A stretch of 36,286 nt of DNA, taken from contig JAFWZX010000014.1 of the NCBI GenBank assembly GCA_017517275.1, positions 1 through 36,286 of the forward strand, given 5' to 3'. The DNA is from Clostridia bacterium. GTDB lineage: Bacteria; Bacillota; Clostridia; UBA1212; UBA1255. Every line of letters begins with the position of its first letter. Position 1 is the stretch's first letter. The position numbers and the translations under genes are program-made. Positions 1 to 36,286 of the stretch are shown here, piece after piece. A model generated the notes under the pieces. That model saw only the letters and a program-made list of their open reading frames with translations. It made no database searches and was not told where the DNA came from.

Positions 1-393
1 AAATTCGAAGAGCAGAAAAAGAAATTATCCTTATCAGGTATTCTCTTTGGAAAAGAGCAAAGCCTGCAGGCATGTGTTGTCTATCGTCCGTCAGGACCTT
101 TTCAGTTTACGCTTGCAAAGAATGGTGTCTTTGCTGTTGGCGAAGCAGCCGGCTTTATAAGCCCAAGCTCATTAGAAGGAATAAGCTATGCTATGGCTAC
201 CGGGCGATTGTTGGCTTTTGCTTTTAACAATTATGATAGAAAGAAAGAGATTACTTCATGTTACAAGAGAAAAACCTTTTCACTCAGGATGAAGCTCTTA
301 TTAAAATTATTAAAATGTCCGTTTATGTATAATTCTTTTTTGAGAAACTGCGTACTGAAAACGGGAATCACATCAGTTAATATTGAGAAATGA
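1..393 (+). CDS. C-terminal part of an FAD-dependent oxidoreductase (geranylgeranyl-reductase-like)
   Basis: The reading frame is open from the first base of the window, so the start lies outside it; 130 codons are visible. Residues about 47-77 (around GVFAVGEAAGFISPSSLEG) match the second FAD-contacting segment of the geranylgeranyl reductase / flavin-dependent dehydrogenase family, in which a conserved G-D/E-A-A-G stretch touches the flavin near the end of the protein. The tail after this is basic and rich in Leu and Lys and gives no further clue. The TGA stop overlaps an ATG at 390, but the next gene more likely starts at 402, so the two genes are almost contiguous and probably co-transcribed. 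The substrate cannot be inferred. Family assignment is fairly safe; the exact function is unknown. Confidence 0.7.
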   Translation, partial: KFEEQKKKLSLSGILFGKEQSLQACVVYRPSGPFQFTLAKNGVFAVGEAAGFISPSSLEGISYAMATGRLLAFAFNNYDRKKEITSCYKRKTFSLRMKLLLKLLKCPFMYNSFLRNCVLKTGITSVNIEK

Positions 394-401
394 GGAATAA
401 T

Positions 402-890
402 ATGGGATTAAATATCGTGTTAGTTGAACCTGAAATACCGCAAAACACAGGAAATATTGTACGTACCTGCGCAGCTATGAATGCTAAATTGCATTTAGTG
501 CGACCGCTGGGTTTCTCTGTAGAAGATCGTTATTTAAAACGTGCGGGGCTTGATTATTGGCATTTCGTAGACATAAGATATTATGACAGTTTTAAAGAAA
601 TGAAGCTGGCACAAGGACCGGATGCTCGCTTTTTCTTCGCATCCACAAAATCAAAGCAGTCATATACCGATATTTCATATAAGGACGAAGATTACATAGT
701 ATTCGGAAAAGAAACGAAAGGCCTCCCGGAAGATCTCCTGAAGGCCAATTATGATCATTGCATACGTATCCCTATGCGGGATGAGTACCGCTCTTTGAAT
801 CTGTCCAATTCCGTTGCGATCATCGCCTACGAAGCCATGAGACAACTAGACTTTCCCGGTATGTCTGCAAACGGAAATCTTACTACTTAA
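402..890 (+). CDS. trmL: tRNA (cytidine(34)-2'-O)-methyltransferase TrmL (SPOUT family)
   Basis: The 162-residue protein opens with GLNIVLVEPEIPQNTGNI, the hallmark N-terminus of TrmL, which uses S-adenosylmethionine to 2'-O-methylate the wobble base of leucine tRNAs. The SPOUT knot signatures follow: FGKETKGLPEDLL near residue 105, then IRIPMRDEYRSLNLSNSVAI near residue 125, which in this family forms the cofactor pocket. The length of about 160 residues is standard. An in-frame ATG at 390 would add four residues, but the ATG at 402 has a GAGG ribosome site six bases upstream and gives the family-typical N-terminus. The gene ends three bases before the convergent CotH gene, and I see no terminator hairpin between them. 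Confidence 0.93.
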   Translation: MGLNIVLVEPEIPQNTGNIVRTCAAMNAKLHLVRPLGFSVEDRYLKRAGLDYWHFVDIRYYDSFKEMKLAQGPDARFFFASTKSKQSYTDISYKDEDYIVFGKETKGLPEDLLKANYDHCIRIPMRDEYRSLNLSNSVAIIAYEAMRQLDFPGMSANGNLTT

Positions 891-893
891 TAA

Positions 894-3800
894 TCAATCA
901 AAAAGATCTGTTGACAGAGTCGTTCTTCCCACAGAGTCTGATACATTGCCGTCGCCTGTAATGGCGGCGGCATTTTTGCCCCATACTACGACGTTTCCTT
1001 TCGTATCAAGAGTAACACTAAACCAAGAACCAGCCGCAGCACTTACAATATCAGAGCTTATATAAGCAGGAGTACTTTGCGTATTTATGTTACTAAGACA
1101 AGCCTGACGGTATGTATTAAGTCCCACACCGTAGCACTTGTTGTCTATTGTTACTATCAAAGCATGTTCATCTTGCATGCTGACAGATTTTACGTTAGAC
1201 AGTAGTTTGTGCACCTTACCGTCCCCCTGGCCGGTAACGTACGTAGACGTGCTTCTCCAACCGATATAGTACAAATCATTGTTATTATCAATAATAAACG
1301 ATGAATGTTCCCCTGCAACAACCTTCTTTGCGTTGTCAAGTATTTTCACCGGAGTAGTTATTACTGATTCAGATGATGTGGACAATTTGTACCATCTGTT
1401 ATCACCTATTGCATATGCCTTTGAATCCCTAACAAAGATTGTATGTCTTCGACCCGCAGCCATAGACGTAACGTTGTCTGCGAGTTTTATAAACTTATTG
1501 ACAGAGCCACCCAGATTTGTAGTGCCAAGTTGACCGTTAGTATTATTGCCGATACCGTATAACTGGCCATTTTCAAAGAGAATCAAGGAGTGGTCGTGTC
1601 CTGCGCTGATGCCGACAACCTTTGAGTTGACAGCCGGTAAGTCAACAGGCAGCAAAGCAAAAGCATCCGAATTACGTCCAAGCTGTCCGTTACTATTATT
1701 ACCAAAAGAATATACCGTGCCGTCATGTGTAAGTATAAGTGTATGCGGCGCAGCACCTACGTTCCCGCCCTGTGACGTCGCTACGTCTAAGACGTTAGTT
1801 GCGATCAACGAGGCCTTCAAGACAGATGACGTTACGCAGGCGCACTGCCTTTGAGTATTATCTCCCCAGGCATATAAATTGCCGTTTTCCGTCAGATAGA
1901 AAATCGTCGATGAAGCTGCAACTACCTTTGGTGTTGTGGAAACGTTCTTCTTAGCAAGAACTGTAACCGTAGTTCTGCTTTTCACAGATAATTCCAACTT
2001 ATTTCCGCTGAATATCTTTTGAGATCCGTCAGCATAAGTAACTGCAAAACCTGTGAAAATATATCCGGATTTTACTGTAGCTTCAATTGTAACAGTTTCA
2101 TTTTTACCGCACTCTTTCGTATAGCCGCCGGGAACACTACTTCCGTTCATTTTAACAGAGACGTTTTCAGACTGATAATTAATTGTAATTTCGTTTGCGG
2201 TTATGTTGAGAGACGAAACCAAAAACTCTTTTATGTATTGTTTTCTGTTACGTACAAAGCCGCGCATTTCTTCAACTTCAGAGTTAAACTTTGATACAGA
2301 AGTTCCTAAGGTAGGCCATCTTTGCGCATTAAGACTGATGCCCGCAGCCCTTTGAGCCTGCATAGAATCTATAAGTTCAATCATCTCGCTCTCGACGTAA
2401 TAATTGTCCATTACGTATATAAATCTGTCATAGAACTTCATTTTAAAGGCCTCATTGTTAAGACATGCTTTAAAAAGCCTTATGATAATAGCATCTGAAT
2501 TAAGTGCGTTCAAAACTGTATTTGCCGTATAATTGTTTGCACAGCCAAAATCAAGATCTAACAGAACAAATCTCCATTTCGTATCAAAGCCACTGGGATC
2601 TTTCGGATTTTTATTTCTCCATACTTTTACGTTATTGCCCGGCCAGTCGCCATTACTGAAATACATGTTAACAATAAAATAATCTATCATGTTATCAATA
2701 TCAACCTTGGAAGCAACGTGATCAAAATACGTCTGGTTTGCCAGGTTATGGCTCTGGGCATAGCTTACCAATTCCTCCCAATCCTTCTGGTCGCCTTCTA
2801 CTCCTTCATTTACTTCAAAAGGATGTGAATTAGTACCTGTAACTAACGGGCTGGGAGCTTCAAGCATAGCAATATTCTCTTCTAAAATACCGTAATGAGC
2901 ATTAAAATATTTGTCATCGTAACGCTCGCGAGCGTTATACATTCCCCAACACTCGCCGTTAACAAATACAAGTATAGGTCGCGACTCCATATAATCTACG
3001 TTAAGAGGTTCACTGACTTTTTGCATAAAAGCATCACGAAACATAGTCTCCGCACAGTCATTTCCGGAATTGCGTAATAAAATCCTGTCAAATGAATCTA
3101 TAACTCTTCCTGTAGAATCTTTAACGTTACCATTGAAAATATCATATTTAAGTTTGCCGGGATTATTTGTAACTGAAGGGTTCGCATCTTTCTTAAAATA
3201 CAACCTCATGGATTTCATACTATTGCCCAATGAGCCGTTGCCACTCATGCAGAGCTCTACGTATTGTCCGGACTGTTTCACACCCTTCTCGTCAAACATT
3301 TCTACGTGAGCAACAATACGTTCTTTTTTTGCAAACGGGTGCTGCATTACAGTTACGTAAATACCTGTTTTTGTAGTAAAGTCTTCTTTCTTAGTTGTTA
3401 TAGACACAAACGGCATATTGTACGTGGACGTTAATTTTGAACCTACGTAATACGTATTTGTAACAACCGGTGTGGGGATACCATTTTTTACAGCTACTGC
3501 TTTAATTGACGTACCTACTATCTGAGCACTTGGATTTACATATCCTAAGGCTGACGTTGTAGCAGTAGTCAGAGGTCCGGGTTTTTTGTTTGTGCTTGCT
3601 TTTATTTGAATCGGTGCAGTGTAGGTAATACGAGTTTTACTTGTTTGAGGATCTGTACCGTCTGTCGTATAGTAAATGCTGTATCCCGGATTTGCGCTTA
3701 GAGTTAATTCAAAGGCATCAGTATACACACCGCCTTCCTTAGAGAAAGTAACCTTTGGACTGCTGTCAGCCGGCTTCTCAGTAGGAGTTGGTGTTGGCGT

Positions 3801-4133
3801 AGGAGTTGGCGTAGGAGTTGGCGTAGAAGTTGGCGAAGGAGTCGGCTTAGGCGTTGGCGTAGGGGACACCGTCGAATCAGGTGTAGTTGTTCCCGTAGGA
3901 TTAGCCGTTGCATCAGGAGTTGCCGTTATCGTAGGAGTCTGTGTTCCATCAATATTCTCTGTCATTCCGGGCGAACTCTCCGCTGTCTTTCCCGGAATCG
4001 ACGCAGTGCTTTGAGGACCGCTTTGTGTAGCAATCGGGGTCTTTTGTATATTGTCCTCCGTGTTGCAACTTACAAGCACTGCCACAAATAAAAGTAAAAT
4101 AACAAATCCTATAATAAAAGCATTCTTTTTCAT
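894..4133 (-). CDS. Large CotH-kinase lipoprotein with chitobiase-type, repeat and RCC1 propeller domains
   Basis: The 1079-residue protein begins with a lipoprotein signal (lipobox LVSC, Cys23). A Thr/Pro-rich stalk runs to about residue 125. Residues about 128-228 resemble the chitobiase/beta-hexosaminidase C-terminal domain (YSIYYTTDGTDPQTS). Residues about 240-630 resemble the CotH kinase domain: MKSMRLYFKK, ILLRNSGNDCAETMFRDAFMQ, VFVNGECWGMYNARERYD and the D-x-D element FVLLDLDFG, where family members bind ATP and metal. A short beta-rich repeat module follows (about 650-735). Seven RCC1-like repeats then fill the C-terminus (for example HTLILTHDGTVYSFGNNSNGQLG), enough for one seven-bladed propeller. 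The ATG has a GAGGT ribosome site. I infer an anchored surface protein; whether the kinase fold is active, and on what substrate, is unknown. Confidence 0.85.
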   Translation of the reverse strand: MKKNAFIIGFVILLLFVAVLVSCNTEDNIQKTPIATQSGPQSTASIPGKTAESSPGMTENIDGTQTPTITATPDATANPTGTTTPDSTVSPTPTPKPTPSPTSTPTPTPTPTPTPTPTEKPADSSPKVTFSKEGGVYTDAFELTLSANPGYSIYYTTDGTDPQTSKTRITYTAPIQIKASTNKKPGPLTTATTSALGYVNPSAQIVGTSIKAVAVKNGIPTPVVTNTYYVGSKLTSTYNMPFVSITTKKEDFTTKTGIYVTVMQHPFAKKERIVAHVEMFDEKGVKQSGQYVELCMSGNGSLGNSMKSMRLYFKKDANPSVTNNPGKLKYDIFNGNVKDSTGRVIDSFDRILLRNSGNDCAETMFRDAFMQKVSEPLNVDYMESRPILVFVNGECWGMYNARERYDDKYFNAHYGILEENIAMLEAPSPLVTGTNSHPFEVNEGVEGDQKDWEELVSYAQSHNLANQTYFDHVASKVDIDNMIDYFIVNMYFSNGDWPGNNVKVWRNKNPKDPSGFDTKWRFVLLDLDFGCANNYTANTVLNALNSDAIIIRLFKACLNNEAFKMKFYDRFIYVMDNYYVESEMIELIDSMQAQRAAGISLNAQRWPTLGTSVSKFNSEVEEMRGFVRNRKQYIKEFLVSSLNITANEITINYQSENVSVKMNGSSVPGGYTKECGKNETVTIEATVKSGYIFTGFAVTYADGSQKIFSGNKLELSVKSRTTVTVLAKKNVSTTPKVVAASSTIFYLTENGNLYAWGDNTQRQCACVTSSVLKASLIATNVLDVATSQGGNVGAAPHTLILTHDGTVYSFGNNSNGQLGRNSDAFALLPVDLPAVNSKVVGISAGHDHSLILFENGQLYGIGNNTNGQLGTTNLGGSVNKFIKLADNVTSMAAGRRHTIFVRDSKAYAIGDNRWYKLSTSSESVITTPVKILDNAKKVVAGEHSSFIIDNNNDLYYIGWRSTSTYVTGQGDGKVHKLLSNVKSVSMQDEHALIVTIDNKCYGVGLNTYRQACLSNINTQSTPAYISSDIVSAAAGSWFSVTLDTKGNVVVWGKNAAAITGDGNVSDSVGRTTLSTDLFD
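3777..3870 (-). repeat. Short tandem repeats encoding the Thr/Pro stalk of the CotH protein
   Basis: Twelve-base units of the type GGCGTAGGAGTT (plus-strand reading), with variants, recur in tandem and encode alternating Thr-Pro in the lipoprotein stalk. The reverse frame gives a long Gly-Val shadow open frame that is not a gene. Such repeats often vary in copy number, which would change stalk length. Confidence 0.8.
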
Positions 4134-4150
4134 ACGGTTACCTCTATTCC

Positions 4151-4164
4151 TTAATGCGCATTAA
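4151..4164. promoter_or_regulatory. Perfect 14-bp palindrome in the CotH gene leader
   Basis: TTAATGCGCATTAA is perfectly self-complementary. It sits between the predicted -10 box and the ribosome site of the CotH lipoprotein gene, where a bound dimeric repressor would block transcription. No regulator gene is adjacent, so the operator role is inference. Confidence 0.4.
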
Positions 4165-4188
4165 CAAACTTACCCTCAACTGTATTGT

Positions 4189-4217
4189 ATTATAAAAGAT
4201 ACTACACAATTGGGCAA
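4189..4217 (-). promoter_or_regulatory. Sigma-A promoter of the CotH lipoprotein gene
   Basis: On the minus strand TTGCCC and TATAAT are separated by 17 bases, and the -10 box lies about 55 bases before the ATG. A terminator sits just upstream, which fits an independent transcription unit. Confidence 0.65.
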
Positions 4218-4231
4218 GTAACTTTTATATG

Positions 4232-4260
4232 GAAAAAGCCGGCATTATCAAGTGCCGGCG
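4232..4260 (-). terminator. Rho-independent terminator of the GH-like / NlpC-CBM9 operon
   Basis: On the minus strand the arms GCCGGCA and TGCCGGC enclose an 8-base loop and are followed at once by a run of five T. It lies about 65 bases past the stop codon of the upstream lipoprotein gene. Confidence 0.85.
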
Positions 4261-4322
4261 TAAAGTTTACAAATAACGGATAAATATTTAGATATTTTCT
4301 GCGATTTCCGCAAAACGGACAA

Positions 4323-5648
4323 TTATTTAACTAACTTACCAGGAACAAAGTTGACCGTACTGAAAGTCGTGTTAGTAAATTTATACGCGCAAATAAGAGT
4401 CTTGCCATCTGTTTCACTATCAATCACACATGGAAGTATATTGATAATTGCATTCTCTTTTGCTTCAAATTTAGAAGTATCAGCCTTACCTACAGTAAGC
4501 TTCATCTCTTCCCACGGGATAAAAGCTTCAATAATGTATTCTTCAGAACCTGCCACATGACCGGCAGCTTTAGCTGTTACCTTATCCGATATTATACCGG
4601 CATCGTAATTGTGTCTGTACGTTACTACACTACCGTCTTCTTTTGCCCCAAACGTGAAAAAAATGCCGTCCGTATAAGTTCCGCAAAGCATCTTTCCGGG
4701 ATCAACTGCAATCTGTACGCAGTCTGCTCCTACCCACGTTTCGTCATCACCCCTATATCCTGGTGTGGAATCTGCTACCTTGGCCGCAAAACACAAGCCT
4801 CCATCATTCCAAGCCAGATAAATCGTAGCTTTACTATCGCCGATCGTGCCTTGCCATGCAGAACATGTTGATCTGTCCATAACAAATGACGTTGAATATT
4901 CATTTTCACTAATAACAGCGTCAATCGTCGGATTTCCATTTTTAATATCGGCAGTAAAGCCAACCTTTAAAGGCTCAGCTGTTACAATCGGTTCGTAATC
5001 ATCAGCGTCTGCTTCATATGAATGATCAAGCATTAAGTCATTAGGTCTGTATGCGTACATAAAATTATGTATAGGCTCTAAAAAAGGCTGTTCGCCGGCT
5101 ACAAGTTCGGTTCCCTTTACGCATTGTAATCTTTCATTGCTGCCACCATCATAACGCAGGAATTTACCGTCATCCCTCATAGTGCTGGCACACATGAAAA
5201 CGTGAGCAGGACGATATTTTGAATCCGGATTAACAAAAACAATATCACCTTCTCTAAGGTCATTTTTTTCTGTAATCAGGTCAAATCCCATATCCTCACA
5301 CCAATCAGGAAGAGCCCAAACTGTTGTGCCATGACTATACGGTTGATCTGTAAATCCTACACGATAAAGAATCCAGTCTACTAATCTGTCACAGCTTACG
5401 ATCTTTTCACTAGGATTAATAGCCTTTGATTCATCAAGATGTTCCCAGTTAATAGCAGGATTAATCTTTGCATCACCATATTTGAATTTCATGTCACGTA
5501 TAAAATTCGCTACAACTTTTCCTTCTGCCATCAAGTGAGCACGCAGAGACTTGTACCCTGTCTCCTGCTCTTCATCCTTACATGAAAAACACGTAAAAAC
5601 AAGCATCGCGATCATCAGTAGCGACAATACCTTAACTACCTTTTTCAT
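4323..5648 (-). CDS. Lipoprotein with NlpC/P60-like cysteine hydrolase and CBM9-like domains
   Basis: I place the start at 5648, behind a GGAGGGG ribosome site, rather than at 5681, which would overlap the upstream gene. The 441-residue product has a lipoprotein signal with a likely lipid-modified Cys at 23. Residues about 60-200 look like an NlpC/P60-type papain-fold hydrolase: the IVSCDRLVDWILYRVGF segment carries a candidate nucleophile Cys86, LREGDIVFV precedes the second strand, and RPAHVFM carries a candidate catalytic His149. Residues about 230-440 resemble a family 9 carbohydrate-binding (DOMON-like) domain, with AWNDGGLCFAAKVADSTPG and the closing FIPWEEMKL. It follows the GH71/GH99-like gene by 22 bases, so the two probably form an operon acting on cell-wall or dietary glycans. 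The hydrolase call is less certain than the CBM9 call. Confidence 0.7.
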   Translation of the reverse strand: MKKVVKVLSLLMIAMLVFTCFSCKDEEQETGYKSLRAHLMAEGKVVANFIRDMKFKYGDAKINPAINWEHLDESKAINPSEKIVSCDRLVDWILYRVGFTDQPYSHGTTVWALPDWCEDMGFDLITEKNDLREGDIVFVNPDSKYRPAHVFMCASTMRDDGKFLRYDGGSNERLQCVKGTELVAGEQPFLEPIHNFMYAYRPNDLMLDHSYEADADDYEPIVTAEPLKVGFTADIKNGNPTIDAVISENEYSTSFVMDRSTCSAWQGTIGDSKATIYLAWNDGGLCFAAKVADSTPGYRGDDETWVGADCVQIAVDPGKMLCGTYTDGIFFTFGAKEDGSVVTYRHNYDAGIISDKVTAKAAGHVAGSEEYIIEAFIPWEEMKLTVGKADTSKFEAKENAIINILPCVIDSETDGKTLICAYKFTNTTFSTVNFVPGKLVK

Positions 5649-5670
5649 TTTCTTCCCCTCCAAGTAATAT

Positions 5671-7632
5671 TTATTTTTCATATAAATCAGGACAATCTAA
5701 GCCCGATTTGTAATATCGAATGTACTGGCAAAGCCATTTGTAATACTGATCTCCGTGTCCACCCTTCATAGGCTCTATATCACGGCTGTATTCCTGATTA
5801 AAATTGTCGGTGAAAACGTATCCGACCCCATCAAATTTGTATAACTGAACACACCATTCATTCCACCATGTTACAGTAACGATTTTAGGGCGAACATCAA
5901 AGACAGTCTGCCATTGCTTATTCCAGAATCTACCGCCATCTCTTCCGTGAGCAGTAGGCAGTGACATATACGTCTCTTGTGTTGCAACAGCTGCACAAAC
6001 ATGCTCCGCATTACCATTTTCGTCATATGATACAGACAACTTATTATCAACCTCCAAATATGACCATTGATTTACAGAGGCAGCACTGCGAAGTCCATAC
6101 ATACCTTTCATTTTGAAATAATCATTATCAGACGGTTTGTAATTCCATTGAAGCAAAAGCGGCTTACCGTCCCAATACACAAAGCAATCCTCCCATTTTT
6201 CAACGCTATAGAAATGTTTCTTTAACAAGTCATACATCGTATCAGAGCTTACCCAATATACTACGTACGGAGTGCCAAGGCCTTCTGCTCTCATCTCCAT
6301 TATAGTATCTAAAAGAGCAACTGAAGGATTGTATATGTAGGAATTCCAAGCTGACATTCCCGGAGAATACGCTCCCGCTGAAGCATAAGTATAGTCAAGA
6401 ATTATGAAATCAACGCCTGCATTGTAAAGAAGTGTCATATTATTTCTGATTGCAGCTTTATCCGTACTTCTGTAATATCCCTGAGCAGGCTCTGACCAAT
6501 AGTGGAATTTTGTAATTCTATTATGCTGTTCCTTCTCATTACCAAAGCCAAACTCTTGGCTGAAACCGTATTTTGCCGTTAATTCTTCAACATTTGCAAT
6601 ATCTGTAATAGGTCCGGTACCACTTCCATTTATAGCATCAAACCACATAGAATAGCAGATACTTACAAGATCCTTCTTGTCCGTAATATCAAGACCTAAT
6701 CTGCTGCCGTCTAAAGATTCGGCTTTTACAACTAACTCTTTCTTGGTTGTGGCTCTTGAACAACCGTAAATATCTATATTATTCATCCCAATTCCTCCAT
6801 AATTACAAAAAACAGAAAAATATTTACCGTTTTTTATAGTATTTAAATCAAACGAGCCTTTATACTTTTCATTATTATTACCGTCTTCAATCGTGATCTG
6901 ATTATCGCTGCATGATACTACACAACGTAGGGCATCTTCCACATAAACGTGTATTATGTAATTCTCAATACATAAAATGTCAACAGACACTTCTTTTTGG
7001 AGCAAACCCTTTGGAAGAGTAATCGATGCCGTCGGTGTGGGATATTTACCTGCAAAAACGTGCAACGTATCTGTTTTAGAATTAAAAGAAAACCATATGC
7101 CATTACCTGATTTTTCCGGTTTATCATCTACGCTTTTTACAAAGCATCCTATCATGCCACCGCGATCAGCCTCATTACCGGCACTTATAAATTGCATGCG
7201 TGAAGTAAGTTGAACTTGATAATTATCATCAAGACTCCATTGGGCCAGAGGTGTCCAGGAACTCCATGTATCAACAGCAACAGGAGGAGTAACTCCTTTC
7301 TTGTAAGGAACGTACAAAACTCCATCATGTACAGCAACTTCCTTTTGCTTTAAAGATGTTGCTTTGCCATCATCAAACGGATCGTTTGATGAAAAGTCGT
7401 TTGAAAAAAGCGTTTCTACGCCTCTTAATGAAGGAGTGATTCTTTTTCCGATTTTATTCTTATTAAAACCTGTAATGGGAATCTCATTATAAGTCTTTGT
7501 ATACTTAACCTTACCTTCGTTAAATATGCCGTCCGGTACCTTCCAACTAGGCTCAATTTCGGGAGCAAAATTGCAACTTAATGTGCATAAAACAGTACAA
7601 ATAATAACAAATAACAGCAAATACCTTTTCAT
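5671..7632 (-). CDS. Lipoprotein with a GH71/GH99-like TIM-barrel domain
   Basis: The 653-residue product has a lipoprotein signal peptide with lipobox TLSC (Cys20). Residues about 55-300 are beta-rich and read like a concanavalin-type sheet, with alternating hydrophobic strands and WFSFNSKTDTLHVFAGKYP. The C-terminal half (about 310-640) begins LVSICYSMWFDAINGSG and contains NAGVDFIILDYTYAS, YVVYWVSSDTMYDLL and IVTVTWWNEWCVQLYKF. That pattern matches the GH71/GH99-like glycoside hydrolases, whose barrel strands carry catalytic acids, but I cannot assign the acids by eye. The ATG has a GGAAGGG ribosome site, and a consensus promoter lies 39 bases upstream. It is first in an operon with the NlpC/CBM9-like lipoprotein. 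The likely role is cleavage or binding of an extracellular polysaccharide; the family call is moderate and the substrate is unknown. Confidence 0.6.
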   Translation of the reverse strand: MKRYLLLFVIICTVLCTLSCNFAPEIEPSWKVPDGIFNEGKVKYTKTYNEIPITGFNKNKIGKRITPSLRGVETLFSNDFSSNDPFDDGKATSLKQKEVAVHDGVLYVPYKKGVTPPVAVDTWSSWTPLAQWSLDDNYQVQLTSRMQFISAGNEADRGGMIGCFVKSVDDKPEKSGNGIWFSFNSKTDTLHVFAGKYPTPTASITLPKGLLQKEVSVDILCIENYIIHVYVEDALRCVVSCSDNQITIEDGNNNEKYKGSFDLNTIKNGKYFSVFCNYGGIGMNNIDIYGCSRATTKKELVVKAESLDGSRLGLDITDKKDLVSICYSMWFDAINGSGTGPITDIANVEELTAKYGFSQEFGFGNEKEQHNRITKFHYWSEPAQGYYRSTDKAAIRNNMTLLYNAGVDFIILDYTYASAGAYSPGMSAWNSYIYNPSVALLDTIMEMRAEGLGTPYVVYWVSSDTMYDLLKKHFYSVEKWEDCFVYWDGKPLLLQWNYKPSDNDYFKMKGMYGLRSAASVNQWSYLEVDNKLSVSYDENGNAEHVCAAVATQETYMSLPTAHGRDGGRFWNKQWQTVFDVRPKIVTVTWWNEWCVQLYKFDGVGYVFTDNFNQEYSRDIEPMKGGHGDQYYKWLCQYIRYYKSGLDCPDLYEK

Positions 7633-7670
7633 CTATATTCCCTTCCACATGATACAATTACGCTTCTTTC

Positions 7671-7699
7671 ATTATATTTCAGCTTTACATTTTGGTCAA
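7671..7699 (-). promoter_or_regulatory. Sigma-A promoter of the GH-like lipoprotein operon
   Basis: On the minus strand TTGACC and TATAAT are separated by exactly 17 bases, with the -10 box about 38 bases before the start codon of the GH71/GH99-like gene. Confidence 0.75.
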
Positions 7700-7743
7700 T
7701 AGTTCATACTATACAGAGAATGTCAATTTTTTGTAAACTTAAA

Positions 7744-7777
7744 GATACCGTATCCGTGTTTTGTCAGATGCGGTATC
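7744..7777 (-). terminator. Probable terminator of the zinc-ribbon gene
   Basis: A 10-bp stem (ATACCGTATC paired with GATGCGGTAT, one G-T wobble) lies 30 bases past the zinc-ribbon stop codon. The T tract that follows on the minus strand is short (CTTTAAGTTT), so termination may be partial. Confidence 0.55.
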
Positions 7778-7806
7778 CGCCATGGTGTTTGCTATAAAAA
7801 ACATTA

Positions 7807-8103
7807 TTAATTTCGTTTCGTACCGCAATTAGCACAAAATCTTTCTCCGGGGTTGAATTTCCTGCCGCATTTTGTACAAAAGGCTGCTGTTTCCCCAGGT
7901 TCCCTATAATAACCGGGTGCATTGATTGCATATTTTTCATTATGTCTTAAAGGACTTTGACACTTCGGACAATATACAAAACCATCCGGGAACCACGGTC
8001 TGAAATCCAATGATGTGTCCTGGTACTGTACGATACAGCCACACCCACCGCAAGGCTGTCTGTACGTAAGACCGCTGTGCCAATTTGCTCTTTTATACGA
8101 CAT
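7807..8103 (-). CDS. Small protein with two zinc ribbons
   Basis: The start at 8103 is chosen because AGGGGG lies nine bases upstream; an earlier start at 8169 would put codons inside the -35 box. The 98-residue product holds a first set of cysteines (CGGCGC near residue 17, then CPKCQSPL near residue 46) and a C-terminal double CxxC zinc ribbon (FCTKCGRKFNPGERFCANCG). There is no signal peptide or membrane segment, so it is probably cytoplasmic. Double zinc ribbons bind nucleic acids or proteins, but nothing here shows the partner. It has its own promoter and a probable terminator, so it appears monocistronic. The function is unknown. Confidence 0.75.
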   Translation of the reverse strand: MSYKRANWHSGLTYRQPCGGCGCIVQYQDTSLDFRPWFPDGFVYCPKCQSPLRHNEKYAINAPGYYREPGETAAFCTKCGRKFNPGERFCANCGTKRN

Positions 8104-8140
8104 ACTATATCCCCCTAAAATATCACATATACTTTTAGAT

Positions 8141-8169
8141 ATCCTAACACCGGCAAAAAAGAGTGTCAA
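8141..8169 (-). promoter_or_regulatory. Promoter of the zinc-ribbon gene
   Basis: On the minus strand TTGACA and TAGGAT are separated by 17 bases, with the -10 box about 38 bases before the ATG. Confidence 0.6.
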
Positions 8170-8209
8170 GTTTTATTCTGTTCCCGCAGTCATAAAGACG
8201 GAATTATAT

Positions 8210-8252
8210 AGGTAAAAAATAAAAAGGAGCTGTAAAAAAACAGTCCCTTTTT
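8210..8252 (-). terminator. Rho-independent terminator of the MFS-tetR unit
   Basis: A 13-bp stem with one mismatch and one wobble has a short A-rich loop and is followed on the minus strand by a long T-rich stretch (8210-8225). It lies about 90 bases past the tetR stop codon. The hairpin is nearly symmetrical with T runs on both strands, so it may work in both directions. Confidence 0.75.
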
Positions 8253-8339
8253 GGCTGTTACGAACCATTATGATGCCACCAAAACGTTAGTTATGATCTA
8301 AAACCGTCTGTTGGCATAGACAAAACCGATAACATAGCT

Positions 8340-8909
8340 TTATTGCAATATGCGGAGCATCAACTCTAATTGGACATCCATATCTTTTTGTGTCAGCGGA
8401 AAGAGCAAATTGTGTTTGCCCATTCCTTCCAGACTCCAAATGATGTGCAAGGCGGTTTCCTTGCAATTTTCACAAGAGAATATGCCTTGGGCGACTCCGA
8501 GTTCCAACATCTGAGAGACGATATCTACACAAGCTACGGCACGGCTTTGTAACAGTTCTCGGCTCTGTTGGCTTGCCAAGGAAAACTCTGCTATGGCATT
8601 GTCAATACAAATGGAAGGATCCAGTAATTGCGTCATTCTACTGCGAAGAAAGCTGATGAGTATTTCACTTGGGGATACGTCCATCGATTTTGCTTTTTCC
8701 AAAGAAGCAAAGGCTTCTTCCTGCTCCTCTCTAATGATGGCAGAAAAGATCTCTTCGGTGGAATTGTAGTGCCGATAGAGTCCGCCTCTGGAAAGACCTG
8801 TAGAATCACAAATATCTTGCATACTTACAGCAGAGAAACCTTTTGATGCAAATAGTTTCCGTGCCGCTTCCAGAATTCTTTTACGAGATAGTTCTCCACG
8901 GATGCCCAT
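8340..8909 (-). CDS. TetR family transcriptional repressor
   Basis: The 189-residue protein has the standard TetR N-terminal helix-turn-helix at residues about 8-55: RILEAARKLFASKGFSAVSM, then DICDSTGLSRGGLYRHYNST. The C-terminal helices form the ligand and dimer domain and are too variable for a ligand call. I chose ATG 8909, which has GGGGTG seven bases upstream, over a GTG at 8918. It follows the MFS symporter gene by 24 bases and would be co-transcribed from the promoter at 10412-10440. A 22-bp palindrome there is the likely operator, so the regulator would repress itself and the transporter until a substrate-related ligand appears. Its DNA has almost no ACGT tetranucleotides, unlike most of the window, which hints at transfer. 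Confidence 0.88.
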   Translation of the reverse strand: MGIRGELSRKRILEAARKLFASKGFSAVSMQDICDSTGLSRGGLYRHYNSTEEIFSAIIREEQEEAFASLEKAKSMDVSPSEILISFLRSRMTQLLDPSICIDNAIAEFSLASQQSRELLQSRAVACVDIVSQMLELGVAQGIFSCENCKETALHIIWSLEGMGKHNLLFPLTQKDMDVQLELMLRILQ

Positions 8910-8933
8910 AAAAATCACCCCAAGAACAGTGTA

Positions 8934-10370
8934 TCATTTGCTTTTATGTTTTTCAAGCAGTTCCTTGGGCAAAGATTCCCGAACAACTTCTTCTGTATAG
9001 CGTTTGGGCATTTTGAAGCAGGCAAAAAAGCCTAAAAGGCAGACAAGAGCAACGATTGGAGGCACCAGAGAAACACCGATCTTCCATGTTTCTCCAACGA
9101 CTTCCGCACCATTTATCATTTTATTAGCTTGAATGTTTTTGATGTTCTCATACACAAGTCCTGTAGAAACAGCGGAAACCACAGAAGAAAACAGAGACTG
9201 AATTGCGTAATACATACCGGTATGATCGATACCTGTAAGTTTAAACTCCATTGCAGAGATTTGGGACGGGATAATGTAGGGGGTACAGAAGAAAGCACCT
9301 ATGGCGAAGCTTCCAATAAAACTTCCGATACAGCCAATTACCACGCGGGCTGTCACGGAATTTGGGAAAAGATATTCGCTACCCACACAGAAATTCAGAA
9401 TAGCGACCGAGAAGCACAAAAGACAAACCTGATAACTGAAGCGAATGCCCTTTTTCTTGATCATACGATAGTACAAAAACAGCATCAGAGGTACAGGAGC
9501 GAATGCACAGGAATTCAAAAGGGCACCAAGACCTGCATCGATGTTCATAACGCCGGAAATCAAGGTGTTTTGGGCAGACAAGAACATTTGCAGACCGAAA
9601 AATGCACAGGAGTTGGGGATCAGCCAGCGCAAGAACTGGCGGTTTTTCAAAGTTATCTGCAAACTTGTTTTCAAAGGGATTCTGGCATCAGGGAGATAGT
9701 CTTTACCTTCACCGTATTTTTCTCCCTCTTTAATGAGGAATAAAGGTGTAAGCATGGTCAGCATAATGGGGGAAGCGCACATAACAAGGGTGCGAATATT
9801 GATGCCTTTACTGATGAAAACAGGGATAAGAGCATAGGCGATGCAGTAACCGATTGTCTCCCAAAAAGATTTATAGCTACCCACACGCATCCGCTGGTCC
9901 TCGTCTTTGCACACGCTTGACAGGCTGCCGTGAAAAGTGATAACAGACAAAGTGTATGCAGTGAAGAAAACCAAAAGCATTACACCTACCCAAATGGTGT
10001 TTGCCATAGAATTCTCACGGAATTCCAAAGGAGTCCATGCAAGATAATAGCTCAGAGCAAGGGGAATCAGAGCCATAAGCAAAACGGGACGACGGCGTCC
10101 CCAGCGAGTACGAATATTATCCGTTAAGGAAGCCAGGGGAATATCAACAAGACCATCAAAAATCTTGGCGATCATCCAAACTACGCCGAAAATGCCGGGA
10201 ACGATAAGCGAATAGCCTGTCAGACTCCAGCTGTCGATATTTGCAGTAAGACCAGCAGGATTGAGAGCGTCGGTAAAATATGCTCCCAAAAGGACGAATA
10301 AGATGTTAGGTCCGAAAAAACAAGAACCATAGAGAAACTCTTTCCATTTTTTGTCTAAAGATACTACCAT
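8934..10370 (-). CDS. GPH-family (MelB/XynP-like) sugar:cation symporter
   Basis: The 478-residue protein has about 12 hydrophobic segments and the GPH signature after helix 2: FDGLVDIPLASLTDN then RTRWGRRRPVLLMALIPLA. It closes with a charged cytoplasmic tail (MPKRYTEEVV and KELLEKHKSK). Members carry glycosides, pentosides or hexuronides with Na+ or H+ across the plasma membrane. I chose the ATG at 10370, with AGAGAGGTG upstream; the earlier start at 10421 would translate through the operator and the -10 box. It is the first gene of a two-gene unit with tetR. A region of 2,082 bases covering both genes (8340-10421) has only one ACGT tetranucleotide, against 13 per kb near 1-1.9 kb, which suggests recent acquisition. 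The sugar is unknown. Confidence 0.88.
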   Translation of the reverse strand: MVVSLDKKWKEFLYGSCFFGPNILFVLLGAYFTDALNPAGLTANIDSWSLTGYSLIVPGIFGVVWMIAKIFDGLVDIPLASLTDNIRTRWGRRRPVLLMALIPLALSYYLAWTPLEFRENSMANTIWVGVMLLVFFTAYTLSVITFHGSLSSVCKDEDQRMRVGSYKSFWETIGYCIAYALIPVFISKGINIRTLVMCASPIMLTMLTPLFLIKEGEKYGEGKDYLPDARIPLKTSLQITLKNRQFLRWLIPNSCAFFGLQMFLSAQNTLISGVMNIDAGLGALLNSCAFAPVPLMLFLYYRMIKKKGIRFSYQVCLLCFSVAILNFCVGSEYLFPNSVTARVVIGCIGSFIGSFAIGAFFCTPYIIPSQISAMEFKLTGIDHTGMYYAIQSLFSSVVSAVSTGLVYENIKNIQANKMINGAEVVGETWKIGVSLVPPIVALVCLLGFFACFKMPKRYTEEVVRESLPKELLEKHKSK

Positions 10371-10387
10371 TGTTTTACACCTCTCTT

Positions 10388-10409
10388 TTTGCGACACGAA
10401 TGTCGCAAA
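10388..10409. promoter_or_regulatory. Palindromic operator for the neighbouring TetR repressor
   Basis: Two perfect 9-bp arms (TTTGCGACA and TGTCGCAAA) flank a 4-base centre. The site begins two bases downstream of the -10 box and ends 17 bases before the symporter start codon, so a bound repressor would block initiation. The match to the TetR encoded in the same unit is inferred from position. Confidence 0.8.
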
Positions 10410-10411
10410 GC

Positions 10412-10440
10412 AGTATATCATTGGGAGTCCTATACGTCAA
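10412..10440 (-). promoter_or_regulatory. Sigma-A promoter of the MFS-tetR unit
   Basis: On the minus strand TTGACG and TATACT are separated by 17 bases, immediately upstream of the palindromic operator. Confidence 0.85.
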
Positions 10441-10461
10441 GACAGTTACTGAAAGATAAAT

Positions 10462-10499
10462 AAAAAGACAGATATTCAGATTGATTGCCGAATATCTGT
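10462..10499 (-). terminator. Second terminator downstream of the tRNA genes
   Basis: On the minus strand the arms ACAGATATTC and GAATATCTGT enclose a 12-base loop and are followed by CTTTTTATTTATC. Together with the hairpin at 10549-10575 it insulates the MFS-tetR unit from tRNA transcription. Confidence 0.7.
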
Positions 10500-10544
10500 G
10501 TCGTTGGCATCTATGAAATTGCAACTTAAAAATTAGGGGTAAAA

Positions 10545-10578
10545 TTAAGAAAAGCCTTGATTTCTCAAGGCTTTTCTA
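10545..10578 (-). terminator. Terminator of the tRNA operon
   Basis: A perfect 11-bp stem (AAAAGCCTTGA with its complement) has a 4-base loop, lies about 35 bases past the end of tRNA-Tyr, and ends in a short T run. The symmetry would allow action in both directions. Confidence 0.85.
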
Positions 10579-10608
10579 TGTGGCATCTAAATAGGCCACA
10601 ACACTTCA

Positions 10609-10690
10609 TGGGAGATTGTGGATTCGAACCACAGAAGTCGTCGACAACAGATTTACAGTCTGCCCCCTTTGGCCGCTCGGGAAATCTCCC
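10609..10690 (-). tRNA. tRNA-Tyr (anticodon GTA)
   Basis: On the minus strand the acceptor stem GGGAGAT pairs with ATCTCCC, the anticodon loop reads CTGTAAATC around GTA, a long variable arm is present as expected for bacterial tRNA-Tyr, and the T loop GGTTCGAATCC is intact. The discriminator is A and no CCA is encoded. It follows tRNA-Thr by 30 bases in the same transcript. Confidence 0.96.
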
Positions 10691-10693
10691 AGA

Positions 10694-10718
10694 TTCCGAA
10701 ACTATTTAATTTTCGGAA
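10694..10718 (-). other. Hairpin in the spacer between tRNA-Thr and tRNA-Tyr
   Basis: TTCCGAAA and TTTCGGAA form a perfect 8-bp stem with a 9-base loop. No T run follows on the minus strand, so a terminator is unlikely; a processing signal between the two tRNAs is the simplest reading. Confidence 0.45.
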
Positions 10719-10720
10719 AA

Positions 10721-10793
<73 letters not shown>

Positions 10794-10822
10794 TTGTGCT
10801 TGTCTTGCAAGCAACGTTGGAT

Positions 10823-10851
10823 ATTATACCCACTTTTATCCCGTCTGTCAA
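10823..10851 (-). promoter_or_regulatory. Consensus sigma-A promoter of the tRNA operon
   Basis: On the minus strand TTGACA and TATAAT match the consensus perfectly with a 17-base spacer, about 30 bases upstream of tRNA-Thr. Confidence 0.92.
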
Positions 10852-10886
10852 CACTATAAAAAAATATTTTTGATGTTTTTTTACAT

Positions 10887-10918
10887 AAAAATACTTCCGA
10901 TAATTTACACCGGAAGTT
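10887..10918 (-). terminator. Terminator of the GNAT / EEP-lipoprotein operon
   Basis: On the minus strand ACTTCCG and CGGAAGT form a 7-bp stem with an 11-base loop and are followed by ATTTTTATG, about 65 bases past the stop codon of the EEP lipoprotein gene. Confidence 0.75.
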
Positions 10919-10983
10919 TAGTCGAAGTCTGCGATAGACTATTTTACGCAAGCAGCAAAGCATACGCTTTCTTACTTGATTTA

Positions 10984-12870
10984 TTACAAATCAAAGTCAG
11001 CATAAATCGGTAAATGATCTGATGTCTTCCTTATAAAAGTCGTATCAATGATATCAAACAGCTTTAAATTGAGACCCTCACCTTTATAAAAAATATGATC
11101 TATAACTGATTGTTGCTTATTTTGTGATAATCCGCCGTATTTATAATAGTATCCGTAGTAATTGTCATATTTAGGATAGCCACACTGTGTCGAACCGGTA
11201 TCTGATATAGGTGCTGTGATTTGAGCAGATTTGAGACCGTAATCAGTAAGCACATGCAACGCAATTCTGCCCTGACACTTTTCTCTAATCGATTTGATAT
11301 CCGTGTCTGTATACCTGCAATTCATATCTCCGCCCACAATCACCGGGAGTGAAGCATACTCCGGGATTTTATACAAATTATCGAGAACATTTAAAAGTTG
11401 AGTCGCATTATCAATTCTCGCAAGATTTGAACCGAGCATATATCGCGGATCATCTTCATTATAATTATTGCCATTCAAATCAGTCTTATCTTCGCTCCAA
11501 TAAAAATGGGTATTCATTACAATAAACATTTTACCTGTTTCTTTAACACGCATAACTGACCATGCGACACTTTTCGTTGTGTCATTTTTTATTCTTGGGT
11601 CTTCGGCATACTCATAAGTATACAGTAAATGGTCTGATTTAACAACTTCAAGAACGTCCGGATTATAATAAATCGGAGTATGTAACCTGTAACCGTCCGT
11701 TTCGTTCGCAATACATTTATAGCCAATATCTGTCATATTTTTAGGAACTTCGTTTCCTGCGGCATCGCTGTATTCCTGAAACATTATCATGTCCGCTTTA
11801 TAATCAGCATATACACATTTCTGAAGTCTAAATCTTCTTCTTGTATTTATCGTAGGGGTTCTGTCATATCCGTACAGATTATGATACAGCAGTCGTATAT
11901 CTCCTGTTTTATCCCCCAGTGCGTTGCCGGCTTCGGCAAACTGTTCTGACAGATCCTCCCTATGCATCAAATCGGCACTAATAACATTGTTCTTCTGCTC
12001 TGTAAAAAGTTGGCAAAACTTCTCATAAGCATAATCATACGCACTTGCAGAGCCGGCTGCTATATGAACATCACCTTCATGCACAGCAATAATATATTCA
12101 GAAGCTGAGATATTCTCTGCAATATTGCCGGCAGTTCCAATAAATATTTTTTTGCGATTTTCTTTATTTTTTTGCGTTATATCCAACAGTGTGCCTTCTT
12201 TTGTCGCTATCTCCTGTTGTAACATGACGGCAAACTCATCTTCTACGGTTGTCTCTGACACAGGTAAAACGATATCATAGTCGCCGATGTCAAAATCACC
12301 AATCTTTATAGATTCTACTTCGTTTTCTACAACCCGGCTATATTTCATATCATCAGAAAACTCAATGTATTTCTTTATATTATATTCTCTTCCAAAAATG
12401 TTCTCATTGAATTTATCCAGAGCCTTAACCGTTGAACTAACGCCTCCGCCGACTATAACGATTTTATTTCCAACGCGAGCAATTGCATAATCATTATAAT
12501 CCAACTTCGCCTTCACAAGCTCAGTTTCCGGAAACCCTGTGTCGCCAATTAAAATCTGGTAATCATCTTCTTCATATATCAAAGCTTCCTTTGGTTCCAG
12601 ATTAAGCTTTGCACCTGTCTTTGTCTCCGTCTGTGAAATAAGCTCAGTTATTTTATTTCTTAAATCCGAAACCTTATTATACTCTTTCTCATAATATACG
12701 ACAGTAAAGCGGCTAAGTCCTGAAGAAGCTACGGTTAGAACCTGATCATTATATATTTCAAAGGTTTTTTCTTCTTTTGTGCAACCTGAAACATATACAA
12801 ACAAATTAATAATTATTAAGCACAACAAACAAAAAGTCTTTATCCTGTTATTCAACGTATTCATCTCCAT
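10984..12870 (-). CDS. Lipoprotein with an endonuclease/exonuclease/phosphatase (EEP) domain
   Basis: The 628-residue product has a lipoprotein signal with lipobox VSGC (Cys30). Two related segments follow, about residues 95-160 and 235-290, each with the pattern I-x-I-G, then a strand with YAIARVGNKIVIVGG or YIIAVHEGDVHIAAG, then an A/K-rich helix ending in FNENIFG or FCQLF. This pattern resembles accessory domains of glycoside hydrolases. Residues about 320-628 form the EEP domain: IRLLYHNLYG, MIMFQEYSD (metal-binding Glu), MNTHFYW, VIVGGDMNCRY (catalytic Asp and Asn) and the closing KTSDHLPIYADF (catalytic Asp-His). EEP enzymes cleave phosphodiesters in nucleic acids, phosphoinositides or sphingomyelin; the substrate here is unknown. 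The ATG overlaps the upstream GNAT stop as TAATG and lacks a clear ribosome site, so translation is probably coupled. Confidence 0.8.
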   Translation of the reverse strand: MEMNTLNNRIKTFCLLCLIIINLFVYVSGCTKEEKTFEIYNDQVLTVASSGLSRFTVVYYEKEYNKVSDLRNKITELISQTETKTGAKLNLEPKEALIYEEDDYQILIGDTGFPETELVKAKLDYNDYAIARVGNKIVIVGGGVSSTVKALDKFNENIFGREYNIKKYIEFSDDMKYSRVVENEVESIKIGDFDIGDYDIVLPVSETTVEDEFAVMLQQEIATKEGTLLDITQKNKENRKKIFIGTAGNIAENISASEYIIAVHEGDVHIAAGSASAYDYAYEKFCQLFTEQKNNVISADLMHREDLSEQFAEAGNALGDKTGDIRLLYHNLYGYDRTPTINTRRRFRLQKCVYADYKADMIMFQEYSDAAGNEVPKNMTDIGYKCIANETDGYRLHTPIYYNPDVLEVVKSDHLLYTYEYAEDPRIKNDTTKSVAWSVMRVKETGKMFIVMNTHFYWSEDKTDLNGNNYNEDDPRYMLGSNLARIDNATQLLNVLDNLYKIPEYASLPVIVGGDMNCRYTDTDIKSIREKCQGRIALHVLTDYGLKSAQITAPISDTGSTQCGYPKYDNYYGYYYKYGGLSQNKQQSVIDHIFYKGEGLNLKLFDIIDTTFIRKTSDHLPIYADFDL

Positions 12871-13595
12871 TAATAATTTTCTATATTTGCCTTAAGTTCA
12901 ACCTCTTCTGTAAGATATTTTACCATTTGATGTGTAGTTACATTATCATAATCCTTGTCACAAAAAACAAACGAATCGAAGGAACCTTCCTCCGTAACCG
13001 CAATGCGTATCTCCTCATATAAGTGCACCATTTTAATGATATCATTTTTTGTTTTTACAAAAAAGCCGTCTTTTGCATTTTTATTATAGCAAGCAAGCAA
13101 ATCATCTGCAATCTCCGATGAAAAGTCCTGGTGCGTAATAACGCGAATCTTATTTTTATCGTATTTTTTGAAATAGTCAGAATAAGAATATCGGAAGTAC
13201 GTGTTAAATCCGAGTCCGGAATAAAATTCCGGAATTTGTGTTGCTAATTGAAGAACTGATACTTTTTTGTTTTCACAGAAAAAATCACAGACGTAATTCA
13301 TCAGTTCTCGGCTATAACCTTTTTTTCTATAATCCGGATGAGTGCACACCCCCACAATAAAACCGGAAGGTATTATCATGCTTAGATTATTACAGTGCGT
13401 CTGCTGAGGAATAACGTTAATCATCGATACAAGTGTCTCACTATCCATGCAAGCAAAACAGTACGCGCCATTATCTATCAGACGATGCTTTATATAATAA
13501 TAAACGTATTCAACATCGTCTTCCGGAAAGCAGGTTACCCATAGATCAGCTATCCGACCTATATATTCTTTAATATCAATCACTTTTATCTGCAT
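12870..13595 (-). CDS. GNAT family N-acetyltransferase
   Basis: The start at 13595 gives a 241-residue protein beginning MQIKVIDIKEY, with AAGGA upstream; longer starts read back into the hydrogenase terminator and hydA. The acetyl-CoA binding core lies around residues 90-125: GFIVGVCTHPDYRKKGYSRELM contains the R/Q-x-x-G-x-A/S pyrophosphate loop in the form RKKGYS. IPEFYSGLGF near residue 140 is the family's conserved closing beta strand and helix. The C-terminal 90 residues are specific to this protein. The stop codon overlaps the start of the EEP lipoprotein gene by one base. The acceptor substrate is unknown. Confidence 0.85.
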   Translation of the reverse strand: MQIKVIDIKEYIGRIADLWVTCFPEDDVEYVYYYIKHRLIDNGAYCFACMDSETLVSMINVIPQQTHCNNLSMIIPSGFIVGVCTHPDYRKKGYSRELMNYVCDFFCENKKVSVLQLATQIPEFYSGLGFNTYFRYSYSDYFKKYDKNKIRVITHQDFSSEIADDLLACYNKNAKDGFFVKTKNDIIKMVHLYEEIRIAVTEEGSFDSFVFCDKDYDNVTTHQMVKYLTEEVELKANIENY

Positions 13596-13611
13596 AGTAC
13601 CGTATCCTTCA

Positions 13612-13649
13612 TGAAAACAAAACAGGCAGTAGAAGATATACTGCCTGTC
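13612..13649 (-). terminator. Terminator of the hydrogenase operon
   Basis: On the minus strand a perfect 10-bp stem (ACAGGCAGTA with TACTGCCTGT) has a 7-base loop and is followed by TTTGTTTTC. It lies 35 bases past the hydA stop codon and 27 bases before the GNAT start. Confidence 0.85.
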
Positions 13650-13683
13650 TATTGTAATCAAAACATTATAAAGTCGCAAGAAA

Positions 13684-15447
13684 TTATTTAAATCTCTTCT
13701 TTGATTCATAAGTTGTGTGAAGCAGCTCGTGAGCTTTATGTGAATTGGGAGCTCCGAGATAATCTTCATAAAGCTTCTGAATCTGAACGTTGTTGTGAGA
13801 CTGTCTTACTGCCTGACGCTCATCTTCGCTGTAAAGAGCCTGAGCACGTTTTGCTTTAAACGTATCAAGGATATCAGGATCTTCATTAGGAAGGAAGCAA
13901 GGTTTAACGTAAGGCTGTCCGCCACCTGCAACACAACCGCCGGGGCAACCCATGATCTCGATGAACGTATACTTCGAAGTACCGGCACGGATCTCATCGA
14001 GGAGAACTTTTGCATTCTTCATTCCGGAAGCAACAGCTACGTTGATAGTCTGACCTGCAATTTCAATAGAAGCCTCTTTAATGCCGTCGAAGCCGCGAAC
14101 TTGTTCAAATTTGATAAGTTCATGTTCTTTACCCGTCAATACGTAATACGCTGTACGTAAAGCAGCCTCCATAACACCGCCTGTAACACCGAAGATAACG
14201 CCTGCACCTGTGTAATCGCCAAGTAAATCAGCATCGAATTCTTCGTCGGGAAGAGCACAGAAGTTGATACCGGAGCGCTTGATCAAATCACCAAGCTCAC
14301 GTGTTGTAAGAACTGCATCAACGTCAGCATTTCCGTTTGTATTGAGCTGATCTCTTACTGCTTCGCCTTTCTTAGCTGTACAAGGCATAATTGATACAAC
14401 AAAAATGTCCTTAGGATCCAGATTATTCTTCTCTGCAAAGTATGATTTAACAATAGCGCCCATCATTTCGTGAGGAGATTTACAAGATGACAGATGGTCA
14501 AGCTGATCACCGTAGTAGAACTCTGCGTAGTTAACCCATCCCGGTGAGCATGACGTAATCATAGGGAGAACGCCGCCGTTCTTAATTCTGTCAAGAAGCT
14601 CTGTAGCTTCTTCCATGATTGTAAGGTCTGCCGCAAAGTTTGTATCGTATACTTTGTTGAAACCAAGGCGTTTTAGAGCTGCAACCATCTTGCCTGTAAC
14701 AGGTGTACCGATCTTCATACCAAACTCTTCGCCGAGAGCTGCACGAACTGCCGGAGCTGTTTGAACAACAATGTATTTACCTTCTTTCTTAGCTTGGTCA
14801 ATCTTAGCGATCTCTGATTTTTCCATAAGAGCGCCTGTAGGACATACGTTTACACACTGGCCGCACATAATACACGGTGAAGTAGCAAAGGAGCGATTAC
14901 CTGCCGGAGCTACAATTGTAGCAAATCCACGGTTTTCAAAGCCAAGAACACCGAGGCCGTGAGCATTAGAACATCTTGCAACACAACGACCGCAAAGAAT
15001 ACATTTTGAAGTATCACGTACAATTGCGGGAGAGATCTCATCTACTGTAACAGGTGTCTTTGATCCGATATATTTATTTTCTCTTGCGCCTGTGATTTTC
15101 GCAACGTGAAGAAGCTCACATTTACCGTTTTTATCACACTGCTGACAATTAAGAGAGTGGTTAGAAAGGAGAAGTTCAACAGATGCTCTACGTGCCTCTA
15201 CAGCCTTCGGTGAAGAAATAGTAATTTCCATACCTTCTGCTACAGGATATACGCAAGATGCAACGAGGCCGCGTGCGCCGGTTGCTTCTACGAGACATAC
15301 ACGGCATGAGCCTTTTGAACATTCGCCATGATTGTATGCACAAAGAGAAGGAATCTCATAGCCACAAAGCTTTGCAGCCTCAAGAATCGTAAGTCCTTCT
15401 TCTACCTGATAGGGATAACCTTCAATTTTAATGTTAATTAATGCCAT
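13684..15447 (-). CDS. hydA: [FeFe] hydrogenase catalytic subunit HydA (HndD-like)
   Basis: The 587-residue protein makes or oxidises H2 at the H-cluster. Domains in order: a [2Fe-2S] domain (Cys36, 48, 51, 65), a His-Cys3 [4Fe-4S] site (His97, Cys101, 104, 110), two [4Fe-4S] ferredoxin motifs (Cys149-159 and Cys192-202), then the H-cluster domain with TSCSPGW (298-304), MPCTAKKGE (354-362) and EIMGCPGGCVAGGGQP (497-512). A small-subunit-like tail closes the protein. The first motif has Ser where the textbook form TSCCPGW has a second Cys; I believe this form is known in HndD-type subunits, but could not check. The gene ends the hydC-hydB-hydA operon, the arrangement of trimeric, NAD(H)-linked and often electron-bifurcating hydrogenases. 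The start has an AGGAGGG ribosome site. Confidence 0.95.
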   Translation of the reverse strand: MALINIKIEGYPYQVEEGLTILEAAKLCGYEIPSLCAYNHGECSKGSCRVCLVEATGARGLVASCVYPVAEGMEITISSPKAVEARRASVELLLSNHSLNCQQCDKNGKCELLHVAKITGARENKYIGSKTPVTVDEISPAIVRDTSKCILCGRCVARCSNAHGLGVLGFENRGFATIVAPAGNRSFATSPCIMCGQCVNVCPTGALMEKSEIAKIDQAKKEGKYIVVQTAPAVRAALGEEFGMKIGTPVTGKMVAALKRLGFNKVYDTNFAADLTIMEEATELLDRIKNGGVLPMITSCSPGWVNYAEFYYGDQLDHLSSCKSPHEMMGAIVKSYFAEKNNLDPKDIFVVSIMPCTAKKGEAVRDQLNTNGNADVDAVLTTRELGDLIKRSGINFCALPDEEFDADLLGDYTGAGVIFGVTGGVMEAALRTAYYVLTGKEHELIKFEQVRGFDGIKEASIEIAGQTINVAVASGMKNAKVLLDEIRAGTSKYTFIEIMGCPGGCVAGGGQPYVKPCFLPNEDPDILDTFKAKRAQALYSEDERQAVRQSHNNVQIQKLYEDYLGAPNSHKAHELLHTTYESKKRFK

Positions 15448-15464
15448 TATAGTTTACCCTCCTA

Positions 15465-17327
15465 TTATTCTTTTATTATTGCATTAAACTTACAGCTTGA
15501 TACACACATGCCGCATTTAATACATTTACTTTGATCAATTTCAAAAGGACTCTTGATAACGCCTGAGATAGCATTAACAGGACACTTGCGTGAGCAAAGT
15601 GAGCATCCCTTACAAAGTTCAGGTACAATCTTATATTGCATAAGATTCTTACATACCTTAGCAGGACATTTCTTATCTTGAATATGAGCAATATACTCAT
15701 TTCTAAAATGCTTAAGAGTTGACATTACAGGGTTAGCTGCTGTCTGACCGAGAGCACAAAGAGAATTTGCTTTGATAGTGGCAGCAAGCTCTTCTAACTC
15801 CTGAAGATCTTCCATAGTGCCGTTACCGTCTGTAATCTTATTGAGGATTTCAAGAAGACGCTTTGTACCGATACGGCAAGGTGAGCATTTACCGCAAGAC
15901 TCGTCACAAATAAATTCCATGTAGAACTTAGCTACGTCAACCATACAGTTGTCTTCGTCCATAACGATAGCACCGCCGGAACCCATCATAGAGCCTTTTG
16001 CTGAGAGTGAATCGAAATCAATTGGCTCATCATAGAATTCTTCTGTAAGACATCCGCCTGAAGGGCCGCCTGTCTGGATGGCCTTAAACTTCTTACCGTT
16101 GGGAATACCGCCGCCGATATCATAAATAAGTTCGCGAAGAGTTGTTCCCATAGGAATCTCAACAAGGCCTACGTTATTAACTTTGCCACCAAGAGCAAAT
16201 ACTTTTGTTCCCTTGGACTTTTCCGTACCGTATTTTGCAAAAGATTCTACTCCGTTACGTAAAATATAAGGAACGCATGCGAGAGTCTCAACGTTGTTAA
16301 CAATCGTGGGCTTCTCCCATAAACCTTTAACTGCCGGGAACGGAGGTCTTGGACGAGGCATACCGCGCATACCTTCGATTGAGTTAAGAAGCGCTGTCTC
16401 TTCACCGCATACGAATGCACCTGCACCAAGACGGACATGTAAATCAAAGTTAAAGCCCGTACCTAAGATATTCTCACCGAGAAGGCCTTCTGCTCTTGCC
16501 TCTTCAATAGCAAGTCTAAGACGCTTAACTGCGATAGGATATTCTGCACGAACGTAGAAGTAACCGTTGCTGGCACCGATTGCGTATCCGGCAATTGCCA
16601 TACCCTCGATAACTGCAAGCGGGTTACCTTCGAAAATAGAACGATCCATGAATGCGCCCGGGTCACCTTCATCACCATTACATACAACGTATTTCTCGTC
16701 GCTGTTCTGGTTATAGGCAAACTGCCATTTTCTACCGGTGGGGAATCCGCCGCCGCCTCGGCCACGCAAACCTGAATCAAGGATTGTATTAATAACTTCC
16801 TGACGGTCCATCGTTAATGCTTTAGCAAGGCCTGCAAAGGCGCCCCAACCAAAAGCTTCGTCGATGTTCTCTGGATCTATTAAGCCGCATCCGCTAAGAG
16901 CGATACGACGTTGTTTTTTGTAGAACGTAATATCATCCTGCTTTTGAACCTTCTGGCCTGTTACAGGATCAACATAAAGGAGTCTTTCTACTACGTCTCC
17001 GCCGATAAGATCTTTTTCAACAATCTCATCAACGTCATCAATTGAAACCATTCTGTAAAGGGTATCTTCCGGGAAAATTTTTACGAAAGGTCCTTGTGAA
17101 CAGAAACCGAAACAGTCGGCCTGGTTAACTGAAATCTTATCACTAAGGCCTTTTGCTGCGATTGTTTCCTTTAACTTTGCCATAATCTCTGCAGAATTTG
17201 AAGAAAGACAGCCTGTACCGCCGCAGAGAACTATTGCTCTTTTGCCGTCTTTACCTTCGAATTTGTCAGCAAGCTTAGCAGCGCAGCTTTCTATTCTTTG
17301 TCTGAGTTCTTCAGGTGTTTTAATCAT
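15465..17327 (-). CDS. hydB: Hydrogenase flavin subunit HydB (NuoF/HndC-like)
   Basis: The 620-residue subunit carries FMN and binds NAD(H); in trimeric hydrogenases it is the proposed bifurcation site. In order: an N-terminal thioredoxin-like [2Fe-2S] domain (CGGTGC near residue 35, DCFGFCSQGP near residue 70), the NADH/FMN core (LRGRGGGGFPTGRKW, then GDEGDPGAFMDRS, then GAGAFVCGEETAL), an SLBB segment (ALGGKVNNVGLVEIP), a NuoF-type [4Fe-4S] site (SCGKCSPCRIGT), and two C-terminal ferredoxin motifs (CKGCSLCSRKCP and CIKCGMCVSSC). I chose the ATG at 17327; a TTG at 17336 is only one base from the AGGA ribosome site, too close. It is 25 bases after hydC and 17 before hydA. Confidence 0.94.
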   Translation of the reverse strand: MIKTPEELRQRIESCAAKLADKFEGKDGKRAIVLCGGTGCLSSNSAEIMAKLKETIAAKGLSDKISVNQADCFGFCSQGPFVKIFPEDTLYRMVSIDDVDEIVEKDLIGGDVVERLLYVDPVTGQKVQKQDDITFYKKQRRIALSGCGLIDPENIDEAFGWGAFAGLAKALTMDRQEVINTILDSGLRGRGGGGFPTGRKWQFAYNQNSDEKYVVCNGDEGDPGAFMDRSIFEGNPLAVIEGMAIAGYAIGASNGYFYVRAEYPIAVKRLRLAIEEARAEGLLGENILGTGFNFDLHVRLGAGAFVCGEETALLNSIEGMRGMPRPRPPFPAVKGLWEKPTIVNNVETLACVPYILRNGVESFAKYGTEKSKGTKVFALGGKVNNVGLVEIPMGTTLRELIYDIGGGIPNGKKFKAIQTGGPSGGCLTEEFYDEPIDFDSLSAKGSMMGSGGAIVMDEDNCMVDVAKFYMEFICDESCGKCSPCRIGTKRLLEILNKITDGNGTMEDLQELEELAATIKANSLCALGQTAANPVMSTLKHFRNEYIAHIQDKKCPAKVCKNLMQYKIVPELCKGCSLCSRKCPVNAISGVIKSPFEIDQSKCIKCGMCVSSCKFNAIIKE

Positions 17328-17352
17328 TTTAGCCAATTCCTTTCATATAATA

Positions 17353-17829
17353 TTAAGCATTCTTGTATGAATCAATAATGCCGGGAACGTCAGAAACTTT
17401 AACCTTAGGGTATACCTTACCATTTATTGTAACAGCCGGAGCAATGCCGCAAGCGCCGATACAACGAAGAGCATCTAAGGTGAAAAGTCCATCAGCCGTA
17501 GTCTCACCGGGTTTAATACCGAGAATCTCTGAGAACTTATCAAGAACAGGGCCTGCACCCTTTACGTAGCAAGCAGTACCGAGACATACACCGATAATAT
17601 ACTTACCCTTGGGTTCAAGAGAGAAGAAAGAATAAAACGTTACAACACCGTAAATATCAGCAACTGATACGCCAATCTCTTCAGATACGATCTCTTGTAC
17701 TTCCAGCGGTATATAACCGAATTCGTTCTGGATATCACTAAGAATCATCATAAGGGGCGTATTTTCAGATGCATACGATGCACAAATCTCACGAATACGC
17801 GCAACTGCCTTTTCATTAATGTGAGCCAT
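17353..17829 (-). CDS. hydC: Hydrogenase [2Fe-2S] subunit HydC (NuoE/HndA-like)
   Basis: The 158-residue protein is a NuoE-type thioredoxin-fold ferredoxin that passes electrons between the flavin subunit and the Fe-S chain. The four cluster ligands are in CLGTAC near residue 84 and CIGACG near residue 124. The N-terminal helical part (IREICASYASENTPLMMILSDIQNEFGYIP is the region) matches the family. The start at 17829 has a strong AGGAGG ribosome site seven bases upstream; the longer open frame to 17910 would include the leader. It is first of the hydC-hydB-hydA operon, with its own promoter at 17924-17951. Confidence 0.93.
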   Translation of the reverse strand: MAHINEKAVARIREICASYASENTPLMMILSDIQNEFGYIPLEVQEIVSEEIGVSVADIYGVVTFYSFFSLEPKGKYIIGVCLGTACYVKGAGPVLDKFSEILGIKPGETTADGLFTLDALRCIGACGIAPAVTINGKVYPKVKVSDVPGIIDSYKNA

Positions 17830-17874
17830 ATGAAGCCTCCTGTTAAGTAATTCATAATTAGACACATGAAAATC

Positions 17875-17901
17875 ATGCACATCAAAAAAGAAGGTGTGCA
17901 T
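17875..17901. promoter_or_regulatory. Inverted repeat in the hydC leader
   Basis: ATGCACA and TGTGCAT form 7-bp arms with a 13-base centre between the hydC -10 box and its ribosome site. It could be an operator or an RNA hairpin; I cannot match it to the clostridial Rex box. Confidence 0.35.
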
Positions 17902-17923
17902 AACAACCACAAATCTGTGAACA

Positions 17924-17951
17924 ATTATAGCACACCTCGCCTTATTTGCAA
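17924..17951 (-). promoter_or_regulatory. Promoter of the hydCBA operon
   Basis: On the minus strand TTGCAA and a consensus TATAAT are separated by 16 bases, in the 144-base gap between nfnB and hydC. The -35 box is only a four-of-six match. No terminator follows nfnB, so read-through from nfnAB is also likely. Confidence 0.6.
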
Positions 17952-17973
17952 TATTTATTTAACTCGCTTTATA

Positions 17974-19389
17974 TCAATTTAACAACTGTTCATCAATTGC
18001 TTTCGCAGCTGTTTTACCGGCTCCCATTGCTAAAATGATGGTAGCTGCTCCAGTCACAGCATCACCGCCGGCATATACACCTTCTTTTGTCGTTCTTCCT
18101 GTCTCTTCTTCTATTATTATTCCACCCTGTCTGTTTACGTCCAGGCCGTCAGTCGAAGATTTAATCAAAGGATTAGATGTAGTACCTATTGCGATGATAA
18201 CGCAATCTGCGTCGATTACGAATTCACTGTCCGGAATATCTACAGGTTTACGGCGTCCTCGCTCATCCGGTTCGCCCAGCTGACATTTAATACATTTTAT
18301 ACCTGTTACAAAGCCATTCATAGGATCTCGTTTATCTTCCGGATTGTTGTACCCGAGGATTTCCACAGGATTATGAAGAAGTCTGAAAATGATTCCCTCT
18401 TCTTTTGCATGCTCAACTTCTTCCTTTCTGGCAGGAATCTCTTCAAGAGTACGACGGTAAACGATAGATACTTCTTTTGCACCTAACCGCAGAGCAGTAC
18501 GGGCAGCATCCATCGCTACGTTTCCGCCGCCGATTACGGCCACCTTCTTCGCATGCATAATAGGTGTAGAGGAATGATCCTTATAGGCTTTCATAAGATT
18601 GTTTCTCGTAAGGAACTCGTTAGCAGAATAAACGCCTTTGAGTGATTCTCCGGGGATACCCATAAAGCGTGGCAAACCGGCACCCGAACCGATAAAAGCA
18701 GCTTCGTAGCCATTTTCAAACAATTCATCAATCGTAAGAGTCTTGCCTATTACAACATTAGTCTGAATATCCACACCAAGAGCCTGTAACGACTCAATCT
18801 CTTTTTGAACTATCTTCTTTGGAAGTCTGAATTCAGGAATACCGTAAACCAACACGCCGCCGGATAAATGCAAAGCTTCGAAAATCGTAACCGCATAACC
18901 TTTCTTCGCCAAATCCCCTGCACACGTCAGGCTGGCAGGGCCGGAGCCGATAACGGCAACCTTGTGTCCGTTTGGAGTAGGTCTTACCGGCGGTGTGTTG
19001 CAATGGTCGTTATGCCAGTCAGCAACAAATCTCTCCAGCCTTCCGATACCTACACTCTCACCTTTAATTCCTCTTACGCATTTTGCCTCGCATTGAGTCT
19101 CTTGAGGACATACGCGTCCGCAAACAGCCGGCAAGGAAGAACTCCGTGCAATCACTTGATATGCAGCTTCAAAATCACATTCTTTTATCTTGCGGATGAA
19201 TTCCGGTATATGAATTTTCACAGGACAACCTTGGGCACAAGGCATAGTCTTGCAATCAAGGCAGCGCATAGCTTCACTAACAGCCATTTGCTCTGTATAT
19301 CCTAAAGCAACTTCGTCAAAATTGTGAATTCTAACAGAAGGATCCTGAGATGGCATAGGATTTTTTATCAGAGACATATTAGGAGACAT
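17974..19389 (-). CDS. nfnB: NfnB-like NADPH:ferredoxin oxidoreductase subunit (GltD-type flavoprotein)
   Basis: The 471-residue protein has an N-terminal domain with two [4Fe-4S] clusters (CLDCKTMPCAQGCPVKIHIP near residue 45, CGRVCPQETQCEAKCV near residue 90), then two dinucleotide folds: VAVIGSGPASLTCAGDLAKK for FAD and VAVIGGGNVAMDAARTALRL for NADP(H). This is the glutamate-synthase small-chain architecture. The neighbouring NfnA points to the large subunit of the electron-bifurcating NADH-dependent ferredoxin:NADP+ oxidoreductase, which couples NADH and reduced ferredoxin to NADP+ reduction. The start at 19389 follows the nfnA stop by one base and uses AAGGAGG inside the end of nfnA. A homologous pair called sulfide dehydrogenase SudAB cannot be excluded. 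Confidence 0.88.
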   Translation of the reverse strand: MSPNMSLIKNPMPSQDPSVRIHNFDEVALGYTEQMAVSEAMRCLDCKTMPCAQGCPVKIHIPEFIRKIKECDFEAAYQVIARSSSLPAVCGRVCPQETQCEAKCVRGIKGESVGIGRLERFVADWHNDHCNTPPVRPTPNGHKVAVIGSGPASLTCAGDLAKKGYAVTIFEALHLSGGVLVYGIPEFRLPKKIVQKEIESLQALGVDIQTNVVIGKTLTIDELFENGYEAAFIGSGAGLPRFMGIPGESLKGVYSANEFLTRNNLMKAYKDHSSTPIMHAKKVAVIGGGNVAMDAARTALRLGAKEVSIVYRRTLEEIPARKEEVEHAKEEGIIFRLLHNPVEILGYNNPEDKRDPMNGFVTGIKCIKCQLGEPDERGRRKPVDIPDSEFVIDADCVIIAIGTTSNPLIKSSTDGLDVNRQGGIIIEEETGRTTKEGVYAGGDAVTGAATIILAMGAGKTAAKAIDEQLLN

Positions 19390-19390
19390 A

Positions 19391-20233
19391 TTATTCAACC
19401 TCCTTTTTGAAAAGATTGCAGGTCTCTTCATAAGAATGACGTTCAAAATCTCTGTACATTGCACCACGAGATATAGCCTCGTCAAAATCTACCTCAAATC
19501 CGTTAAAATCAGGTCCGTCAACGCAGGCAAATCTTGTACAGCCTCCGACAGTAAGTCTGCAACCGCCGCACATTCCTGTACCGTCTATCATAATCGGGCT
19601 CATGGATACAGTTGTAGGTACGTTGTACGGCTTTGTGGTAGCAACGACAAACTTCATCATAACCAGCGGTCCGATCGTAATGACTTCATCATAATCTTCT
19701 CCGGCTTCGATAGCTTCTTTAAGCGCCTCAGTAACAAGGCCCCGGCGGCCCAAACTGCCGTCGTCTGTCATTATTGTATATTTATCTGAACAAGCACGGA
19801 ACTCGTCTTCTAATATCAGCAATTCTTTAGATCTAAATCCAACTATAGAGTGAACGATGCAGCCCATCTCATGAAGTTTTTGAGCGATAGGAAGTGCGAT
19901 AGAACATCCTACGCCTCCGCCCACAATACAAACCTTCTTAAGGCCGTCCAACACGGTAGCTTTTCCAAGGGGACCCACAAAATCCTGTATATAGTCGCCT
20001 TGTTCTTTTTTATTAAGCAATGTGGTCGTAGTTCCTACAACCTGGAAAATAATCTTTACAGTGCCAGCCTGTCTGTCATATCCGGCAATAGTAAGCGGTA
20101 TTCTTTCCCCTTCTTCGTCAACTCGAAGAATTATAAACTGGCCGGGCTGAGCCTTAGCTGCAACAAGGGGAGCCTCAATATCCATCATAGTCACTGTGGG
20201 ATTAAGGACTTTTTTGTTAATTATTCTATACAT
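19391..20233 (-). CDS. nfnA: NfnA-like FAD/[2Fe-2S] NAD-linked subunit
   Basis: The 280-residue protein is a ferredoxin-NADP-reductase-fold subunit. Residues about 1-95 form the flavin barrel (PGQFIILRVDEEGERIPLTI). The nucleotide part follows (KKVCIVGGGVGCSIALPIAQ near residue 100). A C-terminal [2Fe-2S] site (DGTGMCGGCRLTVGGCTRF, near residue 218) has the Asp/Cys pattern seen in NfnA, where one Asp replaces a Cys ligand. In the NfnAB complex this subunit holds the NAD(H) site. It precedes nfnB with a one-base gap. The ribosome site is AGAAGG. The divergent marR gene starts 214 bases away. Confidence 0.9.
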   Translation of the reverse strand: MYRIINKKVLNPTVTMMDIEAPLVAAKAQPGQFIILRVDEEGERIPLTIAGYDRQAGTVKIIFQVVGTTTTLLNKKEQGDYIQDFVGPLGKATVLDGLKKVCIVGGGVGCSIALPIAQKLHEMGCIVHSIVGFRSKELLILEDEFRACSDKYTIMTDDGSLGRRGLVTEALKEAIEAGEDYDEVITIGPLVMMKFVVATTKPYNVPTTVSMSPIMIDGTGMCGGCRLTVGGCTRFACVDGPDFNGFEVDFDEAISRGAMYRDFERHSYEETCNLFKKEVE

Positions 20234-20324
20234 TTTTATGCCTTCTTTTGTTTTTTTAGCGTTTCTATACGTATATAGCTACGCTGAAGGTACAATTTTA
20301 CACCATTTTTTTTAAAAAATAAAG

Positions 20325-20337
20325 TAGTAGCCTACTA
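20325..20337. promoter_or_regulatory. Short palindrome in the nfnA-marR divergent region
   Basis: TAGTAG and CTACTA flank one central base. It lies midway between the divergent nfnA and marR genes, so a bound protein could affect either one. No match to a known site is claimed. Confidence 0.3.
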
Positions 20338-20397
20338 TTAATATTATATTCATACTTTTGCAACTTTTTTGCACTTGAGAGAGTGTACAATGTAATT

Positions 20398-20428
20398 AAT
20401 TAACCCGTTAACTATCAACGTGTTAATT
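20398..20428. promoter_or_regulatory. Extended inverted repeat, likely MarR operator
   Basis: Arms of 12 bases (AATTAAC, one unmatched base, CGTT, and the mirror AACG, one base, GTTAATT) flank a 7-base centre. The repeat ends two bases before AAGGAGG of the marR ribosome site, so binding would block the marR-ABC operon. MarR proteins usually autoregulate this way; the pairing is inferred from position. Confidence 0.7.
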
Positions 20429-20446
20429 TTCAAGGAGGTTTCGAAG

Positions 20447-20947
20447 ATGAAAGAAGTATGTTGCAAATTCCCAAAAGAACCTGATTTTCTTAAGGATAAT
20501 AAGAGCGCAATGCTCCATTGGAAAATGCGAAATATAGAACACACAAGAATGATTCTTATAAATAATATGTTTGCCAGTCACGACATCTGCTACACCCACC
20601 CGCGTATTTTAGGCGTTATTAATCACCACGGCAGCATTTCACAAACAGAACTTGCCGGGCATATGAATATATCAACGGCCGCCATGTCCTGCACTGTGAA
20701 GGTGTTAGAAAAACAAGGTCTGATAAAGAAAAGCACTAACACAGAAGACCTGCGTTTTAACAATATAACCCTTACTGAAAAAGGAAAAAAGATGCATAAA
20801 GAAACTTTATCCGCAATGCTCAATACCGATGAGCACATGCTGGAAGGATTTACGGAAGACGAAGCCGACCTTCTGCTTTCTATGTTAGACAGAGTTCAGG
20901 CAAATTTATTAAAAATATCAGAAAACCAAGGAGAAACAAATGCTTAA
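20447..20947 (+). CDS. MarR family transcriptional regulator
   Basis: The 166-residue protein has the MarR winged helix: LGVINHHGSISQTELAGHMN, then STAAMSCTVKVLEKQGLIKK (recognition helix) and the wing STNTEDLRFNNITLTEKGK. Helices on both sides form the dimer domain. The start at 20447 has AAGGAGG eight bases upstream; an earlier start at 20420 lies inside the palindrome. The stop overlaps the first ABC gene by eight bases, so the regulator and both exporter halves form one operon. Ligand-bound MarR proteins usually release the promoter when a toxic compound enters, which suits an exporter. Confidence 0.92.
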   Translation: MKEVCCKFPKEPDFLKDNKSAMLHWKMRNIEHTRMILINNMFASHDICYTHPRILGVINHHGSISQTELAGHMNISTAAMSCTVKVLEKQGLIKKSTNTEDLRFNNITLTEKGKKMHKETLSAMLNTDEHMLEGFTEDEADLLLSMLDRVQANLLKISENQGETNA

Positions 20948-22721
20948 GAGATTATTTTCATATTACAGGAATTACAAAATATATGCGATCTTAAGTCCTG
21001 TTATGATGTTGTGCGAAGTCATCGCCGACGTTGCCATCCCCATGCTGATGGGATTAATTCTGAACAAAGTAAGCCAGGAATCCATTTCCTCCGAGGACAT
21101 TGGATACATAGCAACAGTCGGCGGCGCGATGGTGCTATTGGCATTATTTGCCATGTTCTGCGGAGGTTACAGCAACAGACTCGCAGCCAAAGCTTCTATG
21201 GGCGCGGGAGCAGAATTGAGAGAAGAATTATTTGTGAAAATACAGAGTTTTTCTTTTGCTGACGTAGATAAATTCAGCACCCCGTCTTTAATCACTCGAC
21301 TTACAACTGACGTTAATAATCTGCAACAATCAAGTATGATGGTGCTGAGGATGGCGGTAAGAAGTCCTTTTATGTTTCTGTTTGCATTTATCGCAGCAGC
21401 AATTATTAACGTAAAGCTCGCATGTATTTTCCTTGTTGCCGTACCGATTCTTGCAGTGGTTATTTTTATAATCATGAAAAAGGCCCATCCGCGTTTTACG
21501 AATTTTCACCATGAAATAGATAATCTTAATACCTCAGTGCAGGAAAATCTTGTTAACATGCGTGTCGTGAAAACTTTTGTGCGTGAAGAACATGAAAAGG
21601 AAAAGTTCAAAAAGTCAAACGATAAATTAACTGATACTGCGATTAATGCAATCAAGCTTGTTATTATGAATATGCCGTTTATGCAGCTTATTGTTTACGC
21701 ATGTATTATTGCCGTTTTATGGTTCGGAAGCAGCATCGTTCTTGACACTTCCATAGGACACTTGCTCGGTACTGTCGAAGAAAACACCGGCATGATGGCA
21801 GGCAATCTTATGAGTCTTATTACATACGTGACACAGATTTTGTCATCGCTGATGATGCTGTCTATGATGTTTTTGCAATTTACACGTGCAAGAACGTCTG
21901 CTCAAAGAGTCCTTGAGGTATTGGATACGGAGCCTAGCCTCTCAAATCCCGACAACCCCATTTTTACAATCAGCGACGGCTCAATTGAGTTTGACAACGT
22001 GTGTTTCAAGTATGAAGGCGGCACGGTAGATGACACGTTAAAAGACATTTCTTTCCGCATAAATTCCGGAGAAACAATAGGAATTATCGGAGCTACAGGC
22101 TCTGCAAAATCCACTCTTGTGCAACTGATTCCGCGTTTGTATGACGTGCGTTGCGGCAGTGTTAAGATAGGCAGTCACGACGTTAGAGAATATGATCTTG
22201 AAGTGCTCAGAGACAGCGTTGCAATGGTTCTGCAGAAAAACACGCTGTTTTCCGGCACAATCCGTGAAAATATGCAATGGGGCAAGCATAATGCTTCTGA
22301 CGAGGAAATAATTGAAGCTCTGAAGAATGCTCAGGCATGGAGCTTCGTAAGCAGTTTCCCCGGCGGGCTTGACACGGACCTGAATCAGGGCGGTGTGAAC
22401 TTATCAGGCGGTCAGAAGCAGAGACTTTGTATTGCACGAGCTCTTCTTAAGAAGCCAAAGATTATTATTTTAGATGATTCTACAAGTGCAGTAGATATGG
22501 CTACAGATGCAAAGATTATGGAAGCTTTTGGCAAGGAGCTTAAGAACGTTACAACGATTATAATCGCACAGAGAATCCGTTCAATTCAAACGGCAGACAG
22601 AATAATCGTTTTAGACGAAGGTGCAGTGAATGCAGTCGGTACGCATAAAGAGCTTCTTGAAAACAACGAAATATACCGTGACATATACACGTCACAGCAG
22701 GAAGGAGTGATGGGACAATGA
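20940..22721 (+). CDS. Heterodimeric ABC exporter half, degenerate ATPase site
   Basis: The 593-residue protein has a six-helix exporter domain (about 1-320) and an ATPase domain (about 345-590). Walker A is IGATGSAKSTL, with Ala at the usual third Gly. The signature is the canonical LSGGQ. Walker B ends IIILDDSTSAVD, with Asp in place of the catalytic Glu, and the switch His is Gln (IIIAQRIRSIQ). These changes are known for the degenerate half of TM287/288, LmrCD and BmrCD type exporters. AAGGAG lies seven bases upstream of the ATG. The stop overlaps the partner gene as ATGA. I infer export of drugs or other hydrophobic compounds under MarR control. Confidence 0.92.
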   Translation: MLKRLFSYYRNYKIYAILSPVMMLCEVIADVAIPMLMGLILNKVSQESISSEDIGYIATVGGAMVLLALFAMFCGGYSNRLAAKASMGAGAELREELFVKIQSFSFADVDKFSTPSLITRLTTDVNNLQQSSMMVLRMAVRSPFMFLFAFIAAAIINVKLACIFLVAVPILAVVIFIIMKKAHPRFTNFHHEIDNLNTSVQENLVNMRVVKTFVREEHEKEKFKKSNDKLTDTAINAIKLVIMNMPFMQLIVYACIIAVLWFGSSIVLDTSIGHLLGTVEENTGMMAGNLMSLITYVTQILSSLMMLSMMFLQFTRARTSAQRVLEVLDTEPSLSNPDNPIFTISDGSIEFDNVCFKYEGGTVDDTLKDISFRINSGETIGIIGATGSAKSTLVQLIPRLYDVRCGSVKIGSHDVREYDLEVLRDSVAMVLQKNTLFSGTIRENMQWGKHNASDEEIIEALKNAQAWSFVSSFPGGLDTDLNQGGVNLSGGQKQRLCIARALLKKPKIIILDDSTSAVDMATDAKIMEAFGKELKNVTTIIIAQRIRSIQTADRIIVLDEGAVNAVGTHKELLENNEIYRDIYTSQQEGVMGQ

Positions 22722-24649
22722 GTCAGCAAAAATTCAAAGCAGGTCAGGGCGGTCCCGGTGCAGGGCCTAACAGGCACGGATTTAGGAAGCCGAAGAACAT
22801 AGGCAAAACATTATTGAGAATGTTTAAATACTTTAAGAAGAACGTAGGCTTGCTCACCATAGCTCTGTTGATGGTGGTGTTCTCCTCTCTTGCAGGTGTT
22901 GCGGGCAATTATCTTTTAAAGCCAATTATTAATAATCTTGATACAGGGATAGGAAGTATTGTAAAGGATGATCTGACAGACGTTGCACTTCAAGCTGCAA
23001 AGAGCAGGATTATGGAATCTTTAGTAGGGTCACTGGCAGTTATGGCAGCGATATACGCTTTAGGAGCTATATTCTCATATTTTTCCAGTCGAATAATGGT
23101 ATCAATCGCTCAAAGGACAACTAATACTATCCGCAGCGAGCTTTTTAACAAGCTTCAAAAATTACCAATCGGATATTTTGACAGTACGCCAAACGGAAGC
23201 ATTATGAGCAGCTTTACTAATGATATGGATAACGTAGGCATGGCCTTAGAACAAAGCTTATCACAGACGATTACTTCCCTTTTTACCGTCGTCGCCACTT
23301 TCATTATGATGCTTGTATTAAGTCCCCTTCTTACTGTCATCGTTGTGCTTATGCTGTTTATTATGTTAAAAATTGTGAAAACGATCGGAGGAAACAGCGC
23401 CAAGTATTTCCGTGAACAACAAAAGTCTCTTGGTGACGTCGACGGTTATATTGAGGAAATGGTAGAAGGTCAGAAAGTTATTAAAGTTTTTAATCACGAA
23501 CAAGCCGCCTGTAAGGAATTTTCAAAGAGAAATGAAGATCTTAAGCATGCGGCAACAAACGCTCAGACTTTTGCCGGCTTGATTATGCCTATTATGGGTA
23601 ATTTATCATATTTTCATTATGCGATCACTGCCGTTGCAGGCGCAATTATGATTGTAAATCCCGGTAATTGGGCGATTTTCGCTGCAATGGATCTGGGAAC
23701 ACTTGCTTCTTTTTTACAGTTCACAAGATCATTTTCACAGCCGATTACACAAATTTCAAATCAAATCAACGTTCTCCTCAGCGCGCTTGCAGGTGCGGAG
23801 AGAATCTTTGAGATTATAGACGTTGAACCGGAGGAAAACAACGGAACTGTAAGGCTATCTGCAAAAGGCGGCGGACTTGCCTGGAAAATACCGGAACAGG
23901 AAGATTTAGTGCCACTTAAGGGCGACGTACGTTTTAACAACGTTACGTTTTCATACGTAAAAGACCAGGTTGTTCTACGTAACGTTTCTTTATATGCCAA
24001 GCCCGGTCAGAAAATCGCCTTTGTCGGCTCAACCGGAGCAGGTAAAACCACTATTACAAATCTAATTAACCGTTTCTACGAGGTACAAGAGGGCACTATT
24101 ACTTACGACGGAATCAACGTGCAGGATATAGATAAAAACGACCTGCGCCGCACAATGGGTATTGTTTTACAGGACGTTCACCTTTTTAAAGGAACAATCC
24201 GTGAAAATATTCGTTACGGCAAATTGGACGCGACTGACAATGAAATTGAACGTGCTGCAAAGATTGCAAATGCACATTCGTTTATATCTCGCCTGCCTGA
24301 CGGATATGACACTATGCTTACCGCAGACGGCACCAATTTGTCACAAGGGCAAAGACAGCTTATTTCTATCGCAAGAGCAGCTGTTTCAGATCCGCCGGTG
24401 CTTATTCTTGACGAAGCAACCAGCTCTATAGATACGAGAACGGAGCGTATGATTGAAAAAGGTATGGACAGTCTGATGTCCGGCAGAACAACCTTCGTTA
24501 TAGCCCACCGTTTATCTACGGTCCGCAATGCAGATGCTATTATGGTATTGGAAAAGGGTGAAATAATCGAGCGCGGTACTCATGAAGATCTGCTGGAATT
24601 AAAAGGCAGATATTACAGCTTATATACAGGTAAGATCGAACTTTCTTAA
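22718..24649 (+). CDS. Heterodimeric ABC exporter half, catalytic ATPase site
   Basis: The 643-residue partner has a Gly/Pro-rich basic N-terminal tail (about 1-25), six membrane helices, and an ATPase domain with canonical Walker A (GSTGAGKTTI), catalytic Glu (VLILDEATSSID) and switch His (VIAHRLSTV). Its signature is LSQGQ rather than LSGGQ, as in TM288. The two halves are thus complementary: this one gives the working Walker A/B and the other gives the canonical signature for the active site. An insertion around residues 380-405, ahead of the ATPase domain, is longer than in the partner. The gene ends in a four-base TTAA overlap with the convergent nadE. Confidence 0.92.
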   Translation: MSQQKFKAGQGGPGAGPNRHGFRKPKNIGKTLLRMFKYFKKNVGLLTIALLMVVFSSLAGVAGNYLLKPIINNLDTGIGSIVKDDLTDVALQAAKSRIMESLVGSLAVMAAIYALGAIFSYFSSRIMVSIAQRTTNTIRSELFNKLQKLPIGYFDSTPNGSIMSSFTNDMDNVGMALEQSLSQTITSLFTVVATFIMMLVLSPLLTVIVVLMLFIMLKIVKTIGGNSAKYFREQQKSLGDVDGYIEEMVEGQKVIKVFNHEQAACKEFSKRNEDLKHAATNAQTFAGLIMPIMGNLSYFHYAITAVAGAIMIVNPGNWAIFAAMDLGTLASFLQFTRSFSQPITQISNQINVLLSALAGAERIFEIIDVEPEENNGTVRLSAKGGGLAWKIPEQEDLVPLKGDVRFNNVTFSYVKDQVVLRNVSLYAKPGQKIAFVGSTGAGKTTITNLINRFYEVQEGTITYDGINVQDIDKNDLRRTMGIVLQDVHLFKGTIRENIRYGKLDATDNEIERAAKIANAHSFISRLPDGYDTMLTADGTNLSQGQRQLISIARAAVSDPPVLILDEATSSIDTRTERMIEKGMDSLMSGRTTFVIAHRLSTVRNADAIMVLEKGEIIERGTHEDLLELKGRYYSLYTGKIELS

Positions 24650-25377
24650 TTGATAAACGGATCAAAAGCCGGCATAAGTTCTAATTTAAAAAGATTCCTG
24701 GTATGCAGTATGTCGATTTTCTGTTTTATATCAGAATCTTCGCAAATTCCCTGTCGAATATATTTATCCAAAACAGCATAGCTGAATCCGATATTCTCTT
24801 CATCTGTTTTGCCGCAAAGTCCATCGGCAGGGACTTTCTCTATCAACTCCACAGGCAGACCCAGCTCATAGCCTATAGCTTTTACTTCCGTAACTGTTAA
24901 TTTTGATAATGGGCTAAAATCCCCTACGCTGTCTCCGTATCTCGTGGAGTATCCAATCCAGTCTTCAGACAGATTGCACGTATTTACTACACGTCCGTTA
25001 AGGCACTGGCTTATTGCATATACGGTTGCCATTCTTATTCTGGGCGGAAGATTTGTATTTGCCTGAGGAGTAAGTCTCAAGTCTGTTATATTGTTTATAA
25101 CTCCGTCCACTGCATCCTTTATATTAACGATATACTTGCGTATTCCAAGATGGTTGACAAGCTTCTCGGCCATGTCAATATCTTTTTGTTCTCCGCATGG
25201 CATCAGCACGCCAACCACTCTGTCTTTACCTAAAGCTTCCGCACATAAAGCAGCTGCCACTGAGCTATCTTTTCCGCCTGAGATTCCAAGCACTGCGCAA
25301 CACCCCGGACCGTTTTTTTCAAAGAACTCCCGTATCCATTGTACACATTTACTTTTTACTTCATTTGCATTAAACAT
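24646..25377 (-). CDS. nadE: NAD synthase, NH3-dependent type
   Basis: The 243-residue protein has the ATP-pyrophosphatase P-loop in VLGISGGKDSSVAAALCAEA near residue 33, then LPPRIRMATVYAIS and CNLSEDWIGYSTRYGDSVGDFSPL, the regions that bind deamido-NAD and the adenylate. It amidates deamido-NAD+ to NAD+ with ATP and ammonia. There is no nitrilase-type glutaminase domain, so it uses free ammonia or an outside source. The start at 25377 has GAGGGTG upstream. It is monocistronic and convergent with the ABC exporter, sharing four stop-region bases. Confidence 0.92.
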   Translation of the reverse strand: MFNANEVKSKCVQWIREFFEKNGPGCCAVLGISGGKDSSVAAALCAEALGKDRVVGVLMPCGEQKDIDMAEKLVNHLGIRKYIVNIKDAVDGVINNITDLRLTPQANTNLPPRIRMATVYAISQCLNGRVVNTCNLSEDWIGYSTRYGDSVGDFSPLSKLTVTEVKAIGYELGLPVELIEKVPADGLCGKTDEENIGFSYAVLDKYIRQGICEDSDIKQKIDILHTRNLFKLELMPAFDPFIN

Positions 25378-25409
25378 AGACTTCACCCTCTGTACACATT
25401 GTATAAAGT

Positions 25410-25439
25410 ATTTTATCATAACTGTATTTATTAATACAA
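25410..25439 (-). promoter_or_regulatory. Probable nadE promoter
   Basis: On the minus strand TTGTAT and TAAAAT are separated by 18 bases, with the -10 box about 33 bases before the nadE ATG. Confidence 0.45.
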
Positions 25440-25463
25440 ATATATCTCTATTGGAGAATGCGT

Positions 25464-25492
25464 TTGACTTTCTTTTTTGTTTTGACTAATAT
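25464..25492 (+). promoter_or_regulatory. mntP promoter
   Basis: TTGACT and TAATAT are separated by 17 bases. Transcription would begin near 25499, which rules out the ATG at 25493 and supports the start at 25520. I see no manganese (yybP-ykoY) riboswitch in the short leader. Confidence 0.75.
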
Positions 25493-25519
25493 ATGGTGAC
25501 TTTGTTAGTGGAGGCATAT

Positions 25520-26104
25520 ATGCAACTATCTTTCGATTTCTTTTTATATAGTTTTTTGTTGGGTATCGGTCTTGCGATGGATGCTTTCTCTGTCTCCCTG
25601 GTCAGCGGCTTGAGCGAGCCTGCCATGAGAAAGAAACGAATGGCTTTCGTCTCGTTTATCTTTTCTTTTTTTCAGACGGCCATGCCTTTTATCGGATGGA
25701 TATGTGTGTCTACTGTCGCAAAATATTTTTCTTTTTTTGATAAATGCATTCCCTGGATTGCACTGGTGCTGTTATCGTATATCGGGGGAAAAATGTTGTA
25801 TGAAGGAATAAAGAACAAAGACTGCAATGATGAAAAGCCTGCAATAGGATTTGCTGCACTTATTATTCAAGGAATTGCCACGTCAATAGATGCGCTGTCT
25901 GTGGGTTTTACAATCAGCAAATACACTTTGCCCAATGCACTTCTTTGCAGTATTCTTATAGGCGTCATAACGTTTTTTATATGTTTCGCAGGTATTATAA
26001 TTGGTAAAAAAGCCGGAGCAAGATTATCCGGCAAAGCAACGATTCTGGGAGGCGGCATTTTGCTTTTCATCGGTCTTGAAATTTTTATCACAAGTTGGTT
26101 CTAA
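25520..26104 (+). CDS. mntP: Manganese efflux pump MntP (DUF204)
   Basis: The 194-residue membrane protein has six hydrophobic segments and the two internal repeats of this family, each with a charged Asp motif in a helix: GIGLAMDAFSVSLVSGL near residue 16 and GIATSIDALSVGFTISK near residue 125. These Asp residues line the Mn2+ path in MntP. The start at 25520 has GGAGG six bases upstream and lies about 20 bases after the predicted transcription start. It exports Mn2+ and protects against overload. The next gene, an Fe-S serine dehydratase, is 80 bases downstream behind an inverted repeat. Confidence 0.92.
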   Translation: MQLSFDFFLYSFLLGIGLAMDAFSVSLVSGLSEPAMRKKRMAFVSFIFSFFQTAMPFIGWICVSTVAKYFSFFDKCIPWIALVLLSYIGGKMLYEGIKNKDCNDEKPAIGFAALIIQGIATSIDALSVGFTISKYTLPNALLCSILIGVITFFICFAGIIIGKKAGARLSGKATILGGGILLFIGLEIFITSWF

Positions 26105-26109
26105 AGAGT

Positions 26110-26155
26110 TATTTTAGCATGAGTCTTTATTCTGTTTAAAACCTGTGCTAAAATA
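26110..26155. promoter_or_regulatory. Inverted repeat between mntP and the serine dehydratase gene
   Basis: TATTTTAGCA and TGCTAAAATA form perfect 10-bp arms around a 26-base centre. The second arm is not followed by a T run, so a terminator is unlikely. It ends 30 bases before the next ATG and could be an operator pair or a leader RNA hairpin. Confidence 0.45.
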
Positions 26156-26184
26156 CTTCCTACATCACTATAGGGAGCTTATAC

Positions 26185-27444
26185 ATGAACTTTTCTAACA
26201 ATAACGACAATAAAATGCCCCAAGGCAACACGGCCGTAGGTATGACTTCTATTGCACATATATATAAGATTGGCCGAGGTCCTTCAAGTTCACATACTAT
26301 AGGACCTGAGAAAGCTTGTAATATTTTCAAATCCAAGTATCCTACAGCAAATAAATTTACTGTAATCCTTTATGGATCGCTGGCAAAGACAGGCAAAGGT
26401 CACGGAACTGACACTGTAATTAAGAAAACTTTTGCACCGGTAGAGTGTGAGATTACGTTTGATATAGAAAAAAAAGATCTTCCCCATCCGAATACTATGG
26501 AGCTTGCAGCCTTTGAAAATTCGAAGGAAATCGCTAAAACAACTGTCCTGAGTATCGGCGGAGGAAATATCTTTTTTGAAGATTCATTAGTAGAGTCGGA
26601 GCCGATTGTTTATCCCCATAATAAGTTTATTGATATTGAAGCATATTGCAGCGATAACAATATGCGCCTATGGGAATACGTTGTCCAGCATGAAGGCCAG
26701 CAAATTGAATCGTATTTAGAAACCGTGTGGACTTCTATGAAGGACTCTATAAAAATAGGTCTTCGAAGTGAAGGGATTCTGCCCGGTGGTCTGGAATTAC
26801 AAAGGAAGGCAAAGACACTTTATAACAGTCAGCATATAGATGAAACTCCCGAGACAAAACAAAACAGAAAGGTGTGTTCATACGCTTTTGCCGTAAGCGA
26901 GCAGAATGCTGCAGGTGAAACGATAGTAACAGCTCCTACGTGCGGAGCTGCCGGTGTATTGCCCGCCGTTTTGTATTATCACCAGGTAAAAAATAGATAT
27001 AGCGACGAGCAAATTATCCATGCACTGATGACTGCCGGCTTAATAGGTAATCTGATAAAGACAAATGCTTCTATATCAGGTGCCGAATGCGGATGTCAGG
27101 CCGAAATAGGTAGTGCCTGTGCTATGGCGGCCGCTGCGCTTGCCGAATTATTTGATCTTAGCATTGACAAGATAGAATATGCGGCTGAAATTGCGATAGA
27201 GCATCATCTTGGCCTTACGTGTGATCCGATCTGCGGTTTGGTTCAGATTCCGTGTATTGAAAGAAATGCAGTTGCCGCTATGCGCGCGATAAATGCCGTG
27301 AGCCTTGCAAGCTTTCTTTGGAGCACCAGGAAAATCTCTTTGGACAATGTTATTCAAACGATGAAGGAGACAGGCCATGATTTATCATCTCCATATAAAG
27401 AAACCTCAGAGGCAGGTCTTGCAAAAATTAAAATCCAAATATAA
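26185..27444 (+). CDS. L-serine dehydratase (L-serine ammonia-lyase), Fe-S dependent, single chain
   Basis: The 419-residue protein deaminates L-serine to pyruvate and ammonia with a [4Fe-4S] cluster and no PLP. The N-terminal beta-type domain carries GRGPSSSHTIGP near residue 30, and the alpha-type domain carries APTCGAAGVLPAVLYY, GAECGCQAEIGSACAM and CDPICGLVQIPCIERNA, with the candidate cluster cysteines. Both parts are in one chain, as in SdaA, rather than two subunits as in many Firmicutes. The protein ends KIKIQI with no C-terminal cysteine, although a C-terminal Cys acts as cluster ligand in the studied Legionella enzyme. The start has AGGGAGC seven bases upstream. Pyruvate made here could feed ferredoxin reduction and then the hydrogenase. 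Confidence 0.9.
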   Translation: MNFSNNNDNKMPQGNTAVGMTSIAHIYKIGRGPSSSHTIGPEKACNIFKSKYPTANKFTVILYGSLAKTGKGHGTDTVIKKTFAPVECEITFDIEKKDLPHPNTMELAAFENSKEIAKTTVLSIGGGNIFFEDSLVESEPIVYPHNKFIDIEAYCSDNNMRLWEYVVQHEGQQIESYLETVWTSMKDSIKIGLRSEGILPGGLELQRKAKTLYNSQHIDETPETKQNRKVCSYAFAVSEQNAAGETIVTAPTCGAAGVLPAVLYYHQVKNRYSDEQIIHALMTAGLIGNLIKTNASISGAECGCQAEIGSACAMAAAALAELFDLSIDKIEYAAEIAIEHHLGLTCDPICGLVQIPCIERNAVAAMRAINAVSLASFLWSTRKISLDNVIQTMKETGHDLSSPYKETSEAGLAKIKIQI

Positions 27445-27450
27445 CATATC

Positions 27451-27485
27451 GAAAAAGGCTCGCAGAACTTGCGAGCCTTAAATTT
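27451..27485. terminator. Bidirectional terminator between serine dehydratase and lipoprotein 1
   Basis: A perfect 10-bp stem (AAGGCTCGCA with TGCGAGCCTT) has a 5-base loop. The minus strand continues with TTTTTCG and the plus strand with TAAATTTT, so it can end both convergent genes. Confidence 0.85.
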
Positions 27486-27521
27486 TACATTTGATTATTA
27501 AATTAATCGTAGTACGTACCG

Positions 27522-28334
27522 TTATAATTCATCGACTTCAGTAGCTTTATCAATATTAAAGCCCGAGGGAACAGGAATCTTATAGTTTGGACCAAGAAGC
27601 TCGGATTCAACTAATATTTCCAAATACATATTAGCAACCACATCCGAGGTTCTCAATCTAAAATTAAGTCTCATTTCCAAGGAGTCTAAAAAGAATTTAT
27701 CATTTACAGTCATAACTACATTAAAAGTATTAACCGTAATATTCTCGCCATTTGTATCTATTTCCGAGTTAATGCCGGAAAGCAGTTTATTTGCAAATTC
27801 ATTATCTGACTTAGGATCTAACTTAACAGCAATTTTATACGTACCGTCATCTTCAACTGTGTATTTCGTTTCCTTTGCGTCTTTGATAATATCACTTACG
27901 TTTTTTAATGAAACACTTGCATTATCTGTTGTTTCCTCTAAAGTTGTCTTCGTTTTATACGTTAAGCCATTGGAAACTGAGTACAGATAGCCATTTTTGA
28001 AATACACTGTCGACTTTGCATCAGGGGCACCGGGCGAGCTTGCTGTAGTAACGACGGATGCAATTTGCTCCGTTGCGGTTTCTTTTAAAAGAATCTCAAC
28101 CACTGTCTTTAGGCTGCCACTTTGGCCGCTTACGGTAACCCTTTCTACCGCACTTACCGTTATTTTAAAAGCGTTGTCGTCGTAGCCTATTTTTGCTCTA
28201 TGATCCACTAAAGCTAAGAGATCAGCTGCTGCAATCTCTTCTGGATTTTTATTTTTCAAGCCGTCATCTGAAGAACAGGAAACAAGGCAGAAAATAAGTA
28301 CAGTCGAAAGAAATAAACATAATAACCTCTTCAT
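27522..28334 (-). CDS. Lipoprotein of unknown function (copy 1 of a tandem pair)
   Basis: The 270-residue product has a lipoprotein signal with lipobox LVSC (Cys20). The body is beta-strand rich and resembles outer-surface lipid-binding lipoproteins in which long sheets alternate polar and hydrophobic residues, but I cannot name a family. Landmarks are a helix (ADLLALVDHRAKIGYDDNAF, near residue 42), KSTVYFKNGYLYSVSNGLTY near residue 110 and a C-terminal PNYKIPVPSGFNIDKATEV. It is clearly a paralogue of the gene at 28478, sharing the signal peptide, the YFKN-YLYSV-G-TYK-KTT core and the ending. AGGGGGG lies seven bases before the start. It has its own promoter and terminator. Confidence 0.85.
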   Translation of the reverse strand: MKRLLCLFLSTVLIFCLVSCSSDDGLKNKNPEEIAAADLLALVDHRAKIGYDDNAFKITVSAVERVTVSGQSGSLKTVVEILLKETATEQIASVVTTASSPGAPDAKSTVYFKNGYLYSVSNGLTYKTKTTLEETTDNASVSLKNVSDIIKDAKETKYTVEDDGTYKIAVKLDPKSDNEFANKLLSGINSEIDTNGENITVNTFNVVMTVNDKFFLDSLEMRLNFRLRTSDVVANMYLEILVESELLGPNYKIPVPSGFNIDKATEVDEL

Positions 28335-28359
28335 AATATACCCCCCTACTTTTTTGATA

Positions 28360-28388
28360 AATATAACAAGTTATTTTATTCGTGTCAA
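28360..28388 (-). promoter_or_regulatory. Promoter of lipoprotein copy 1
   Basis: On the minus strand TTGACA and TATATT are separated by 17 bases. Boxes and most of the spacer are identical to those of copy 2. Confidence 0.8.
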
Positions 28389-28400
28389 CCAAAAATGTAC

Positions 28401-28431
28401 GAAAAAGGCTCACATAACTTGCGAGCCTTAA
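28401..28431 (-). terminator. Terminator of lipoprotein copy 2
   Basis: Duplicate of the hairpin at 27455-27479. One stem base has changed (CGCA to CACA on the plus strand), which leaves a G-U wobble in the minus-strand RNA, so the stem still forms and is followed by TTTTTCG. Confidence 0.75.
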
Positions 28432-28477
28432 ATTATCATCTGATTATTAAATTAATCAATAGATGTCTTGTTACAAC

Positions 28478-29299
28478 TTATTGAATCTCTGTAGCATTTT
28501 CAACGTTAATGCCTGCAGGAACAGTAATTTCATAGTCAGAACCGAGAAGTTCACATGTAGAAACAACGTCAAATATCATATCAACAGCACCCACACCGTC
28601 CATTTGCGCACTAAGATCAATATTCATCTTCAAAGAGGATAAAATATAGTCTGCAGAAATAATAATCTCTGCACCAATCTTTTTAATTGTAATGTTTTCG
28701 TCCTTTGTGCCTGAGCCTGCTCCGAAGCCTGCTATAAGATCATTTACAAGCGCGTTGTCTGATTTGGGATCTAATTCCACAACAATCTTATACGTACCGT
28801 CAGCTTCAACTGTAAGCTTCGTATCCTTTGCCCCTTTAACAATGTCGTTTGCATCGCCCGACGTAGTATTTGCAGCACCTGTTGCAGCTTCAAAAGTAGT
28901 TTTCTTTTTGTATGTTACGCCATTAACAACTGAATATAGATAGTTGTTTTTGAAGTATTCTGCTGTCTCCATCTCGGGATTACCGGGCAAACTAACGGTA
29001 GTAACTACAGAAGCGATTTTATCTGTACCGGTCTCCTTCATTTGCATTACACTCTTTTGAACTATGTCGCTGGTGGTGCCATTGATTGTAGTCTTCGCCG
29101 TCATATTCGTTGTTACTTTATATGCGTTGTCGCCATAGCCTGCTTGTTCTTTTTGATTTACCAAAGCCAAAAGTTCAGAAACAGTAATATCTTTCGAATC
29201 TTTGTTGCCTGAGCCTTCTCCTGAACCTTCTCCTGAGTCACATGAAACGAGACAGAAAATAAGTAATACTGAAAGGAATAAACATAGTAACTTTTTCAT
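28478..29299 (-). CDS. Lipoprotein of unknown function (copy 2 of a tandem pair)
   Basis: The start at 29299 has AGGAGG eight bases upstream and gives a 273-residue lipoprotein (lipobox LVSC, Cys20); a longer open frame to 29509 runs through the promoter. After the Cys comes a Gly/Ser/Glu linker (SGEGSGEGSGNK) that copy 1 lacks. The body follows copy 1: SELLALVNQKEQAGYGDNAY, AEYFKNNYLYSVVNGVTYKK, then KLTVEADGTYKIVVELDPKS and the ending GSDYEITVPAGINVENATE. The sequence identity is moderate, so the duplication is not very recent or the genes evolve fast. No family is recognised. A surface role in ligand binding is a guess from the beta-rich pattern only. Confidence 0.85.
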   Translation of the reverse strand: MKKLLCLFLSVLLIFCLVSCDSGEGSGEGSGNKDSKDITVSELLALVNQKEQAGYGDNAYKVTTNMTAKTTINGTTSDIVQKSVMQMKETGTDKIASVVTTVSLPGNPEMETAEYFKNNYLYSVVNGVTYKKKTTFEAATGAANTTSGDANDIVKGAKDTKLTVEADGTYKIVVELDPKSDNALVNDLIAGFGAGSGTKDENITIKKIGAEIIISADYILSSLKMNIDLSAQMDGVGAVDMIFDVVSTCELLGSDYEITVPAGINVENATEIQ

Positions 29300-29323
29300 A
29301 ATATACCTCCTACTTTTTTGATA

Positions 29324-29352
29324 AATATAACAATATATTTTATTCGTGTCAA
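29324..29352 (-). promoter_or_regulatory. Promoter of lipoprotein copy 2
   Basis: On the minus strand TTGACA and TATATT are separated by 17 bases, matching the promoter of copy 1. Confidence 0.8.
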
Positions 29353-29420
29353 CAGAAAAAAGAAAAAACTTTTTCATCATACTGCATTTTCTCGTAATAT
29401 CCCACGTTCCTGTATACAAG

Positions 29421-30503
29421 TCAATTTTTTTCCAATATATGTTTGATGAACGTTTCGATAATATTGGCCATACGTATAAAGCCGGCATCATTAGGATGAA
29501 TGCTGTCAACTGTCATTTCATATTGGTTGGGTCCTGTCTGGAAGCTAAGTCCGTCTATAAAGTAGACGTTCTTGTCACCGGATGCGCGAGCTTTGAGATA
29601 CGAGGTCATTATAACGTCACGGCACATAGACAAATTCTCAAAATCCTTTGGATTGGTCCAATAATCAGGACGGGTTATCATTATATACGGAACTTTACTG
29701 TTAACTTTGCGTACTGTTTCATAGAATTTATAATGTGTCTGTGCAAGATAATCTGCAGTAGGTGCGTTGTGGTCATAATCACAAACAAATATACTGGTAG
29801 GAAGTTTTGCAAGATAGTCAGCAAGAACCGGCTCCCCTTTCGCCTGACCGGAGAAACCGATATTTCTGAAATCTATGTTAAGATCCCGGGAAATTATCGC
29901 AGGATATGTGTTGCCGGGGCGCGTTGCGGCAGTGCCGTGAACTATTGATGAACCGTAAAATGTTACAGGCTCAATATCACGGTACGGCTTTGGTCTGTCA
30001 ATCAAAGAGCCGGGCTTTAAGCCAATCTCAAGACTTTGTACAACAGCATGTACAGGGAAATTAATTGTATAAGAGCGCATGTTGTCTTGCCCTAACATAA
30101 TAATCTGCTCGTATGAATCCACCATATCAAAAGGCATACGAAATTCTTTAATAAAACGACTTCCGAATTCTCCGTCAACGTATAAATCAAAGCCGGCTGT
30201 CGAGATCATAGTAAGATGAGAAGAACGGCCTACAGCAAGATATTTTGCACGAATTGCAATATATGAGGAATCTGTGCTGAAACGCACTCTTATGCCTGCA
30301 CTTTCACGGCTGAGACTTCTAACACCATTGGACGTAGCAGCCGCTATTTCATCCGGAAGTCGGTGAAAATAATCTGACTTTTCCGATTCGTATAAGCCGT
30401 GCAACATAAAAGGAGCACTTTTTACGTCGTGCCACTGCACCTCTACATTTCCTATTGTAGTATTTACGATCATGTTTTTATCAATTTCAATATACGATTC
30501 CAT
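29421..30503 (-). CDS. SGNH/GDSL hydrolase with N-terminal GxDLY domain (putative carbohydrate esterase)
   Basis: The 360-residue protein begins with a beta-rich domain ending in AGFDLYVDG near residue 125, the GxDLY motif. The SGNH hydrolase follows: TFYGSSIVHGTAATRPGNTYP (block I, nucleophile Ser), NIGFSGQAKGEP (block II Gly), DYDHNAPT (block III Asn) and DSIHPNDAGF (catalytic Asp-His). Proteins with this pair of domains are annotated as acyl-esterases, often acting on acetylated polysaccharides. No signal peptide is visible, so it is probably cytoplasmic and would act on imported oligosaccharides. The start at 30503 has GGAGG seven bases upstream. Its promoter at 30546-30575 carries two neighbouring palindromes. 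Confidence 0.85.
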   Translation of the reverse strand: MESYIEIDKNMIVNTTIGNVEVQWHDVKSAPFMLHGLYESEKSDYFHRLPDEIAAATSNGVRSLSRESAGIRVRFSTDSSYIAIRAKYLAVGRSSHLTMISTAGFDLYVDGEFGSRFIKEFRMPFDMVDSYEQIIMLGQDNMRSYTINFPVHAVVQSLEIGLKPGSLIDRPKPYRDIEPVTFYGSSIVHGTAATRPGNTYPAIISRDLNIDFRNIGFSGQAKGEPVLADYLAKLPTSIFVCDYDHNAPTADYLAQTHYKFYETVRKVNSKVPYIMITRPDYWTNPKDFENLSMCRDVIMTSYLKARASGDKNVYFIDGLSFQTGPNQYEMTVDSIHPNDAGFIRMANIIETFIKHILEKN

Positions 30504-30531
30504 GCATAAACCTCCATGTTTTGAGAGTCTG

Positions 30532-30546
30532 TCCACAGTATGTGGA
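30532..30546. promoter_or_regulatory. Palindrome downstream of the SGNH promoter -10 box
   Basis: TCCACA and TGTGGA flank three bases. The centre lies 17 bases from that of the next palindrome, close to one and a half helical turns. Confidence 0.5.
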
Positions 30547-30575
30547 TTATACCAATATGGTATATTCAAGGTCAA
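30546..30575 (-). promoter_or_regulatory. Promoter of the SGNH hydrolase gene
   Basis: On the minus strand TTGACC and TATAAT are separated by 18 bases, about 43 bases before the start codon. Confidence 0.7.
30549..30563. promoter_or_regulatory. Palindrome overlapping the SGNH promoter -10 box
   Basis: ATACCA and TGGTAT flank three bases and cover half of the -10 box, so a bound protein would exclude RNA polymerase. No regulator gene lies next to it. Confidence 0.5.
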
Positions 30576-30591
30576 TGGTTCATCGGATAAT

Positions 30592-31323
30592 TCACTGCCT
30601 TTTCATCTGTCTCAGAAATGCCATGACGGCAAGCGTCAGCAAGACAATTGAGTATCCCAACACCCACCACAAATGCTCTGCGGCACCGGCAAAATCTTCT
30701 GCAAGCACAGCGCGCTCCATGTCAACGGCATGCACAAACGGAAGTGCGTATGAGATTTTCTTAAAAACACCTCCCACAAGATTAAGGTCAAACCAGATGC
30801 CTGACAGCCATGCAGATAAATTCGTAAGCAAAGCACCGCATATACCGCCTACCTGTTTATCTGTAAAAAGGCTTCCGCAAAGAAGCCCCAAGACAACGTA
30901 TAGCAAACAAACAGGAATAATAAATAAAACTGCGTACAAAATACCGATAGTAACTTTCAGGCCGAGAATAATCGCCGCAACGTAGCAGATAATACATTGA
31001 CAGACTGCAATAGGAATAATCGGAACAGTATAACCCATTATAAAATCTACGCTATTCATGGGCGTTGTGTACAGTCGTTGAAGAAGTGAGCTTCCTCTGT
31101 CTTTTGCAATAATCGTTGCGGAAAACAAAGTCATAAAAGACAGTCCGAAAACAGTAATGCCGGGAGTTAAGTGTTTTATTTCGAATAATGCTACGGGAAC
31201 ATTTGCCTGTATAGCAGTGAGAAGAAAAATAATTACCAAAGGAAATCCCAGGCCAAAAAGCAAGTTAAGCGGATCGCGTAATATTTCCTTGACGTTTCTT
31301 TTAGCAAAGGTCATCATTCTCAT
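30592..31323 (-). CDS. ABC-2 type transporter permease (DrrB-like)
   Basis: The 243-residue membrane protein has six hydrophobic segments and an ABC-2 layout. A cytoplasmic start (FAKRNVKEILRDPLNLLFGLGFPL) precedes the first helix. A loop (SATIIAKDRGSSLLQRLYTTPMN) contacts the ATPase in this family. A penultimate re-entrant region (LSAWLSGIWFDLNLVGGVFKKISYALPFVHAVD) follows. The start overlaps the ATPase stop as ATGA. With the ATPase it forms an exporter of drugs or lipids, or an ABC-2 complex of unknown cargo, under TetR control. Confidence 0.9.
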   Translation of the reverse strand: MRMMTFAKRNVKEILRDPLNLLFGLGFPLVIIFLLTAIQANVPVALFEIKHLTPGITVFGLSFMTLFSATIIAKDRGSSLLQRLYTTPMNSVDFIMGYTVPIIPIAVCQCIICYVAAIILGLKVTIGILYAVLFIIPVCLLYVVLGLLCGSLFTDKQVGGICGALLTNLSAWLSGIWFDLNLVGGVFKKISYALPFVHAVDMERAVLAEDFAGAAEHLWWVLGYSIVLLTLAVMAFLRQMKRQ

Positions 31324-32048
31324 TTTGCCACCCCCTTGATAATATTTATAAATGCCTGTTCAAAATCATCTGTACGTGCAGATTTTTTTATATTTTCAGC
31401 CGTATCACAAATGAGAAGCCGTCCTTCTTTCATAATAGCGATTCGGTCGGAAAGGGCCTGTGCTTCCTGCATATAATGAGTCGTCATAATAATTGTGATT
31501 TTGCCTTTGAGCGTGCGTATCAGTTCCCAAAGCTCACTGCGTGCAAGCACGTCAAGTCCAAGCGTTGGTTCATCTAAGAAGAGTATCTCAGGCCGACTGA
31601 CAAGTGCCATAGCTATACTCAATCTTCGTTGCCATCCGCCGGACAGCTTGCCGGCTTTTCTATGGGATACAGATTCTAAGCCAAGAAGGTGCATCAACTT
31701 AGCAACTTCCTCCTTTTGCTTATCTTTGGGCACCTCATATACCCCGCACATAAGCTCAAGATTCTCCCTGACAGTTAATCCCGGTGCAACAGCAGTCTCC
31801 TGAGGAGATACGGCAATAATTTTCTTTACTAAATGACTCTCTTTGCAAATACTTTTGCCGTTTAGGAAGGCATCTCCCCCTGTCGGCCGTGTAAGGCAGG
31901 AAAGCATCTTGATTGTGGTCGTCTTACCTGCTCCGTTTACTCCAAGCAGCGAAAATAATTCTCCCTGTTCTATGGTAAGGTTTAGATTGTCCACAGCCAA
32001 AACGTCTTTATATCTTTTTGAAAGATTTTCTATTCTGATAGCTTCCAT
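31320..32048 (-). CDS. ABC transporter ATP-binding protein (DrrA-like)
   Basis: The 242-residue protein is a complete ATPase: Walker A LLGVNGAGKTTTIKML near residue 35, the Q-loop in AVSPQETAVAPGLTV, signature LSGGWQRRLSIAMALV with Trp after the two Gly, Walker B EILFLDEPTLGLD and switch His (IIMTTHYMQEA). The LSGGW form is frequent in DrrA/NodI-like ATPases. Four bases separate its start from the tetR stop, so tetR, the ATPase and the permease form one operon. Confidence 0.92.
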   Translation of the reverse strand: MEAIRIENLSKRYKDVLAVDNLNLTIEQGELFSLLGVNGAGKTTTIKMLSCLTRPTGGDAFLNGKSICKESHLVKKIIAVSPQETAVAPGLTVRENLELMCGVYEVPKDKQKEEVAKLMHLLGLESVSHRKAGKLSGGWQRRLSIAMALVSRPEILFLDEPTLGLDVLARSELWELIRTLKGKITIIMTTHYMQEAQALSDRIAIMKEGRLLICDTAENIKKSARTDDFEQAFINIIKGVAK

Positions 32049-32051
32049 TTA

Positions 32052-32615
32052 TCATCCCTCCATTCCGTATTGTTTTCTCAGTCCCTGATAAATATCTGTC
32101 AGCATACGGCTTACGAGATCAATCTGAAAATTCACAAAATCCGTTGCAAACATAGACGCGATTCCATGCACAAATGCCCACATCTCCAAGTGAAATAACT
32201 TGGCGGTCTCTTTATCAAGCCCTGTGTTATTTTGCACTATAGTCTCCATTTTGCCATCTAATTGGGAGTCAAATGTAACATTTTCGTTAGTACGGTCGCG
32301 CATATACAGGAGCTTAAAAAGTTGCTTTTCTTCTTTTGCAAAGCGTATATATGCCATACCGCTTGCCTTATACGCAGGATACTTACCTCTATCTATTTCC
32401 TGTGAAATATATCTGAAGCAGATTGCATCTGCCTTTTTTATAACCTCAAAGTACAGTTCATCCATGGTAGCAAATTGGGAAAAAACAGGTTGGGTTGAGC
32501 ATTTTAATTCGGCAGCGATATTTCTGGCTGTAATAGCCTTTGTTCCTCTGCGACGGACAAGTTCTACAGCTGCGTTGATAACGTCTTCTTTAGTTATTTT
32601 TCTACCGGGCGGCAT
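32052..32615 (-). CDS. TetR family regulator of the DrrAB-like operon
   Basis: The 187-residue protein has the TetR helix-turn-helix at about residues 7-55 (DVINAAVELVRRRGTKAITA, then NIAAELKCSTQPVFSQFATM) and a longer C-terminal domain (FKLLYMRDRTNENVTFD and LFHLEMWAFVHGIASMFA) typical of regulators classed as TetR_C_33-like or WHG-like. The start at 32615 has GAGGTG six bases upstream; a GTG at 32624 would overlap that site. Its promoter overlaps a perfect palindrome, so autoregulation of the operon is likely. Confidence 0.9.
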   Translation of the reverse strand: MPPGRKITKEDVINAAVELVRRRGTKAITARNIAAELKCSTQPVFSQFATMDELYFEVIKKADAICFRYISQEIDRGKYPAYKASGMAYIRFAKEEKQLFKLLYMRDRTNENVTFDSQLDGKMETIVQNNTGLDKETAKLFHLEMWAFVHGIASMFATDFVNFQIDLVSRMLTDIYQGLRKQYGMEG

Positions 32616-32634
32616 TTTCTTCACCTCTATAATA

Positions 32635-32653
32635 TATCATATGTTATATGATA
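32635..32653. promoter_or_regulatory. Operator of the TetR/DrrAB operon
   Basis: TATCATAT and ATATGATA flank a 3-base centre in a perfect repeat. The -10 box lies wholly inside it, so repressor and RNA polymerase cannot bind together. Confidence 0.8.
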
Positions 32654-32671
32654 CTTTGTAAAAAATGTCAA
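32643..32671 (-). promoter_or_regulatory. Promoter of the TetR/DrrAB operon
   Basis: On the minus strand TTGACA and TATAAC are separated by 17 bases, with the -10 box about 28 bases before the tetR start. Confidence 0.85.
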
Positions 32672-32683
32672 GTAGTCGGCGAA

Positions 32684-32709
32684 ACACGTTCGTAATACAT
32701 TGAACGTGT
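32684..32709. promoter_or_regulatory. Inverted repeat over the mbfA-like promoter -35 box
   Basis: ACACGTTC and GAACGTGT form perfect 8-bp arms with a 10-base centre. The second arm covers most of the -35 box. The spacing differs from Fur and PerR boxes, so the regulator is unknown. Confidence 0.6.
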
Positions 32710-32728
32710 CAGCGAGACATGTTATAGT
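32700..32728 (+). promoter_or_regulatory. Promoter of the ferritin-VIT1 gene
   Basis: TTGAAC and TATAGT are separated by 17 bases, with the -10 box about 28 bases before the start codon. Confidence 0.7.
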
Positions 32729-32756
32729 ACAGCAAAAGCATAACGGAGGGATTGCA

Positions 32757-33629
32757 ATGGAAAAAGTATCAAACGAAGCACTGTCAATAATAAAAAAAAT
32801 GCAGCAAAATGAAATCACAGAAAGTGTCATTTATCAAAAAATCGCTATCTTTGCTAAAGGGGAAGCAAATAAGAAAACTCTCATGCGCCTGGCTTCAGAA
32901 GAGCGTGCGCATTGCGATATATGGGAAAAATATACAGGAATTAAGATGAAACCAAATAAATTAAAGGTTTTTAAATATACTATGATTGCAAGGTTTCTCG
33001 GTTTTACCTTTGCAGTTAAGCTTATGGAGCGCGGCGAAGAAATGGCCCAGGCTGAATATAAGCTGATTGAAACGCAGGTCCCTGAGAGTATACATATTAA
33101 GGAACAAGAAGAAGAACATGAAAATGCTCTGCTTGCTATGTTAGACGAAGAGAAGCTTCACTACGTAGGAAGTATGGTGTTGGGGCTTTCTGATGCCCTT
33201 GTTGAGTTAGCAGGAAGCCTTGCAGGCTTTACTTTTGCACTTCAAAACACAAAATTAGTAGCTCTTTCGGGATTGATTGTAGGTATATCGGCAACCTTTT
33301 CCATGGCCTCTAGTGAATTTCTTTCGGCCAAGAGCGAAGGTCGCACGGATGCATTTAAGTCGTGTTTGTATACCGGAGTAGCGTATCTTTTTACGGTAGC
33401 AGCGCTTATTCTCCCATATTTGTTAATATATCAGCCATTTGTTGCATTGGCAGTTATGATCGGCATTATCATTCTGATTATAGCCGGTTTTACTTATTAC
33501 ACTTCTGTGGCGCAAGACCAGAAGTTCGGCTCTCGTTTCTTAGAGATGGCTATTATCAGTATCGGTGTTGCTTTAATATCTTTTGCAGTAGGTATTCTTG
33601 CAAAGAAGCTTTTGGGTGTCGACGTCTGA
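32757..33629 (+). CDS. MbfA-like membrane protein: ferritin-like domain fused to VIT1/CCC1 transporter
   Basis: The 290-residue protein starts with a rubrerythrin/ferritin-like four-helix domain (about 1-140) carrying metal-ligand patterns SEERAHCDIWE near residue 47 and QEEEHENALLAMLDEE near residue 120. The VIT1/CCC1 membrane domain follows: VLGLSDALVELAGSLAGFTF, GISATFSMASSEFLSAKSEG, then three hydrophobic helices. Proteins with both parts (MbfA in alphaproteobacteria) export iron and protect from peroxide. The role in this anaerobe is inferred to be iron or manganese efflux linked to oxidative stress. The ribosome site GGAGGG lies seven bases before the ATG. The promoter carries an inverted repeat; the divergent neighbour is the TetR gene. 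Confidence 0.88.
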   Translation: MEKVSNEALSIIKKMQQNEITESVIYQKIAIFAKGEANKKTLMRLASEERAHCDIWEKYTGIKMKPNKLKVFKYTMIARFLGFTFAVKLMERGEEMAQAEYKLIETQVPESIHIKEQEEEHENALLAMLDEEKLHYVGSMVLGLSDALVELAGSLAGFTFALQNTKLVALSGLIVGISATFSMASSEFLSAKSEGRTDAFKSCLYTGVAYLFTVAALILPYLLIYQPFVALAVMIGIIILIIAGFTYYTSVAQDQKFGSRFLEMAIISIGVALISFAVGILAKKLLGVDV

Positions 33630-33634
33630 TATAA

Positions 33635-33679
33635 TCAAAAATGCGGCGAGTCTGCCTGTGATCAGAGCATATCGCCGCA
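33635..33679 (-). terminator. Terminator downstream of the ABC exporter remnant
   Basis: On the minus strand TGCGGCGA and TCGCCGCA form a perfect 8-bp stem with a 22-base loop and are followed by TTTTTGATT. It now serves the deacetylase transcript and may also stop the convergent ferritin-VIT1 gene. Confidence 0.8.
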
Positions 33680-33685
33680 CCGCCG

Positions 33686-33772
33686 TTACGTTTTGTTTCC
33701 TGCAAATTGCGTCATATACAGTTCGTAATATTTACCTTGCTTTTCTAATAATTGTCGGTGACTGCCTATGGA
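33686..33772 (-). pseudogene. C-terminal remnant of an ABC exporter
   Basis: Reading the minus strand from 33772, directly after the deacetylase stop codon and in the same frame, gives S-I-G-S-H-R-Q-L-L-E-K-Q-G-K-Y-Y-E-L-Y-M and then TQFAGNKT followed by a stop at 33686. This is the standard C-terminus of an ABC exporter ATPase (compare the type GSHRELL-E-G-YY-LY seen at the end of the exporters at 22.6 and 24.6 kb). Nothing of the rest of that gene remains. It has no ribosome site and no start codon, so it should not be translated. The terminator behind it is kept. Confidence 0.75.
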
Positions 33773-34516
33773 TTACACGAATTCGCCAAAGTTTTCATAA
33801 ATGAAGTTCCACGTAACAACATCAATATCAGCTTCCGATTTTGACTTAATATATTCAAGAACTTCTATCATATCTTCTTTAGAAATTTCATCAAAGCTAT
33901 GAGCCGAGAAGACAATCCATTCTTTCTCCTGTATAGCTTTGTCAATAATTGATTTTACAGAGTCAAGTGTATTCCACATGAACCATGTGCGGACTTTGTT
34001 ATATTGTTCTGACACACCGTAGGCATTGGAATATTTATAGTATTTTTTTGTAACAGGCTCCATAGCTTCATAATTAGCTTCCTTTTCTGCACCGCCGCTG
34101 CCTGCTTCAATTACTCCGTTAATTTTAAATCCTAATTTTGTCAAATGTTCATAGGAGTCCTTTAACTGAAACTCAAAGTCCGAAACAGTTGAGTTTTTAT
34201 CGAATGCGTTATGATTAAAAGTGTGTGAAAGCACCTCACCGCCTGTCTTTTCCACATCTTTAAGTACAGAAAACAGCTCTGTATCCTTCTGTACTTTACA
34301 AGCTATTACAGCGCAACAAATAGGCATCTCGTACGTTAAAAATAAGTCATAGCATTCTTTTGTAAAGGGCATCCTTCCGTCGTCAAATACAAAAGTGATA
34401 TATGCCTTGTCGAATTCCTTCATTCTGAAAACTCCTTCTGTCTGTGGTGTGGTATTACAGGCAAATGCCGATAACGTTAGTATCAAAATCAATATAAAAA
34501 ACAAATACTTTTTCAC
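33773..34516 (-). CDS. Polysaccharide-deacetylase-like lipoprotein
   Basis: I place the start at GTG 34516, behind AGAGAGG with a 9-base spacer, because it yields a textbook lipoprotein signal (MKKYLFFILILILTLSAFAC, Cys20). ATG codons further upstream have poor ribosome sites. The 247-residue product has the NodB-type motifs: ITFVFDDG near residue 40, with the metal and catalytic Asp pair, LSHTFNH near residue 95, with the H-x3-H metal pair, and VFSAHSFDE near residue 202, with the closing His. The usual R-x-P motif is not obvious, so activity is uncertain. The C-terminus joins the ABC exporter remnant in the same frame, and the stop codon sits exactly at the junction. A role in removing acetyl groups from cell-wall or other glycans is inferred. 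Confidence 0.75.
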   Translation of the reverse strand: MKKYLFFILILILTLSAFACNTTPQTEGVFRMKEFDKAYITFVFDDGRMPFTKECYDLFLTYEMPICCAVIACKVQKDTELFSVLKDVEKTGGEVLSHTFNHNAFDKNSTVSDFEFQLKDSYEHLTKLGFKINGVIEAGSGGAEKEANYEAMEPVTKKYYKYSNAYGVSEQYNKVRTWFMWNTLDSVKSIIDKAIQEKEWIVFSAHSFDEISKEDMIEVLEYIKSKSEADIDVVTWNFIYENFGEFV

Positions 34517-34756
34517 AAGAAACGACCTCTCTAAAAACATATCCCCGCCATTGTAATAAAAAGGAAATGGCATGTCAATAATACCAATACTGCGCAGAAA
34601 TACAAAGGTATATCTGTCTACCGTCCTTTTAACATATTCATTTCAATATGTTTCGGGTGCTTAGCGATTTACCGCAATTTAAATACTGAACAACAGAACT
34701 ACAGTCATAGTTGAACGTTGCACTATCCAGGCATATTTTCTCTCCTTTCTTCATTC

Positions 34757-36010
34757 TCACATATCCAAACTATCCGCATTCAGTAGGAAATCGTATACGC
34801 TGATGACAAGAATTCCATCATCGGTATACCAAGGGGCCGGTGTGTCTTTGACAACGATGATCTTCTTAAAGTTATCATCGATGCGAAGCAGAGAATTGGA
34901 CTCCTGCTGCATTTTTGCGTCATCGGGAACGGCGAATGCAGACTGGACATAGTAGCGCTTGGAACCCTTATTGCACACAAAATCCACTTCCAGCTGCTTG
35001 CGGGTGATTTTGCCAGATCCATCATCATCTCGAACGCATACCAGTCCAACATCCACATTGAAATCTCTGCCGACCAATTCGTTGAAGATGATATTCTCCA
35101 TAGTGTGGTTTTCTTCGATCTGCCGGAAGTTGATTCTGGCGTTACGGAGGCCCACATCACTAAAATAGTACTTCTGCGGAGTGTCGATGTATTTTCTGCC
35201 TTTTATGTCATAGCGGGTTGCCCGGCTGACGATAAAGGCATCACACAGATAATCCAGATAGCTCTTTACAGTGTTAACGCTGATCTTCTTGTTCTTTTTG
35301 GTCTTAAAGGTATCTGACAACTTCTTAGGATTGGTCAGCGATCCAATACCAGAGGACAGGATATTGATCAATTCTTCAAATTCGTCCTTGTTGCGGATTC
35401 TGTGCCGCCCCACAATGTCATTGACATAGGTTTCATCAAACAGCCGCTTCAGCAGTTCGATTTTCTGTTCAGGAGTAGGCAGAAGCACCACAGAAGGCAG
35501 ACCGCCGTACAGCACATATTCCTTCCAGCCATCGTACTTGTTTCCTTCATAGACAGACATAAACTCCGCAAAGGAAAGGGGATTCATATGCAGTTCGTCC
35601 CCTCTGCCACGAAACTCGGTAATAATGTCTTTAGAAAGAAATTTAGCGTTACTGCCAGTGACATATACATCTGCATTAGGAATGCGCATAAATCCATTCA
35701 GCACAGATTCAAATTCCTCCAAAAGTTGCACTTCGTCCAACAAAATATAGTACTTTTGGTCATCAACAATCTTTTCTTTCACATAAGGATACAGCACTTC
35801 CGGATCTCTTAACTTTTTATTCTCATAGGAGTCAAATGCAATCTCAATAATGTGATCCTCAGGCACACCGCTCTCGATCAGATGCTTTTTAAAAATAAAA
35901 AAAAGCAAATAGGATTTACCACAACGGCGCATACCGGTAATGACCTTTATCAAACCATTGTGTTTTTTTGTTATCAATTTATTCAGATAATAATCACGCT
36001 TAATTTCCAT
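34757..36010 (-). CDS. AAA ATPase with DUF4143 domain
   Basis: The 417-residue protein has an AAA_14-type ATPase domain with Walker A VITGMRRCGKSYLL near residue 22, Walker B YYILLDEVQLLEEFE near residue 90, a sensor segment (DVYVTGSNAKFLS) and RGRGDELHMNPLSFAEF. A winged-helix-like middle follows, then the DUF4143 C-terminal domain with LEVDFVCNKGSKRYYVQSAF, which resembles a PD-(D/E)xK nuclease-like core. The start at 36010 has AGAGGTG seven bases upstream. Proteins of this kind are widespread in anaerobes and often strain-specific, with no settled function. The coding DNA has no ACGT tetranucleotide and lies next to a group II intron, so horizontal gain is likely. Four TATTGAAA boxes surround its promoter. 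Confidence 0.88.
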   Translation of the reverse strand: MEIKRDYYLNKLITKKHNGLIKVITGMRRCGKSYLLFFIFKKHLIESGVPEDHIIEIAFDSYENKKLRDPEVLYPYVKEKIVDDQKYYILLDEVQLLEEFESVLNGFMRIPNADVYVTGSNAKFLSKDIITEFRGRGDELHMNPLSFAEFMSVYEGNKYDGWKEYVLYGGLPSVVLLPTPEQKIELLKRLFDETYVNDIVGRHRIRNKDEFEELINILSSGIGSLTNPKKLSDTFKTKKNKKISVNTVKSYLDYLCDAFIVSRATRYDIKGRKYIDTPQKYYFSDVGLRNARINFRQIEENHTMENIIFNELVGRDFNVDVGLVCVRDDDGSGKITRKQLEVDFVCNKGSKRYYVQSAFAVPDDAKMQQESNSLLRIDDNFKKIIVVKDTPAPWYTDDGILVISVYDFLLNADSLDM

Positions 36011-36022
36011 TTCAATCACCTC

Positions 36023-36137
36023 TATTGAAAATTTATGGTTACTCCGCACGTTATTTTCAATATTATTATACCCATCAACAAAGGTTAAGTCAATAGATAT
36101 TGAAAAAAACATGTAGTTATACCATTGAGTTTCAATA
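36023..36137. repeat. Four TATTGAAA boxes in alternating orientation around the ATPase promoter
   Basis: Boxes lie at 36023-36030 (plus), 36055-36062 (minus), 36098-36105 (plus) and 36130-36137 (minus). The first pair extends to perfect 10-bp arms (TATTGAAAAT). Within each pair the boxes are 32 bases apart. One pair lies after and one before the promoter, which sits in the gap. Confidence 0.7.
36065..36093 (-). promoter_or_regulatory. Promoter of the ATPase gene
   Basis: On the minus strand TTGACT and a consensus TATAAT are separated by 17 bases, about 55 bases before the start codon, between the two pairs of TATTGAAA boxes. Confidence 0.85.
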
Positions 36138-36147
36138 GAACAAATTA

Positions 36148-36286
36148 ATCGAGTAGGAGGGATTTTTCCCTCCTCTCACACCACCGGGCATGCCGTTCGG
36201 CACCGGGCGGTTCAATTCAAATAATAATCTGTACAACTTTGGAGTCCTCGTCTTGCGAGGATTTCTTTTGATATGAGGTGGAGTCC
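36148..36286 (-). mobile_element. 3' end of a bacterial group II intron (continues beyond the window)
   Basis: Read on the minus strand, the reverse-transcriptase tail is followed by GAACCGCCCGGTGCCGAAC, GGTGGTGTGAGAGG, a GGAGGGA/TCCCTCC hairpin (36156-36173) and the ending CTACTCGAT. This order matches the domain V/VI end of bacterial group II introns, and an A seven bases before the end could be the branch point. The 5' part and the rest of the maturase lie outside. The element sits upstream of the ATPase promoter, so it need not disrupt that gene. Confidence 0.75.
36212..36286 (-). CDS. C-terminal tail of a group II intron reverse transcriptase/maturase
   Basis: On the minus strand the frame open from the window edge reads GLHLISKEILARRGLQSCTD followed by YYLN and a stop at 36212. 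This is the kind of C-terminus seen in group II intron-encoded proteins (LASRGL-S-DYYL). Only 24 residues are visible, so the class and the completeness of the enzyme cannot be judged. The stop lies directly before the intron's domain V-like RNA, as expected. Confidence 0.7.
   Translation of the reverse strand, partial: GLHLISKEILARRGLQSCTDYYLN

What the first reader, a model, noticed from the sequence alone, without database searches (positions are those of the whole stretch)
36023..36137. Symmetrical array of four alternating TATTGAAA boxes around a consensus promoter of a mobile-looking ATPase gene
Two inverted pairs, each with 32-base internal spacing, flank a promoter with a perfect -10 box. 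The layout suggests a cooperative operator that could loop out or silence the promoter. The nearest candidate regulator is the AAA/DUF4143 ATPase itself, a family without a clear function, or a product lost with the intron insertion on the far side.
Basis: partly seen in the sequence, partly recalled or inferred. Interest (0 to 1): 0.6.

Follow-up and report, generated by a model that had tools for sequence, protein, structure and literature searches.

The report
Private palindromes flanking an ATPase promoter
A very common but unexplained bacterial ATPase gene carries its own private 40-base palindrome on each side of its promoter, most likely the switch by which the protein turns its own gene down, and the layout recurs across the gene family although the palindrome's letters differ from copy to copy.

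Summary
The four TATTGAAA boxes are real. They are the ends of two 40-bp inverted-repeat units (36023-36062, 36098-36137), the only perfect TATTGAAA-N24-TTTCAATA sites in this genome. The units bracket a consensus minus-strand promoter (TTGACT-17-TATAAT) of an AAA_14/DUF4143 ATPase gene, PADLOC family PDC-S01.

The layout recurs. In 46 of 100 homologues a direct repeat across the promoter exceeds the 99% shuffle level (about 1 expected), 41 of them 71-77 bp apart; 8 of 35 viral-contig homologues do so too. The letters differ between homologues and between paralogues, and strong copies lay only at such genes in most host genomes searched. Unit plus gene move horizontally: 96% protein identity to a genome whose TrmL is 57% identical.

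Best explanation: each palindrome is the private binding site of its ATPase, which has a predicted winged helix, used as a two-site autoregulatory operator. Binding and repression are inferred; a coevolution test was negative. Main rival: ends or target of a mobile cassette, supported by one site where promoter and gene are absent and a single palindrome remains.

The parts
36098..36137 (-). Unit 1: 40-bp inverted-repeat unit upstream of the -35 (boxes 36098+ and 36130-), 4 bp from the -35
   Evidence: equivalent unit in homologues
36088..36093 (-). -35 hexamer TTGACT
   Evidence: sequence; same place in homologues
36065..36070 (-). -10 hexamer TATAAT, spacer 17 bp
   Evidence: sequence
36023..36062 (-). 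Unit 2: 40-bp inverted-repeat unit between the -10 and the Shine-Dalgarno (boxes 36023+ and 36055-), 2 bp from the -10, 75 bp from unit 1
   Evidence: equivalent unit in homologues
36017..36022 (-). Shine-Dalgarno GAGGTG, abutting unit 2
   Evidence: sequence
34757..36010 (-). AAA_14/DUF4143 ATPase gene (417 aa), PADLOC PDC-S01; model: AAA core, lid, winged helix about 208-283, PD-(D/E)XK-like domain about 300-410
36148..36212 (-). 3' end of a group II intron, outside the cassette; contig ends at 36286
   Evidence: 36.8 bits, below the gathering score of 40; E = 6e-5

Best explanation
The array is a two-site autoregulatory operator that travels with the DUF4143 ATPase gene. Each 40-bp palindrome is a private binding site of the ATPase encoded next to it. 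One site abuts the -35, the other covers the region from just after the -10 to the ribosome-binding site. The sites lie about seven helical turns apart, so on the same face of the DNA, and an ATPase oligomer could occupy or bridge both and shut the promoter until it is engaged elsewhere or changes nucleotide state. Shown: units, promoter, spacing, recurrence in homologues, gene-specific letters, rarity elsewhere, horizontal transfer of units with the gene. Inferred: that the ATPase is the binding protein, that it uses its winged helix, that the effect is repression, and that the two sites act together.
For: Units bracket a consensus promoter. Direct repeats across the promoter above the 99% shuffle level in 46 of 100 homologues, offsets 71-77 bp in 41 of these; 8 of 35 in viral contigs. 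Inverted-repeat score of at least 10 in 50% of upstream regions against 11% of control intergenic regions, Mann-Whitney p about 1e-10, not corrected for relatedness. Relatives of about 35% identity have a shorter palindrome at or over the -35 or just upstream of the -10. The second DUF4143 gene of this genome shares TTTACCATTTTTGAAA...TTGAAAATGGTAA over its -35 with a sister-species gene, while another paralogue there has CTTCCCAAAATC...GATTTTGGGAAG: one palindrome per gene. In L025 and L026 a base differs between species but is the same in both units of each. Exact matches of the searched palindromes lay only at these genes or a paralogue. Winged helix in a model with pLDDT 90.8; closest solved folds are archaeal AAA ATPases, with DNA-bound Orc1/Cdc6 also listed.
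Against: No binding data. Coevolution tests found no region of the protein, winged helix included, that tracks the palindrome better than the rest. Some loci carry a further copy outside any promoter, and one site keeps a palindrome without promoter and gene; a pure operator does not explain these. About half of the homologues show no significant second unit, and some no clear palindrome.
Confidence: 0.52

Rival explanations
1. The palindromes are ends or target sites of a mobile single-gene cassette: the ATPase, with its PD-(D/E)XK-like domain, recognises its own palindrome to move, insert or excise the gene. This is compatible with autoregulation at the same sites.
For: One presence/absence pair: L046 has unit, promoter, ATPase, inverted unit; the homologous place in a related genome (L123) has both flanks at about 90% identity, one unit, and no promoter or ATPase. 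Homology between distant genomes runs from unit 1 to the stop codon. Horizontal transfer. Extra copies after the stop in L033, L035, L046, L047, L067 and L085, beyond neighbouring genes in L028, upstream in L054 and L089.
Against: Most loci have no downstream copy. Units are placed relative to promoter elements rather than gene ends. Few copies per genome. The L123 state could be a plain deletion between repeated arms. No other empty site was found; no target-site duplication was seen.
Confidence: 0.3
2. Another host or phage regulator binds the palindromes, for instance as a sensor of infection.
For: Some defence islands are controlled by a dedicated repressor (RptR, PMC12255303).
Against: The palindrome differs from gene to gene, even between paralogues of one genome, and moves between lineages with the gene; a host regulator would impose a common site.
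Confidence: 0.08
3. RNA-level function: unit 2 forms a 5'-terminal hairpin in the mRNA, or unit 1 is a terminator that insulates the gene.
For: Unit 2 can fold as a hairpin, strongly in one homologue tested (-21.1 kcal/mol, z -6.3); some single palindromes look like bidirectional terminators.
Against: In the window the hairpin is weak (-8.0 kcal/mol, z -1.3). Unit 1 is upstream of the -35 and not transcribed from this promoter, yet is the same unit in many homologues.
Confidence: 0.06
4. Phase-variable inversion of the promoter between the palindromes.
For: Inverted copies of the box flank the promoter.
Against: The stronger promoter points at the gene in 88% of 101 homologues; the 4 scored the other way are weak calls.
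Confidence: 0.02

Closest known systems
PDC-S01 phage-defence candidate (PADLOC); AAA_14 + DUF4143
   Same: The gene matches the PDC-S01 models (E 2.6e-120) and Pfam AAA_14 and DUF4143. PDC-S01 is described as the fourth most common defence candidate in prokaryotes and as an ATPase fused to a PD-(D/E)XK-superfamily member (PMC12988326).
   Different: The passages read on PDC-S01 mention no palindrome and no regulation; validation is described as pending for most such candidates.
Self-repressing regulators of defence islands, e.g. RptR (PMC12255303)
   Same: Repressor binds repeated palindromes in its own promoter.
   Different: RptR is a small helical dimer on three 6-bp palindromes over the -10; here two 40-bp units bracket the promoter, letters change from gene to gene, and the presumed binder is an ATPase.
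Archaeal Orc1/Cdc6 initiators on origin boxes (own knowledge; folds 2qby, 2v1u)
   Same: AAA ATPase plus winged helix that binds repeated DNA boxes.
   Different: Replication initiators without the nuclease-like domain; resemblance of fold only.
Two-operator repression (lac, gal, lambda type; own knowledge)
   Same: Two similar sites on the same helical face on either side of a promoter.
   Different: Looping not tested; here the sites bracket the core promoter at only 75 bp.

Membership tests
PDC-S01 / AAA_14-DUF4143 ATPase | Matches AAA_14 and DUF4143 profiles above cut-off and the PDC-S01 models | tested here: met
PDC-S01 / AAA_14-DUF4143 ATPase | Protects against phage | not testable with these tools
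   candidate by genome context only; some plasmid relatives sit next to BREX genes
Autoregulatory operator | Sites placed on or around the gene's own core promoter | tested here: met
Autoregulatory operator | The gene product binds the sites | not testable with these tools
   winged helix predicted; coevolution tests without signal
Autoregulatory operator | Promoter output changes when the protein is removed | not testable with these tools
   needs an expression assay
Mobile element with defined ends | Copies of the end sequence at both boundaries | tested here: inconclusive
   downstream copy in a minority of loci
Mobile element with defined ends | Empty site with junction at the ends, or target-site duplication | tested here: inconclusive
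   one presence/absence pair with its junction at the unit, none other found
Group II intron (neighbour, not part of the array) | Rfam Intron_gpII match at the gathering score | tested here: not met
   36.8 bits against 40, E = 6e-5, full model length; only the 3' end is on the contig

The most novel reading that the evidence does not exclude
The private palindrome is the recognition site of a self-mobilising ATPase-nuclease gene: each cassette carries its own site, uses it both to regulate itself and to move, and changes specificity as it diverges. One of the commonest putative defence genes would then be a new kind of minimal mobile element.
Probability: 0.2. Interest if true: 0.85.

Novelty: new variant of a known kind. 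Interest (0 to 1): 0.6.

Why it matters
PDC-S01 genes are among the most abundant unexplained genes of bacteria and archaea (29,494 bacterial and 9,986 archaeal detections in PMC12988326). A private palindrome beside each gene gives a ready substrate for binding, cleavage and expression tests, and so a way to ask what this ATPase recognises. It also suggests that regulation travels with the gene through horizontal transfer, with a different site for each paralogue in a cell.

Tried and rejected
Coevolution of palindrome and protein: windows and single columns by domain gave no localised signal; palindrome similarity is almost gone below about 60% protein identity, so the test has little power. 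Scattered-repeat idea: not supported; the first Bacilli pattern was one base too long in its centre and was rerun. Family-level search of the consensus found nothing within 3 mismatches, which fits the cassette being absent from close relatives. Empty-site searches: L028 flank no usable relative; L085 flank none; all fetched loci against each other gave only L046/L123; relatives of the L046 right flank have other sequences upstream and no such palindrome; the window's own downstream flank has only a partial relative, not examined further. Promoter inversion: no sign. Literature: DUF4143 occurs in one unrelated paper. Solved structures: no sequence-level hit; fold searches cover mainly residues 1-297, so the nuclease-like domain was not tested by fold.

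Full report
1. Observation. The four TATTGAAA boxes are exact and at the stated places. Read as pairs they are the ends of two 40-bp units, TATTGAAAATTTATGGTTACTCCGCACGTTATTTTCAATA (36023-36062) and TATTGAAAAAAACATGTAGTTATACCATTGAGTTTCAATA (36098-36137). These are the only two perfect TATTGAAA-N24-TTTCAATA sites in the 1.59-Mb genome (about 80% complete); with three mismatches allowed the count is close to the reversed-pattern control, 49 against 41. On the minus strand the order is unit 1, 4 bp, TTGACT, 17 bp, TATAAT, 2 bp, unit 2, GAGGTG, 6 bp, ATG at 36010.

2. The gene. The product has AAA_14 and DUF4143 domains and matches the PADLOC PDC-S01 models. AlphaFold2 on an alignment of 71 relatives gives pLDDT 90.8: an AAA core, a helical lid, helices 208-220, 228-239 and 245-257 followed by strands 261-268 and 273-283 (a winged-helix arrangement, my reading of the secondary structure), and a mixed domain from about 300 that fits the PD-(D/E)XK superfamily named for PDC-S01 (PMC12988326), with invariant E311, D343 and Q356. 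The closest solved folds for residues 1-294 are the archaeal AAA ATPases 2qen and 2fna (Z 17.2, rmsd 3.3 over 258 residues; Z 16.9, rmsd 3.7 over 261), with DNA-bound Orc1/Cdc6 also listed. A shared fold shows no function.

3. Homologues. 80 loci from genome contigs and more from relatives were compared. The upstream regions show the same plan with different letters: CATTGAGCAAAAGTGTCCCAAAGTACATTTTTGATCAATAG twice in L025, CATTTTATAAAACCGCCCATTTGGGCGTAAATGTAAAATG twice in L055, and in L113 a nearly perfect 40-bp palindrome twice. Many Bacilli loci have a single palindrome abutting the -35, such as TCTATTCCAAAAAAACTCCACAGTGGAGTTTTTTTGGAATAGA in L070. Direct repeats across the promoter exceed the 99% shuffle level in 46 of 100 upstream regions, 41 of them at offsets of 71-77 bp. 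Eight of 35 distinct viral-contig homologues exceed the same level, five of them at 75-78 bp. Half of the upstream regions score at least 10 for an inverted repeat, against 11% of control intergenic regions and 2.4% of shuffles. The sequences are related, so these figures overstate independence.

4. One palindrome per gene. In the host genomes searched, exact matches lay at the DUF4143 gene or at a DUF4143 paralogue; weaker single matches elsewhere did not lie by such a gene, and one of those turned out to be the empty site of point 6. This genome has a second, 37%-identical DUF4143 gene whose -35 lies in a different palindrome, shared with a sister species; a further paralogue in that sister species has a third. 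Listeria relatives have the 26-bp palindrome ATTATTTGAAGTTAACTTCAAATAAT or a near copy just upstream of the -10.

5. Transfer. The window protein is 96% identical to homologues in L011 and L034, with 88% DNA identity between L011 and the window over a block from unit 1 to just after the stop codon and none detected beyond. TrmL from the window is only 57% identical in the L011 genome but 94% in the sister species G001, whose best DUF4143 match is 36%. The cassette therefore moved between lineages with its units. Many source records are metagenome bins, so single taxon labels are not relied on.

6. Extra copies and an empty site. A further unit lies after the stop codon in L033, L035, L046, L047, L067 and L085, beyond two small genes in L028, and upstream in L054 and L089. 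For L046 a related genome has the same two flanks at about 90% identity with a single unit and no promoter or ATPase between them (L123). The single unit matches the left unit of L046 through its right edge and is then followed by the right flank within a few bases. In L046 the right unit is in inverted orientation. The direction (insertion next to a pre-existing palindrome, or loss leaving one) is not settled: more distant relatives have other sequences upstream of this flank and no such palindrome. This is one pair only.

7. Mechanism. Placement on the core promoter, constant spacing, gene-specific letters and co-transfer favour an autoregulatory operator bound by the encoded ATPase. Which protein binds, and that it represses, are inferences. 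Tests for coevolution between palindrome and protein gave no signal and have little power. RNA folding does not explain the untranscribed unit 1 and promoter inversion is not seen. The mobile-cassette reading is the main rival and does not exclude autoregulation at the same sites.

8. Known work. A full-text search for DUF4143 returned one unrelated paper; PDC-S01 appears in three, two of which were read at the relevant passages and treat it as a defence candidate without a mechanism. I did not see this promoter layout described within the open-licence library searched.

Noticed in passing
window 36148-36286: 3' end of a group II intron, 10 bp upstream of unit 1; the contig ends inside the intron, so what lay beyond is unknown.
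   Followed up: partly
window 34700-34756: Right after the ATPase stop there is a Shine-Dalgarno-like stretch and ATGCCTGGATAG, a three-codon remnant; L012 has a longer ORF there and L034 a similar stretch, as if a second gene once followed.
   Followed up: no
L123 1495-1545 against L046 975-2369: Empty site: single palindrome, no promoter or ATPase, between flanks that in L046 enclose the cassette.
   Followed up: yes
L028 3752-4790: ATPase followed by an XRE-like gene and a 152-aa gene, then a third near-identical unit in the intergenic space beyond.
   Followed up: partly
L085 3770-5600: Copies of the palindrome downstream of the gene; the first downstream copy shares about 30 bp of left flank with the upstream one, suggesting duplication.
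   Followed up: partly
L089 2170-2445; L054 1270-2120: A second copy of the palindrome upstream of the ATPase unit, with a terminator-like stretch or a small membrane-protein gene between the copies.
   Followed up: no
L162, L163: Acinetobacter plasmid relatives (about 31% identity) lie just before BREX genes.
   Followed up: no
window 894-4133: 1079-aa ORF with a proline/threonine-rich stretch and a repeat-like C-terminal half, probably a surface protein; not examined.
   Followed up: no
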